This document shows positions 1-64,000 of a stretch of DNA of 64,000 bases, piece after piece. Each line of letters begins with the position of its first letter. Positions within the stretch are counted from its first letter, which is position 1. Source of the DNA: Acidobacteriota bacterium (GTDB taxonomy: Bacteria; Acidobacteriota; UBA4820; DSQY01); the NCBI GenBank assembly GCA_021787565.1, contig JAJYLT010000008.1, positions 1 through 64,000 on the forward strand, written 5' to 3'. The notes below the pieces were generated by a model that was not told the DNA's origin, searched no databases, and saw nothing but the letters and a program-made list of their open reading frames with translations. A program made the translations under genes and the position numbers.

Positions 1-592
1 CATCCCCCCTCACCGAAGCCGGAGAATTTCATCCCCTGCCTGTCCTCCACCCTCTTCTATGCCCAGCCCCATTGACAGGCCTTGTCTTGCACAGGGAATT
101 CGTCGATTGAAAAGGCCAAACACGAGGCGGGGGGAATGGAAACATTCCCCCCGCTTCCGTTTCCCGTTCATCCAAGAACCGGGGTAGTAGGGAAGCGCTC
201 GTCCCTGGGCGCGCCGCGTTTCTGGTGAGCCCTTCGCCCACGCAGACCCGATGACCTGCTCGGCCACTCCGGAGGCCTGCGGCAATTCCCCCATGTGCCA
301 CTCCGCGCCTTTTCCGCCCCATTGTCCTTTCCCGGCCATGGCTACCGCAAGCGGAGGGTTCCTCTCCTCCCCTCTCAAAGCCAGCGTAACCGGACCTCTC
401 GCTCCTCGAATTCGCCTCGCCCGTGACCGCAGTAGCCGCCTCGGTCGCATCAGGTTGTATCGTTTTCCGCTCTTGACTCGGAAGCCCGGATGCCGCACTA
501 TGATTCCTTCTTGCTTGAGACTTACGCAAATGGGGGGGCCATGATCTCACTTCGACAGAACCCATGTACAGAGTCCATGAAGGAGAGTCGCC
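1..592. other. Intergenic region upstream of hppA
   Basis: No recognisable gene. Overlapping open frames on both strands have arginine/proline-rich translations that resemble no family I know, and none has a convincing ribosome binding site. The region contains one strong hairpin (127-154). It could hold the hppA promoter, but no well-spaced -35/-10 pair was found. Confidence 0.5.
127..154. terminator. Strong G/C hairpin, possible terminator
   Basis: Perfect 11-bp stem (GCGGGGGGAAT with ATTCCCCCCGC) around a 6-nt loop GGAAAC. The following sequence is pyrimidine-rich but lacks a real T-tract, so terminator function is only possible. It may end a gene lying to the left of the window. Confidence 0.4.
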
Positions 593-2833
593 ATGAGTGA
601 ATTGTGGTTGCTGATGAGTCTGATCATCGGGATCAGCGTCTTCGGGCTGTTGTTCGCGGCCTTCCTTGCCCGGTGGGTCGTGGGCAAGCCCACCGGCTCC
701 GAGGCCATGCGGCGTATCTCGGACGCCATCAAGGAGGGGGCTGAAGCCTTCCTGCGAAGGCAGAACCGGACCATCCTGATTCTAGCCGTCGTCTTCGCCG
801 CCGTCCTCTTCATCGGTTACGGCTTCATCCGTGCCCACCACCAGTTCGACCCGGTTCAGAGCCCTCTGCACCTGGCCTTCTGGATCACGCTCTCCTTCGT
901 CCTCGGCGCCCTCTGCTCGGTATTCGCCGGTTACGTGGGAATGTGGGTTTCGATTCGAAGCAACATCCGCACGGCGAACGCGGCTCTCACGAGTCTGAAC
1001 GACGCGCTTCAGATCGCCCTGCGCGGCGGCGCGGTGTCCGGCCTTCTCGTGGTGGCCATGAGCCTCCTGGGCGTGGCTGGGCTGTACGCCATCGTGGATG
1101 CCTCTAAGACGGCCAAGCCCGAGGACATCCCCCTGCTCATCATCGGCTACGGGTTCGGCGCGTCCTTCGTGGCCCTGTTTGCCCAGCTCGGCGGAGGAAT
1201 CTACACCAAGGCCGCCGACGTGGGTGCTGACCTCGTGGGCAAGGTGGAGGCGGGTATCCCTGAAGACGATCCGCGCAACCCCGCCGTCATCGCCGACCTG
1301 GTGGGCGACAACGTGGGCGACTGCGCCGGCCGCGGTGCCGACCTCTTTGAGTCCACCGCCGCCGAGAACATCGGCGCCATGATCCTCGGGGCCTCCCTGG
1401 CCACCGCCGCCGACAAGGCGGGCATGGGCTTCTCCATGGGCATCATCGGCGTCATGATGTTCCCCCTCGTGGCCCGCGCCTTCGGCATCATCGCCTGCAT
1501 CATCGGGATCATGTCCGTGCGGATGGACAAGGAAGAGAAGATGGACCCCATGCAGGCCCTGAACCGCGGCTATTACGTGGCCGTGGTCCTGGCCATGATC
1601 GCCTTCGGCGGCGCCACCTACTGGCTCCTCAACAGCCCCAAGGCGCCCGATGCCTGGTGGCACTTCTATCTCTGCGGGATCGTCGGCGTCCTCTGCTCGG
1701 TCGCCTTCGTCTACATTACCCAGTACTACACCGAGTACCGGTTCCGCCCCGTGCAGTCCATCGCCGAGGCCTCCACCACGGGTCCCGCGACGAACATCAT
1801 CGCCGGCATCGGCGTCGGCCTCGAGTGCGTCTGGATGCCCGCCCTCTCCATGAGCGCCGCCCTTCTGATCTCCTATTTCCTGGGTGAGAGCATCCCGGGG
1901 CTTCCCGGTGCGGGCCTCTTCGGGACGGCCGTGGCCACCATGGGCATGCTCGCCACCGCCGCCTACATCCTGGCCATGGATACCTTCGGACCGATCACCG
2001 ACAACGCCGGCGGCATCGTCGAGATGTCGGAACAGCCGGAGGAGATCCGCAAGAAGACCGACCGCCTGGACGCCGTGGGCAACACCACCAAGGCCCTGAC
2101 TAAGGGATACGCCGTCGGCTCCGCCGGGCTCGCCGCCTTCCTGCTCTTCCAGGCCTACATGGATGAGGTCGGGAAATACGCCGGCAAGCCTCTCGGGGGC
2201 GTGGACCTGAGCAAGCCCGTGGTCTTCGTGGGCGGGCTCATCGGCGCCACCCTGGTCTTCCTGTTCTCCTCCATGGCGATCCGTGCCGTGGGCAAGGCGG
2301 CCCAAGCCATCATCGCCGAGGTTCGCCGTCAGTACGCCAAGCTGCCCAGGCTGAACGACATGATCCAATTCCCCAAGGACTTCAAGCCGGACTATGGCTC
2401 CTGTGTCGACATCGTCACGAAGTCCGCTCTTCGTCAGATGGTGGCGCCCGGACTTCTCGTGGTGCTGACCCCCATCGCCACGGGCATGCTCTTCAGGTTT
2501 CTCTTCGCCACACCGGGACACCCCCTGATCGCCGCCGAGGCCGTGGCCGGTCTCCTCATGGTCGGCACCATCTGCGGCATCCTCATGGCCCTGTTCCTCA
2601 ACAACGGCGGCGGCGCGTGGGACAACGCCAAGAAATACATCGAATCCGGCGCCCACGGCGGCAAGTACCTGACCGACGCCCAGGGCAACAAGGTGAAGAA
2701 CCCGACCCACGGCGCGGCCGTGGTGGGCGACACCGTCGGCGACCCCTTCAAGGACACGGCCGGCCCGTCGCTGCACGTCCTCATCAAGCTGCTCTCCACC
2801 ATCACGCTGGTGCTCGCGCCCCTGTTCATCTAG
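593..2833 (+). CDS. hppA: Membrane-bound K+-independent proton pyrophosphatase
   Basis: 746-aa polytopic inner-membrane enzyme that couples pyrophosphate hydrolysis to ion pumping, the usual length for the family. The start is set by GAAGGAGAG about 6 nt before the ATG. The substrate-binding signature DVGADLVGKVE lies near residue 208 and is followed by the acidic stretch GDNVGDCAGRGADLFES. The motif GNTTKA has Lys500 at the position that separates K+-independent H+ pumps (Lys) from K+-dependent ones (Ala), so this is read as a K+-independent proton pump. A second acidic motif near the C-terminus (GDTVGDPFKDTAGP) is intact. It stands alone on the plus strand, followed by a hairpin at 2854-2884. 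Identification is firm; the ion and cation class is inferred from the single Lys. Confidence 0.96.
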   Translation: MSELWLLMSLIIGISVFGLLFAAFLARWVVGKPTGSEAMRRISDAIKEGAEAFLRRQNRTILILAVVFAAVLFIGYGFIRAHHQFDPVQSPLHLAFWITLSFVLGALCSVFAGYVGMWVSIRSNIRTANAALTSLNDALQIALRGGAVSGLLVVAMSLLGVAGLYAIVDASKTAKPEDIPLLIIGYGFGASFVALFAQLGGGIYTKAADVGADLVGKVEAGIPEDDPRNPAVIADLVGDNVGDCAGRGADLFESTAAENIGAMILGASLATAADKAGMGFSMGIIGVMMFPLVARAFGIIACIIGIMSVRMDKEEKMDPMQALNRGYYVAVVLAMIAFGGATYWLLNSPKAPDAWWHFYLCGIVGVLCSVAFVYITQYYTEYRFRPVQSIAEASTTGPATNIIAGIGVGLECVWMPALSMSAALLISYFLGESIPGLPGAGLFGTAVATMGMLATAAYILAMDTFGPITDNAGGIVEMSEQPEEIRKKTDRLDAVGNTTKALTKGYAVGSAGLAAFLLFQAYMDEVGKYAGKPLGGVDLSKPVVFVGGLIGATLVFLFSSMAIRAVGKAAQAIIAEVRRQYAKLPRLNDMIQFPKDFKPDYGSCVDIVTKSALRQMVAPGLLVVLTPIATGMLFRFLFATPGHPLIAAEAVAGLLMVGTICGILMALFLNNGGGAWDNAKKYIESGAHGGKYLTDAQGNKVKNPTHGAAVVGDTVGDPFKDTAGPSLHVLIKLLSTITLVLAPLFI

Positions 2834-2853
2834 GCGAGAACCGGCCGGAAACA

Positions 2854-2884
2854 TCGAGGGCGGGGATCACTCCCCGCCCTTCGA
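2854..2884 (+). terminator. Hairpin after hppA
   Basis: TCGAGGGCGGGG pairs with CCCCGCCCTTCGA (one bulged T) 20 nt after the hppA stop. There is no clear T-tract, so it may be a weak or bidirectional terminator between hppA and the converging P-ATPase gene. Confidence 0.5.
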
Positions 2885-2978
2885 TTCACTCAATGAAGTG
2901 CATTGCTTACATCATGCCGCCGCCCATGATCTGGACGGTGGAACACTGGATGGAGCCGTCCTGCCGCGTGATTCCGCC

Positions 2979-5159
2979 TTAAGCCCCAGGTTCGCTCCTC
3001 CCTGCCTTCAGCAACCGCAGCGCATTTGCGATGACGAGAAGTGAAGCCCCCATGTCCGCGGCGATGGCCATCCAGAGCGTGGCCAATCCGGCGAACGCCA
3101 GGAGAAGGACGACCAGCTTGAGCGCGATGGAGAAAACGATGTTCTGGCGGATGACGGCGAGCGTTCTCTTGGAATGTCCGACCAGCCAGGGCAATCTGGA
3201 GAGGTCGTCGGTCATGAGGGCCACGTCGCTGGTCTCGATGGCCGCATCGCTACCTGCCGCGCCCATTGAGACACCCAGGCTCGCCCGGGCCATGGCCGGA
3301 GCGTCATTCACGCCGTCCCCGACCATGGCGACCATCTTGTACCTGGAGACCAGGTCAGCGACGGCCGTCACCTTGTCTTCCGGAAGCAGTTCGGCGAGAA
3401 CCTCGTCCATGCCCGCCTTCTGTGCGATAGCCCTAGCCGTGCCTTCGTTGTCCCCGGTGAGCATGATCACGTGCTCTATGCCTGCCCGCCTGAGGGATGC
3501 CACCGTATCTTTGGCTTCCGGGCGAAGGGTGTCGGCGAGAGCGATAAACCCGCAGACGTGGGTGTCGTTGCCGACGACCACCGCTGACCAACCGGACGCG
3601 GTCATAGCCTCCAACTGCGCATGGACTTCGGGGGTCTCCTGGCCGCGCTCCTCCAGATGGCGATGGGAGCCGAGCCAGTAAAGCTTGCCTTCGATGATTC
3701 CCGAGACGCCCTTTCCCTGGATCACTTGGACGCCTGCAGCCGGGATTGGCTCGATGCCCAAGGATTCCGCGTGAGCGAGGATGGCCCGGGCGAGGGGATG
3801 GCCGCTGCGCGCCTCAATGGCGGCGGCCCGCTCTATGAGTTCCCGTTCGGTGTGGGGAGGAAAGGGAACTGCCTTTACTACCGTGGGCGCCCCTCGGGTG
3901 AGGGTGCCCGTCTTGTCGAACGCGATCGCCTTCAGTGAAGCGGGCGCTTCAAGGTAGATCCCCCCCTTGATGAGAACGCCGTGGCGCGCCGCGGTCGCGA
4001 GGGCGGCCACGATGGAGACGGGGGTTGAGATCACGAGCGCGCACGGGCATGCGATGACCAGGAGGACGAGCGCCCGGTAGATCCACTCGGCCCATGATGC
4101 CCCAAACAGAGGCGGGACCACCGCGGTGGAGATCGCTAGCGCCATGACGGCGGGGGTGTAGCGCGCGGCAAAGCGTTCGACCCACTGCTCCGAGGGAGCT
4201 CGCCGCTCCTGGGCCTGCTCCACCATGCGGATGATCCGCGAGATCGTCGTGTCGCTATGGCTCCTCGTGCTTTGAACCTCCAGCGCGCCCTCTCCGTTGA
4301 CGGTGCCGGCGAATACCTCCGCGCCGGGTGCCTTTGGCACTGGAACGCTCTCGCCGGTGATGGGCGCCTGGTTGACCTCGCTTTCCCCACGCTCCACGAC
4401 GCCATCCAGGGGGATTCGTTCCCCGGGCAGCACGACGAAACGCGCGCCGACCGGCACGTCCTCGCAGGGGGTGACTGCCCCCGCGTTCCCCTCCTTAAGA
4501 AGCCGGGCCGTCGGCGGAGACAGGTCCAGCAAGGCTTCCACGGCCCGTCGAGCGCGGGAAACGCTCCAGGACTCCAGGAGCAGGGAGAGGGAGAACAGGA
4601 AGCTCACGCTGGCCGCTTCAAACCATGCGCCGAGAGCCACCGCCCCGGTAACGGCCACCGTCATGAGCAGGTTCATATCCGGGCGCAGGCGCCTCAAGGC
4701 GTTGATCGCTTTTGGGAGGACCGTGAAGAACCCTGCCAATATTCCCAGCAAGTATAGGACCACGGACGCCCAGGGAGTGACCGCGTGAATGCCGCCCGTT
4801 TCGCCTCCCAAGGCCTCGGCCAGACCGCCTATGTAGAGATGGACGAGGAACCCAGCGGCCGTAGACAAACCGCTCCCCAACGTTAGGACTAGCCGTCTTC
4901 TGTTCGTAGGGCCCCTACCCGCGCCGGTCTGTTGTTCCCCGTCGATAATGGGTTCGGCGGTGAGGCCGGCCCGCTCAACGGCCTGGAGAATGGCCTCCGG
5001 ACGGACGGCCTCCGCCAGGGTCGCAAGGGTCATGGTCCCCTTGAGGAGATTGAATGACAGGTTGGCCTCTCCCCCCACGAGGGGCCCCACCTCCCGTTTG
5101 AGGGACGCCACTTCCTCCGCACAGTCCATTCCGCTAATGCGATAGGTCTGCCGTGTCAT
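2979..5159 (-). CDS. Zn/Cd/Pb-type heavy-metal P1B ATPase
   Basis: 726-aa inner-membrane ATPase exporting soft divalent metals. An N-terminal HMA domain carries GMDCAEE (Cys13, with Glu in place of the second Cys, as in several CadA-like proteins). The membrane metal site CPC lies near residue 371 in the ACPCALVISTP context, the phosphorylation motif DKTGTLT near 415, SGHPLA in the nucleotide domain, GDGVNDAPA near 612, and an Asp in the last helix (ADMGAS). The CPC plus C-terminal Asp pattern is that of the Zn/Cd/Pb subgroup (ZntA/CadA) rather than Cu exporters. It is the last gene of the minus-strand metal block that begins with the ECF sigma gene. The ribosome binding site is weak (GAAGAAATC). 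Confidence 0.93.
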   Translation of the reverse strand: MTRQTYRISGMDCAEEVASLKREVGPLVGGEANLSFNLLKGTMTLATLAEAVRPEAILQAVERAGLTAEPIIDGEQQTGAGRGPTNRRRLVLTLGSGLSTAAGFLVHLYIGGLAEALGGETGGIHAVTPWASVVLYLLGILAGFFTVLPKAINALRRLRPDMNLLMTVAVTGAVALGAWFEAASVSFLFSLSLLLESWSVSRARRAVEALLDLSPPTARLLKEGNAGAVTPCEDVPVGARFVVLPGERIPLDGVVERGESEVNQAPITGESVPVPKAPGAEVFAGTVNGEGALEVQSTRSHSDTTISRIIRMVEQAQERRAPSEQWVERFAARYTPAVMALAISTAVVPPLFGASWAEWIYRALVLLVIACPCALVISTPVSIVAALATAARHGVLIKGGIYLEAPASLKAIAFDKTGTLTRGAPTVVKAVPFPPHTERELIERAAAIEARSGHPLARAILAHAESLGIEPIPAAGVQVIQGKGVSGIIEGKLYWLGSHRHLEERGQETPEVHAQLEAMTASGWSAVVVGNDTHVCGFIALADTLRPEAKDTVASLRRAGIEHVIMLTGDNEGTARAIAQKAGMDEVLAELLPEDKVTAVADLVSRYKMVAMVGDGVNDAPAMARASLGVSMGAAGSDAAIETSDVALMTDDLSRLPWLVGHSKRTLAVIRQNIVFSIALKLVVLLLAFAGLATLWMAIAADMGASLLVIANALRLLKAGRSEPGA

Positions 5160-5257
5160 TCAGATTTCTTCATTGCACATCCCCGTCATCCATGCGTGTC
5201 CTACCTGCCTGTGGAGGGGCCTGTTCACTAGGCGCTTCAAGCCCAAACGCAATAGTG

Positions 5258-5515
5258 CTAGCTCAACTCAGCTCGCATCCGCTTGAATTCCTCCGCGCCA
5301 ATCTCCCCCGCCGCGTACCGCCGCTCTATGATCTGGATGGGCGTTTCCCGCCTGGACCCATCCTTGCCAGCAGTTCGCTGAGCCATAAGCCGCGCGACGT
5401 AGCTGGCCCCGAGAATGACCAGCGCCAAGAAGAGAAGAAGAACGAAGGCGCCCCCGAGGCCCCCAAACCAATAGGCGGGTCCCCAACCCCAACAAGCCGC
5501 GCCTGACCACATCAT
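5258..5515 (-). CDS. Small membrane protein with C-terminal SHOCT motif
   Basis: 85 aa from the ATG at 5515, chosen because AAAGGAG lies just upstream; a longer frame to 5575 lacks a binding site. A Trp/Gly-rich N-terminus (residues 1-20) leads into one hydrophobic helix (about 20-42), then a basic linker, and ends in a SHOCT-like motif (IIERRYAAGEIGAEEFKRM). SHOCT modules are short oligomerisation tails often attached to membrane segments. Here it sits between the Spy-like sensor and the P-ATPase, so a role in the metal response is likely but the precise function is unknown. Small SHOCT proteins of this layout are frequent next to copper and zinc efflux genes. Confidence 0.75.
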   Translation of the reverse strand: MMWSGAACWGWGPAYWFGGLGGAFVLLLFLALVILGASYVARLMAQRTAGKDGSRRETPIQIIERRYAAGEIGAEEFKRMRAELS

Positions 5516-5612
5516 GCCACTCCTTTCTCTTTCTCCCTCTCCCGCAAGTGCCGAAGGAGGGGAATAAGCCATCAAAGCCGTAAGTGCCTGCTCCCTTCAT
5601 GGACAGGCTATC

Positions 5613-6206
5613 CTACCAACAGCAACCGCCATGTCCCGAACAATGGCCTCCATTCCCCCAGGTGGGACCCGCTGCGTACCGCCAACCTGAACACCACCAC
5701 CGGCCGCAGTCCCCACCCCGCCAATAGTCAGTGGCCACGTTATGGGTCCAGTGGCGGTCCCACGGGCAGGACCAACCCCATTCTCCGTCGAACAAGTCAA
5801 ACCCGGCAGGAAACAGAGCAAGCTGTTCGCGAGTGAGAATCCGCTTTGCCGACGCGTTAACCTCCATTTGAAGGGCCTCGAGGCGGCCTCCAAGGTCTAT
5901 GACCTGTTGCCGCAGGCGCGCCACGCGCTGGGGATCCGCGCCCGGGCTAGCCTCGGTCGCATCCAGCTCCTTGCGCTTCGAGGCTACCTCTTCCTCGAGG
6001 GAAAGAAGCTTGGCCTCATGCTTCGCGCGGATCTCGTCGAGCTTCTGGGCCTGTTCCTGCGTCAAGTGAAGCCGTTCCGGCAATCGGGCGTCGTATCTCC
6101 CGTCCGCGCTGGGCGCCGGGCCCTGGGCTGCGGCCGCGCGCGGCAGTCCTACCGCGCCGAGGATAATCACCGTGGCAAACAATGTTCGAACACTTTCTCT
6201 CATCAT
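5613..6206 (-). CDS. Spy/CpxP/CnrX-like periplasmic metal-sensor protein with Cys/His-rich tail
   Basis: 197 aa with a signal peptide (about residues 1-27, cut after AAAA). The helical core has two LTxxQ-type motifs, LTQEQ at 48-52 and LTREQ at 124-128, the hallmark of the Spy/CpxP/ZraP/CnrX fold. A long central coiled-coil-like stretch (55-120) fits. The tail from about 136 to the end is unusual: rich in Trp, Gly, Cys (147, 167, 172, 189, 195, 196) and His (152, 155, 188, 192), a plausible metal-binding extension. The ribosome binding site is strong (GGAGGTACGGCC before ATG). It follows the ECF sigma/DUF5667 pair, which suggests it is the periplasmic metal-sensing arm of that system. That role is inference. 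Confidence 0.8.
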   Translation of the reverse strand: MMRESVRTLFATVIILGAVGLPRAAAAQGPAPSADGRYDARLPERLHLTQEQAQKLDEIRAKHEAKLLSLEEEVASKRKELDATEASPGADPQRVARLRQQVIDLGGRLEALQMEVNASAKRILTREQLALFPAGFDLFDGEWGWSCPWDRHWTHNVATDYWRGGDCGRWWCSGWRYAAGPTWGNGGHCSGHGGCCW

Positions 6207-6257
6207 GGCCGTACCTCCTGATACGAGAGACGGTCCTCAGGCGAGGATGTTACGCAG

Positions 6258-7073
6258 TCAGTCGCAATTGCACCCCGGGCCCCATGAGCGGTCGCGCTCC
6301 GAGCCATTGGCCGGGGCCGTCATGACCTCCCGCAGCCAGCGCTCTCGCTCGTCGCACGTGGAAATGGCTTTCTCTATAGGGCCTCTATCGCCGGATGGCA
6401 ACCACTTGTTGACCTGCGCAAGAACAGTCCTTTGATAGCTGTTGCTGGTGTTCACGTTGGCGAGAAGGGTCCTGAATCGCGGCTCGGGTAATGGGCGGGC
6501 GTCCTGAAGCGCCAGTTCCGACTCGCGGAGGACCTGCCGTAACAGGGCCGGATCGAGCTTTCCTTGCTCCCGCGCGCTGCGAGCGAGTTCGTCAAGCCGG
6601 TCGTCGGCAAAGGAGAGCCGCAGCTCGGCGCGCTTTGCTGGCTCGATGGTAAGCGCAAAGGTCACCCGCTCGGTGAAGAGTTTGATCGGGTAGAACACGC
6701 TGCCCGGGAGGCTTTGAGAGGCTGCCGTGCCAACGCCGAAAGCCACTACGGCGCAGGCAGCGAGCGCGCTCGCCCAGCGCAGGGTGGGCCAGATCGGGCG
6801 GCGCGATCCCGCCCAGCGCGCCCGCGAGATCTCCGGGGCGAGGAGGGCTCCCGGTCCATGTTTAGGAAGGGAGGCGCCAGCCTTAACGAGCAAACCCTGC
6901 AAAGCCTCGCGCCTCGGTTCCGGCTGGGGCAATTCCTTCAGTTCGACCGCCAGAGAAAGGATGGGGCTCAGCGCGACTGCCTCGGGATGCGAGTTCAGGC
7001 ACTCCTCAAGGCTTTGTCCCTTGGCCAGATCGTCGAGGCACTTATCCAGACCGGATGAAAGGTCATGGTTCAT
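6258..7073 (-). CDS. DUF5667 single-pass membrane protein, candidate anti-sigma factor
   Basis: 271 aa. The N-terminal cytoplasmic part (1-95) has a short helical segment with LDDLAKGQSLEECL, resembling the amino ends of DUF5667 proteins. One transmembrane helix lies at about 98-118. The following block (PGSVFYPIKLFTERVTFALT, then helical repeats to about 190) is the DUF5667 signature. The C-terminus ends in CNCD, a possible metal ligand set. Its ATG lies inside the sigma gene (11-nt overlap), so the two are translationally coupled. Membrane proteins coupled in this way to ECF sigma factors usually hold the sigma factor inactive. The anti-sigma role is inferred from position and topology; no classical anti-sigma zinc motif is visible. 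Confidence 0.78.
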   Translation of the reverse strand: MNHDLSSGLDKCLDDLAKGQSLEECLNSHPEAVALSPILSLAVELKELPQPEPRREALQGLLVKAGASLPKHGPGALLAPEISRARWAGSRRPIWPTLRWASALAACAVVAFGVGTAASQSLPGSVFYPIKLFTERVTFALTIEPAKRAELRLSFADDRLDELARSAREQGKLDPALLRQVLRESELALQDARPLPEPRFRTLLANVNTSNSYQRTVLAQVNKWLPSGDRGPIEKAISTCDERERWLREVMTAPANGSERDRSWGPGCNCD

Positions 7074-7611
7074 GGCCCACTCCGATTTGCGTGGCTAGCG
7101 CTTCCCTCAAAGACTCCAAGGCACGAAATTGCAGGGCGCGGACCGCGCCCGCGGATTTTCCCAGTACTTGGGCGATCTCGCCTGCGTTGAACCCCTCTAC
7201 AAACCTAAGGTGAATCACGTCACGTTGCTCCGCAGTAAGGGCTTTCACCGCTCGCGCGAGCTGATGGGGGAGGATGCCGCTCTCTTTCTCTCTCTCTTCC
7301 GCCAGCGTCTCGCCCGTATTCTCCGGCATCTGCAGCTCCCGCCTTTCCCTCCCGTGGCGGTGCGTATCAATGGCGATGTTGGCGGCTATCCGGAACACCC
7401 ACGCTGGAAAATAACCTTTCTGTTCGGGTAGCGACCTCAACACGCGCAAGCAGGTGTCTCCAGCCAGATCTTCGGCATCCTCTCGGCTAGGCATCCGGTT
7501 GAGCATGAAGCGAAATACCTTTGGGTAGAAATGCTCGCACAACCGCGCAATAGCTTCCGGGTCCCCCGTCCTTGCGGCAGTTACCAGATTATCAAGCTCC
7601 GCCGGCTCCAA
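7063..7611 (-). CDS. ECF-family RNA polymerase sigma factor
   Basis: 182 aa. Region 2 covers about residues 22-95 (FYPKVFRF, then EDAEDLAGDTCLRV and the RIAANIAIDTHR segment). Region 4 lies at about 122-175, with LTAEQRDVIHLRFVEGFNAGEIAQ and a helix-turn-helix. The only workable start is TTG at 7611; the frame closes just upstream. A TAGAAT box at 7636-7641 could be a -10 element but no good -35 was found. It heads the minus-strand cluster DUF5667, Spy-like, SHOCT and P-ATPase, matching the architecture of metal-responsive ECF systems such as CnrYXH, in which the sigma factor drives efflux genes when metal is sensed in the periplasm. Confidence 0.9.
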   Translation of the reverse strand: MEPAELDNLVTAARTGDPEAIARLCEHFYPKVFRFMLNRMPSREDAEDLAGDTCLRVLRSLPEQKGYFPAWVFRIAANIAIDTHRHGRERRELQMPENTGETLAEEREKESGILPHQLARAVKALTAEQRDVIHLRFVEGFNAGEIAQVLGKSAGAVRALQFRALESLREALATQIGVGHEP

Positions 7612-7733
7612 AGGGCAACTCCATCAATTAAGACGATTCTAACGCGAAACTGTTATGCGTGGTCCACACGGCCGACACGGAAGAAAAGGCGGCCCTGGCA
7701 TCGCATCGATCTCTCCAATAGGGCGCCCTGTGC

Positions 7734-8090
7734 TCACTGCCCCGTGGGCGACCAGAGGCCCTCATCGTCATGCTCGCCCGTACGGATTCGCGAAATGCAC
7801 GGGAGCTCGAATACGAAGACCTTTCCATCGCCCTTGTTGCCCGTGTGGGCATGCCGAAGGATGACGCCCGTCACCGCGGGCGCCATGGAGTCTTTCACGG
7901 CGCACTCCAGCTTGATCTTGGGCGCGAAGTCGCTCACGGGTTCATGGCCGGCGGCCTTGGCCCGAGCACGCCCCTGGCCGAATCCTTCCACGCGGGTGAC
8001 GGTCATGCCTGGAAACTCGGCAATTTCCAGCAGGGCAGAGCTCACTTCGCTCAGCTTGAAGGGTTGAATGACGGCGACGATGTACTTCAT
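7734..8090 (-). CDS. PII-like signalling protein coupled to the RND pump
   Basis: 118 aa from the ATG at 8090, which overlaps the czcA stop as ATGA; a longer frame upstream would run into czcA. The fold signature is clear: an N-terminal MKYIVAVIQPFKL strand, a B-loop-like TGNKGDGKVFV near residues 82-92 and a C-terminal strand. The T-loop lacks the Tyr uridylylation site of GlnB. PII-like proteins at the end of CusA/CzcA operons are a known association and are thought to sense nucleotides or metal rather than nitrogen. Location and coupling suggest it modulates the pump or reports metal status; the ligand is unknown. Confidence 0.85.
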   Translation of the reverse strand: MKYIVAVIQPFKLSEVSSALLEIAEFPGMTVTRVEGFGQGRARAKAAGHEPVSDFAPKIKLECAVKDSMAPAVTGVILRHAHTGNKGDGKVFVFELPCISRIRTGEHDDEGLWSPTGQ

Positions 8091-11000
8091 GGCGACACCT
8101 CTCCGTTGGTTTCCCCAATCTTGGCTTCGGTCCACTCGTAAAACACGGGCAGTACGACGAGGGTTAAGAAGGTCGAGGTCACGAGGCCGCCCACGACCAC
8201 CACTGCGAGGGGTTTTTGGATCTCCGACCCCGTCCCGGACGAGAGCAGCAGGGGCACGAGTCCGAGGGCCGACACCAGGGCCGTCATCAAGACCGGTCGG
8301 AGGCGCAACTCCGTTCCTCTCAGAATCGCATCTCGCAACCCCATCCCTTCCTGGCGGAGCTTGTTGAGATAGGATATCAGGACGACCCCGTTCAGCACTG
8401 CCACGCCGAACAGGGCGATGAAGCCCACGGAGGCGGCCACGCTCAGGTTCAAGCCCGAGATGAAGAGGGCCGTAATCCCCCCTACGAGGGCGAAGGGAAT
8501 GTTCAAGATGATGAGCGTGGCGTGGCGAACCGTGTTGAAGGCGGAGAATAGCAGGAGAAAGATCAGGCCGATCACGATAGGCACGACGATCTTCAGCCTC
8601 GCCATGGCCCGCTGCTGGTTCTCAAACTGTCCCGCCCAAGCCATTCGGTAACCGGGAGGTAACTTGACCTTGGCGGCGATAGCCCGCTGGGCCTCCGCCA
8701 CGAAAGAACCGATGTCCCGCCCGCTCACGTTGCACTCCACGACGATACGCCGTTCGGCGGCCTCGCGGCTGATCTGAACCGGACCCTCCTCCATCTTGAT
8801 CTCGGCGAGCTCGGCGAGAGGGATGCGCGCGCCGCCGGGCGCGCTCACGAGGAGATTGCCGATGGCCTGCTCGTCCTTGCGAGAGGCCTCGGGATAGCGG
8901 ACGACGACCGAAAAGCGGCGCTGGCCCTCGAACACTTCGGTGGCCTCGGCTCCGCCGATGGCTACGCGGATGAGGTCGTTGATGTCCGCCACGTTGATGC
9001 CGTACCGCGCGATCTTGGCCCGGTCCGGGGTGATGCTGAGATAGGCTTGACCGCTCACCTGTTCCACGCGCAGGTCCGCGGCGCCTCGGATCCCGGACAG
9101 GACGCGGGCCACCTCGTTGGCCCTCTGTTCGAGTACGCCCATGTCCTCGCCAAAAATCTTCACCGCGAGCTGGCTCTTCACGCCCGATACCAATTCATCG
9201 ACGCGAAGCGCTATGGGCTGGCTGAGGTTGAGCCCGATGCCGGGAATGGCGGAAAGATCCTCGCGGATGATTTCCAGTAGGGCCTCTCGCGTCTTGGCCG
9301 TCTTCCACTCGTTCTTGGGTTTCAGGATGACGTATGGATCCGAGAGGTTGGGCCCCATCGGGTCGGAGGCGATCTCCGCGCGCCCGATTCGGGATATCAC
9401 TGTCACCACTTCAGGGTACTTCATGAGGCGCCGCTGCATTTCCTTCTCTACGGCGATGGAGTCGGGAAGAGCGATGGATGGGATGCGGATGACCTGCGGC
9501 GTGAGTACCCCTTCGTCCAGAACCGGAAGAAACTCCGTTCCCAGAAAGGGGACGAGCGCCAGACTCCCCGCGAGGAGTCCAACGGCGCAGAGGAAGACGG
9601 CCTTCCGGTGATCCAGAGCCCAGACCAGCACTGGGCGGTAGAACCTCTTGCTGACGCGCATGACGCGGTTGTCCTCCTCGGAGCCTCCCCGGATGAGGAG
9701 CGAGGAGAAGAGAGGCACGAACGTGAAGGACAAGAGGAGGGAGCAGAAAAGAGCGATGGCAATGGTGAACGCCATGGGGGAAAACATTTTCCCCTCCATG
9801 CCCTGGAGCGTGAACAGCGGAAGGAAGACGGCGATGATGATGAGGATGCCGAACGTGACCGGCTTGGTAACCTCCAGCGTGGATTCCAAGACCGCGTGGA
9901 GGCGGCCCGAGCGGAGCCCGGTCCGTTCGGACAAGTGCCGGTAGGTGTTCTCGACGACCACGACGGAACCATCCACCATCATGCCCATGGCGATGGCGAG
10001 GCCGCCGAGGGACATGAGATTGGCGGAAACCCCCGCCAAGCGCATGACCAGGAATGTCGCAAGAGTCGCGATGGGCAATGTGGAAGCGACCACGAGCGCG
10101 CTGCGCACGTTCCCCAAGAACAGGAAGAGCACAAGAAGTACCAGGATCAGCCCCTCCAAGAGCGCCTCACTGACGGTTCTGAGACACTCCCGTACCAGAT
10201 CCGTACGGTCGTAATAAGGCTTGATCTTGACTCCCTCGGGCAGGGTGGGAGCGATCTGGGCGATGGCATCCTTCACCGACGCCGCCACGTCCCGCCCCGA
10301 GGCCCCCTTGAGCATGAGAACGATGCCAACCACCACCTCGCCCTTGCCGTCTTTCACCGCGGCGCCCTGCCTTACCTCCGGGCCCAGCTTGACCTCCGCC
10401 ACGTCCCTGACGAACACGGGATTTCCATGAGTGCTCTTGACGACTATTCGCTTGAGGTCATCGAGACCATGCGCAAGGCCGATTCCCCGTATTAGATACT
10501 GCTCCGAGGCGTGCTCTAGGAAATTGCCTCCCGAATTGGCGTTGTTGGCGGCGACAGCGTCGAAGATCTCCCTCAGCGTCAGGTCATACTTCCTGAGCCT
10601 GTCTGGGTCCACAAGAAGTTGGAACTGGCGGACGTACCCACCGAAGGTGTTCACATCGGTTACACCCGGGACGGTCTTGAGCCTGGGGCGAATGATCCAA
10701 TCCTCGATTTCCCGCAGCTCCATCAGTGCCTTCGGGTCGTCCGCAGGGCCGACGCCATCTCTTTCCACGGTGTACTGATAGACCTCGCCGAGTCCAGTGG
10801 AGATGGGGCCCATGACGGGCTCGGCACCGGGAGGCAGTTTCTCCCGTGCCTCGATCAGACGTTCCAGGACAAGCTGGCGCGCAAAATACGTGTCCACGCT
10901 GTCTTTGAAAACAACCGTCACCATGGAGAGGCCGAACTTAGAAAGGGACCTGACATCCACGATGTCGGGCAGCCCCGTCATCTGCACTTCGATGGGGAAG

Positions 11001-11197
11001 GTGACCAGGCGCTCCACCTCCACGGGAGCCAGCCCGGGCGCTTCCGTGATCACCTGGACCTGCACCGTGGTCACGTCGGGGAATGCGTCTATGGGTATGG
11101 TCTTGAGGGCCCAGAGGCCCCCAGCGATCATCAGGACGAGGCCTACCATCATCAGGAGGCGCTGTTTGAGCGCAAAGGAAACGACTCTCTCGAACAT
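8087..11197 (-). CDS. CzcA/CusA-family RND heavy-metal efflux pump
   Basis: 1036 aa, the normal length for HME-RND inner-membrane pumps that drive metals through a CzcB adaptor and a TolC-type channel using proton influx. The N-terminal helix is followed by a large periplasmic loop, the TM4 motif MMVDGSVVVVEN with the proton-relay Asp, a second periplasmic loop and the GTELRLRPVLMTALVSALGLVPLL block near the C-terminus. The TM4 sequence (DG rather than DAA) resembles divalent-cation pumps more than Cu/Ag pumps, but the metal cannot be assigned with certainty. It starts 3 nt after czcB and ends overlapping the PII-like gene. Confidence 0.95.
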   Translation of the reverse strand: MFERVVSFALKQRLLMMVGLVLMIAGGLWALKTIPIDAFPDVTTVQVQVITEAPGLAPVEVERLVTFPIEVQMTGLPDIVDVRSLSKFGLSMVTVVFKDSVDTYFARQLVLERLIEAREKLPPGAEPVMGPISTGLGEVYQYTVERDGVGPADDPKALMELREIEDWIIRPRLKTVPGVTDVNTFGGYVRQFQLLVDPDRLRKYDLTLREIFDAVAANNANSGGNFLEHASEQYLIRGIGLAHGLDDLKRIVVKSTHGNPVFVRDVAEVKLGPEVRQGAAVKDGKGEVVVGIVLMLKGASGRDVAASVKDAIAQIAPTLPEGVKIKPYYDRTDLVRECLRTVSEALLEGLILVLLVLFLFLGNVRSALVVASTLPIATLATFLVMRLAGVSANLMSLGGLAIAMGMMVDGSVVVVENTYRHLSERTGLRSGRLHAVLESTLEVTKPVTFGILIIIAVFLPLFTLQGMEGKMFSPMAFTIAIALFCSLLLSFTFVPLFSSLLIRGGSEEDNRVMRVSKRFYRPVLVWALDHRKAVFLCAVGLLAGSLALVPFLGTEFLPVLDEGVLTPQVIRIPSIALPDSIAVEKEMQRRLMKYPEVVTVISRIGRAEIASDPMGPNLSDPYVILKPKNEWKTAKTREALLEIIREDLSAIPGIGLNLSQPIALRVDELVSGVKSQLAVKIFGEDMGVLEQRANEVARVLSGIRGAADLRVEQVSGQAYLSITPDRAKIARYGINVADINDLIRVAIGGAEATEVFEGQRRFSVVVRYPEASRKDEQAIGNLLVSAPGGARIPLAELAEIKMEEGPVQISREAAERRIVVECNVSGRDIGSFVAEAQRAIAAKVKLPPGYRMAWAGQFENQQRAMARLKIVVPIVIGLIFLLLFSAFNTVRHATLIILNIPFALVGGITALFISGLNLSVAASVGFIALFGVAVLNGVVLISYLNKLRQEGMGLRDAILRGTELRLRPVLMTALVSALGLVPLLLSSGTGSEIQKPLAVVVVGGLVTSTFLTLVVLPVFYEWTEAKIGETNGEVSP

Positions 11198-11200
11198 GGC

Positions 11201-12376
11201 CTACTCCTCACCGAAGGAGGCCTTGAGAGCTTCGGCCTTGAGCGTGAGGCTCCCCCGCGTGACGATCTCCTCACCGGCGCTCAGACCAGCGACGATTTCG
11301 ACCCGCTCGCCGCTCTTCTCCCCGGTCTTGACGGGGCGGGCCTCAAAAGCGCTTGCGCCCTTCCTCACGAAGACGACCGGCCCACCCTCCATGGGCTGAA
11401 GTGCCGCCTCGGGCACGCTGAGGACACGTCGGCCCGACGAGACCTCGACGGCCGCCTCCGCGAACATGCCCGGCATGAGTCTCCAGTCCGGGTTGGGAAG
11501 AATGACGCGGGCGAGGACCATTCGACTGTCGAGCTCCACGATGTTTCCCACATAGTCCAAGACGCCTTCGAATCGTTCTTTGGGGTAGGCCGCCACGACA
11601 ATCGAGACGCGCTGTCCCTTGCGAACCCGGACGACCTCCTTTTCGGGCAGATGCAGGTTGAGCCAAAGGCTCGAAAGGTCCGCAACCTTGAACAGCTCCT
11701 CACCGGCGCCCACGACGAGGCCCGGAGAGGCCTTGCGCTCGACCACGCGCCCCGAGATGGGAGAGCGGATCGGGAAGAGCGCCCGAACCTCGCGGTCGCC
11801 CGCGCCGCGAAGGTGCTCTACTTCATCCTGGCCGAAACCGAGGAGATGGAGACGGTTTTCCGCCATGGCGAATTCGCTCTTGGTCGCCTCAAAGGCGGCC
11901 TGGCGTTCGAGGAATTCCCCCTGGCTGATCGCTTGCGCGTCCAGGAGCATCCGAGCCCGGTCGTAGGACTTCTGCTTGAGGTTCATTTCGGAGAAGGCCT
12001 TCAGAAAGGTGGCCTGCGCTTCACCCACCTCGGGCGAATCGATGAGACAGAGAACCTGGCCCTTGGCGAGGCTTTGGCCCAGGTCGGCCCGGATCTCGGT
12101 CACCCGCCCAGGCACCCGCGCGCTCACCGGGCTCATGCGATTCGCGTCGTAGTCGAGATTGCCCGTTGCGGAGACAGCCAGGCTCCACGGAGCTTCTTCC
12201 ATCTTCTGCGTGGCCAATCCGCCTGCGGCCAGAGCCTCCGCGTTGAGGCTGAGAACCAGCGGCCCTTCACGCTTGGGCTGCTCGGCCTTCTTCTCCGGCT
12301 GGCCGCAGCAGCCCGCCAGGACGAGGCACAGAAGAGAGGGCAGGGACACGAACGACAGGACGCGCTTAGTCAACAA
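11201..12376 (-). CDS. CzcB/CusB-type periplasmic adaptor, lipoprotein
   Basis: 391 aa. It begins with a lipoprotein signal (LCLVLAGC lipobox, Cys at about residue 23), so it is probably anchored to a membrane. Barrel-sandwich (VPGRVTEIRADLGQSLAKGQVLCLID), alpha-hairpin and beta-barrel segments follow, then a membrane-proximal domain ending in the conserved GLSAGEEIVTRGSLTL. The start is TTG at 12376, inside the end of czcC (11-nt overlap) and preceded by GGAGG, which gives translational coupling. It bridges the CzcA pump and the CzcC channel. No extra metal-binding His-rich N-terminal domain is present. Confidence 0.92.
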   Translation of the reverse strand: MLTKRVLSFVSLPSLLCLVLAGCCGQPEKKAEQPKREGPLVLSLNAEALAAGGLATQKMEEAPWSLAVSATGNLDYDANRMSPVSARVPGRVTEIRADLGQSLAKGQVLCLIDSPEVGEAQATFLKAFSEMNLKQKSYDRARMLLDAQAISQGEFLERQAAFEATKSEFAMAENRLHLLGFGQDEVEHLRGAGDREVRALFPIRSPISGRVVERKASPGLVVGAGEELFKVADLSSLWLNLHLPEKEVVRVRKGQRVSIVVAAYPKERFEGVLDYVGNIVELDSRMVLARVILPNPDWRLMPGMFAEAAVEVSSGRRVLSVPEAALQPMEGGPVVFVRKGASAFEARPVKTGEKSGERVEIVAGLSAGEEIVTRGSLTLKAEALKASFGEE

Positions 12377-13601
12377 GGGAGCCTCCGATAAGGCGTTCGA
12401 GCTGGGCTCGCGCTGATTCGAATTGGTAGAGGACGTCGTTGTACTCCTCGACGGTGTCCAGGTAGGTCCGGCGGGCGTCCAGCAGATCCAACAGGCTCAA
12501 CTCGCCCTGGCCGTAAGAGAAGGTTGCGATCTTCAGGGACTTCTCCGCCGACGGGAGGAGGTCGGTTTCGTAGCTCTTGGCCTGGGCGAATGCCAGGGCG
12601 TACTCCTGGTAGGCCCGTTCCCCCTTGGAGGCCACTTCCGCCTTTAATCTCGTCTCCTCGAGAAAGGCCGCGGCACTCTCGGCCTTGGCCGCGCGAATGG
12701 GGCCCGAATTGAATCCCCATAGCGGGATGCGGAGTGCTAGAGAGAAGGTCCGTGCCTGACGGTCGAGCTCGTTGGTGTCCAGATAGGCCGCGGTCAGGCC
12801 GGGGAACCGCCCCTGCTGCTCGGCCTTGAGCGTCCACTCGGCGGCGCCCGCCCGCGCCCTTGCCTCTTGAAGGGCCGGGCTGGCAGCGAGCAGGCGCCCG
12901 AGGGTCTCCTCCCTCGCGGCGATGGCCCGAGGAAGTTCGAATCCGCCAAGCAGTTCGTAGTCCTCGCCCAGCGCGCCCAGCAAGAACTGGTTCAGGACCG
13001 TCTTCCGGACGCGCACCTCACTGCGGGCCGCTTCGAGCTTGCGCTCCGTCCGGAGCGCCTCGACGCGCGCCTTGATCCGGTCCAACTCGCGCCCTTCCCC
13101 TACCTGGACCCGCTTCTCCGCGAGGGAGAGAAGATCCTCGGCCGCGGTGGCTTGGCTCTCCAGCAGGGCGGCCTCCTTTTGTGAGAAGAGGATGCCGAAG
13201 TACTGCTCTTGAACGGAAGCCAGCACGTCTGCTTTGGTGGCCATGCTCTCCGCCCGTCCGGCGGCAAGCATCTGGTCGGCGGCTTTCACTCTCGCGTGCC
13301 AGCGCCCCGGCCACTCGATGCTCTGCGAGACGGCCCACCCGTGTTCCCCGCGGCTGACGGTTCCATCGAGGCTCTTGCCGGTCCCCTTGGAGAATTCCAC
13401 CTCAGGACCGGCAGGCGTGACGGCTGACGTGCGTGCACCTCTCAACGCTTCCACCCGTTGTTGGGCAGCCAGGATGGCCGGGCTCCTATCTCGAGCGAGG
13501 GCCAACAGGTCTTCCAGGGAATGCTGTCGGGGCCCCACCTGCGCCCACAAAGTAACCGCAGTGACTAGAATCAACGATGCTATATGGCATTTCCTAATCA
13601 T
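12366..13601 (-). CDS. CzcC/TolC-family outer-membrane efflux channel
   Basis: 411 aa from the ATG at 13601. The open frame continues upstream to 14066, but that extension is out of character and overlaps the exported small protein, whereas MIRKCHIASLILVTAVTLWAQ is a good signal peptide. Two OEP repeats are visible: the first opens with LEDLLALARDRSPAILAAQQRV, the second has the long coiled-coil segment LRTERKLEAARSEV and ends with SYGQGELSLLDLLDARRTYLDTVEEYNDV. It is the outer-membrane exit of the pump. It overlaps czcB and lies about 94 bp downstream of the small exported protein. Confidence 0.9.
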   Translation of the reverse strand: MIRKCHIASLILVTAVTLWAQVGPRQHSLEDLLALARDRSPAILAAQQRVEALRGARTSAVTPAGPEVEFSKGTGKSLDGTVSRGEHGWAVSQSIEWPGRWHARVKAADQMLAAGRAESMATKADVLASVQEQYFGILFSQKEAALLESQATAAEDLLSLAEKRVQVGEGRELDRIKARVEALRTERKLEAARSEVRVRKTVLNQFLLGALGEDYELLGGFELPRAIAAREETLGRLLAASPALQEARARAGAAEWTLKAEQQGRFPGLTAAYLDTNELDRQARTFSLALRIPLWGFNSGPIRAAKAESAAAFLEETRLKAEVASKGERAYQEYALAFAQAKSYETDLLPSAEKSLKIATFSYGQGELSLLDLLDARRTYLDTVEEYNDVLYQFESARAQLERLIGGSLVD

Positions 13602-13695
13602 GGCATCTCCAGGAACCATCATTCGCGGACTACTAAACACCCGCCACGCCGAACGGGTTCGACGTGGGGGAAAGCCTGTAGCTTGAAGGGTGAGA

Positions 13696-14142
13696 CTAGA
13701 TTCGAAGCGGGGCGGGCAGAGACGAGAAAAGGTTAGGGGGGCGGGAGAATCTATGGGCAGGGCACGGACAATAGTACAGGTGAAGGTGTGCCAAAAGGAG
13801 GGGCCCGTCAGGGTGCGCGGGAGAAGAGACCATCCGTCCGGGTGCGGTTGCATGCCGGGGCAAGGCGCGCAGAAGAACGTCGGTGCAAGGGTCTGCCGCT
13901 GAAAGCCGCAACGAGGGCGCCCCACTGACAGGGGTCGGTGTGACCCCGACGGCCCCGCTGGCTGCTGAGACTCCTGGGGCAGAGCAAGGTTGAGCTGGGT
14001 CTTGGCAACACTCTTCGAATAGGCTCTCCAGTGCCGCGTGCCCCCCTGGGGCGCTGCACCAGACACGCGGGGAGGCTCCTCCCCACGCGGTGAGAATCAA
14101 GAAGAGCCAGATGCTGCTCGAAAGGGTCGCAGAGCGCTTCAC
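13696..14142 (-). CDS. Small exported Cys-rich protein at the head of the czc operon
   Basis: 148 aa with a GTG start at 14142; GAGGTG lies about 10 nt upstream. A signal peptide (about 1-24, SIWLFLILTAWGGASP) is followed by GGHAALES, a CC pair and a DPCTDVLL motif near residue 85. Small secreted proteins with this layout, a GHxxLE near the start and a PCxDxxL later, are often found just before czcCBA-like genes. I recall them without a named function. The remaining C-terminal half is His/Pro/Cys-rich. A periplasmic metal-binding role is plausible but inferred. Family assignment rests on short motifs, so confidence is moderate. Confidence 0.6.
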   Translation of the reverse strand: MKRSATLSSSIWLFLILTAWGGASPRVWCSAPGGHAALESLFEECCQDPAQPCSAPGVSAASGAVGVTPTPVSGAPSLRLSAADPCTDVLLRALPRHATAPGRMVSSPAHPDGPLLLAHLHLYYCPCPAHRFSRPPNLFSSLPAPLRI

Positions 14143-14408
14143 GCCAGTTGCACCTCAAGAAGGGGAACATTACCGCAGGAAGAGTTCTTCCGCAAGCCCC
14201 GGGGTGCAGCTTCGCCCCAAACAATGCCTGCAGGCTGGGCGACCATGCTGTCTCCGGCGAGGCTCCCACGTGCCCAGGGCCACAAATCGGCACTGAGCAT
14301 TGGTATGATGTCAACCTCGGACTTGGCCCGTTTCGCCCAATCTCGGCGATTCTAGAGCGCCGTTTTCTAGAGGATTGGGGCGCATCATTGTCCGGCGGTG
14401 AACGGGCC

Positions 14409-14990
14409 CTATTCGGCCAGGATGTGGAGCGCCTCGGGGTGCACCTGCTCGTCGTCCCGGCAGGTCCGGTGGACGGCCAGTACGCCTTCCAGATCTCCCT
14501 CCACCGCTCCCTCCCCCTTCATCTCGAAGGCGTGGACGGGCGCGTACAAATCCACGCCTCTCACGCTGTCATCCACGATCTCCTCGAAGGACGCGTCCGA
14601 GGAGAGCGCCACCCCTTCCGGGAGATCGTCGAAGATCGCCCTCACGCGCCTTGCATGCTCCTTGGAGAAGACGTGGACCGCGAACCGGAACCGCGCACCC
14701 GCGACGCCGCGCCGGTGACGCACCGCCATGGGCCTTCCCGCCTTGGACGAATCGTCCACGGCGTCAAGAATGGCGGGCACGAGGCCAACGGACGCCAGAA
14801 GATGAAGAGTCTCCGCGGCGGGGTGCAGGAGTTCCTGCAGTTGCTCCCGGAGGCCGGCGCAGTCGAACCCCTCGGCCTCCGCGTCGAGGACCGTTCCGGT
14901 GAATCCCTTCGATCGGAGGAACCCCTGGATGAATCCGATGTCCCAGCCACGCGGACCGTCGATCACAAGCTCAGCATACCTGGCTCCCAT
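14409..14990 (-). CDS. Hypothetical soluble protein
   Basis: 193 aa, well-placed start (TAGGAGGCGGCC before the ATG at 14990). Mixed alpha/beta, acidic, no signal peptide or membrane segment. I do not recognise the family. An N-terminal YAELVIDGPRGWDIGFIQGF and a central block with FAVHVFSKEHARRVRAIF are the most structured-looking parts. It follows the antiporter gene on the opposite side of the metal block, with about 20 bp between its start and the antiporter stop, so it may be the last gene of the helicase-antiporter operon. Confidence 0.7.
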   Translation of the reverse strand: MGARYAELVIDGPRGWDIGFIQGFLRSKGFTGTVLDAEAEGFDCAGLREQLQELLHPAAETLHLLASVGLVPAILDAVDDSSKAGRPMAVRHRRGVAGARFRFAVHVFSKEHARRVRAIFDDLPEGVALSSDASFEEIVDDSVRGVDLYAPVHAFEMKGEGAVEGDLEGVLAVHRTCRDDEQVHPEALHILAE

Positions 14991-15010
14991 GGCCGCCTCC
15001 TACGTGGGAA

Positions 15011-16465
15011 TCATGAAAAGAATATAAGGCTGATGAGCGCGAAAAGCGGGAGGAGGATCGGGACCGCCCACTTGAATAAATAGCCGAAGAAGGAAGGCAT
15101 ATCCACCCCCGCCTCCTCGGCGATGGCCCGCACCATGAAGTTGGGCGCGTTCCCGATGTACGTGTTGGCCCCCATGAAGACCGCCCCCGTGGCCACCGCT
15201 TCGAGGAACCCGGCCTGCGCGTGGATCAGATGGGCGACCGCCTGGGGTTCCGGCAACCCGGGATAGAACCGTCCGATCTGCATGTTGAAGAAGGTCAGGT
15301 AGGTGGGGGCGTTGTCCAGAAAGGATGACAGCCCACCCGATGCCCAGAAGTATTCCCACGGCTCGCGGACGGAGGCGACCAGGAAGGCCATGTGACCGCT
15401 CTCGCCCGCCTTCAGGATGGCCAAGGCCGGGATGATGGTAGCGAAGATTCCGGCGAAGAGGACGGCCACCTCCCGCATGGGCTCCCACGTGAAACCGTTG
15501 TGCTCTCGAAGGCTTCGGGGAGTGGTCCACAAGGAGAGGAGCGCCATGGCCACGATGATGGCGTCGCGAACGAGGTCCTGGAGCTCCAGGCGGACCCCGA
15601 GGAGATCCACCGACCCGGCGTGCCAAAACCCCGACAGCAGGACGGCCCCAAGGATTCCGGCCAGGAAGATGAGGTTGTGCCAGCCGTCCAGCCGGAGCGG
15701 CGTTTCAGCCTCCTCCTCTTTCACGAGGACCCCTTCGGGCTCCTTGCGGAAGTAATGCCTGTCCATGGCGTAAAACGCGGCGAGGAGCGCCACGGAGGCG
15801 GCACCCATCATCGGCAGAAGCCGCAGCGTCCAGAAGAAGGGCACGCCGTGCAGGAAACCCAGGAAGAGGGGCGGATCGCCGAGCGGTGTGAGGCTCCCTC
15901 CGATATTGGCCACCAGGAAGATGAAGAAGACGACCACGTGGACCTTGTGGTGCCGGGCGGCGTTAGCCCGCAGCAGGGGCCGGATGAGTAGCATCGCCGC
16001 GCCCGTAGTGCCGGTCCAGGAGGCGATGACCGTGCCGACCAGGAGGAAGGCCGTGTTCACCTTGGGAGTCCCGGCCATGGTCCCCCTCAGGACCAAACCG
16101 CCCGACACCGCAAAGAGGCCCCAGAGGAGGATGATGAACGGGATGTAGTCCACGAGGTAGATGTGGAGCACTCCGTGCCAGGCGCTCATCCGGTAGACCA
16201 GCAGGAAGGGCACGCCGAAGACCAGCGCCCAAAAGAGGGAGACCTTGGGGTAGTGCCGGTGCCAGAAGTGCGGAGCCATCAGCGGAAAGAGGGCTATGGA
16301 GAGCAGGATTCCCGCGAAGGGCAGGACGGACCAGAGTGGGAGCAGTTCGCCCATGGTGGCGTGGACCTGGCCCGTTTCCTGAGACAGCGCGGCGACGGGC
16401 AAGCCCAAGCCCACCGCCGCGGCCAGCACCCAGACCCACGAGGCTTCAACCCTTCTGCGGTTCAA
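15011..16465 (-). CDS. NhaD/ArsB-superfamily sodium:proton antiporter
   Basis: 484 aa with about a dozen hydrophobic segments. The start is a TTG at 16465 that overlaps the helicase stop (TTGA) and has GAGGAGG directly upstream; it gives an N-terminal hydrophobic signal-like segment followed by LPLWSVLPFAGILLSIALFPL, the typical opening of this antiporter group. Other conserved stretches are SLTPLGDPPLFLGFL and FLDNAPTYLTFFN, which match the NhaD-like ion-transporter core, and MGANTYIGNAPNFM near the C-terminus. Probable role is Na+/H+ exchange at the inner membrane for pH and salt homeostasis; the substrate is inferred from the family. Confidence 0.88.
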   Translation of the reverse strand: MNRRRVEASWVWVLAAAVGLGLPVAALSQETGQVHATMGELLPLWSVLPFAGILLSIALFPLMAPHFWHRHYPKVSLFWALVFGVPFLLVYRMSAWHGVLHIYLVDYIPFIILLWGLFAVSGGLVLRGTMAGTPKVNTAFLLVGTVIASWTGTTGAAMLLIRPLLRANAARHHKVHVVVFFIFLVANIGGSLTPLGDPPLFLGFLHGVPFFWTLRLLPMMGAASVALLAAFYAMDRHYFRKEPEGVLVKEEEAETPLRLDGWHNLIFLAGILGAVLLSGFWHAGSVDLLGVRLELQDLVRDAIIVAMALLSLWTTPRSLREHNGFTWEPMREVAVLFAGIFATIIPALAILKAGESGHMAFLVASVREPWEYFWASGGLSSFLDNAPTYLTFFNMQIGRFYPGLPEPQAVAHLIHAQAGFLEAVATGAVFMGANTYIGNAPNFMVRAIAEEAGVDMPSFFGYLFKWAVPILLPLFALISLIFFS

Positions 16466-18399
16466 GGCGCCTCCTCGGCTTCGGAGGAGAAGAAGGCCTC
16501 CACCGCGTCCAGGCTCTCCGTCACGGCGAAGGGGGGGAGCGAGGCCAGCAGCAGCCGGCCGTAGGATCTCCTCCTCAGCCTCACGTCGAAGCAGGCCACC
16601 ACGCCCCGGTCCCGCGTGGAGCGGATCAGGCGGCCCGCCCCCTGCTGGAGCATGATGGCGGCCATGGGCACCTGGTAGCCCGTGAAGGGGTCCTGTCCGG
16701 ACTTTCGGAGGCGTTCGATCCTCGCCTGGGTCAGGGGATCGTTGGGGGCCGCGAAGGGCAGCTTGTCGATGACCACGAGAGAAAGGGCCTCGCCCTGGAC
16801 GTCCACGCCCTGCCAGAAGGAGGCGGTCGCCACGAGCACCGCGTTGCCCGCCAGCCGGAAACGCTCCAGCAGCAGCGCCTTGGGCTCCTCCCCCTGGACC
16901 AGGACCGGGAAGGGCAGCAGGGCTTCGAGCGACTGGGCCACGGCCCGCATGTTGCGGTAGGAGGTGCACAGCACGAAGGCCCGGCCGCGGGAGAATCCGA
17001 TCAGCGGGGGGAGGACCTCCAGGAGGGCATCCAGAAACCCCTCGTCGCCGGGGTCCGGGAATCGCGCCGGGACGTAGAGAAGGCCCTGCCGGCCGTAGTC
17101 GAACGGACTGGGCAGGCGGAGTTCCTCGGTCCCCTCCGGAATCCCCATGCGGCTTCTGAAATAGGCGAAGGAGCCCCCAACCGTGAGGGTGGCCGAGGTG
17201 AAGGCGGCGCCGTTGAGCCGGCCGTAGAGGTTTTCGCGCATCAGATCCCCCACGTCGATGGGGCTGGCTCCCAGGATCACGTTTCGGCCACGGACCTCCA
17301 CGTAGCGCACGTAGGCGTCGTCCGCGCCGTCCAGCACGAACTCCACGGCCTCCCGGAGGGTTTCGAGCCGGCCCAGCAACCCCTCCACCTCGCCCCCGCC
17401 ATCCGTGCCCTGCAAGGCGAGGCCCGCGGCGTCCAGGGCATTGTCCATCCTCTCGCGCAGGGCCTCCCCCTGCTCGCCGAGGAAGCCCGGGCGAAGGGTC
17501 TCCCGCCGCTCCCCGCGGGCCTCCATGGGTCCGAAGAAGAAGAGCACCGCCTGCGTCGCGTCCTGCAGGATGCGGGTGAGGTTGCCTTTGCCGTTTCCGA
17601 AGGCCTTCGTGGCGTCGTGAAGCCACTCCTGCACCATGCGGCGGCTGACGCTCACTCCGAAAAAGGAGGTGGCCGCCTCCTCCGCCTCGTGGGCCTCGTC
17701 CATGACGAGGTGCGCGTACTCGGGCAGCGCGGCGGCGTCCCAGCGGTTCTTCAGCGCCAGGTCGGCGCAGAGGAGGTGGTGGTTGGTCACGACCAGATCG
17801 GCGGCCTCGGCCTGACGCCTGAGCTGAACCACGTGGCAGTCGCTGAACAGCGGGCAGGAGGATCCCAGGCAGCGCTCGCCTCGAGCGTTGATCTCCCGCC
17901 AGGTGGGGAGGTCCTCGGGGATCCCATCCCACTCGGCCTTGTCGCCCGTCTTGGTGGAGGAGGCCCACGCCTCCAGCCGCTTCAGGTGGGCCGCGTCCGC
18001 CGGCGAGGTGAACAGCGGCTCCGCCAGAAAGTGGCGCCAGTAATGGAGACACAGGTAGTTGGCGCGCCCCTTTACCGTCACGGCGCGCACGGGCCGCTCC
18101 AGGATCCGCTCCAGGAGCGGGATGTCCTTCCGGGCCAGCTGCTCCTGGAGGGCCTTGGTGCCCGTCGAGATCACGACCCTCCGGTCCAAGTAGGCGGCGG
18201 GAAGGAGATAGGCGAGGCTTTTCCCCGTTCCCGTCCCCGCTTCGGCCAGCAGGAAGCGCTCGTGGCGTAGCGCGCGCCAAACAGCGGCGGCCATCTCCTC
18301 CTGGCCGGGCCGGTACTCGTAGAAGGGTTCCCTCGCCAGCGGCCCTCCGGGGCCGAGCAGCGCTAGAAAGTCGGGCTCCTCCGGGCGGGGGCCTTTCAT
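16462..18399 (-). CDS. DinG/YoaA-type XPD-family DNA helicase
   Basis: 645 aa, superfamily 2 helicase acting 5'-3' on DNA repair or replication intermediates. A Q-motif-like YRPGQEEMA is followed by Walker A (AEAGTGTGKS, about 52-61), four cysteines suited to a [4Fe-4S] cluster (NYLC, then ERCLGSSCPLFSDC), and the DEAH box (MDEAHEAEEAA, about 232-242). The C-terminal helicase domain has ATASFWQGVDVQGEALS and ends with the QGAGRLIRSTRDRGV motif VI. Length and order are those of bacterial DinG-like proteins without the exonuclease domain. The stop codon is shared with the antiporter start. Confidence 0.93.
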   Translation of the reverse strand: MKGPRPEEPDFLALLGPGGPLAREPFYEYRPGQEEMAAAVWRALRHERFLLAEAGTGTGKSLAYLLPAAYLDRRVVISTGTKALQEQLARKDIPLLERILERPVRAVTVKGRANYLCLHYWRHFLAEPLFTSPADAAHLKRLEAWASSTKTGDKAEWDGIPEDLPTWREINARGERCLGSSCPLFSDCHVVQLRRQAEAADLVVTNHHLLCADLALKNRWDAAALPEYAHLVMDEAHEAEEAATSFFGVSVSRRMVQEWLHDATKAFGNGKGNLTRILQDATQAVLFFFGPMEARGERRETLRPGFLGEQGEALRERMDNALDAAGLALQGTDGGGEVEGLLGRLETLREAVEFVLDGADDAYVRYVEVRGRNVILGASPIDVGDLMRENLYGRLNGAAFTSATLTVGGSFAYFRSRMGIPEGTEELRLPSPFDYGRQGLLYVPARFPDPGDEGFLDALLEVLPPLIGFSRGRAFVLCTSYRNMRAVAQSLEALLPFPVLVQGEEPKALLLERFRLAGNAVLVATASFWQGVDVQGEALSLVVIDKLPFAAPNDPLTQARIERLRKSGQDPFTGYQVPMAAIMLQQGAGRLIRSTRDRGVVACFDVRLRRRSYGRLLLASLPPFAVTESLDAVEAFFSSEAEEAP

Positions 18400-18470
18400 G
18401 CGAAGATCGAGCCCGGGAAACAGGGAAACGGGGAGACAGGGAGAGAAGGGCTCATCCCCCCCTTCTTTTT

Positions 18471-18505
18471 TTCATCCCTCATCGGTCATCCTTCATCCCC
18501 CATCC
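18471..18505. repeat. Degenerate 7-bp tandem repeat
   Basis: Five consecutive heptamers (TTCATCC, CTCATCG, GTCATCC, TTCATCC, CCCATCC) spanning the 3' end of the glutamine amidotransferase gene. The unit is related to the ATCATCC repeat at 30549-30604 and, inverted, to the one at 53987-54014. Confidence 0.75.
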
Positions 18506-19209
18506 GCACCATACGTCTCCGCCTGCTCCCTGAGCCAGCGTCCAAGGTTGCGCGAAAACGGGGATCGCGGCGTTCGCTCCGGGTGCCATTGGATGCCAAG
18601 GACGCGCGGATGCGCGGGGTGCTCGATAGCTTCGGGCACCTCATCCGGGCCCCACGCCGTAATCCTCCAGCCCGCCGCCAGGTTCCCCACGGCCTGGTGA
18701 TGGGAGGAGTGGACCCTCGTGTCCCGACCGGGATAAAGGCTGGCCACCAGGGTGCCCGGCTCAACGTGGAGACGGTGGCAAGGAGAGGGCCCACCCGGTG
18801 CGCTTCGGCGGTGCCGCAGGTGGGGATCCTCCAGGTGCCGGACCAGGTCGCCGCCGAGGGCCGCGTTGATGGTCTGGCATCCCAGACAGATGCCCAGAAC
18901 GGGAACGCCGAGCTTCAGGCAGCGCCAGAGGAGCGTGAATTCAAACGCCGTCCGGTCGGGGTGGGAATAGTGCTCGCCGGGGCGGGGTTCCGGATCGGCT
19001 CCGTAGAGGGAGGGCGCAATGTCGTGGCCCCCCGAGAGAACCAGGGCCGACAGTCCCGCCAAGGCCTCCGCCTCGGAGCCCGGAAGCGCAGGCAGGGCCA
19101 CGGGCAATAGCCCCGCGCTCCTGACCCACTCGAAGTATTCCCGGCTCAGGACGAGCTTGCGGCCTCCTTCGCCCTCTTCCCAGTCCGCCGTAATCCCCAC
19201 GTGCAGCAT
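18493..19209 (-). CDS. Class I glutamine amidotransferase (PuuD-like peptidase C26)
   Basis: 238 aa. The nucleophile elbow GICLGCQ (Cys near residue 106), oxyanion region and catalytic QWHPE (His near 210) of class I amidotransferases are present, and the early LVLSGGHDIAPSLYG block is typical of gamma-glutamyl-gamma-aminobutyrate hydrolase (PuuD). It begins 1 nt from the end of the aldehyde dehydrogenase gene. That pairing would fit putrescine/GABA breakdown (hydrolysis of gamma-glutamyl-GABA, then oxidation of the semialdehyde), although no other puu genes are here and the dehydrogenase lacks a key residue. The substrate is therefore uncertain. Confidence 0.85.
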   Translation of the reverse strand: MLHVGITADWEEGEGGRKLVLSREYFEWVRSAGLLPVALPALPGSEAEALAGLSALVLSGGHDIAPSLYGADPEPRPGEHYSHPDRTAFEFTLLWRCLKLGVPVLGICLGCQTINAALGGDLVRHLEDPHLRHRRSAPGGPSPCHRLHVEPGTLVASLYPGRDTRVHSSHHQAVGNLAAGWRITAWGPDEVPEAIEHPAHPRVLGIQWHPERTPRSPFSRNLGRWLREQAETYGADGG

Positions 19210-19210
19210 C

Positions 19211-20833
19211 TCAACGAGTCCCTCTCACCTTGACCAGGTCTTTGAAGAAGGGTATCAGGTTGATGAGGCGTCCCGCCAGCCCCTCGGCGAGGAGAAACCG
19301 CATCCGCCTGGCCAGATCCAGGCCGTCGGAGCTGTAGGGAAACCACCAGGGCTCTCCCTCCCGCTGCCCCCTGTCGGCACCCAGGAGCTGCATCGAGGTC
19401 AGTTCGTGGAGCAAACCGAGCCCGTGGGCGCGGCCCGTTCCGAACTGCCTCATCCCGCCCCAGGGGAACCGCGCCTGGGTATGGCTGTAGGAGACGTCGT
19501 TGATCCAGACGGAACCCACGGCCAGCCGGCGGCCGAGGGCAAGGCCCCGTTCCACGTCCGCGGTCCAGATCGAAGCGGACAGGCCGTAACGAGAGTCGTT
19601 GATCCATCGGACCGCCTCATCCAGGTCGGCGTACCCCACGACGGGCACCACCGGCCCGAGGGTCTCCTCCCGCATGAGAGCGCAGTCCATGGGTACGTCC
19701 ACCAACACCGTGGGCTGGAAGAAGAAACCCGGGCCGGGCAGTCGCCGTCCGCCGCATAGAAGGCGCGCCCCCTTCCAGACGGCCTCTTGCACGTGGACCT
19801 CAACCCGTTCGAGCTGATGGGAAGAGATCAGGGGGCCGACCTCGACTCCCTCCTCCATGCCGTTCCCGACTCTGAGCGCCCCGACCTTGGCCGCCACGGC
19901 GGCGGCGAATCTTTCCTTCATCTGGATCGGCACGAAGAAACGCTCCGCGGAAGCGCAGGCCTGGCCGGTCCCGAAGCAGGCCGCCCACGCGGCCCCGTTG
20001 ACGGTCCTCGCGAACGGGGCGTCCGGGAGAACCAGGAAGGCGTCCTTCCTCCCCAACGTCAGCCCCGTGGGGATGAGCCTCGGCGCTAGCTTCGCCTGGA
20101 TTTGAAGCCCGACTGCCGTGGAGCCGGTGAAGAGGAGGCCGTCCAATCCGCCTTCCACGAGATGGGCACCCGTCTCGGGCCCGCCCGTCACGAGGTTGAG
20201 CACGCCGGGAGGGAAGCCCGCCCGGTGGAGGAGCCCGGCCAGCTTCGTCCCCACGAGCGGCGCGAGTTCGGACGGCTTGAACACCACGGTGTTGCCGGCC
20301 AGGAGGGCAGGTAGGATCTGCCCCATGGGGATGGCCAGCGGCAGGTTCCACGGCGAGATCACTCCCAACACGCCGAGCGGCACCCTGCGGATCCAGTGGC
20401 GCCTCCCCCACGGGAGGGGATTTCCACCCCCGACACGGCGGTCGTCGAGATAGGCTGGCGCTCCCTTGCAGAGGCCGGTTATGAGATCGAGGGTGCCCAG
20501 AATCTCCAAGAAGTGGGCTTCCTGAAGCGGCTTGCCCGATTCCTGGGTGATGAGGGAGGCCAGGGCATCGCCCTCCTGCGCCACCAGCCCCCTCAGCGTC
20601 TCCAGGTGGCCGATCCTGCGATCCAGCGGTAGGGCCGCCCAAGAGGACTGCGCCTCCCTGGCGGCGAGCACGGCCAGACCCACGTCCTCCTTGTTGCAGA
20701 GGGGCGCGTAACCGATGATCTCGCCGGTGGCCGGATTGAGGCTCTCCAGACGGTCGTCCTTCTGGTACCACTCCCCCCCGATCAGGACCTTGGCATCGAC
20801 TCGCTGGGGCGCCCGGCCGGCCGGCTCACTCAT
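19211..20833 (-). CDS. Aldehyde dehydrogenase-family protein lacking the usual catalytic Glu
   Basis: 540 aa with the complete ALDH fold: SPWNLPL in the cofactor domain, KPSELAPL, the FTGSTAVG NAD-binding turn, the nucleophile Cys293 in GTGQACAS, and the C-terminal PWGGMRQFGTGRAHG. At the position of the general base (E of the usual LELGGK) the protein has LTLGRK, that is Thr259, so hydrolysis of the thioester by the standard mechanism may be lost. CoA-acylating members also lack this Glu, but the rest looks like NAD(P)-dependent hydrolytic enzymes. It overlaps the TlpA-like gene by 8 nt and is followed by the amidotransferase. Confidence 0.88.
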   Translation of the reverse strand: MSEPAGRAPQRVDAKVLIGGEWYQKDDRLESLNPATGEIIGYAPLCNKEDVGLAVLAAREAQSSWAALPLDRRIGHLETLRGLVAQEGDALASLITQESGKPLQEAHFLEILGTLDLITGLCKGAPAYLDDRRVGGGNPLPWGRRHWIRRVPLGVLGVISPWNLPLAIPMGQILPALLAGNTVVFKPSELAPLVGTKLAGLLHRAGFPPGVLNLVTGGPETGAHLVEGGLDGLLFTGSTAVGLQIQAKLAPRLIPTGLTLGRKDAFLVLPDAPFARTVNGAAWAACFGTGQACASAERFFVPIQMKERFAAAVAAKVGALRVGNGMEEGVEVGPLISSHQLERVEVHVQEAVWKGARLLCGGRRLPGPGFFFQPTVLVDVPMDCALMREETLGPVVPVVGYADLDEAVRWINDSRYGLSASIWTADVERGLALGRRLAVGSVWINDVSYSHTQARFPWGGMRQFGTGRAHGLGLLHELTSMQLLGADRGQREGEPWWFPYSSDGLDLARRMRFLLAEGLAGRLINLIPFFKDLVKVRGTR

Positions 20834-21404
20834 GATCCAGCTTCCGAACCACCGCCGGGACGCCTTTGGACGACCAGTCCGTGGCGCCCTGCGCCGTCCA
20901 GGCCACCTTGCCCTCCCTGTCCAGGACGACGGTCGTGGGGATGGCGGTCACGCCCATCTGGTCCGCCAGTCCGCTCTGGTCGATGTAAACGGGGAAATGC
21001 TGCGGAATGGCCTGGAGGAAGGTCAGAACCGGCGCCTTGTCGTTGTCTACCGACACCGGGAGGATGGCGATTCCCGGGTCCTCCTGATGAGCCCCGGCGT
21101 ACCGCGCAAACTCCGGGAACTCGGTCCTGCAGGGCGGGCACCAGCTCGCCCAGAAGTGGAGCACGACCACCTTTCCCTTTAATGAAGCCAGGTCCACGGA
21201 GCTGGCACCGGACGTCACGGGCTCGATGGCCGCCGTACCGGCGGGAGAGCGTTGGTCCGAGGGTACCAGCCCCGCGGGTCCACCGCCACGAAGGCCCGTT
21301 CGGAGCAAGTAGACGCCGAGGATCGCCACGGCTAACGCGATGACGATCCAAAAGCTCCTCATGGAGCCTCCCGAACCGGCCGGAACAGCATTCTGACCCT
21401 TCAT
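20826..21404 (-). CDS. TlpA-like membrane-anchored thioredoxin
   Basis: 192 aa from the ATG at 21404, chosen because CCAGGAGGTCCGCCC precedes it; the frame extends to 21479 without a binding site. One N-terminal transmembrane anchor (about 16-35) is followed by a periplasmic thioredoxin fold with WASWCPPC (CxxC), the cis-Pro segment GVTAIPTTVVLDREG and a TlpA/ResA-like insertion region (PVSVDNDKAPVLTFLQ). It probably reduces disulfides in exported proteins such as apocytochromes or supports periplasmic redox balance. It is the first gene of the minus-strand group and is divergent from the FecR-like gene across about 140 bp. Confidence 0.88.
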   Translation of the reverse strand: MKGQNAVPAGSGGSMRSFWIVIALAVAILGVYLLRTGLRGGGPAGLVPSDQRSPAGTAAIEPVTSGASSVDLASLKGKVVVLHFWASWCPPCRTEFPEFARYAGAHQEDPGIAILPVSVDNDKAPVLTFLQAIPQHFPVYIDQSGLADQMGVTAIPTTVVLDREGKVAWTAQGATDWSSKGVPAVVRKLDHE

Positions 21405-21493
21405 GGGCGGACCTCCTGGAGCCGTATTATGGGGCCGGGGGGAGCCCTCCGACAAGTGAACCTCGTACCGGCCCGGCAAGGGCCTCCCCGGGC

Positions 21494-21522
21494 TTGAGCC
21501 CTTGACTGCTATGGGGTATCAT
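21494..21522 (+). promoter_or_regulatory. Sigma70-type promoter for the cell-shape operon
   Basis: TTGAGC (21494-21499), 17-nt spacer, TATCAT (21517-21522). Transcription would begin near 21529, before the chosen ATG at 21548 and past the alternative TTG at 21527, which supports the ATG. Confidence 0.6.
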
Positions 21523-21547
21523 TCGATTGGCTGGAAAGGGGTTCCCC

Positions 21548-22975
21548 ATGGCAAAGAAGGGCCGCGAGCTCGATTGGATCACGATCAAGTACAAGGATAT
21601 TTACGGCATTATCCTTGTGCTGGCCGCCCTCGGGCTGATCGGTGGCGGGGTCTTCTTCTACTGGCGCTGGCACGGCAACCCCAAGATCCAGGCCGAGCGG
21701 GCCCTGACGAAAGCCCAGCGGCTCCAGGACACGATGGACACCCCCGACCTCTCGGACGAGGTGAAGGCCACCCTCAGACAGACCCGCACCATGCTCCAGC
21801 AGGCCCGCAACGAGTTCGCGGCCGGACACTTCCCGAAGGCCCTCTCCATGGCCAACGACGTGCTGGAAACCCTGAAGAACGCCCAGGCGAGTTCGAGCAC
21901 GTCGCAGAAGTACGCCACCCTGGTCACCACCGAGGGCCAGGTCGAAGTCAAGCGGACGGGCCAACACCTCTTCACGAATGCCTCCGAACAGATGATCCTG
22001 GAGGACGGGGACATCGTGCGTACCGGAAAGAACAGCTCGGCCCAGATCAAGTACCACAACGGCCAGATCCAGATCATCTCCTCCGACTCCCTGGTCGTGA
22101 TCCAGGCGCTGAGCACCAGTCCCGCGGGCGGTAGCCTCATCGAGGTGGCGCTGAAGCAGGGCTTCGTGGAGACGCAGACGCCGGAGACCATGACCGCGAA
22201 GGATGAGTCCATCATCGCGACGGAAACCACCAAGGTCAGGCCGGCGGCGGCCTCGCGCGTCGGCGTGGGCCAGGCCGCCAACGGGGACGTGACCACGTCC
22301 ATCTTCACGGGCGCCGGCGAGATCGAGGCCGCCGGGCGGAAAGAGACCCTCCAGGCGGGAGCCACGGGCGTATCCGTGGTGACCACGTCCACGGGCCTGG
22401 GACAGACGGAGGCCCTAGTCCCCCCCCCCGCGGCGGACACCCCGAAAGACCAACAGATCTTCCGGCTGGAGGACCCGGTCCACCAGCCGATGGTGTTCAA
22501 GTGGAAGGGTGGCGGCGTGGCGACGAGGTTCGAACTCTCGGCCAAGCCGCTCTTCTCGACCCTGCTCACGGACCAGACCGTGCGAGAGGACGATAACGTG
22601 ACCGTGGAGGGCATGCCGGCCGGAACCTACTACTGGCGCCTGCGAACCGAGGGGGACGACAAAAGGACCTTCTGGTCGCCCATCTACCGGTTCCGGATCC
22701 TGCAGATCTACCAGCGCCCCAAGATCAAGCGTGATCTCAAGTTGAGCGTGGACGCCACACCCATCGGTGACGGGGTCATCCTTCAGGGCACGACCGACCC
22801 GGGCGTCTCCATTTCGGTGAACGACATCGAAGTGCCCGTCAACGCCGACGGCACCTTCAGCAAAATCGTGATCTTTTCCGACTACGGGACCCAGGCCGTA
22901 CAGGTGCGCGCCTTCGACGACGAGGGCAACGAGACGATCTGGCGGAAGCAGTTCCAGTCGGTTTCTTCGTACTGA
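21548..22975 (+). CDS. FecR-domain membrane protein with C-terminal Ig-like domain
   Basis: 475 aa from the ATG at 21548 (GGAAAGGGG upstream). Residues 1-18 are cytoplasmic and basic, one transmembrane helix lies at about 19-39, and then the protein is periplasmic. A helical, coiled-coil-like stretch (50-105) precedes a FecR-like beta domain (about 112-205) containing EGQVEVKRTG and LEDGDIVRTGKNSSAQI, the standard FecR opening. Further beta-rich parts follow, and a C-terminal Ig-like/filamin-type segment (about 390-470) has GTTDPGVSISVNDIEV. FecR-only proteins of this type are common envelope scaffold or sensing proteins outside iron regulation. It heads an operon with GAF-GGDEF and mre genes, so a cell-envelope role is likely; the exact function is unknown. 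Confidence 0.82.
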   Translation: MAKKGRELDWITIKYKDIYGIILVLAALGLIGGGVFFYWRWHGNPKIQAERALTKAQRLQDTMDTPDLSDEVKATLRQTRTMLQQARNEFAAGHFPKALSMANDVLETLKNAQASSSTSQKYATLVTTEGQVEVKRTGQHLFTNASEQMILEDGDIVRTGKNSSAQIKYHNGQIQIISSDSLVVIQALSTSPAGGSLIEVALKQGFVETQTPETMTAKDESIIATETTKVRPAAASRVGVGQAANGDVTTSIFTGAGEIEAAGRKETLQAGATGVSVVTTSTGLGQTEALVPPPAADTPKDQQIFRLEDPVHQPMVFKWKGGGVATRFELSAKPLFSTLLTDQTVREDDNVTVEGMPAGTYYWRLRTEGDDKRTFWSPIYRFRILQIYQRPKIKRDLKLSVDATPIGDGVILQGTTDPGVSISVNDIEVPVNADGTFSKIVIFSDYGTQAVQVRAFDDEGNETIWRKQFQSVSSY

Positions 22976-22996
22976 CACACTTCTGATGGGCCGGCC

Positions 22997-25103
<2,107 letters not shown>

Positions 25104-25104
<1 letters not shown>

Positions 25105-25916
25105 TGTCCCGTAGGTCGCCCATCCGCCGGCCCGAAGTCTTGCTCGTCCTCTTGATGGCCGGCTACCTCGTCCTCCTGGGCTGGCAGGTCAGGCGCGGGA
25201 CGCAATCCGCCCTCAGCAGCCTCGCCCTCGGCGCGTTTGGCCCTTTCTTGTCCATTTACGACTCGGCCAACCGACTCACCAGGGAGGGCCTCCAAGCCTA
25301 TTTCTGGCAGAGGGATGCCGCCGTGAAGGCCGAGAGGCTGGAGGAGGACAACCGGGAACTCCAAGGCAGGCTGGAGATCAGCCAGGCCCTCGAAAAGGAG
25401 GTGCTCCAGCTCCGCGAGCTCATCAAGGCGCCGAAGCCGACCGGCTACCAGGTGATCGGCGCCAGGGCGCTCACGGAATTCGGGGTGCCCTTCGGCCGCT
25501 ACCTGCTCGTGTCGTGCAGAAGCGATCTATCCTTTCCGGACCGGACGCCGGTGATCGGGCCACAGGGCGCCGTGGGACGAGTTCAGACGCGCATCGGCCC
25601 CCTGTACCGAATTCTGCTGGTGACGGACCCCAGCTCGGCGGTGGGGGTCATGTCGGACCGTTCGGGCGTACACGGCGTGGCCGTGGGAGAGGGACGTTCC
25701 CTCTCCGTCCGCTGGGTATCCAACGAGGCCGACGTGAAGGCGGGCGACCTCTTCGTGACCTCGGGCGAGGACGGGATCTTCCCTCCGGGGATCCGGATGG
25801 GCACCGTCACCGAGGTGTCGGACGGCCCGGACTACCTGAAGCGGATCACCCTCAGCCCGGCATCCCGGCTCGGCGACCTCATGTGGGTCCTGCTCCTCAG
25901 GAAGACCAATGGGTAA
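25104..25916 (+). CDS. mreC: Rod shape-determining protein MreC
   Basis: 270 aa. One N-terminal transmembrane helix (about 10-28) is followed by a coiled coil (about 65-105) and the periplasmic beta-barrel domain, with GPQGAVGRV and LVTSGEDGIFPPGIRMGTV typical of MreC. It links MreB to PBP2 and RodA. It starts immediately after mreB and overlaps mreD by 8 nt. Confidence 0.95.
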
Positions 25917-26391
25917 GCGTTTCATCGCCTCCCTGCTGCTCCTGTTCATGGCCGTGGCCGTGCAAACCCTGCTGCCCCTCGTGTCGGGCGGGCTCACCAT
26001 CGCCAACCCCTTCCTCGCCCTGCTCACGGTCCTGGCGCTCAGGGGCGGCAGGCTCTCCGGGCTGCTCTGGGGGGCCTTTCTTGGAGCCCTCTGCGACGCC
26101 TATTTCCTTCCGTACGTGGGCTTCCACGGCGCCGCCTTCACCTTGTTGGGTTATCTGCTCGGGTGGATCGGTTCCAAGGTCATGCTGCAAGGGGTGGTTC
26201 CCTTGGCCTTCTTCGGCTGGGCCAGCTACATTGTGGACGCGGGCTTGGTCGCGCTACTCTACCTCCTGCTCGGCCTTCCCCTGGCCGCCCCGTTCCTCGT
26301 CCCCGTTCTCCTGGGCAGTCTGGTGACGGGGCTGATGGCAGCGGGGTTCGAATTGGCCGCGCGCAAGCTCTTTCCGGAGGAAAGGTCATGA
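25909..26391 (+). CDS. mreD: Rod shape-determining membrane protein MreD
   Basis: 160 aa, five or so hydrophobic segments, the usual small polytopic MreD. Sequence similarity within this family is low, so the call relies on size, topology (GGLTIANPFLALLTVLALRGGRLSGLLWG and GFHGAAFTLLGYLLGWIG) and its position between mreC and the PBP2 gene, with overlaps at both ends (8 nt and ATGA). Confidence 0.9.
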   Translation: MGKRFIASLLLLFMAVAVQTLLPLVSGGLTIANPFLALLTVLALRGGRLSGLLWGAFLGALCDAYFLPYVGFHGAAFTLLGYLLGWIGSKVMLQGVVPLAFFGWASYIVDAGLVALLYLLLGLPLAAPFLVPVLLGSLVTGLMAAGFELAARKLFPEERS

Positions 26392-28340
26392 ACGGCGCGC
26401 AGGAACCCTCCCTGCAGAACAAGATCCAATTCCTCCAGGCCATTCTCTGGCTCCTGTTCGTGGTCTTCGCCCTCAGACTTTTCTACCTCCAGGTCATTGA
26501 GGGCCCGTACTACCGGTTGCTTTCGGAAAATAACTACACCCGCCCGACGGTGCTGCGAGCACCCCGTGGCATGCTCCTGGACCGAAACGGCGCTGTTCTC
26601 TGCAGAAACCAAGTCTCCTTCTCCCTCGTGCTGGACACGGCCAAGGGGGGCTCCCTTGACCAGACCCTTCTGAGCATGCAGCGAATCCTGGGCTTGGTCA
26701 TGACCAAGGAGGAGGTGCAGGCCGCCCTGCGCCGCAGTCCCGTGCCGAGCCTAGCCGTCCTGGCCCGGGACATACCGACCGCCTGGATGCAGAAGGTGGA
26801 GGCCAATCAGGACGAGTTCAAGATGCTGAGAATCGAGATGGAGCTCCGGCGAGAGTATCCCTTCGGGCCGGTGGCCAGCCACGCGCTGGGCTACGTGGGG
26901 CTCCTCTCTCCCAAGGAGGCCCAGAAGCTGCGAGTGTCGGACAACGACCCCTTCATCGAGGTGGGCAAGTCGGGGGTGGAGCGCACAGCCAACGCGCTCC
27001 TCATGGGCAAGAATGGCCTGCGCATGGCTCAGGTCAACAGCCTGGGGCGAGAGGTGGAGGACCCCACCCTGAAGCTGCCGGGTGTAGGCATCCGGCGCGA
27101 GCCCATTCCTGGGCAGACGGTCCACCTGACCCTGGACATTCAGCTCCAGAACATCCTGGAACAGGCCTTCGGGGAAGAGCACGGCTCGGCGATTTTTATG
27201 AATCCCTCTACCGGTGACATCCTCGCCTGGGTCAGCCTGCCCAACTTCGATCCCAACCTCTTTTCGGGAGCCATTCCGGCCTCCAAGTGGCGGGAGATCT
27301 CCGAAGATCCGAGCCACCCGCTTCTCGACCGCCCTATCCAGGGGGTCTATCCTCCAGGGTCCACCTTCAAGCCCTTCGTCGCCCTGGTCGGCCTCGAAGA
27401 CGGCGTTCTGACGCCGGACACCACCTTTTACTGTCCGGGATATTGGGATTTCGGCGGACGCGTCTTTCACTGCTGGGCCAAGGGCGGCCACGGCACGGTC
27501 GACCTCCTGAAGGGCCTCCAGGACTCGTGCGACGTCTACTTTTACCACGCCGGAGACCTGATCGGCATCCAGCGGATGGACAAATGGGCGAGTTTCTTTG
27601 GCCTCGGCACCAAGACCGGCGTCGATTTGCCCTCCGAAATCAGCGGCATCTTCCCGTCGCCGGCCTGGAAAGCCAAACGACATTTGGGCCCCTGGTACCC
27701 GGGCGACAACCTGCCCGTGGCCATCGGACAGGGCTACCTGACGGTTACACCCCTCCAGCTCCTCTCCATATACGCCACCATCGCCACGGGCGGAGAGCGC
27801 TTTCAGCCCAAGCTCCTGGAGGGGCCGCCCAAGCTCGAGAGCTCGGTCTCCATCTCCCCTCGGACCGAGGCCGTCCTCAAGCAGGCGCTCCAACTGGTGG
27901 TGGAGAGCGGCACCGGCACGGCCTGCCGCATTCCCGGCGTGGCGGTCTGCGCGAAGACGGGCACGGCCCAGGTAGTGGCGGCCAGCGCGGGACGCAACTC
28001 CATGTCGCTCCCGAAGGACCAGCGAGATCACGCCTGGTTCGCGGGATTCGCTCCGGCCGGCAATCCCTCCGTGGCCTTCGTCGTCATGGTGGAGCACGGC
28101 GGCCACGGGGGCAACCTCGCGGCCAAGATCGCCAAGGCTGGACTGGAGTACCTCCTGCTGGGCAAGAAGCCGGCCCAGCCGGATGTAGGCACCAAGGCGG
28201 CGCCGGAGGACCAAGCACCGAATCAGGAGACGCCACCCAAACCAGACGCGCCCCTCAAGGCGCGCCTGAACCCGCAGGAGCCGCCGCGGTTCATCACCGC
28301 CCGGTACGGAGGGGGCGCGAACCCTCGGGGCCAGCCATGA
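26388..28340 (+). CDS. mrdA: Penicillin-binding protein 2 (elongasome transpeptidase)
   Basis: 650 aa from the ATG at 26388, which shares ATGA with the mreD stop and has GGAGGAAAGG before it. An N-terminal transmembrane helix (about 18-36) is followed by the pedestal domain (RGMLLDRNGAVL) and the transpeptidase domain. The three active-site motifs are visible: STFK (Ser about residue 325), SCD (about 380) and KTGTA (about 522). It cross-links peptidoglycan during side-wall growth with RodA. A Pro/Lys-rich tail of about 50 residues extends beyond the catalytic domain. Confidence 0.96.
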   Translation: MNGAQEPSLQNKIQFLQAILWLLFVVFALRLFYLQVIEGPYYRLLSENNYTRPTVLRAPRGMLLDRNGAVLCRNQVSFSLVLDTAKGGSLDQTLLSMQRILGLVMTKEEVQAALRRSPVPSLAVLARDIPTAWMQKVEANQDEFKMLRIEMELRREYPFGPVASHALGYVGLLSPKEAQKLRVSDNDPFIEVGKSGVERTANALLMGKNGLRMAQVNSLGREVEDPTLKLPGVGIRREPIPGQTVHLTLDIQLQNILEQAFGEEHGSAIFMNPSTGDILAWVSLPNFDPNLFSGAIPASKWREISEDPSHPLLDRPIQGVYPPGSTFKPFVALVGLEDGVLTPDTTFYCPGYWDFGGRVFHCWAKGGHGTVDLLKGLQDSCDVYFYHAGDLIGIQRMDKWASFFGLGTKTGVDLPSEISGIFPSPAWKAKRHLGPWYPGDNLPVAIGQGYLTVTPLQLLSIYATIATGGERFQPKLLEGPPKLESSVSISPRTEAVLKQALQLVVESGTGTACRIPGVAVCAKTGTAQVVAASAGRNSMSLPKDQRDHAWFAGFAPAGNPSVAFVVMVEHGGHGGNLAAKIAKAGLEYLLLGKKPAQPDVGTKAAPEDQAPNQETPPKPDAPLKARLNPQEPPRFITARYGGGANPRGQP

Positions 28341-29446
28341 AGAAGACGCTTCGGGAGGCCGTGTCCTACGGAGACTTCGTCACCGCGGCGCTCTACCTGA
28401 CCCTGCTCATCTTCGGACCTTTGATGGTGCGCTCGGCCACCTTCGGGACGCGCTTCGCCTATCTCGGCAACCGTCAGATGTTCTGGGCCGTCCTTGCCTT
28501 CGGCGCGTTTTCTCTGGCGTTTCTGATCCCCTATGAAATCTGGGTGGAGTACAGTTACCTGGTCTACGGCCTATGCGTCGCGGTGCTCCTCTCGATGCCC
28601 GTGTTGGGACATTACGTCGGTGGCCACAAGTCCTGGCTCTACATCGGACCCATCGGCTTCGAGCCGTCCGAGTTCGCCAAGGTCGCCGCGGCGCTCGCCG
28701 GAGCGGCCTTTATCAAGGAGCTCGTGGGCAGGCCCATGAGATGGCGGGAGATCGGGATCCTCTCGGGGATCATCGGGTTGCCCATGCTCCTGACCTTGCT
28801 GCAGCCAGACTTCGGGACCGCCACGACTTTTATCCCCCTCGTTGCGGTAGCCCTCTACCTCAGCTTTCTTCCCCTGACTCAGATCGTGAAATGGTGCGCC
28901 ATCGGGATCCTGGCGCTCATGCTGCTCCTGGCGCTGGGATGGTTCACCTTCCTCAAGCCCTACCAGAAGGACCGGATCATCACCTTCATCCACCCCACGG
29001 CGAACACGAGGGGAGCCGGCTACCAGGTGAACCAAGCCCGCATCGCCGTGGGCTCGGGCGAACTGCTGGGGAAAGGTCTCTACTCGGGCACGCAGAACCG
29101 GCTCAATTTCCTTCCGGCGCCCCATACCGATTTCATCTTCGGCGTCGTGGCCGAAGAGACTGGATTTCTGGGCTCCCTGGCCCTCCTAGGGCTCTACCTC
29201 TCGCTCCTGCTGAGGTTCCTGAGTACCGCCTCGGCCGCCCGAGATTCCGAAGGGCGGTTCATCGTCCTCTGCGCCTTCGCCGTCATCCTGTACCACGTGC
29301 TGATCAACATCGGAATGGTCATCGGCCTCGTGCCCACCACGGGCATCCCTCTCCCCTTCCTCTCCTACGGCGGCTCCTTCCTGGTCAGCATGAGCCTCTT
29401 CGCGGGACTGGCGGCCAACGTCCGTTCGAGAAGGTACGCGCAGTGA
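28337..29446 (+). CDS. rodA: SEDS-family peptidoglycan polymerase RodA
   Basis: 369 aa, about ten transmembrane helices. ATG at 28337 overlaps the PBP2 stop (ATGA). Family signatures include GIPLPFLSYGGS near the C-terminus, LLQPDFGTATTF and the loop with GAGYQVNQARIAVGSGELLGKGL, which contains the region carrying the catalytic Asp of SEDS enzymes. RodA polymerises lipid II into glycan strands and works with PBP2. The adjacent PBP2 and mreBCD identify it as RodA rather than FtsW. Confidence 0.96.
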   Translation: MKKTLREAVSYGDFVTAALYLTLLIFGPLMVRSATFGTRFAYLGNRQMFWAVLAFGAFSLAFLIPYEIWVEYSYLVYGLCVAVLLSMPVLGHYVGGHKSWLYIGPIGFEPSEFAKVAAALAGAAFIKELVGRPMRWREIGILSGIIGLPMLLTLLQPDFGTATTFIPLVAVALYLSFLPLTQIVKWCAIGILALMLLLALGWFTFLKPYQKDRIITFIHPTANTRGAGYQVNQARIAVGSGELLGKGLYSGTQNRLNFLPAPHTDFIFGVVAEETGFLGSLALLGLYLSLLLRFLSTASAARDSEGRFIVLCAFAVILYHVLINIGMVIGLVPTTGIPLPFLSYGGSFLVSMSLFAGLAANVRSRRYAQ

Positions 29447-30459
29447 CCGACCGCTTCAGCCGGCAGAGGCTCCTTCCGTGGATTGGCGACGCGGGCCAAG
29501 CCCGCATCGCCGGAGCCCGCGTGGGAATCGTCGGGCTGGGCGCCCTCGGATGCGTCTCCTCGGCCTTCCTGGCCAGGGCCGGCGTCGGGGCCCTGGTCCT
29601 GGTGGACCGGGACTTCGTGGAAGTTTCCAATCTGACCCGTCAGCTCCTGTACACCGAGGAGGACTGCGAGAGGCGCCTTCCCAAGGCCGTGGCCGCCCAG
29701 AACCATCTCCTGGAAGCCCGGCGGGACCTTGAGGTGGAGGCCCACAGCGCGGACCTGGACCCCGAGCTGGCCATGGACCTCTTCGCCCGGTGCGATCTGG
29801 TCGTGGACGGCACGGACAACTTCGAGACGCGCTATCTGCTGAACGATGCCGCCGTGAAGTCAGGAAAGCCCTGGGTCTACGGCGGGGCCGTCTCCAGCTA
29901 CGGCTCCGTGCTGGTGGTGGAACCGGGGAAGAGGGGCTGTCTGCGGTGCTGCTTTCCCGCGCCGCCCCCCGCCGGCTCCTCGCCTACCTGCGATACGGCG
30001 GGCGTGATCGGACCCGCCGTGGGTGCGGTGGGGTCCTTTCAAGCCGGCGAAGCCCTCAAGCTCCTCGCCGGGCGCGGCGACCTCGTGGCCGGAGGCCTGC
30101 TGACCGTGGACCTTCAAACGTGGTCCTTCAGTCGGGTCGAGGTCCCGCGCGATCCCGCCTGCCCATGCTGCGGAGCCGGACGATTCGACTTCCTGGAGGA
30201 GCGGGGGGTGAGCCGGACCCACCGGGTCTGCGGCCGGGACGGCATTCTCGTCCTGGCTCCCAAGGGAACCCGCCTGGACCTGGCGGCCGTGAAGGCAAGG
30301 CTCGCCACGGCCGGACCCATCTTCGAGAACCCCTACCTGATCCAGACCGAATGGGAGGGGCACCCGGTCACCATCTATCCGGACGGACGGGCCCTCATCC
30401 AGAAGACCGGCGACCCGGCCCGCGCCCGGGCCCTGTACGCCCGATACTTAGGCCTCTGA
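29443..30459 (+). CDS. ThiF/MoeB-family adenylyltransferase
   Basis: 338 aa from the GTG at 29443, overlapping the rodA stop as GTGA. The E1-like fold is clear: RFSRQRLLPWIGDAGQARI, the nucleotide-binding GIVGLGALGC, the DRDFVEVSNLTRQLLY block, DGTDNFETRYLLND, and two zinc-type cysteine pairs (CLRCC near residue 167 and CPCC near 244). The usual sulfur-carrier-activating enzymes (ThiF, MoeB, HesA) adenylate a small ubiquitin-like protein. The C-terminal 75 residues resemble a small carrier-like domain or ThiF tail and look unlike a rhodanese. No ThiS, MoaD or thi/moe genes are nearby, so the partner is unknown. Its place at the end of the mre operon is unusual. Confidence 0.9.
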   Translation: MTDRFSRQRLLPWIGDAGQARIAGARVGIVGLGALGCVSSAFLARAGVGALVLVDRDFVEVSNLTRQLLYTEEDCERRLPKAVAAQNHLLEARRDLEVEAHSADLDPELAMDLFARCDLVVDGTDNFETRYLLNDAAVKSGKPWVYGGAVSSYGSVLVVEPGKRGCLRCCFPAPPPAGSSPTCDTAGVIGPAVGAVGSFQAGEALKLLAGRGDLVAGGLLTVDLQTWSFSRVEVPRDPACPCCGAGRFDFLEERGVSRTHRVCGRDGILVLAPKGTRLDLAAVKARLATAGPIFENPYLIQTEWEGHPVTIYPDGRALIQKTGDPARARALYARYLGL

Positions 30460-30733
30460 GCGCATGGGCGGCGTGGCCGTCCTCGTCCGCGCTGCCTTCA
30501 TCACGGGCTATCGGCCCCCGCCATTGATGCAACGCCAGCTTGCCGCCCATCATCTATCATCCATCATCTATCATCTATCATCCATCATCCGTCATCCATC
30601 ATCCACACTGCCCCACCTTCCCTCGCCGCCTCATGGCCTCCCTGTTCCAGCCCCTTGCTTCTCTCCGCGCCTGCCAAGTGCGGTATCCTGAGGCCGGCGG
30701 CGCCCGCTCGCTCGGCGCCGCGGGGGTGCTGCG
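30460..30733. other. Intergenic region with heptamer repeat
   Basis: Between the ThiF-like gene and lpxK. It holds the 56-bp heptamer array at 30549-30604. No gene or clear promoter was seen. Confidence 0.5.
30549..30604. repeat. Eight-copy 7-bp tandem repeat (ATCATCY)
   Basis: Eight head-to-tail heptamers: ATCATCT or ATCATCC, with one GTCATCC. Period 7 is not a multiple of 3, it lies in non-coding DNA, and the same unit occurs inverted at 53987-54014 and degenerate at 18471-18505. Confidence 0.92.
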
Positions 30734-31774
30734 ATGGCGGAGGGAGAATCCCGGATCTCGGAGAAAGTGCCCGCGTGGGCCTATGCGCTCTGGCCTCTGG
30801 GGGTTCTTTTCCTGGCGATGTCGGCCGCCAGGACGAGCCTGATGGGAGGCCGCGGCCGAGGGGTCAGCCTCGGGCTCCCCGCGCTCTGTGTGGGCAACCT
30901 CACCTTCGGAGGAACCGGCAAGACCCCCTTCACGATCCACCTGGCCCGCCGCCTCCAGGCCATGGGGCGCAGACCCGCCGTGCTCCTCAGGGGATACGGG
31001 CGGGCCACCGTCGGAGCCTCTCTGGTGACGCCCGACAGCACTCCCGAGTCCGTGGGCGAGGAGGCGCTCCTTCTGGCCCGGAGTCTTCCGGGCGTGCCCG
31101 TGGCCGTGGCCGAACGGCGGGAGGAGGGTGCGGCGCTTGTCGCCGGCCGCGCCAACGTTCTCTTGCTGGACGACGCGTTCCAGCACGTGCGCGTCCGGCG
31201 CGAGGCCGATCTCCTCCTCGTGGACGCCTCTCGCCCGCAGGACCTCCATGCCCCGCCCGTAGGGCGGCTGAGGGAGCCGCTACGGGGGGCCAGGAGGGCG
31301 GATCTCGTGGTGGTGACCAGGGGAGGCGTCTCGGACCTGCCCGCGCGGCTGGCCTCCCGGGTGGAGGGCGTGCCGCGCGCGGGCGTGCGCTTCGAGTGGG
31401 CCTCCGCGACGGAGCCCTCCTCCCCGTTCGGCTCCTGGGAGGCACTGAGGGGGCTCCCCCTCGTGGCATTCGCCGGGATCGGCAACCCGGGCGCCTTCTT
31501 CCAGCAGGCCCGGGAGGCCGGTCTGAGGCTCGAAGCGAGCCTGGCCTGGCCGGACCACGCGCGTCCCGACGGCTCCAAGCTCCAGCGCCTCCTCGGCGAG
31601 GTTGAGCGGACGCGCGCCCGCGCCGTCCTGACCACCGAGAAGGACTACGTGAAGTGGGCGCCGCTCTGGCCGGGTCCGGCTCCCCTCCTCTTCCCGCGCC
31701 TGGAGGCGAGGGTGGAAGACCCGGACGGCCATCTGGACCGGATCCTGCGGAAGCTGGTCGGAGCGGGGCCGTGA
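30734..31774 (+). CDS. lpxK: Tetraacyldisaccharide 4'-kinase (lipid A)
   Basis: 346 aa. It phosphorylates the lipid A disaccharide at the inner membrane. An N-terminal hydrophobic helix (about 12-32) leads to the distinctive Walker A GNLTFGGTGKTPF (about 55-67), followed by RGYGRA, the LLLDDAFQH motif (about 145-153) and a late FAGIGNPGAFF block, all standard LpxK features. It implies a lipopolysaccharide-containing outer membrane. The stop overlaps the priA GTG start (GTGA). The binding site (GGGGGTG) is only fair. Confidence 0.95.
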   Translation: MAEGESRISEKVPAWAYALWPLGVLFLAMSAARTSLMGGRGRGVSLGLPALCVGNLTFGGTGKTPFTIHLARRLQAMGRRPAVLLRGYGRATVGASLVTPDSTPESVGEEALLLARSLPGVPVAVAERREEGAALVAGRANVLLLDDAFQHVRVRREADLLLVDASRPQDLHAPPVGRLREPLRGARRADLVVVTRGGVSDLPARLASRVEGVPRAGVRFEWASATEPSSPFGSWEALRGLPLVAFAGIGNPGAFFQQAREAGLRLEASLAWPDHARPDGSKLQRLLGEVERTRARAVLTTEKDYVKWAPLWPGPAPLLFPRLEARVEDPDGHLDRILRKLVGAGP

Positions 31775-34188
31775 CCGGTGGGGCCCGGGGGCCCAGCGTG
31801 CAGGTCGCCCTCCCCATCCCCGTTCGCGGCACCTTCACCTACGCCGTCCCGCCGGGCCAGCCCGTCCCCGGGCCCGGGTGCCGGGTGCGCGTTCCCTTCG
31901 CCAGGACCCACCACATCGGCATCGCGGTGGAGGATCCGGGGAGCGCCCCGCCAGAGACGCTCCGCCCCCTGGAAGAGGTGCTGGACCGAAGCCCGCTCCT
32001 TCCCCCCGACATCCTGGCTCTGACCCGCTGGATCGCCGACTACTACCTGGTCTCCTGGGGCTCGGTCCTCCACTGCGCCTACCCCTCGGGGCTCGATCCC
32101 TCCGCCCGCTCCAGCTACGAATGGGTGCCCGACGGCGATCTGCCGGACGGCCACGCCCTCGGTCCGCTCGCGGAGGCCCTCCGCGGCGGCCCCCGGAGCC
32201 TCGCGACCCTGAGGGCGCTCCTCGGGCCCTCCGCGACGCTCTGGGTCCAGGAGGCGGTGCGCCAGGAGCTGGTGATCGAGCATACGCAGTGGACCGCCCG
32301 CCGCCGCTATGCGGGGCAGGACCGCGTGGCCCTCCTGATACCTCCCGATGAGGCGCGGGCCATGGCTTCCGATCCGGGCCAGCCTAAATTCTTCGCCAAG
32401 ACCCTCTCGGCGCTCCTCGATTTCGAGCAGCGCGGTTTTCCCACCGTGTCCCAGGTGGCGCACGCCGCGAAGGTTCCCCAGCACGTCCTCTCGGAGATGG
32501 CGGAGGCGGGTTGGGTGGAGCTCTTCGACCTTCTCACGGCGAGGCTCCCCGGCCGCGCCTCGCCGCACGTGCTCAACGCCGCCCAGGAGGAGGCGGTGGG
32601 CACCGTGCGCGACTCCCTGCGCGAGGCCCGCCACCGAGCCTTTCTCCTGTTCGGTGTCACGGGATCGGGAAAGACCGAGGTCTATCTGAGGCTCATGGAG
32701 GAGGCCCTGGCCTCCGGCGGAACGGCGCTCTACCTCGTGCCCGAGATCTCGCTGGCGTCGTTTCTCGCGCGGCGCCTGATCGAGCGCTTCGGTAGCGCCG
32801 TGGCCATTCTCCACTCCTCCATGACCGAACACGAGAGGGTTCGGCAGTGGCTGCGCGTGGCCAGGGGCGGCGCCAGGGTGGTGATCGGCCCCCGCTCGGC
32901 CCTCTTCGCTCCCCTGCCCGACCTCAGGCTCGTGGTGGTGGACGAGGAGCACGACGGAAGCTACAAGCAGCAGGACTTCCCCCGCTACCACGCGCGGGAC
33001 ATGGCGGTGATCCGGGCCATGCTGGCCGGAGTCCCAGTGGTCCTGGGCTCGGCGACCCCCTCCGTAGAGTCCTACTACAACGCCACCGAGGCTGGAAAAT
33101 ACAGCCTGCTCACCCTGCCCGAGCGGACCGGAACGGCGGTCCTGCCTCCGGTCCTGGTCGTGGACATGCGGGAGGAGTTCCGCGCCACGGGCGCCAAGAC
33201 GACCCTATCCCGAGCCCTCGCCGGGGCGCTCCAGGAGGAGCTCGCCCAGGGCCGCCAGGCGGTCCTCTTGAGGAACCGGCTGGGATACGCCACCTTCGTC
33301 CTGTGCCGGCAGTGCGGACGGACCATCCAATGCGAGGCCTGCGCGGTGGCCATGACCTTCCACCGCAAGGCCTTTCACCTCAAGTGCCACTACTGCGGCC
33401 GCCAGATCCCGATCCCCCAGCAGTGCCCCTTCTGCGGAGGGGAGATCCTTCAGTTTCTGGGCGAGGGCACGGAGAAAGTCGAGGAGGCCGTGGCCCAGGC
33501 TCTCCCCGGCGTGCGGGTGGCCCGCATGGACCGCGAGGCGGTGAGGACCGCCCGGGCCTTCGACACCCTCTGGCGGGACTTCGAGGCGGGGCGCATCTCC
33601 GTCATGGCGGGCACGCAGATGGTGGCCAAGGGCCACGACATCCCCAACGTCACGCTCGTGGGCATCCTCTCCGCCGACTTCCTGCTGGGGCTGCCCGACT
33701 TTCGCGCCGCCGAGCGCACCTTCCAGCTCATCACGCAGGCGGCGGGGCGTGCCGGACGGGGCCGCCTTCCCGGCCGGGTGGTCCTCCAGTCCTTCCATCC
33801 TGAACACTACGCCGTCCAGGCCGCCACCACCCACGACTTCGTGAGCTTCTACGAGAAGGACATCCGGTACAGGAAAACGGTGGGCTACCCTCCCGCCGCG
33901 GCCCTGGCGCGGATCGAGTTCCGCCACGCCGACCCCGCCAAGGTCGAGGGCCTGTCCCGCCAGGCCGAGCGGCACCTGCGCGCCTGCGCCGACCGAGAGG
34001 TCAGGCTCCTCGGCCCGGTGGACCCTCCCATCCCCCGCCTGGAGGGGCGCTACCGCAAACACATCCTTCTGAGGAGCCGGGAGCGCAGGCGCCTTCAGAC
34101 CCTTCTCGCGGGCCTCCTGGACGGCCCCCTCGGCCCGCACAGCGGACGCGACATGCTGGTGGAGGTGGATCCCTACGTCCTCATGTAG
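31771..34188 (+). CDS. priA: Primosomal helicase PriA
   Basis: 805 aa from the GTG at 31771 overlapping the lpxK stop; the open frame extends upstream but inside lpxK. The N-terminal DNA-binding domain (VALPIPVRGTFTYAVP) is followed by Walker A (GVTGSGKTEVY), the DEEH box (VVDEEHDGSYKQQ) and the eight-cysteine zinc-binding insert (CRQCG, CEAC, CHYCG, CPFCGG). GTQMVAKGHD and QAAGRAGR close the helicase core. PriA reloads the replisome at stalled forks. All expected motifs are intact. Confidence 0.96.
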   Translation: MTGGARGPSVQVALPIPVRGTFTYAVPPGQPVPGPGCRVRVPFARTHHIGIAVEDPGSAPPETLRPLEEVLDRSPLLPPDILALTRWIADYYLVSWGSVLHCAYPSGLDPSARSSYEWVPDGDLPDGHALGPLAEALRGGPRSLATLRALLGPSATLWVQEAVRQELVIEHTQWTARRRYAGQDRVALLIPPDEARAMASDPGQPKFFAKTLSALLDFEQRGFPTVSQVAHAAKVPQHVLSEMAEAGWVELFDLLTARLPGRASPHVLNAAQEEAVGTVRDSLREARHRAFLLFGVTGSGKTEVYLRLMEEALASGGTALYLVPEISLASFLARRLIERFGSAVAILHSSMTEHERVRQWLRVARGGARVVIGPRSALFAPLPDLRLVVVDEEHDGSYKQQDFPRYHARDMAVIRAMLAGVPVVLGSATPSVESYYNATEAGKYSLLTLPERTGTAVLPPVLVVDMREEFRATGAKTTLSRALAGALQEELAQGRQAVLLRNRLGYATFVLCRQCGRTIQCEACAVAMTFHRKAFHLKCHYCGRQIPIPQQCPFCGGEILQFLGEGTEKVEEAVAQALPGVRVARMDREAVRTARAFDTLWRDFEAGRISVMAGTQMVAKGHDIPNVTLVGILSADFLLGLPDFRAAERTFQLITQAAGRAGRGRLPGRVVLQSFHPEHYAVQAATTHDFVSFYEKDIRYRKTVGYPPAAALARIEFRHADPAKVEGLSRQAERHLRACADREVRLLGPVDPPIPRLEGRYRKHILLRSRERRRLQTLLAGLLDGPLGPHSGRDMLVEVDPYVLM

Positions 34189-34257
34189 AGGCGCCAGGCC
34201 GGTACTGGCTCCCGGGGCTCCGAGGCCTCATACTTGAGCAGGGAAAGGAGGCCTTCC

Positions 34258-34557
34258 ATGCCGGACGAGAAGCAAGTCCCCGCTCAAAACCCGGAGGAGC
34301 TCAGGGAGAAGCTTCAGGCGCTTCACGACCAGCTCCAGCAGGCCAGGAACGTGGACGAGCCCACCCGGGAGCTGCTTCGCGACCTCATGCGGGACACCCG
34401 GGAGCTCCTTGAAAACCCGGGGGAGCCCCCCTTCCAGCGCGAGCAGTCGCTCCGCGAGCGCCTGGAAGACTCCATGGCCCTGTTCGAGACCAGCCACCCC
34501 GACCTCGCCTGGGCCGTCGCCCAGGTCGTCGACACCCTCAGCGGCCTGGGGATCTAG
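34258..34557 (+). CDS. DUF4404 family small protein
   Basis: 99 aa from the ATG at 34258 (GGAAAGGAGGCC upstream). Highly charged, helical, no membrane segment; EELREKLQALHDQLQQARNV and ELLRDLMRDTRELLE match the DUF4404 pattern of two antiparallel helices. The function of the family is unknown. It lies 69 bp after priA, probably as an extra gene of that operon. Confidence 0.82.
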   Translation: MPDEKQVPAQNPEELREKLQALHDQLQQARNVDEPTRELLRDLMRDTRELLENPGEPPFQREQSLRERLEDSMALFETSHPDLAWAVAQVVDTLSGLGI

Positions 34558-34668
34558 CCCGGAGTCCCACTTCCAGTCCCGCCAGCCAGAGGGTCGCCTC
34601 CTTACGACGCGGCCCTGATGTATCGAAGGGGATTGGGATCTCGGTGATTTGGGGGGCTCCACCCCCGT

Positions 34669-36588
34669 TCAGCGCCCCTTGCCGACCACCAGGACGCTGG
34701 TCCTGATGCGGTGGCGGAGCGCGTCGGCGGTGGAACCCAGGAAGAGGTCCAGGAGGAGCCGGTGGCCGTGGGCGCCCAGGACCACCAGATCGGGCGCGAA
34801 CTCCTCGATCATGGTCGCGAGAACGGGGACGGGCTTGCCCGAGCCCAGCCGCGTGGTGACCGCGAAGCCCTTCGCTCTCAGGGCCTCGGCGTAGCCCTCC
34901 AGGCGCTCGGCGTCGTGCTGGCTCTCCTCGTCCGCCGAGTCCTTTCCCAAGAAACGAGCCCCGGCACTCTCGACGACGTGCATGAGCGCCAGCTCCGGAC
35001 GCGAGTCGCCGGCCATCTTCAGGGTCTCTCTCAGGATCACGCCGTCCCGGCCCGAGAAGTCCAGGGCCACCGCGATCTTCTTGTACGGACTGGCGGCCAT
35101 CTCCAGGTCCAGCCCCTCCGAGGGGGCGTGCACTCCCAGCCGTGGGGCCGCTGGTGCACGCCGAGCCAGCCCCCCCAACCAAGGTTTGACCGTAACGTAC
35201 AGCAAAAGGCCGCCGACGGCCAGGTTGAGTGGGACGGCCACCAGAAGGATCCAGAAAGCCCGGTCTCCCGCGGCGTGGGTCCACTCCGCGAGCCAGTCGG
35301 ATACCAGCTTGGCGTTCAGAACGACCACGACGGCGGCCGTGATCCACGCCAGGACCTTCGTAGGCCGGCCGATGACCAGTTCGCCCATCTGCTTCCTGTC
35401 GGAGACGAAGTGCACGAGCGGGATGATGGCGAAGGGGAGCTGTAGGGAAAGGACCACCTGAGAAAGGACCAGGAGGGGGCCCGTGCCCCGCTCGCCGAAG
35501 TAGATGAGGGTCAGGACCGCGGGGACGATGGCCAGCAGCCGCGTGATGAGGCGCCGCAGCCAGGGCGCGATGCGGATGTTGAGGAAGCCCTCCATCACGA
35601 TCTGCCCCGCCAGGGTGCCCGTGATGGTGGAGCTCTGGCCCGAGGCCAGAAGGGCCACCGCGAAGGCCACGGGAGCTACTGCCACGCCGAGGATGGGTTC
35701 CAGCAAACGGTAGGCGTCCTGGATCTCCGCCACCTCCCGGTGCCCCGAGCGGTAGAAGACGGCCGCCGCCATGATGAGGATGGCGGCGTTCACGAGGAAA
35801 GCCATGTTCAGGGCAATCGCGGAGTCCAGCGCATTAAGCTTGATGGCCTGCCATTTCTCCTTCAGGGTGTCCCCGATGGTCCTGCTTTGGACCAGGGAGC
35901 TATGCAGGTAGAGGTTGTGGGGCATGACCGTCGCCCCCAGCATGCCGATGGCGACGAAGAGGGCCGCCTTGTCGGGTAAGATCGGGAGGAATCCCCTCGC
36001 CACGCCGCCCCACTCGGGCCTGGCCAACAGGATCTCGACGAGAAAACCGGTGCCGATGACCGTGATGAGGCCGAGGATCAAGGCCTCCATCTTCCGGATC
36101 CCGAGGTGGCTCAGGAAGAGGAGCGCGAAGGTGTCGGCCCCCGTGATCAGCACGCCCCACACCATCGGCAGGCCGAAGAGGAGCTCTAGCGCGATGGCCG
36201 AACCGATGACCTCCGCCATGTCGCAGGCGGTGATGGCTATTTCGCAGAGCACATACAGGGCCGCGTTCACCGAGCGCGGATACTCTCTCCGGCAGGCCTG
36301 GGCCAGGTCCAGGCCGCGCACCACGCCAAGCCGTGCCGCCAGGGCCTGCAACAGCACGGCCATCAGGTTGGACATGAGGAGCACCCAGAGAAGGGCATAG
36401 TTGTAGTGGGCCCCGGCAGCCAGGTCCGTGGCCCAGTTCCCCGGGTCCATGTAGCCCACGCTGACGAGGTATGCCGGACCCGCCACGGCGAAGATGCGGC
36501 GCAGCAGGTTGCCGGTCCACGGCACACGGACGCTGCCGTGCACCTCGGAGAGGGACTTCCGCGCTTCGGGCCCTCCTCCACCGGCCAT
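34669..36588 (-). CDS. Nramp divalent-metal transporter fused to a UspA domain
   Basis: 639 aa from the ATG at 36588 (GGAGGAGTAGGC upstream; an in-frame ATG at 36627 is weaker). Residues about 30-440 are an Nramp/MntH transporter with DPGNWATD in TM1 and [10 protein letters not shown] in TM6, the metal-coordinating signatures for Mn2+/Fe2+ uptake with protons. A linker leads to a C-terminal universal-stress-protein domain (about 500-639) with the ATP-binding pattern [22 protein letters not shown]. The Usp part should be cytoplasmic and may gate transport in response to nucleotide or stress; the fusion is known in scattered bacteria but rarely studied. Confidence 0.92.
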
Positions 36589-37228
36589 GCCTACTCCTCC
36601 GCCTTCATCTCGAGCTTCCGTCCCCATCGGTCATCACGGCATCAACGGCCGCAAGCCTCTCCCCATTCCCCGCCGGCCATCCACCGCGGGCTGCCGGCCT
36701 TCCGGGTAGGTTAGTCCATTCCAGGAACGAACCCAAGGCCGGGCATGGAAAGGGGTGGAGGGTGGAACGCGGGTGGCGCGGATCTTCCCGCCCCAGCTCA
36801 TCGAGCAGGAGATGGGGCACGACCGCCTCGTTCCCATCCCCGAGCCGGTGCTCGATGTGCTGGCCATGTGGCGCCCCACCCCCATGGTTCGGGCTCGGCA
36901 GCGTGCTGAACCACGCCCTCCTCCACCAGACCGTCATCGGACGGGAGGCGCAGAAGCAGATGGCCCTGGCGGGGGACTATCCGGACTACGTCTACGGCTG
37001 TCACGGCGGCGGCTCCAACTTCGGGGGATTGGCCCTCCCCTTCGTGGGGGAGGCCCTGAAGGGACGCCCCGTGACCGCAACGGGGGCTACCCGGAACGGG
37101 CCGTCGAGGAGGCGCTCGCGCACCTGCCCGAGGTCGCGAGCTGAATCGCCGGTGAAATGGGGAGTGCGGAGGATGGAGAGGAGCTGACAGCCCTATTCTC
37201 CCTCTCCCCTCCCCTTATCACCCGTTCT
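36589..37228. other. Intergenic region containing a decayed gene
   Basis: No intact gene. It contains the trpB2 remnant described at 36767-37144 and two GGGTGGA heptamers near 36755-36768. The remainder is unremarkable. Confidence 0.6.
36767..37144 (+). pseudogene. Decayed type-2 tryptophan synthase beta chain (trpB2)
   Basis: Three collinear fragments of TrpB2 in two frames. First, residues reading [18 protein letters not shown] and [18 protein letters not shown] match the region before the active site. Next, after a frame change near 36890, [19 protein letters not shown] and the [16 protein letters not shown] loop match the C-terminal half. Last, after another change near 37075, [16 protein letters not shown] matches the extreme C-terminus. 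The part with the PLP-binding lysine and most of both domains is gone. Only about 120 codons remain of about 450. It is clearly a relic of deletion and frameshift. Confidence 0.85.
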
Positions 37229-37669
37229 TCAGGATTCTCCGCTCGCCGTCTCGAAGTACCCCTCCACCGCGTAGAGCACGGCCTGATCGAAGAAGCCCAC
37301 GATCTGCCTGTAGAGGTTCAAAGCCTGGTAGAGGTTGACGGTGGAGTCGAAGATCCCCTGCTCGATGACGTATTGCCACAACACCGTACGGGCGAGCTGC
37401 ACGGCCCTGATCACCTCGGCCAGCGGCAGTCCCCTCTCCCTCCGACGCCTTCCCGTGGTCCGGAAGTGCTCGGCGATGACCTGGTGCCTCGGCTGGTCCA
37501 GGTAGGTGCCGATTTCCTGGTAGGCGCCGCGGACGTGGTCCAGCAGGAGGGGCGCAGGCTCGCGCACGTAATCCTCCATCCCCGCCTCCTTGCGGAGGCG
37601 CTCCAGCCAGCGCGCGGCCAGTTTGTCGGCGTTGCGCTCCACCACTCCGATGACGGTGTTCATGTCCAC
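37229..37669 (-). CDS. Stand-alone RsbRD N-terminal domain protein
   Basis: 146 aa, GTG start at 37669 (GGGAG upstream), alternative ATG at 37663. All-helical; WLERLRKEAG, an RRRRERGLPLAEVIRAVQLARTVLW block and a final helix match the RsbRD N-terminal domain, a sensor-type helical bundle found in stressosome co-antagonists and some histidine kinases. Here it is alone with no STAS or kinase domain, so it may act in trans. It lies 21 bp downstream of the selenoprotein gene and could share its transcript. Function unknown. Confidence 0.83.
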   Translation of the reverse strand: MDMNTVIGVVERNADKLAARWLERLRKEAGMEDYVREPAPLLLDHVRGAYQEIGTYLDQPRHQVIAEHFRTTGRRRRERGLPLAEVIRAVQLARTVLWQYVIEQGIFDSTVNLYQALNLYRQIVGFFDQAVLYAVEGYFETASGES

Positions 37670-37690
37670 GGCCGGTCTCCCGGATCCGCC

Positions 37691-37918
37691 TCAGCCGGCC
37701 CTTTTTCGGAGCCGGCGGATCAGTTCGTCCTCGTCGGGAAACTGCCCCGATCCCTTTTTTGAGTGGACCAGGACCCCGTCCACCACGACCTCGAAGACGC
37801 CGCCCGAAGAGCGGATGAGTCGGGGCTCCACGCCGAGCGCCGTCTTGATCCTGGCCGCCAGACCGGCGGCCTTCGGCTCGTAGTTTCAGACGCCGCAGTA
37901 TTCGATTTCGACCCTCAT
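37691..37918 (-). CDS. SelW/Rdx-family selenoprotein (in-frame UGA)
   Basis: 75 aa read through an in-frame TGA at 37888-37886. ATG at 37918 is preceded by GGAGGG. The product begins MRVEIEYCGV, then Sec11, then NYEPKAAGLAARI, giving the Cys8-x-x-Sec11 redox motif in the first loop of the thioredoxin-like Rdx fold. The rest matches the family: a helix, LIRSSGGVFEVVVDG, the strand VLVHSKKGSGQFP and a C-terminal helix. Reading frame and similarity continue without break on both sides of the UGA, and a bacterial-SECIS-like hairpin follows at the right distance (37853-37871). SelW-like proteins are small redox proteins of unclear substrate. Standard gene callers would truncate or miss it. Decoding depends on selABCD elsewhere in the genome. 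Confidence 0.9.
37853..37871 (-). promoter_or_regulatory. bSECIS-like stem-loop for selenocysteine insertion
   Basis: Perfect 7-bp stem GGCCGCC/GGCGGCC with a 5-nt loop GGUCU (37864-37860) that starts with GG. The loop begins 22 nt after the UGA, within the 16-37 nt range known for bacterial SECIS elements, and the conserved G in the first two loop positions is present. SelB binding would be the expected function. Confidence 0.75.
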
Positions 37919-37983
37919 GATCCCTCCTACGGCCCCCGTCTCCTCGCCGGCATACTCTCGGACGGAATCTGTTCAGGCCCGGT

Positions 37984-38018
37984 CTCCACCCTCCACTCTC
38001 TACTCTCCACCCTCCACT
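37984..38018. repeat. 7-bp tandem repeat (CTCCACY)
   Basis: Five heptamers (CTCCACC, CTCCACT, CTCTACT, CTCCACC, CTCCACT) between the CoA-transferase and the selenoprotein gene. It has the same 7-bp period as the TCATCC arrays but a different unit. Shorter two-copy versions occur near 36755 and 49423. Confidence 0.85.
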
Positions 38019-38044
38019 TTCAGAGGGCCCATCCCGCGCTGGTA

Positions 38045-39340
38045 TCAGATAAGGTGGCGCTCCCGGGCCTCCTTTTCCAGCATCTCCTTGAAGGCGGGGT
38101 CCGCGATGGCGATGAGGGCCTTGGCGCGCTCGCTCAGGTTTTTGCCCCAGAGGTTGGTCGCTCCGTGCTCCGTGACCACGTAGTGGACGTCCGCCCTCGT
38201 GGTGACCACGCCCGACCCCTCCTTCAGCTTGGGTACGATGCGCGACATGGTGCCCTGTTTGGCGGTCGAGGGGAGGGCGATGATGGGCTTGCCCCCCTTG
38301 CTGGCCGCCGCGCCGCGGATGAAGTCCAGCTGCCCCCCGAAGCCACTGTAGATGTAGGTACCGATGGAGTCCGAGCAGACCTGGCCCGTCAGGTCCACCT
38401 CCAGGGCCGAGTTGATGGCCACCATGTTGTCGTTCTGGGCGATGATGAAGGGATCGTTGGTGTGATCCACGGGGTGGACCTCGAAGAGCGGGTTGTCGTG
38501 GACGAAGTCGTAGAGCTTCCGCGTGCCCAGGATGAAGGTGGCCACCACCTTGCCCGGGTGCAAGGTCTTCTTGTTTCCGGTGATGATCCCCTGCTCCATG
38601 GCCCGCACCAGCCCGTCCGAGATCATCTCGGTGTGGATTCCCAGGTCGCGTTTGCCCTCCAAAAGCGTGAGCACGGCATCGGGGATGCCGCCGATGCCCA
38701 TCTGAAGGGTCGCGCCATCGGGGATCATCTCGGCGATGAGGGCGCCGATCTTCCGCTCGACCTCCGTGGCCTCCTTCCCGCGGAGCTCCAGGAGAGGGAA
38801 GCTGTGCTCCACGATGTGGGCGGCCCTCGAGACGTGGAGGAAGGAGTCCCCGAGCGTTCTGGGCATCTGGTCGTTCACCTGGACGATGACAATGTTGGCC
38901 ATCTCCACGGCGGCCTTCTGGGCCATCACCTCCAGCCCCAGGCTCATGAAGCCGTGCTCGTCGGGAGGGGAACACTGGATCATGGCCACGTCCACCCGGC
39001 AGGCCCCGGTACGGATGGCCTTGGGGATCATGTGCAGGTGGATGGGCACGTACGCTGAGCGTCCGTCGTTCACCGAGGCCCGGTCCGCGGGGCCGACGAA
39101 GAGGGAGTTGTGGTGGAAGGCCTTCTCCATGCCCGGCTTGGACAGGGGGTCCTCGCCCATGAGGAGCACGTGGGAGAGGGTGACGTTTTGCAGTTCCGGC
39201 GCGCGGCGGCCCAGCGCCTCCATGAGGAGGAAGGGGGCGGCGGCGTTCCCGCTCAGCCACACCCAGTCGTTCGACTTGATGCGCGACACGGCCTCATCGG
39301 CCGAACAGAGCTTCGCCTTGTATCCGTCGATCCATGCCAT
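38045..39340 (-). CDS. Acetyl-CoA hydrolase/transferase-family CoA-transferase
   Basis: 431 aa, two-domain family I CoA-transferase like 4-hydroxybutyrate or butyryl-CoA:acetate CoA-transferases. Recognised blocks are SNDWVWLSGNAAAPFLLMEALGRR near the start, IQCSPPDEHGFMSLG (about 118-132), TLQMGIGGIPDAVL, SGFGGQLDFIRGA and the late VTEHGATNLWGKNLSERA. It exchanges CoA between acyl groups and acetate or similar. It starts 3 nt after alanine dehydrogenase, so the pair is an operon that may serve amino-acid fermentation or acetate handling. The exact acyl substrate cannot be read from the sequence. Confidence 0.92.
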   Translation of the reverse strand: MAWIDGYKAKLCSADEAVSRIKSNDWVWLSGNAAAPFLLMEALGRRAPELQNVTLSHVLLMGEDPLSKPGMEKAFHHNSLFVGPADRASVNDGRSAYVPIHLHMIPKAIRTGACRVDVAMIQCSPPDEHGFMSLGLEVMAQKAAVEMANIVIVQVNDQMPRTLGDSFLHVSRAAHIVEHSFPLLELRGKEATEVERKIGALIAEMIPDGATLQMGIGGIPDAVLTLLEGKRDLGIHTEMISDGLVRAMEQGIITGNKKTLHPGKVVATFILGTRKLYDFVHDNPLFEVHPVDHTNDPFIIAQNDNMVAINSALEVDLTGQVCSDSIGTYIYSGFGGQLDFIRGAAASKGGKPIIALPSTAKQGTMSRIVPKLKEGSGVVTTRADVHYVVTEHGATNLWGKNLSERAKALIAIADPAFKEMLEKEARERHLI

Positions 39341-39343
39341 GGC

Positions 39344-40468
39344 TCAGCCCTCCCCCAGCAGCCGCTTCAGGTCGGCGGGGCTGCTCGTGACGTGGCGGCT
39401 CACGGCGTTCCCTTCGTACACGTAACAGCCGCGCCGCAGATCCGCCCAGGTCCGGAGCGCCTCCTTGAGCCCCTTCTCCTGCATGCTCTTGAGGAAGGGC
39501 AGCAGGGCGTAGGTCAGGGCGTAGGTGGAGGTCCTCGCCACGTAGGAGGGGCAGTTGGGCACGGCGAAGTGGAGGACCCCCTCGCGCACGAAGACGCCGC
39601 CGGCCGGACCCTGCATGCGCGTGGTCTCCACGCAGCCCCCCTGGTCGAAGGAGAAATCGATGATCACGCTGCCCGGCCGCATGCGCTGGACCATTTCCCG
39701 GGTCACGATGATGGGGGCGATCTCGCCGGCCACCAGCACCGCTCCCACCAGGACCTCGGCGAAGGCGGAGAACTTCTCCACGTTCTCGGTCGTGGCGTGG
39801 GCCGTCACCACCCGCCCCTCGAAGGCGCGATCGATGGCTTCCAGCTTGATCTGGGAAATATCCAGGACGTAGACGGAGCAGCCCAGCCCCAGGAAGGAGC
39901 GGGCCGCGTGGTAGCCCAGAACTCCGGCCCCCATGATCACCACGTCCGCGGGAGGAATGCCTGGGGCTCCGCCCAGCAGGATGCCCATACCGCCGGCCCC
40001 GGTCTCCAGGAGCCTCCCGGCGATCTGGGGGGCCATCTTGCCCGCGATCTCCGATGAGATCTTGAGGACGGGCAGGGTTCCGTCGCCCTCCTGGATGATC
40101 TCGAATCCGATGGCCGTCACCCCGCGCTCGGCGAGCTTCGCCGTGTAGGCGTCACCGGCCAGGGCCAGGTGGAGGAAGGCCATGATGCCGGACCCCGGAG
40201 ACATGAGCTCCAGGTCGTCCATCGTGGGCCTCCCGATCTTGACCACCATGTCCGAGCGGCCGAAGACCTCCTCCCGCGAGTAGACCACTTGGGCACCCAC
40301 CCTGCGGTAGGCGTCGTCCAGGAAGCCCGCCGGTGCACCCGCGCCGCTTTCGATGTACAGCTCGGCCCCCATGGCCACCAGATCCCGGCAGCCGGCGGGC
40401 GAGAGGCCCACCCGGCGCTCGTCACAGTTCGGCTGAATCGCGCATTCCTTGGGAACACCGAAACGCAT
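39344..40468 (-). CDS. ald: Alanine dehydrogenase
   Basis: 374 aa, NAD-dependent interconversion of alanine with pyruvate and ammonia. The N-terminal VPKE (catalytic Lys), ERRVGLSPAG, the AFLHLA His and the Rossmann motif GAGVLGYHAA are present, as is the C-terminal DFSFDQGGC. Length and motifs match Ald rather than transhydrogenase alpha. It begins the operon continuing into the CoA-transferase. A candidate promoter (TTGCGG, 18 nt, TACACT) lies at 40665-40636 on the minus strand. Confidence 0.92.
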   Translation of the reverse strand: MRFGVPKECAIQPNCDERRVGLSPAGCRDLVAMGAELYIESGAGAPAGFLDDAYRRVGAQVVYSREEVFGRSDMVVKIGRPTMDDLELMSPGSGIMAFLHLALAGDAYTAKLAERGVTAIGFEIIQEGDGTLPVLKISSEIAGKMAPQIAGRLLETGAGGMGILLGGAPGIPPADVVIMGAGVLGYHAARSFLGLGCSVYVLDISQIKLEAIDRAFEGRVVTAHATTENVEKFSAFAEVLVGAVLVAGEIAPIIVTREMVQRMRPGSVIIDFSFDQGGCVETTRMQGPAGGVFVREGVLHFAVPNCPSYVARTSTYALTYALLPFLKSMQEKGLKEALRTWADLRRGCYVYEGNAVSRHVTSSPADLKRLLGEG

Positions 40469-40909
40469 GGCTCACCCCCTCGGCAAGGCCCATTTCCCCT
40501 TCCCGGCACCGTGATCGCGGGCCACCGGGCTCCGGCAGAAGGGCACACCGATCCTTCGGCCCGTGCACCCCCGCCCCGACGTCCAGGGGACATGCCTCGA
40601 AGACCTTCGCTGCAACAGTCCCCTTTTCTCGTTTCAGTGTAGCATCCCCCAGCAACGGGCCGCAATGCGCGGACCTTCGCCCACTCGAGGGTACCGCGCC
40701 GCGCCGGGTGCCCCGGCGCACCGCCCTCCACCCATGCCCGTCCCCTCCCCTCTGCGGCTTGGAACCCTGGCGACGAGCGCCACCAGGGGGGCCGGGCTGT
40801 CTGCTTCTTCTTGGTGCTGGACCTCCGAAAGCTCGTTACCAATGGATCACGACGATCGATGGACCTCCCCCCGCCGCCTGGCGGGCCTTTGCCCCCGGTC
40901 GGCACCCCT
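40469..40909. other. Divergent intergenic region ald / fadL-like
   Basis: No gene. It contains a candidate minus-strand promoter (40636-40665) and ends at the plus-strand promoter of the porin gene. A small hairpin CCCGCC/GGCGGG lies near 40870-40886. Confidence 0.5.
40636..40665 (-). promoter_or_regulatory. Candidate promoter for ald
   Basis: TTGCGG (40665-40660), 18-nt spacer, TACACT (40641-40636) on the minus strand, giving a leader of roughly 160 nt. Spacing is acceptable but the -35 is modest. Confidence 0.35.
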
Positions 40910-40937
40910 TGACACCCCCAAAATCGGGCATTATCCT
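40910..40937 (+). promoter_or_regulatory. Sigma70-type promoter for the FadL-like gene
   Basis: Perfect TTGACA (40910-40915), 16-nt spacer and TATCCT (40932-40937), about 28 bp before the start codon. Confidence 0.7.
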
Positions 40938-40965
40938 CATGGCCAGAGGATGAAAGGAGGTACGT

Positions 40966-42345
40966 ATGAGGATGAGAGGAGTCGTGGGAATCTTGTTGCT
41001 GTCCGCTGTTTCCGTCGGGGCCATGGCCTCGGGGACGCTCATTTACGAGCAGAGCGCGGCAGCGGCGGCTCAGGCGGGGGCGGTGGTCGCCAGGCCCAAT
41101 GACGCGACGGCGATTTTCTACAACCCCGCCGGCTTGGCCTTTCAAAAAAACGCCGATCTGCAGTTCAACCTGACCTACATTAACGCCGACGTGAAGTACG
41201 AAAGCCCCTCCATGGGGACCTTCAAGGACAACGCGAAGAACTTCTTCCTTCCGGCGATCTACTTCAGCATGCCCGTCAACGACCGGGTCAGCTTCGGCAT
41301 CATGTCCAACGCCCCCTACGACCTGGCCACGGACTGGGGCAGCAATTTCCCCGGCCGCTACGCGAGCCGCCACGCCAAGATCGTCACCGTGAACGTGCGG
41401 CCGGTCCTGGCCTTCAAGCTGGACGACCATCACGCCTTCTCCATCGGAGCGGACTACTACGACTCCCGGCTCGACCTCAACCGCTCCCTGAACACCTCGG
41501 CCCTCTCGACGGCCGTGAACTCCAATTTCTACCCCTCCCCGCCCTACCCGCCGGGCATCCCCTACTACGTTCCGTCGGAGGGACGCCTGATGACCCACCT
41601 GCGCGACCAGGCCTGGGGCTGGGACGTGGGCTACATGTACAAGAACGACCCCTTCTCCCTGGGCCTCTTCTACTCGAGCAAGGCCAAATTCAACTACAGC
41701 GGCCACACCTCCATCCGGAGCTCCGCCGCCATCGGTCCCCTGGCCGCCTACTTCCCCGGTGAGGGCACCAAGCTGAGCCTCAAGTCGGTGCCGGCCAGCG
41801 CGCGCTTCGGCTTCGCCTACTCGGGCAATCCCCTCCAGGTCGAGCTCGACGTGACCTGGACCGAGTGGAGCTCCTGGAGCCAGTCCATGGCCCACTTCTC
41901 CAACCCGACCTCCTTCAACGGCGTACCCCTCGTCGCGGATGAGGAGTTCGTGTTCAACTGGAAGGACACCTGGTGCTACCGCCTGGGCTTCACCTACGCC
42001 GTCAACCCCAACTGGGACCTTCGCTGGGGCTTCCTCTACGACCAGGCCCCCGTCCCCGACAAGACCCTCAGCCCCGTCCTGCCCGACGCGAACCGCTGGT
42101 CGGCCCAGTTCGGCACGGGCTACCACAACGGCGCCTTCAACCTGGACTGGTACGTCATGTACCTGAAGTTCTCCGCCGCCAACATCACCGCCAGCAACAT
42201 GTATCGCTACGGATCGACGGGCCTGCCGTACGTGTACCTCCCCGGCCAGGGCCAGATCTACCCCACCAGCTACCCCATCACCCCGGACGGCAAGTACGTT
42301 GGCACGGCGTGGCTAAGCGGCATCCAGATGGGCTGGAAGTTCTGA
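40966..42345 (+). CDS. FadL/OmpP1-family outer-membrane transporter
   Basis: 459 aa with a signal peptide (about 1-22). After cleavage it has the FadL hatch region with AAAAQAGAVVARPNDATAIFYNPAG, the most conserved part of this family, then many aromatic-girdled beta strands and a C-terminal strand ending in WKF, as in outer-membrane barrels. FadL-type proteins let long-chain fatty acids or aromatic hydrocarbons cross the outer membrane. AAAGGAGGTACGT precedes the ATG. It is a single-gene unit with its own promoter and a strong terminator at 42373-42407. Confidence 0.93.
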   Translation: MRMRGVVGILLLSAVSVGAMASGTLIYEQSAAAAAQAGAVVARPNDATAIFYNPAGLAFQKNADLQFNLTYINADVKYESPSMGTFKDNAKNFFLPAIYFSMPVNDRVSFGIMSNAPYDLATDWGSNFPGRYASRHAKIVTVNVRPVLAFKLDDHHAFSIGADYYDSRLDLNRSLNTSALSTAVNSNFYPSPPYPPGIPYYVPSEGRLMTHLRDQAWGWDVGYMYKNDPFSLGLFYSSKAKFNYSGHTSIRSSAAIGPLAAYFPGEGTKLSLKSVPASARFGFAYSGNPLQVELDVTWTEWSSWSQSMAHFSNPTSFNGVPLVADEEFVFNWKDTWCYRLGFTYAVNPNWDLRWGFLYDQAPVPDKTLSPVLPDANRWSAQFGTGYHNGAFNLDWYVMYLKFSAANITASNMYRYGSTGLPYVYLPGQGQIYPTSYPITPDGKYVGTAWLSGIQMGWKF

Positions 42346-42372
42346 CTTTTTGTCTATCCTGCCCTGAATGAA

Positions 42373-42407
42373 GCGAGGGCCAGCCGAAGCTGGCCCTCGC
42401 TTTCTTT
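42373..42407 (+). terminator. Rho-independent terminator of the FadL-like gene
   Basis: Perfect 12-bp stem GCGAGGGCCAGC / GCTGGCCCTCGC with a CGAA tetraloop, followed by TTTCTTT. The T-tract on the plus strand fits the porin gene. Confidence 0.9.
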
Positions 42408-42613
42408 GTGGCCCCCTGGAGAATCCGTGCATACATTCCTGGGAAAACCCCTTTGCGGAAGGGCGGGAGAGACACCCCGCGAGGCGCAAGATCTCGCCGG
42501 CCGACCTACGGCAGTTGATGCGGCATACGGCCCGACGCTTCCGCTCGTCTCCCAGCCGGGCTAGAATCGGTGGCTGGGTTGAAGGGGTCAGCGCCGCGCA
42601 AGGAGGCGAGCAG

Positions 42614-43348
42614 ATGGAGAAGAAGATAGCACTAGTGACGGGAGCCACCTCGGGGATCGGCGAAGCCATTGCCCGTCGGCTCGCCCAAGAACATCACACG
42701 GTGGTGCTGACCGGCCGCAACGCCAAGCGGCTCCAGGCCATGGAGCGCGATATGGCCAAGCGCGGCCAGCGGGTGGTCGCCATCGAAGGAGACCTCACGC
42801 GCGAGCAGGAGGCCCGGAAGGTGGTGGCGGAGGCGCTCAGGACCTTCGGAGCCGTGGATGTGCTCGTCCACTCCGCGGGCGTCTTCCGCGTCACGCGACT
42901 GGAGGACTCCTCCACCGAGGAGTTCCGCTCGGTGATGGACACCAACCTCACCTCCCTCTTCTTCCTGAGCCGCGCCCTGCTCCCCCACTTCACCAAGCAG
43001 GGGGGCGGCCACATCGTGGCCGTCTCCAGCGTGGCGGCCCGCAAAGGCTTCCCCGGCGAGACGGCCTACTGCGCCAGCAAGTGGGGCCTCATGGGATTTC
43101 TGGCCGCGCTGCGCGAGGAGGTGCGCGAACGGGGCATCCGCGTCACCGCCCTGCTGCCCGGGCCCACGGCCACGCACGCCTGGGAGCCCCTCCGGGGCAA
43201 GGCGGCCCTTCCCCTGGACAAGATGATGTCGGCCGAGATGGTGGCCGAGGCGGCCCTGGCCGCCATCGACCAGCCCGCCATCGCCTGCGTCGAGGAGATC
43301 GTCATCGCTCCCACCCGTGACCCCTTCGAGGGACGCGCCAAGGATTAG
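42614..43348 (+). CDS. SDR-family oxidoreductase
   Basis: 244 aa from the ATG at 42614 (AAGGAGGCGAGCAG upstream). Classical short-chain dehydrogenase: TGATSGIG cofactor motif (about 9-16), HSAG in the NNAG position, the catalytic Ser of VSSVAA and YCASKW (Tyr and Lys). The residues after beta-2 (GRNAKRL) suggest NADP(H). The substrate is unknown; members of this branch reduce 3-keto compounds or alcohols. It lies about 230 bp after a terminator, so it is probably transcribed independently. Confidence 0.9.
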   Translation: MEKKIALVTGATSGIGEAIARRLAQEHHTVVLTGRNAKRLQAMERDMAKRGQRVVAIEGDLTREQEARKVVAEALRTFGAVDVLVHSAGVFRVTRLEDSSTEEFRSVMDTNLTSLFFLSRALLPHFTKQGGGHIVAVSSVAARKGFPGETAYCASKWGLMGFLAALREEVRERGIRVTALLPGPTATHAWEPLRGKAALPLDKMMSAEMVAEAALAAIDQPAIACVEEIVIAPTRDPFEGRAKD

Positions 43349-43455
43349 GCGCACGGGAAACCAACCGGCTGAGGCAAGGAGAGAACCCATCCCGCGCGGG
43401 GGGGCGGTCGATTGCGGCCACTCCCGCGCGCATGCCCTCCCTGAAAGGATTCGAG

Positions 43456-44316
43456 ATGACATCCTCGCGCGCCGCCTTCACCCTTCTCGCCCTCCTCGCG
43501 GGCGCCTCCCTCGCCGCCCAGACCAACCCGGTGCCCTCGGGCGGCGCCACCGAGGTCACCGTCACGGGCTCCCGCCTGGGCGCCCAGCTCCGCCCCGTGA
43601 GCGTGATCAGCGGCGCGGAGCTGCGCACCCTTCCGGTGACCGACACGGCCACGGCCCTCTCCTACGTGGCCGGCGTGGACCTGCGGGAGCGCTCCCCCTT
43701 CGGCGGTCAGGCCGACGTGGACCTCTTCGGCGCCACCTTCGAGGACGTGCTCATCCTGGTGGACGGCTTCCCGGTCAACGATCCCCAGACCGGCCACCAC
43801 GACCTCGAGCTCCTGCCCCCGCTGGAGGCCATCGACCGCATCGAGGTCCTGGAGGGCCCCGCGGCGGCCACCTACGGGCCTGGCGCCTTCGGAGGCGTCA
43901 TCCAGATCATCACCAGACGGCCCTCTCGGGCGCCCTCCGGCGAGGCCTCCGTCCTGCGCGGCGACCACGGCCTCACGCGCGGCGCGGCTCTCGGCCAGGC
44001 CTCCGGCCTGCTGGCCGCGGGGAGCCTGCTGAGCACCGCGGGATTCCGCCCCGACACGGAGGAGCGCAACGGCCAGGGCTTCGTCCGGGCCCTGCTCGGC
44101 TCCGTGGACCTGGAGGCGGGCTACCAGGACAAGCGCTTCGGCGCCTGGCAGGCCTATTCGGACGCCTTCCCCGACGAGTGGGAAGCCGTGCGGGGGGGCT
44201 TCGGCAGGCTGCTGTGGGCCAGCGGACCCTGGCAGTTCGCGGGCGGCTTCCGCCACAAGAGCGACCACTTCATCCTGTCGAAACTCGCCCTTGCATTCGC
44301 GGGCGGCAGGGCCTAG
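43456..44316 (+). pseudogene. TonB-dependent receptor, truncated after the plug domain
   Basis: 286 aa from the ATG at 43456 (GAAAGGAT upstream); an earlier ATG at 43432 lacks a signal peptide. A signal peptide (about 1-22) and TonB-box-like EVTVTGSRLG are followed by an intact plug (VSVISGAELRTLPVTDTATALSYVAGVDLRER, and RIEVLEGPAAATYGPGAFGGVIQIITRRP). Only the first few barrel strands follow before a TAG at 44316. Full receptors have about 600 residues and a 22-strand barrel, so the product cannot form a pore. The plug resembles BtuB-type receptors. Its 3' part has been lost and the GNAT gene begins 67 bp later. Confidence 0.8.
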
Positions 44317-44383
44317 GCTGGGGGCGTCCAAAGCTCCTGGGGGGTGCCGCTCGCAATCGGGCTTGTCTGTAGGAGAGGTGGCC

Positions 44384-44860
44384 ATGGCCGACACGCAGGT
44401 AGTGGTGCGCAGCGAGGATGCGGCTTCTCAGGAGGCCCAGCTTCTCATCGCCGAGTTCACGCTGGAGCTCAAGAACCGTTACGGGGACGAGGGTCCCAAG
44501 CCCTGGTCGGCGGAGGCGGCGCGCCATTCCCGCGGCGCCTTCCTGGTGGCGAGGCTGGACGGGAAGGCCGTGGGCTGCATCGCCCTGGGTCCCTTCGAGG
44601 GGGACGAGGCGGGAGTGGCCGAGGCCGGCCACCTCTACGTGCGCCTCGAAGCCAGGGGCCGCAAGCTCTCCTACGATCTCCTCCGAAAGGCCGAGGAGAA
44701 GGCGGCCGCGCTGGGCTACCGCACCGTGCGGCTCGTGACGGGCCTGCGGGAGCCCGAGGCCATCCACCTCTTCGTGAAGTGCGGCTACAACCGGATCCCC
44801 CGCTACGGCAAATACGCCCAGCGCCCCCTCAGCGCCTGCTTCGAGAAGAAGCTGGGCTGA
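44384..44860 (+). CDS. GNAT-family N-acetyltransferase
   Basis: 158 aa from the ATG at 44384 (AGGAGAGGTGGCC upstream). GNAT fold: FLVARLDGKAVGCIAL in beta-4, the AGHLYVRLEARGRKLSYDLL acetyl-CoA-binding segment (with R-x-x-G-x-K/L-like spacing), and the late IHLFVKCGYNRI motif. The acceptor substrate is unknown. It directly follows the truncated receptor gene. Confidence 0.88.
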   Translation: MADTQVVVRSEDAASQEAQLLIAEFTLELKNRYGDEGPKPWSAEAARHSRGAFLVARLDGKAVGCIALGPFEGDEAGVAEAGHLYVRLEARGRKLSYDLLRKAEEKAAALGYRTVRLVTGLREPEAIHLFVKCGYNRIPRYGKYAQRPLSACFEKKLG

Positions 44861-45252
44861 CCGCCTCTCCGGGCGACCTCTCGCGCCGACGCGGTGACCG
44901 CGGTGCCTTTTCCCTCCTTCCCGAAGGCGGTCATGCCCGGGAACCCCGGATCTTTGCCGGGAACCGAACGCCTGCGAGGATTCGGAGGTGCCTTCCGGCG
45001 GCGGTGGTCGGTGGGCTTCTGTGCGGGCTCGGCTCGTGGGCGCAGTGGGGAGGCGGCATGGGCGGGCGCGGCGGGCGCGACGGGCGCGGCGGAGGCGTTC
45101 ACCCTCGGAGAGATTCATGGGACGCTCGGACTACCCGGGGAATACACCACCTCCGTGGCATTGTTTCTCTTTTCTCATGGGCCTGTCCGAGGCGGCCCAC
45201 CAATGTTCAGCATTCCAACGAGGGCGGGCGCGGGAATGGTCAGGAGACGATC
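44861..45252 (+). other. Intergenic region upstream of desaturase
   Basis: GC-rich DNA with G-rich stretches around 45050-45095. Open frames through it give Gly/Arg-rich translations and I recognise no gene. No clear promoter. Confidence 0.5.
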
Positions 45253-46317
45253 ATGGCGTGTCCCGAAAGTTCAGCCACCTCGCAGGCCCCGGGGGCGCAC
45301 TCGGCCAAGCCCGAGTGGTTCAGGGCCATGTCCCGCTACGAGCTGCCGAGCTTGAGAAGGGCGCTCTGGCAAATGCTCGACACCTTCGTGCCCTACCTCG
45401 CGCTGTGGGCGGTGATGGTTCTGCTCATCCGGCGGGGGGCCCCCTACGGGATCGTCCTGCTGCTGTCCCTGGTGGCGGCGGGGCTGCAGGTGCGCATCTT
45501 CATCATGTTCCACGACTGCTGTCACGGCTCCTTCTTCCGGTCCCGGCGGGCAAATTCCTTCCTGGGCACCGTGGCCGGCGTGCTGACCTTCACGCCCTTC
45601 AAGGATTGGCGGCTCGCCCACAACGTCCACCACGCCACCGCGGGCGATCTGGACCGCCGGGGCGTCGGCGACGTGACGACGATGACGGTGGAGGAGTACC
45701 GGGCGGCCCCGCTGCTGAGGCGGATGCGCTATCGGGCCTACCGGCACCCCCTGATCATGTTCGTGCTGGGGCCCGTATGGGTGTTCCTCATCTCGTTCCG
45801 CTTCTTCCCCAAGGGCGCGAAGCGGCCCGAGCGCACCAGCGTCCTGCTCACCGATCTGCTCCTCGTGGCGATCGCGGGCGCGGCGAGTTGGACCATCGGC
45901 CTGAGGACCTACCTGCTCATCCAGATGCCCATCCTCCTCATGGGCGGCGCGGGGGGCATCTGGCTCTTCTACGTCCAGCACCAGTTCGAGAAGGACTACT
46001 GGGCCCGCCACGAGGCCTGGGACCCGCTGCGGGCCGCGCTGCAGGGAAGCTCGTTCTACAAGCTGCCCAAGGTCCTCCAGTGGTTCAGCGGCAACATCGG
46101 CCTGCACCACGTCCATCACATCCGGCCGCGCATTCCGAACTACAACCTCCAGCGGTGCCTCGACGCCTTCCCCGTCCTGCAGAGCGTCGAGCCCATGACC
46201 CTGTGGCGGAGCCTGAAATCCCTGCGGCTCCACCTCTGGGACGAGGCCAGCCAGAGGATGGTCGGATTCCGGGATCTGAAGAGGTGTCCGCCGCTGCAGC
46301 TCGGAGCAGGGGGCTGA
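45253..46317 (+). CDS. Membrane fatty acid desaturase
   Basis: 354 aa from the ATG at 45253 (CAGGAGACGATC upstream). The three His boxes of acyl-lipid desaturases are present: HDCCH at 87-91, HNVHH at 123-127 and HHVHH at 285-289, with four to six hydrophobic segments between them. The box spacing matches the delta-9/delta-12 type acting on membrane lipids with O2. Its presence shows that the organism meets oxygen. The electron donor (ferredoxin or cytochrome b5-like) is not encoded here. Confidence 0.94.
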   Translation: MACPESSATSQAPGAHSAKPEWFRAMSRYELPSLRRALWQMLDTFVPYLALWAVMVLLIRRGAPYGIVLLLSLVAAGLQVRIFIMFHDCCHGSFFRSRRANSFLGTVAGVLTFTPFKDWRLAHNVHHATAGDLDRRGVGDVTTMTVEEYRAAPLLRRMRYRAYRHPLIMFVLGPVWVFLISFRFFPKGAKRPERTSVLLTDLLLVAIAGAASWTIGLRTYLLIQMPILLMGGAGGIWLFYVQHQFEKDYWARHEAWDPLRAALQGSSFYKLPKVLQWFSGNIGLHHVHHIRPRIPNYNLQRCLDAFPVLQSVEPMTLWRSLKSLRLHLWDEASQRMVGFRDLKRCPPLQLGAGG

Positions 46318-46373
46318 GGCACCGCAAGCCGCGCGGGCCAATCGCCTGCCCTCTCAGCCAAATGGGTCGGGGA

Positions 46374-46715
46374 CTACGGGGATTCCTGGGCTTTCTGGAG
46401 ATCTCCGGCGCTGAAGTAGGGGGCCATGAGGTAGGGCTCCAGGCCGGGGGTTTTCTGGAAGATGCGGGCGATGTGCCAGGTCTCGCTACAGCGCAGGACG
46501 TTCCAGACGAAGCGTCCGAGGGCTTCGCTGCCCTCGACCCTCTGGTCGCTGAGGCCGCAGTGGCGGCCCAGACCGGCGGCGAGATCCTCGATGAGGTCGT
46601 GGCAAATGATGGCCTCCCTGGAATCCGGTGCCGGCGCGAGGCGCCGCTTGAGAACCACCGCCTCGCAAAGGGCGTGGATGAGATGCTCGGCGGCCTGGTC
46701 CAGCGTATATCCCAT
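46374..46715 (-). CDS. Small hypothetical helical protein
   Basis: 113 aa from the ATG at 46715, preceded by AAGGGAG with an 8-nt spacer; ATG at 46739 is an alternative with a weaker site. Mostly helical, without membrane segments. An N-terminal LDQAAEHLIHALCEAVVLKRRLA helix and a SEALGRFVWNVLRCSETWHIARIF segment stand out. I do not recognise the family. It converges with the desaturase gene and lies downstream of the palindromic element at 46789-46852. Confidence 0.6.
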   Translation of the reverse strand: MGYTLDQAAEHLIHALCEAVVLKRRLAPAPDSREAIICHDLIEDLAAGLGRHCGLSDQRVEGSEALGRFVWNVLRCSETWHIARIFQKTPGLEPYLMAPYFSAGDLQKAQESP

Positions 46716-47021
46716 GGGTCCGGCTCCCTTGCCCTTCATGCTACCACATCGTGGTGCCGTCAATCCGGTGTCCGAAATCCCCTCTCTTGCCGTCATTCCA
46801 GCTCCTGGTCGCACTTCGCCTGCCAGGAGTTCAGCTTGTCCGGAATGACGGCTGAGCGGGGCGTCGCCTCATGACCCGGTCCCGCTTGCCCGGTTGTCCG
46901 CCTGGGCGGGGGGCGCTCCCTCCCGAGCTTGCACCCCGGCGATCCCCCCTCCCGAGCTTGAGCAGATGAGCGGAACGTGGTAACAGTATGCCGAGCTGGG
47001 GGGCGAATCAGGGAGGCGAGG
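46716..47021. other. Intergenic region with palindromic element
   Basis: Divergent gap between the small helical protein and the J-like protein. It contains the 64-bp palindrome (46789-46852) and a 14-bp direct repeat CCCTCCCGAGCTTG at 46918-46931 and 46947-46960. No gene seen. Confidence 0.55.
46789..46852. repeat. 64-bp palindromic intergenic element (GCCGTCATTCC ends)
   Basis: Perfect 11-bp terminal inverted repeats GCCGTCATTCC / GGAATGACGGC enclose inner arms AGCTCCTGG / CCAGGAG. The GTCATTCC...GGAATGAC form resembles dispersed MITE-like elements of many bacteria. Only one copy is in this window. Confidence 0.7.
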
Positions 47022-47612
47022 ATGGAGGACCTGTACAAGTTTATCGGCGCCAAGCCGAACGCGCCCCAGAAGAAGATACAGGAGTGCATCGAGCGGACCA
47101 GGACCCGCCTGCGCCAGACCGCCGAGATCAATGAAGAGGAGCCGGCCAACAACCTGCGCAGGGCCGAGCAGGTGCTCCTCGATCCCGAGCTCCGCCGTGA
47201 GTACAACAGGCGGCTCGGCCTCAACAACGCGCCCGCTCCCGCCCCCGCCGAAGAAGTGAAACAGGTCACGTCGCCCGCCGTGGACGCGGCGCGCAGGAAG
47301 CAGGCGTCGGTGCTCGGCCTGCTCATCCTCGTATTCGCGACGATTCTGGTGATCCATTACTGGGACCGCATCCATCCCTGGCCGATCGGAATCTACCTGC
47401 GCGATTCGAGGACCGGAAGCCAGTCCGCCGTGCTGGTGGGCTACACGTCGAGCCACCTCTTTCCGAACGGTAATCACCAGCCCGCTTACCAGGTGAAGAT
47501 GCTGGCCGACGGCCAGCTCCGCTGGGTCTCGGTCAAGCAGCTCCACGCCGAGTTCAACGCCGGTACCCCCGCCCCGCCGTCCAAGCGGGAAGAGGCTCCC
47601 AGGAGCCCCTGA
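47022..47612 (+). CDS. Membrane protein with degenerate J-domain-like N-terminus
   Basis: 196 aa from the ATG at 47022 (GGGAGGCGAGG upstream). Residues 1-68 resemble a DnaJ J-domain: a start like MEDLYKFIGAKPNAPQKKI and the end AEQVLLDPELRREYNRRLG, but the HPD tripeptide needed to stimulate DnaK is absent (the loop reads NEEEP). A Pro/Ala linker is followed by one transmembrane helix (about 95-115, LGLLILVFATILVIHYW), and a C-terminal beta-rich domain of about 60 residues that would be extracytoplasmic. An Hsp70-independent, protein-docking role is likely. Function unknown. Confidence 0.75.
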   Translation: MEDLYKFIGAKPNAPQKKIQECIERTRTRLRQTAEINEEEPANNLRRAEQVLLDPELRREYNRRLGLNNAPAPAPAEEVKQVTSPAVDAARRKQASVLGLLILVFATILVIHYWDRIHPWPIGIYLRDSRTGSQSAVLVGYTSSHLFPNGNHQPAYQVKMLADGQLRWVSVKQLHAEFNAGTPAPPSKREEAPRSP

Positions 47613-47713
47613 GTCGCCCGCCGAGTTCGCGGAGCAGGAGAAAGAGGCGCGGACCTTGGCCTGGGGAGCCGGCAGGGCGGCCTGTTCCACGCGGCCGCCG
47701 GGCGGTCCAGCGT

Positions 47714-49294
47714 CTAGGGTCCGGCGTCCCGTGCTTGGCGCCCTTCCTTGCCCGTGATCTCCCGAATGGAAGCGTAGAGCGGCTTCAGGCGACGATACAT
47801 CTTCCGGTAGACCTTCTCGTAGAGGCCGTCGTAGATCTCCCGCGTAAGGGGATCGGGCTCGAAGGTCCGGCCCGGGCGCGCCATGGCCCTGATGGCGGAG
47901 GGGAAGTCGGGGTGGAGACCGAGCCCCACGGCGCCGTCCACGGCCGCCCCCAGCGCCGAGGTCTCGTAGAGGTGAGGCCGGCTGGCGGGCAGGCCGAAGA
48001 TGCTCGCCGTGAGCTGCATCGCCTCGTCGCTCTGGGAGCCGCCGCCGCAGATGAGCAGCTCCCGGATGGCCACGCCGCTCCGGTGTTCGATGCGCTCCTT
48101 CCCGTCGCGCAGCGCGTAGGCGAGCCCCTCCAGGATGGCCCGGTAGACGTGGGCGCGGGTGTGGACGTCCGAGAAGCCGATGATGGCTCCCCTGGCCTCC
48201 GGCCCCGGCAACTTCAGGCCCGGCGACCAGTAGGGCTGGAGCATGAGGCCCTCGGAGCCGGGCGGCACGGCGCGGACCAGCTCGTCGAAGAGGACCTCGG
48301 GCTCCACGCCCCGCTGGGGAGCCATGCGGCGCTCGAAGTCCCCGAACTCCTGCTTGAACCAGCTCACCATCCAATAGCCCCGGTAGATCTCTATCTCCAG
48401 GTTGTAGGCTCCCGGAAGGGCGGCGGGATAGGGCGGCAGCAGCGGAATGGCCTCCAAGTACTTGGCGCTCGCGACGTTGATCGTGGCCGTGGTGCCGTAG
48501 CCGAGGCAGGCCGTCTCCGGCGTGAGGCAGCCCGATCCCAGGACCTCGCACGCCTTGTCGGCTGCGGCCGCCACCACGGGCAGGCCGGCGGGAATGCCCG
48601 TGTGCCGCGAGGCCGCCGGCGTGATCTCGCCGAGCCGGCCGCCGGGAGGCACGAGCTCGGGCAGGACGGAGGGGTCCATGGGCACGGCGCGCCACTTCCA
48701 GTCCCACCCGCGCGCCCATTTGAGGCGCTTGTAGTCGAAGGGGATGTAGCCCACCTGGCAGCCCACCGAATCGGCGAAGCGGCCCGTGAGCCTGTGGGTG
48801 AGGAAGCCGCTCAGCAGGAGGTACTTGTGCGTGGCGGCCCAGACCTCGGGCTGGCGGGTCCGGATCCAGTTGGCCTCGGCCTCGGCCATGAGGTAGGCCA
48901 CCGTTCCTCCGACCCCGGCGGCGGAGAGGGCCAGTCCCCATGGACCGCCCAGCCTGCCCAGGCCCTCCGCCCTCCGGTGATCGAGCCAGAGGATGGCCGG
49001 CCTGAGAGGACGCCCCTCCCGGTCCACGTTCACGACCGTCGCCCGCTGCGTGGTGAGAACCACGCCGGAGAGCGAATCCTTGCGGACCCCTTCGTTCTCC
49101 CAGAGCTTCCGGCAGGCTTCGCCGAGGCACTGCCAGAAGTAGTCGGGGTCCTCCTCGGCCCAGCCCGGGTGCTGACAAGTGTAAGGGCGCAGGGGTACGC
49201 GCGCCTTGGCCAGCATCTCTCCGTCAGGGCTGACCACCATCGCACGGGCACTCTGCGTGCCCACGTCTATGGACAGGATCCGATCCCCCGCCAT
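47714..49294 (-). CDS. FGGY-family carbohydrate/glycerol kinase
   Basis: 526 aa. FGGY kinase: the N-terminal [20 protein letters not shown] phosphate loop, [11 protein letters not shown], the central LDHRR segment and the C-terminal [25 protein letters not shown]. It phosphorylates a polyol or sugar. Its neighbours, GlpD and an alkyl-DHAP-synthase-like enzyme, suggest glycerol or a related three-carbon substrate, but sequence alone does not separate glycerol kinase from xylulokinase-like members. It is 169 bp downstream of glpD in the operon of the FadR-type regulator. Confidence 0.88.
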
Positions 49295-49463
49295 CTCCCC
49301 TCCTCTTCGGCTGAATGGTCCATGATTGTCCCGGTCCGAGGAGCACCCCTTCTGCTATCGCGATTCCCCGGTGGTGAGTGGCGGCGGTGAGGAGGCCAAG
49401 GCAGCATCCCTGTCTTGGCGGGCCCTCCACCCTCCACCGCCCTGATGCGAACCACGCACCCCC

Positions 49464-51110
49464 TCAGCCCGCGGCGGGGAGGGCCTCCCCGGTGCCGTCC
49501 GGGCGTCCCGTCCACCCCTCTTTCCCCGCCAGGCCGACGGGGAGACTGTAGCAGGTTTCCCAGAGCCGCAGGTAGCGCTCCTCCTCCTCCTCCCAGCGGG
49601 CCTGGCCCCAGCCCAGTTCCGCGCGGCAGATCGCGCCGATCCTCGGGAGGTGTTCCGCTCCGCCGCGGGGCAGCACGAGGCCCAGGCGCGTGCGCCGGAG
49701 CATGAGGTCCTCCAGGTGGACCACGGCCTCCGCGCGGGCCGCCCACCGCACCTCAGCCCACAGGGTCGGCGCGCAGGCCACGTGCTTCAGCTCCTGGGGA
49801 CCGGCCGCCGCCAGAAGTTCGGGAAGGGCCGTTCCGTAGCGGCCCGCCAGGCGGAGCAGCTCCGCCGGCGGCAGAGAGGCCGCGCTTCTCGGCCAGTGCG
49901 GGACCGGAGGCTGGAAGGCCGGCAGCGTCCGGCTCGCCCCCCTGAAACCGGGCAGACGGCGCTGGACCACCTTGAGCACGTCGAGGGCCATGAGGCGGAA
50001 GGTCGTCAGCTTGCCTCCCGTCGCGGTGAGCAACCCCTGCTCCTCCCACACCGCTGCGTCCCGGCGCTCCTGCGAGGGCTTGGCCTTGCCGGAACCGATG
50101 ACCGGCCGCACCCCCGAGAAGGTGGCGAGCACGTCGGCGGAGGAGAGGTCGAGGGAGGGGAACTGGCCGCGGAGCCCTTCCAGGAGGTAGAGCGCCTCGC
50201 CGGCGCTGATGGCGGGGTCCCTCTCCATGCCATCGCCGTGGTCTTCGTCGGTGGTTCCGACCAGGGTCACGCCCTCCCAGGGAAACACGAAGATCGGGCG
50301 GCGGTCGCGCGGATGCATGAAGCTCACCGACTGGGCCACGGGCAGCCTCCACGCGGGGAAGAGGAGGTGGCTGCCTCGCAGGGGCCGCAGCCTCTTCATC
50401 GCGCCCACCTCGCGGCGGAGGTCGTCGGCCTCGACGCCGGTCGCGTTCACGACGACGCGCGCCGACACGCGCGCCGTCCGACCGGTGAGCCCATCCCGCA
50501 CCAGCGCGCCGCGGACCTCGCCGCCCTCCTTGATGAGCCCCACGCACCGGGCATAGTTGAGCGCCCGCTGGCCCTCGGCCACGGCCTCAAGGACGAGCCG
50601 GAGCACCATCCGCGCGTCGTCCGTCTCCGCGTCCTTGAACCAGTACCCTCCCAGGAGTTCGGACGGTCTGAGGTTCGGCGCCAGGGTCCGGAAGAATCCG
50701 GCCCCGAAGTAGCGGTGGTTCCAGGCACCCGCCATGAGATCGTAGAGGGTGAGGCCGATGCCCATCATGGCCCGGCCGGGCGGGCTCCCGCGATAGTGTG
50801 GGGCGAGGAAGTTGAGCCGCTCCACCAGACCGGGAGCCTCGTTCAGGAGGCGCTCGCGCTCCCGCACCGCCTCGAAGGTAAGCCTCAGATCACCCTGGGC
50901 GAGGTACCTCAGGCCGCCGTGGACCAGCTTGGAGGAGCGGCTGGAGGCCCCCCAGGCGAAGTCGCGTGCCTCCACGAGCAGGCCCCGCAGGCCCGCCCGG
51001 CCGGCCTCCCGCAGGACCGCCGCGCCGGTAATGCCGCCACCCACAACGAGCAGGTCCCAGGGGCCTTCCATCTCCTGCCACGTTTCCTCGCGCTTTTCCG
51101 CCGTGAACAT
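49464..51110 (-). CDS. glpD: FAD-dependent glycerol-3-phosphate dehydrogenase
   Basis: 548 aa. The Rossmann FAD motif DLLVVGGGITGAAVLREA is followed by the SSRSSKLVHGGLRYL signature of GlpD. Further on are GVTLVGTTDEDHG and a C-terminal helical cap domain (from about 400). It oxidises glycerol-3-phosphate to dihydroxyacetone phosphate at the inner membrane and passes electrons to quinone. It lies 20 bp downstream of the AGPS-like gene, in the operon led by the GntR regulator. Confidence 0.94.
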   Translation of the reverse strand: MFTAEKREETWQEMEGPWDLLVVGGGITGAAVLREAGRAGLRGLLVEARDFAWGASSRSSKLVHGGLRYLAQGDLRLTFEAVRERERLLNEAPGLVERLNFLAPHYRGSPPGRAMMGIGLTLYDLMAGAWNHRYFGAGFFRTLAPNLRPSELLGGYWFKDAETDDARMVLRLVLEAVAEGQRALNYARCVGLIKEGGEVRGALVRDGLTGRTARVSARVVVNATGVEADDLRREVGAMKRLRPLRGSHLLFPAWRLPVAQSVSFMHPRDRRPIFVFPWEGVTLVGTTDEDHGDGMERDPAISAGEALYLLEGLRGQFPSLDLSSADVLATFSGVRPVIGSGKAKPSQERRDAAVWEEQGLLTATGGKLTTFRLMALDVLKVVQRRLPGFRGASRTLPAFQPPVPHWPRSAASLPPAELLRLAGRYGTALPELLAAAGPQELKHVACAPTLWAEVRWAARAEAVVHLEDLMLRRTRLGLVLPRGGAEHLPRIGAICRAELGWGQARWEEEEERYLRLWETCYSLPVGLAGKEGWTGRPDGTGEALPAAG

Positions 51111-51130
51111 GGCGCGCTCCTCGTGCTATT

Positions 51131-52729
51131 TCAGCACTCCGGCAACAGCTTGCCCGGGTTCATGATCCCCGCCGGGTCCAGGGCCCGGACGGCGCCCGTC
51201 AGGGCGGCCAGCCCCAGGGCGCCCTTCTCCGCCTTCAGGTAGGGGGCGTGGTCCAGGCCCACGCCGTGCTGGTGGCTGATGGTCCCTCCGCTCTCGGTAA
51301 TGGCGAGGCTCGCCGTCCGCTTCAGGAGGCGCCAGCGCTCCAGGGTCCCGTCGGGATCTTCGGCCGCGCGGAAGAGGCAGGTGACGTAGAGGCTCGCCCC
51401 GTCGGGATAGACGCGCGAGAGGTGCGCCGTGGCGAAGGTCCTCTCCCCCTCGCCCTCCAGAGCCCGCTCCAACCCCGCGCGGATGGCCTGCAACGCGCCC
51501 GACAGACGGGACCAGGGCAGGGCCGTCTCCATCGTGTCCACGGCGTAGCCTTTCTCCCACAGCGTGTTGCGGAGGTAGGGAGACAGAAACCGGTTCTTCA
51601 GCCAGGCCGTCCCCGCCGGACGGCCCACCCAGAGTCCCCCGCGGCGGCGAGATAGGCGCAGGGCCTCGCGCCGCCCCTCGCGGCACTGGCGCGCCGTGCC
51701 CGTGCAGCCGAGGATCGCCAGGCACTTCTCCTGCCCGGCTCCCCGGAGGTTCAGGTACCGCTCCAGCATGGCCGTCAGCCTCCGGGAGCCGCCCAGCAGG
51801 AGCGAGACGCGCGTCTCCGGCTCGTCCTGGAGCCTCAGCATGGAGAGGCGCACACCCGCCTGCGCCATCTCCCGGGCGGCCTCGAAGGCCCCCTCCCAAG
51901 AGGGGAAGAAGAGGCCGAAGAACTCCTCGCGCTCCGGCAGGGGGCGGACGCGGACGGTAGCGCGCGTGAGCACGCCGAGCCTTCCCTCGGAGCCCAGCAC
52001 GAGCTCGCGGAGGTCGGGCCCGGCTGCGGAGGCCGGGAAAGAGGGGAGCTCCAGCGGCCCCGCCGGTGTCTCCATCCGGCCGCCGGCGAAGAGCTGCTCG
52101 ATGCGGCCGTAGCCCAGCGCCTGCTGTCCGGAGGAGCGCGTGGCGATCCATCCGCCCAGCGTGGAGTACTCGAAGGACTGCGGATAGTGACCGAGGGTGA
52201 GGCCTCGGGCCCGGAGCTGGGCCTCCAGATCGGGCCCCTGGACTCCCGCCTGGAAGGTTCCCAACCGGCTGGACTCGTCGAGGGCAGTGAGGCTCCGCAT
52301 GCGGTCCATGGCCACCGTCAGGACGGGGCCGCCGTCCCGGACGGGATTCACGTGACCGACCACGCTCGTGCCGCCTCCGTAAGGGATCAGGCGAATCCCC
52401 TCCTCCACGCAGAGGGCGACCAGCTCCCGGACCTCCTCCTCCGTCGCCGGGTGGGCCACCCCGTCCGGGAAGGCCGAAATGCGCCCGCTTCGTAGGGCTA
52501 CCCAATCGGGAAAACTCTGGCCCCGGGCGTGGCGAAGGCGCTCCTCCGCCCCCGTGCGCACGAGCCTCCGGGCGGGAAGACGGGATGACGGAACGCGGGA
52601 CAGGGTGTCCTCGAGAGCCGCGTCGTGCGGCACCGTCCCGGGACCCAGGGCCGACTCCAGAAAGCTCCGGCCGGCTTCTTCCAGCGGGAAGATCACGCCG
52701 TCGTCGCCCCAACCGTTCCAGCGCCTCAT
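51131..52729 (-). CDS. Alkyl-DHAP synthase-like FAD-linked oxidase (AGPS family)
   Basis: 532 aa from the ATG at 52729, which overlaps the regulator stop (ATGA) and has GGGAGG upstream. The VAO-type FAD domain shows the PP-loop PYGGGTSVVGHVN, and the stretch PQSFEYSTLGGWIATRSSG resembles the AGPS substrate region (PxSxEFSTxGGWxxTRxSG). SEGRLGVLTRATVRVRP follows. The C-terminal active-site loop reads SHQHGVG, with His486-Gln487-His488 instead of the HHH of characterised AGPS. AGPS exchanges acyl for alkyl on DHAP to start ether-lipid synthesis; here the changed triad and glycerol genes point to either an ether-lipid step or an unknown oxidation of a glycerol-derived substrate. Confidence 0.85.
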   Translation of the reverse strand: MRRWNGWGDDGVIFPLEEAGRSFLESALGPGTVPHDAALEDTLSRVPSSRLPARRLVRTGAEERLRHARGQSFPDWVALRSGRISAFPDGVAHPATEEEVRELVALCVEEGIRLIPYGGGTSVVGHVNPVRDGGPVLTVAMDRMRSLTALDESSRLGTFQAGVQGPDLEAQLRARGLTLGHYPQSFEYSTLGGWIATRSSGQQALGYGRIEQLFAGGRMETPAGPLELPSFPASAAGPDLRELVLGSEGRLGVLTRATVRVRPLPEREEFFGLFFPSWEGAFEAAREMAQAGVRLSMLRLQDEPETRVSLLLGGSRRLTAMLERYLNLRGAGQEKCLAILGCTGTARQCREGRREALRLSRRRGGLWVGRPAGTAWLKNRFLSPYLRNTLWEKGYAVDTMETALPWSRLSGALQAIRAGLERALEGEGERTFATAHLSRVYPDGASLYVTCLFRAAEDPDGTLERWRLLKRTASLAITESGGTISHQHGVGLDHAPYLKAEKGALGLAALTGAVRALDPAGIMNPGKLLPEC

Positions 52730-53481
52730 GCCCCACCTCCCGGTGACGGCCGGCGCGCCCGTTCCGCCTTCTCGGGCGCTTCTCGCCACCTGAGGCTCGC
52801 CTCCCTCCAGAGGGTGATGCTGGCCTCCATCGCCTTGCGCGTCACCCTTTCGGCGGCGGCCCCGTCGGCTCGGCTCGCCGCCCGGGAGAGACCCTCGTAG
52901 AAGTCGCGCGAGGCATCCTTCGCGCGGGGCAGGCGGAAGTAGAGCCTAGCCATGCGCTCGTAGAAGCCCTCGAACCCGTTGAGGATCAGGGTCACGATGG
53001 GGTTGCCGGAGAGGACCGTGAGACGGTAGTGGAGGCGCCAGTCGTAGGCCGCGAAGGCCCGCGGATCATTGGCGAGGGCGCCGCGCTCATCGAGGAGCGC
53101 GGAGACCTCCTCGGCCGAGCGCTCCACGGCCAGGCGGGCGTAGTAGGGGGCGATGTGGAGCCTGAGGTCCAGGAGGTTGTCCACGAAGGTCGGCGGGAGG
53201 GCGTGGGCGCAGCGCACCACGCCGCTGATCACGCCGAGGCCCCCATGCCGCCAGATGTCGTTTACCAGCGTGGGCCGGCCGTGCCGTATCACCACCCAGC
53301 CATCCCGCGCCAACCGCCCGAGCACCTCGCGGAGCGTGGGCCGCGTGACGCCCAGCTTGAGGGCCAGCTCCCGCTCGGCGGGGAGCGCCAAGCCGGCGGG
53401 GAAGGTGCCGTCCAGAATCGCGCTGATCAGCGCCTGCTCGGCATAAGCGGCGGGCCGGTACGGCTCTCTGACGGGTCTCAT
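52726..53481 (-). CDS. FadR-subfamily GntR transcriptional regulator
   Basis: 251 aa from the ATG at 53481 (GGGAGGATGGA upstream). The N-terminal winged helix-turn-helix (about 12-75) contains LPAERELALKLGVTRPTLREVLGRLARDGWV, the GntR signature, followed by an all-helical ligand-binding domain (about 95-230) with FAAYDWRLHYRLTVLSGNP. The latter matches the acyl-CoA-binding type of FadR rather than the FCD metal-binding type, as far as can be seen. It begins the operon with the AGPS-like, glpD and kinase genes. A FadR-like operator lies directly over its transcription start, so it probably represses itself and the operon. Confidence 0.9.
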   Translation of the reverse strand: MRPVREPYRPAAYAEQALISAILDGTFPAGLALPAERELALKLGVTRPTLREVLGRLARDGWVVIRHGRPTLVNDIWRHGGLGVISGVVRCAHALPPTFVDNLLDLRLHIAPYYARLAVERSAEEVSALLDERGALANDPRAFAAYDWRLHYRLTVLSGNPIVTLILNGFEGFYERMARLYFRLPRAKDASRDFYEGLSRAASRADGAAAERVTRKAMEASITLWREASLRWREAPEKAERARRPSPGGGA

Positions 53482-53497
53482 TCCATCCTCCCTGGCC

Positions 53498-53521
53498 AAC
53501 TGGTAAGAGGTCTGACCAGTT
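53498..53521 (-). promoter_or_regulatory. FadR-like operator of the gntR-AGPS-glpD operon
   Basis: A 17-mer at 53505-53521 (AAGAGGTCTGACCAGTT) matches 15 of 17 positions of the E. coli FadR consensus AACTGGTCNGACCAGTT. A second half-site AACTGGT at 53498-53504 is also present, so the outer palindrome is AACTGGT...ACCAGTT. It lies between the -10 box and the start codon on the minus strand, where a bound repressor would block transcription. Confidence 0.75.
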
Positions 53522-53527
53522 AAGAAT

Positions 53528-53556
53528 AGGATAGGCGACCGGCTCGCGGCAGTCAA
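53528..53556 (-). promoter_or_regulatory. Sigma70-type promoter of the gntR-AGPS-glpD operon
   Basis: TTGACT (53556-53551), 17-nt spacer, TATCCT (53533-53528) on the minus strand. Transcription would start near 53521, at the edge of the operator. Confidence 0.7.
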
Positions 53557-53986
53557 GGGGTGGAGATGGGAGTCAGGAGTAAGGGGATGATCATGGTTGT
53601 CCAAGACATTCTCAGCTCGCGTGTGTGCGTCTTGCCTTCCGGAGCGAAGCGGAGGAAGGCGCGTCCCGGCGCCGATGGGCCTCATGCAAGGAAGGTGAGG
53701 CGGCAGCACCGCAAGCGTACTCCCTGTACGCTGAGGATGCGGACGCCGATACCTGACGAAGCGGGAGGTCCGTCGCCGCCGGCGCACCCGTGGAGGGTGG
53801 GGGGACGGTATACACCAGGAAAGGCCGGGCCTGGCGCCCGAAGGGCGGCTGAGGGACTGCGGACGGAGCGCGGCCACGCTCGCGTGGACGCGCCCGGACC
53901 AGGCCCCCAGCGCCGCGCCAAAGGCGCGGCCCAGGCCCAGCCGTGGTTCGAAGCCGGCAGGGCAGTCTATTTTGGACAGGCGTGGG

Positions 53987-54014
53987 GGATGATGGATGAT
54001 GGATGATGGATGAA
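53987..54014. repeat. 7-bp tandem repeat (GGATGAT)
   Basis: Three GGATGAT units plus GGATGAA; the reverse complement of the ATCATCC unit at 30549-30604. Confidence 0.85.
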
Positions 54015-54151
54015 AGACCGTCAATCCCAAATCCCTATTCCCCAATCAAATCTCCCTCTGTGTCTCTATGCCTCTATGGTTCATTCTCATTTCTTTTCCG
54101 CTTTCGCGTTTCGAATTCCGCCCCAATTCCGCGATAGCGGCTCAACGCCTG

Positions 54152-54246
54152 CGTAGGAGCGGCGCCTCGCCGCGAACCGGGTGACCCTGCGACCAGGATG
54201 CGGTGCCCGCGTACGGTCCGTCGCGCCGGGGGCGGCGCTCCTACGA
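54152..54246. repeat. REP-like inverted doublet
   Basis: GTAGGAGCGGCGCCTCGCCGCGA at 54153-54175 and its inverted partner at 54221-54245 (TCGCGCCGGGGGCGGCGCTCCTACG). Each half is itself an imperfect hairpin with the GTAGGAG head typical of REP sequences, and the two face each other about 45 bp apart as in BIMEs. No RAYT transposase gene lies in the window. Confidence 0.75.
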
Positions 54247-54268
54247 GTGCGATTCCATCGCGGAATTT

Positions 54269-54302
54269 GGGTTCCGCCTTCCCCTGGGTTCCGCCTTCCC
54301 CT
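54269..54302. repeat. Two-copy 17-bp tandem repeat
   Basis: GGGTTCCGCCTTCCCCT is repeated exactly twice head to tail, ending at the -35 box of the carA promoter. Confidence 0.9.
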
Positions 54303-54330
54303 TGCATCCCTCCGGCCTGCCCCGTATAAT
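54302..54330 (+). promoter_or_regulatory. Sigma70-type promoter of carA
   Basis: TTGCAT (54302-54307), 17-nt spacer, perfect TATAAT (54325-54330). Transcription would start near 54337, only about 12 nt before the carA ATG. Confidence 0.75.
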
Positions 54331-54348
54331 CCCTTGGGTGTAGACCGG

Positions 54349-55482
54349 ATGGAAGGAATTCTCCTGCTGGAAGACGGTACGACCTTCGCGGGGCGGGGCT
54401 TTGGCCACCGCGGAACGAGTCTTGGCGAGGCCGTGTTCACGACCTCCATGGTCGGCTACCAGGAGATCCTCACCGACCCTTCCTACGCGGGCCAGATCGT
54501 GGCCATGACCTTCCCCCACATCGGCAACTACGGCGTGACGCCCGAGGACGTGGAGAGCCTGGCCCCGCACCTGGCGGGCTTCGCGGTCCACGACCTCTCC
54601 CTGGCCGCCTCCAACTGGCGCGCCCACGGCAACCTCCAGGACTACCTGCGCCTGCACCGCGTGGTGGCCCTCTGCGGGGTGGACACGAGGGCCCTCGCCC
54701 GCCACATCCGGTCGAAGGGGGCCATGAAGGCCCTCGTCTCCAACGACGGCACGGCGCTGGCGGATTTACACAAGAGGCTTGCGGAGTTCCCGGGCATCGA
54801 CGGGGTCGACCTGATGGCCCGGGTGACGGCGCGGGAGCCCTACCCTTTCACCAAGACCTTCACGGGGCCGGAGGGCTTCGCCGACGCCCTGCGCCCGGCA
54901 AGAAAGCCCTCCCGTGCTTTCCGCGTGGCGGCGCTCGATTTCGGCCTCAAGGAGAACATCCTCAAGAACCTCACCGCGCGGGACTGCACGGTGACGGTGG
55001 TGCCCGCCTACACGCCCCTGGACGAGATCCTCGACCTCAGACCGGACGGCATCTTTCTCAGCAACGGCCCCGGCAACCCGGAAATGGCGGCCAGGGCCCT
55101 GCCGACGCTGCGGTCGCTGGCCGAACGCATCCCCACCTTCGGCATCTGCCTCGGCCACCAGCTCCTGGCCCTGGCCTTCGGCGGCAGGACCTACAAGCTC
55201 CCCTTCGGGCACCGCGGGGCCAACCATCCGGTGAAGAACCTCCGCACCGGCCGGGTGGAGATCACCTCCCACAACCACGGCTTCTCCGTGGATGCCGACC
55301 GGCTCCCTCCGGGCTTCGAGGCCACGCACGTCAACCTCAACGACCACACGCTCGAGGGGATGCGCCACCGGGAGCTCCCACTTTTCTCCGTGCAGTACCA
55401 CCCCGAGAGCAGCCCCGGGCCGCACGACTCGCTTTACCTCTTCGACGACTTCATCGCCATGATGGAGCGATCTCACGGATGA
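54349..55482 (+). CDS. carA: Carbamoyl-phosphate synthase small subunit
   Basis: 377 aa from the ATG at 54349; the frame extends upstream but through repeat DNA and before the promoter. The N-terminal CPSase small-subunit domain (LEDGTTFAGRGFG, TTSMVGYQEILTDPSY) is followed by a class I glutamine amidotransferase domain with the nucleophile Cys267 (GICLGHQ) and the QYHPESSPGP His. It supplies ammonia from glutamine to CarB for pyrimidine and arginine synthesis. There is almost no leader, so no PyrR-type attenuator is possible. Confidence 0.96.
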   Translation: MEGILLLEDGTTFAGRGFGHRGTSLGEAVFTTSMVGYQEILTDPSYAGQIVAMTFPHIGNYGVTPEDVESLAPHLAGFAVHDLSLAASNWRAHGNLQDYLRLHRVVALCGVDTRALARHIRSKGAMKALVSNDGTALADLHKRLAEFPGIDGVDLMARVTAREPYPFTKTFTGPEGFADALRPARKPSRAFRVAALDFGLKENILKNLTARDCTVTVVPAYTPLDEILDLRPDGIFLSNGPGNPEMAARALPTLRSLAERIPTFGICLGHQLLALAFGGRTYKLPFGHRGANHPVKNLRTGRVEITSHNHGFSVDADRLPPGFEATHVNLNDHTLEGMRHRELPLFSVQYHPESSPGPHDSLYLFDDFIAMMERSHG

Positions 55483-55490
55483 AGAAGAGA

Positions 55491-55592
55491 TTTCACCACG
55501 GAGGGCACCGTGCCCGCGGAGGAAGGACAAGAGTGGTCTTTCCAAGAGAGACCAGCTCCTTCTCCGTGATCTCCGTGTTCTCCGTGGTTAAC
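55491..55592. repeat. CTCCGTG-type intergenic repeat between carA and carB
   Basis: Starts with TTTCACCACGGAG and ends with three 9-bp units (TTCTCCGTG, ATCTCCGTG, TTCTCCGTG) and GTTAAC, so its ends are partly inverted (ACCACGGAG / CTCCGTGGT). Such CTCCGTGNTCTCCGTGGTTAA repeats are known as a dispersed intergenic family that often gives spurious TTENTE-like peptides. Confidence 0.7.
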
Positions 55593-55609
55593 CGGGCCGA
55601 GGCTTTACG

Positions 55610-58848
<3,239 letters not shown>

Positions 58849-58852
<4 letters not shown>

Positions 58853-59955
58853 GCCTCGCCGGCCTTCGAACCGGCGTCCCCCTCGCCCCTCTCACGACGC
58901 TAGGCCTCGGCGGACCCGCCCGCCATCTCCTGCCCTGTCCCTCGGTCGAGAGCGTGGCCGCCGGGGTGCGCCTCGCCGGAGAACGCGGCTGGCCCCTCGC
59001 CGTCCTCGGCGGAGGAAGCAACGTCGTCGTGGCCGACGAGGGCTTTCCGGGGCTGGTGCTCAAAATGGAGATTGGAGGGCTGGCCTTCCGCCGGAAGGGC
59101 GAGTGGACGTTCGTCACGGCCGGCGCGGGCGAGTCCTGGGACGGCCTCGTGGCGGCCTGCCTCGAGCGGGGGCTTCGCGGTCTGGAGTGCCTCTCCGGCA
59201 TTCCCGGTACCGTCGGGGCGGCACCCATCCAAAACATCGGGGCTTACGGACAGGAGGTCGCTCAGACCCTTCTCTCCGTGACCTGTCTCGATCGGTCCAC
59301 CCTGAAAACGGTGAACATTCCCCGCTCCGAGTGCGGCTTCGGCTACCGCACGAGCCGATTCAAGGCCGCGGACCGAGATCGCCTCATCGTCCTCGGCGTG
59401 ACCCTGCGCCTGAGCGAGGGGGCCCCGGACGAGTCCCGTTACCCCGAGCTGGCCGAAGTCCTCGCCAAGCCACGTCCTCCGGCCGACCACCGCTCCGCCC
59501 TCCAGGCGGTGAGGGATGCCGTGCTGTCGCTCAGGCGGAGCAAGGCCATGGTGATCGATCCCGCCGAGCCCGAGAGCCGCTCCGCCGGCTCCTTCTTCCT
59601 GAACCCCGTGCTGACCGAGGGGGACTTTGACAGGCTCCGAGCGGAACACGGACCCATCCCTTCGTTCCCCGCGCCAGGGGGAGTCAAAGTGCCCGCCGCC
59701 TGGCTCGTCGAGCACTCCGGCTTTCCCAAGGGATTCAGCGGGGGCGGAGCGGGCATCTCGACCAAGCACGCCCTCGCCCTCGTGAACCGGGGAGGCAGCG
59801 CGGCCGACCTGCTGGCTCTCGCCTCGGCCATCGAGCAGGCGGTACGCCTGCGATTCGGCATCGGCCTGGAGCGAGAGCCGGTGGTCATCGGCTTCAGACC
59901 TTCTTCACGGGCTCCACGGTCTCCAGGGCGCTGGCGACCATGTAGTCCCGGTTGA
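58849..59955 (+). CDS. murB: UDP-N-acetylenolpyruvoylglucosamine reductase
   Basis: 368 aa from the ATG at 58849 overlapping the carB stop. FAD-binding PCMH-type fold: [19 protein letters not shown], the [20 protein letters not shown] block, [11 protein letters not shown] and [11 protein letters not shown] with the catalytic Ser, then [13 protein letters not shown]. It makes UDP-MurNAc for peptidoglycan. The type resembles E. coli MurB. The natural end (EREPVVIGF) is followed by about 20 extra residues that run into the sdhB gene on the other strand, giving a 62-nt convergent overlap. Confidence 0.95.
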
Positions 59956-60657
59956 GGCGGGCGATGAAGTCGATGCTGATACCCTTGGGGCAGACCGCTT
60001 CGCATTCGCCGTGGTTGGAGCAGGCCCCGAAACCCAGCTCCTGCATCTTGGCGACCATGCGCAGGGCCCGCTGCTTGCGCTCCGGCTGGCCCTGCGGCAG
60101 CAGGCCGAGGTGGCTGATCTTGGCCGCCGTGAAGAGCATGGCCGAGCCGTTGGGGCAGGCCGCCACGCAGGCACCGCAGCCGATGCAGGCAGCGGCGTCC
60201 ATCGAGCGGTCCGCCTTCTCCTTCGAAATGGGGATGGCGTTGCCGTCGGGGCCGGACCCCGTGCGGGCGGAGATGAACCCGCCCGCCTGGACGATTTTGT
60301 CCAGGGCGCTCCGGTCCACCACCAGGTCCTTGATCACCGGGAAAGCCCGCGAGCGGAACGGTTCCGCCACGATGGTGTCGCCGTCCTTGAACTGGCGCAT
60401 GAAGAGCTGGCACGTGGTGGTGAGCTTCTGCGGCCCGTGCGCGATGCCCGAAATCATGAAGCCGCAGGAGCCGCAGATCCCCTCGCGGCAGTCGTGGTCG
60501 AAGGTGACGGGGTGCTCGCCCTTCTTGATGAGGCGCTGGTTCAGGATGTCCAGAAGTTCGAGAAAGGAGGTGTCCTCGGCCACGCCGTCCATTTCGTATG
60601 AAACCAGCCGGCCCTTGTCCTCCGGGCTCTCCTGCCGCCAAATCTTCAACGTCAGCT

Positions 60658-60661
<4 letters not shown>
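59894..60661 (-). CDS. sdhB: Succinate dehydrogenase/fumarate reductase iron-sulfur subunit
   Basis: 255 aa from the ATG at 60661, overlapping the sdhA stop (ATGA). Three cluster motifs are complete: [2Fe-2S] [10 protein letters not shown] with a later Cys, [4Fe-4S] [12 protein letters not shown] and [3Fe-4S] [14 protein letters not shown]. It carries electrons between the flavoprotein and the membrane quinone site. The last 62 nt of the gene are shared with the end of murB on the opposite strand. Confidence 0.96.
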
Positions 60662-62574
<1,913 letters not shown>

Positions 62575-62589
62575 GGCTTTTCCCTCCGC

Positions 62590-63246
62590 TCAGTGCACGA
62601 TGCCCAGCAGAACCGACACGGGAATGGAGAGGTACCCGGCGGCGATGAGCACCGCCAGTACGCACGCTCCGATCCGCCGAAGCCGGTTGTACTTGGGGTG
62701 GTTGACGCCGAGCGTCTGGAGCATGCTCCAGATCCCGTGGTAGAGGTGGAACCCCAGCACCAGCAGCGCCACGATGTAGACGGCCGAGATGCCCGGCTGC
62801 TGGAAGGCCTTCACCACGTTGCCGTAGACGTCCGTATCGCTTAGGCCTTGGGGGGTCTGGAGGAAGGTGAACATCATCAGGTGGTAGATGACGTAGAGCA
62901 AGATCAGCGGCCCGCTCACGATCATGGTGCGGGCCGCATACCCCGTCTCGACGTCCTTCTTCATCGCGTAGCCGATGGGGCGGGCCTTCCAGTTGGCAAT
63001 CGTGATCTGCGCGGCCGCCAGGATGTGCAGGATGATCGCCGCCAGCATCACGATCCGGACGCCCCAGAGCAGTTCCCCCGTACTCTTGAGGAAATGCGCG
63101 TAGGCGTTGAGCCGTTCCGGCCCTTCGAAAATCTGGAGGTTGCCCAGCATGTGCCCAACGATAAACAGCACGAGCAGGACTCCCGTGGCGGCCATGACCA
63201 CCTTTTTCCCGACCGTTGTACTGTAGAATGTCATCGCCCGGGCCAT
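62590..63246 (-). CDS. sdhC: Succinate dehydrogenase cytochrome b subunit
   Basis: 218 aa, five transmembrane helices. The start has MARAMTFYSTTVGKKVVMAATG and HMLGNLQ, then AYAHFLKS, ILHILAAAQ, LLYVIYHLMMFTF and GFHLYHGIWSMLQTLG, which provide the His ligands expected for two b hemes. Such single-polypeptide anchors occur in Bacillus- and Wolinella-type enzymes. AAGGAGAGGTGA precedes the ATG, and a strong promoter lies at 63300-63328. It is the first gene of sdhCAB. Confidence 0.93.
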   Translation of the reverse strand: MARAMTFYSTTVGKKVVMAATGVLLVLFIVGHMLGNLQIFEGPERLNAYAHFLKSTGELLWGVRIVMLAAIILHILAAAQITIANWKARPIGYAMKKDVETGYAARTMIVSGPLILLYVIYHLMMFTFLQTPQGLSDTDVYGNVVKAFQQPGISAVYIVALLVLGFHLYHGIWSMLQTLGVNHPKYNRLRRIGACVLAVLIAAGYLSIPVSVLLGIVH

Positions 63247-63573
63247 TCACCTCTCCTTATGCCGCTGGTATGATCGAGTTCCCCCGAAAACGAGGCTGGA
63301 TTATACGCCCGCCGGCGCCAAATGGCAAAGCGGGACGGGCCGAGCATCGCGGCGTACTGGGTGAAATGGAGCAAGAGGATAGCCCCCATCCAAAGGGCCC
63401 GGCCATTCTCGAGTGTTCCCTGTGGGGCGACCAGCACCTCTCGGGGAACCGGCGCGGCCCCGCTCTGGGCCCGCCGCCGCTTGGCTTGCACCCGCCGCTG
63501 GGAGGGGCGATATTTCCAAACAAGGGTAGGCACTCTGAAGCGGGAGCTCCAACGGCCCCGCGGGAGGTTGCGA
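63247..63573. other. Divergent intergenic region sdhC / crp-like
   Basis: 327 bp without a gene. It holds the sdhC promoter (63300-63328). The plus-strand promoter for the regulator gene was not identified. Confidence 0.5.
63300..63328 (-). promoter_or_regulatory. Sigma70-type promoter of sdhCAB
   Basis: TTGCCA (63328-63323), 17-nt spacer and perfect TATAAT (63305-63300) on the minus strand; start site near 63293, leader about 47 nt. Confidence 0.75.
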
Positions 63574-64000
63574 TGAATGCGGTGCAGATCCTGAAAAAGC
63601 ACGAACTGTTTCAGGGATTGACCTCTTCCGAGGCCGAGGTCTTGGCGGGGGCCTCCGATCTGCGCTCGTGCGCCAAGGAGCACGTGATTTTCGAACACGA
63701 CGCCAGGGGGACGCACGTGTTCCTTCTGCTGGAGGGCCGGGTCCGCCTCTGGATACCGACGGCCACCGGGGAGTACAGCGTGGTTGCCGGCCAAATCGGC
63801 GCGGGCGAACTGTTCGGACTCTCGCCGCTTCTGGGCTCGGCCCGCTACACGACCTCGGCCAAATGCGCCGGACCTTGCGAGGTCCTGGCCATCGAGGCGG
63901 GCGAACTCGGAGGTCTCATGAGGGCCAATCCGGTCTTCGGACGCGGCTTCCTGGATGCCGCGGCACGGTCCTATTTCGCTCGCTACACGGAAAGCCTGCG
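63574..64000 (+). CDS. Crp/Fnr-family regulator, partial at window end
   Basis: 142 codons from the ATG at 63574 (GGGAGGTTGCG upstream); the gene runs out of the window. Only the cyclic-nucleotide-binding beta-barrel domain is visible: LKKHELFQGLTSSEAEVLAG, GTHVFLLLEGRVRLWI, and IGAGELFGLSPLLGSARYTTSAKC, which is the phosphate-binding-cassette position but reads ELFGLSPLLG rather than the cAMP-type GELALI. No N-terminal FNR cysteines. It is divergent from sdhCAB, so it might regulate that operon; the DNA-binding half is outside the window. Confidence 0.85.

Follow-up and report, generated by a model that had tools for sequence, protein, structure and literature searches.

The minus strand of the 64,000-nucleotide stretch of acidobacterial DNA analyzed here (the window) carries, at positions 37691..37918, a predicted selenoprotein gene of the SelW-like/Rdx family, comprising 75 codons and a terminal TGA. 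The gene opens with an ATG at 37918, preceded by a Shine-Dalgarno-like AGGAGGG read directly from the sequence (37922..37928, minus strand), and closes with the TGA at 37691..37693 (minus strand). Codon 11 is an in-frame UGA (37886..37888, minus strand) at the second redox position of a CGVU motif, encoded as TGC GGC GTC TGA (C8-G-V-U11). Fourteen nucleotides beyond this UGA begins a hairpin with a 7-bp stem and a GGUCU loop (37853..37871, minus strand). The original prediction had described an ATG with a good ribosome binding site and a 75-residue Rdx-family protein with this CxxU motif, leaving the strand unnamed; each of these features is present on the minus strand. A plus-strand reading of 37691..37918 yields no Rdx protein. 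On the same minus strand, a gene for an RsbRD_N-like protein lies downstream (37229..37669; a weak match, below the family cut-off), and upstream lie genes for an acetyl-CoA hydrolase/CoA-transferase family protein (38045..39340) and then an alanine dehydrogenase/PNT family protein (39344..40468).

The product is recognizable as a family member across the UGA. It matches Pfam PF10262 (Rdx) over residues 2-72, a span that includes the UGA, with 71 bits against a cut-off of 22.6 (E 1e-19), and TIGR02174 with 60.5 bits against a cut-off of 34.2; similarity thus continues on both sides of the TGA, as had been proposed. The N-terminal CxxU redox motif aligns with those of homologues, which carry at codon 11 either TGA or, in CxxC forms, a Cys codon, so that the Cys-for-U homologues named in the original prediction as a comparison do exist. 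Because the UGA cuts the SelW-like frame into 10 and 64 codons, ordinary ORF finding splits the gene, and it is plausible that gene callers have overlooked it. The present analysis recovers it.

We searched the genome of the window, an Acidobacteriota metagenome-assembled genome (MAG; 77 contigs, 3.47 Mb, 98% complete), family by family for the selenocysteine machinery. All components scored above their cut-offs: selA (449 bits), selB (316 bits for the GTPase part, with the SelB winged-helix domain PF09107 also present), the selC tRNA-Sec (72.6 bits, anticodon TCA) and selD (342 bits). The claim that this organism decodes selenocysteine therefore stands, and with it the picture of an acidobacterial lineage that does so. 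The selD gene itself (L019:1474-2500; C66:13383) has one in-frame TGA, within the motif GAGUACK, and a 9-bp hairpin with a GUC loop lies 33 nt after that UGA. An EF-Tu match had also been flagged with one TGA, which proved to be the terminal stop of an intact gene.

A frame that goes on past a UGA could also arise if UGA were generally recoded, as Trp or another amino acid, or were leakily read through, in either case without selenium. The use of TGA elsewhere argues against this: of seven other well-supported window genes, none has an internal TGA and six end in one, which makes TGA an ordinary stop in this organism. Among the families checked in the genome, moreover, in-frame TGAs occur only in Rdx and SelD, in both at the redox Cys/Sec site. 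With the full selenocysteine machinery also encoded, we regard recoding or read-through as very improbable.

A second alternative is that an Rdx gene was broken by a nonsense change at its active-site Cys codon, or that the TGA is a sequencing error; TGA is, after all, one substitution away from the Cys codons TGC and TGT. The distribution of the codon speaks strongly against both. Close relatives ending at this codon would have refuted the original prediction; homologues from the same genus and the same family retain the TGA and read on, with 48-94% identity beyond it. The closest named relative, the MAG 'Acidobacteria bacterium isolate BP9.bin43', is 94% identical after the UGA, which assigns the window to the Acidobacteriota. 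Across a phylum sample of 396 Acidobacteriota genomes, Rdx was found in 115 and read through TGA in 105 of these, so the UGA form of the SelW-like gene is widespread among Acidobacteriota, and TGA occupied the CxxU position in 103 of 103 loci extracted for SECIS alignment. A cross-phylum scan, for which we used one genome per species and took the best 80 loci, extended the pattern to Desulfuromonadales, Planctomycetes, Eisenbacteria, Zixibacteria, Gemmatimonadetes and Verrucomicrobia, among others; in these 80 loci together with four viral contigs, the CxxU codon was TGA in 83 of 84 cases and TGT in one. The same TGA, flanked on both sides by a conserved open frame, is thus kept in more than 100 genomes of this phylum and across many others. 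Its conservation in independent assemblies refutes a pseudogene or an error, and selection on the downstream hairpin at the RNA level (see below) counts against them as well; we give these explanations next to no probability.

Possession of the UGA form also tracks the machinery. With selA called at E<=1e-60, the gene was present in 98 of 105 UGA-Rdx genomes versus 153 of 291 others (Fisher p 1.6e-15). Full selA went undetected in the remaining seven UGA-Rdx genomes, three of which are at least 91% complete; tRNA-Sec or selB is present in every one of the seven. The three more complete ones, G046 (100%), G192 (99%) and G139 (91%), encode UGA-Rdx, tRNA-Sec and selB; relaxing the selA search to E 1e-5 found none, nor was SepSecS found as a substitute. 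Their assemblies may have a gap, their SelA may be very divergent, or Sec-tRNA may be made by another route.

The hairpin of the window gene (GGCCGCC-GGUCU-GGCGGCC) has a perfect 7-bp stem, a loop 21 nt after the UGA and a core energy of -14.9 kcal/mol, and it lies where it had been reported, running from 37871 to 37853. The published bacterial SECIS model specifies 3-9 loop nucleotides with G in the first two, a stem of 4-16 bp, a spacing of 16-37 nt and a minimum free energy of at most -7.5 kcal/mol (PMC13188914, Fig. 2A). The window hairpin satisfies each of these constraints, in keeping with the earlier view that its distance and loop G are typical of bacterial SECIS elements. Such structures are infrequent in the window: among the 1,455 TGA trinucleotides on its two strands, 22 (1.5%) are followed by a stem of at least 7 bp in the geometry of the model, and 7 (0.5%) by one that also has short spacing and a GG/GU loop. 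Downstream of the terminal TGA there is no SECIS-like hairpin, the best stem being 3 bp. Compared with the bacterial consensus and the E. coli fdhF SECIS, the window hairpin shares the loop size, the loop G, the stem length, the spacing and the energy limits of the consensus. We take its GGUCU loop to be identical to that of fdhF, and its stem sequence and exact spacing presumably differ. Single-window folding z-scores of the hairpin region are only modest (-0.9 to -2.4); it is comparative covariation that settles the RNA element.

We analyzed covariation in an ungapped alignment of 102 homologues, of which 67 remained after thinning at 90% identity. Significance was assessed against 2,000 column shuffles, which ignore relatedness; the thinned set gave the same result. 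Watson-Crick pairing exceeded all 2,000 shuffles at nucleotide pairs 21-27, 20-28, 18-30 and 15-33 after the UGA, and three of these four pairs (21-27, 18-30 and 15-33) connect two third-codon positions, that is, synonymous wobble sites. An example is the exchange of Ala GCC..Leu CTG for Ala GCG..Leu CTC: in the 60 rows that encode Ala and Leu at these codons, the pair is C-G in 46 and G-C in 14, with no mismatches.

The loop is constrained too. Nucleotide 23 is G in every homologue, and the loop codon (codon 8, counted likewise from the UGA) is GGU in 44 and AGU in 42, together 86 of 102, the others being AGG (6), UGG (4), CGU (4), GGG (1) and CGG (1). Both favored codons are uncommon further downstream in the same genes, where AGU accounts for 14 of 280 Ser codons and GGU for 81 of 579 Gly codons. 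This bias agrees with what the published bacterial SECIS model demands of the loop (PMC13188914). Covariation at wobble sites, combined with a loop codon that is mostly GGU or AGU although neither is a common codon, points to selection on the structure of the RNA in addition to the protein. The covariation at synonymous sites supplies a clean and testable SECIS signature: a loop codon of GGU or AGU with paired wobble positions on either side.

Three computational results, namely a family match that spans the UGA, a full set of selenocysteine genes and selection acting on the hairpin RNA, together support the reading that this is a genuine bacterial selenoprotein gene of the SelW-like/Rdx family. 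We assign this reading a probability of about 0.96. In the mechanism that we propose, the hairpin 14 nt downstream of the UGA at codon 11 would serve as a putative SECIS and cause this codon to be read as selenocysteine. This element would be bound by SelB carrying Sec-tRNA(Sec), the product of selC, which SelA would have charged using selenophosphate supplied by SelD. Translation would stop at the terminal UGA, which lacks such a hairpin, to yield a 75-residue protein with a CxxU redox pair. By homology to solved family members, this protein probably adopts a thioredoxin-like fold, and it is most likely a thiol/selenol oxidoreductase. The solved Rdx proteins Atu0228 (2fa8), SAV_2001 (3dex) and mouse-type selenoprotein W (2npb) belong to the same family (profile-search E 1e-23 to 4e-8); the bacterial structures are CxxC forms or otherwise longer, at about 103-108 residues compared with 75 in the window protein.

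In eukaryotic SelW, the SECIS is located in the 3'-UTR. With known bacterial SelW-like selenoproteins (PF10262; TIGR02174 CXXU_selWTH) the window gene shares the CxxU motif, the family profile, a SECIS just after the UGA and the prevalence of Sec over Cys forms in Sec-decoding bacteria, and it differs in nothing essential, its particulars being the acidobacterial lineage and a lineage-specific neighborhood. Bacterial members have long been known, 48 having been described in Sargasso Sea data in 2005 (PMC1088965) and 10 in genomes in 2006 (PMC1794560), with the remark in that work that organisms containing Sec seldom have the Cys forms (PMC1088965, PMC1794560). The Sargasso Sea study took the CxxU motif as a sign of a redox function and cited an interaction with glutathione (PMC1088965). 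The original prediction accordingly overrated the importance of the gene, which is a well-supported further example of a selenoprotein type known since about 2005.

The gene neighborhood is shared among close relatives. In 7 of 7 family-level relatives examined, SelW adjoins the CoA-transferase gene upstream and the RsbRD-like gene downstream; wherever the contig extends far enough, alanine dehydrogenase precedes the CoA-transferase. This arrangement would fit a selenoprotein that works as a unit with these proteins, for example in redox protection or regulation. The order alanine dehydrogenase, CoA-transferase, SelW, RsbRD-like gene is conserved only within the bacterial family, and SelW homologues outside the family occur without these genes, which argues that SelW is independent of them; common descent alone may explain the shared order. 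A functional unit is thus unlikely, and the context yields no firm functional clue.

Rdx is single-copy in the genome of the window. Four other genomes, G245, G333, G046 and G001, carry second Rdx copies (L125, L126, L130 and L131, respectively) beside the main SelW-like gene. These form a divergent UGA-containing Rdx-like group that scores about 30-43 bits; in some of them, the FP motif is preceded by a longer insertion.

Related genes also occur in viruses. Collections of plasmids and named phages gave no match to the SelW-like gene. Among IMG/VR contigs, 14, which fall into some seven distinct sequence groups, carry a SelW-like gene with an in-frame UGA and a short hairpin with an AGU loop. 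The viral loci are L230-L243 and L229, for example L241:9950-10222 and L230:9950-10198. No tRNA-Sec reached the family cut-off in the seven of these records searched whole, which may be fragments; with no viral tRNA-Sec detected, the host selenocysteine machinery would have to be borrowed. The phage hairpins are weaker, at about -4 to -7 kcal/mol, and in L233/L234 are not the predicted minimum, which makes SECIS function less certain in the phages than in the window. We consider it likely that several separate lineages of marine phages, including some that have T4-like replication genes, harbor SelW-like genes of the Sec form, with UGA and a SECIS-type hairpin, as candidate phage-encoded selenoproteins dependent on the host. 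Selenoproteins encoded by phages did not come up in the literature searched, which covered only a minority of subscription journals, and for this reason the phage loci could matter more than the window gene. They are related loci; for the window gene itself, nothing beyond the known selenoprotein type is supported. In L241 the SelW-like gene sits among genes for UvsX, a DnaB-like helicase, an ssDNA-binding protein, an exonuclease and ribonucleotide reductase, and in L230 it lies near ThyX and PhoH. L232 shows a synonymous exchange of C-G for U-A in the loop-adjacent pair of the hairpin.
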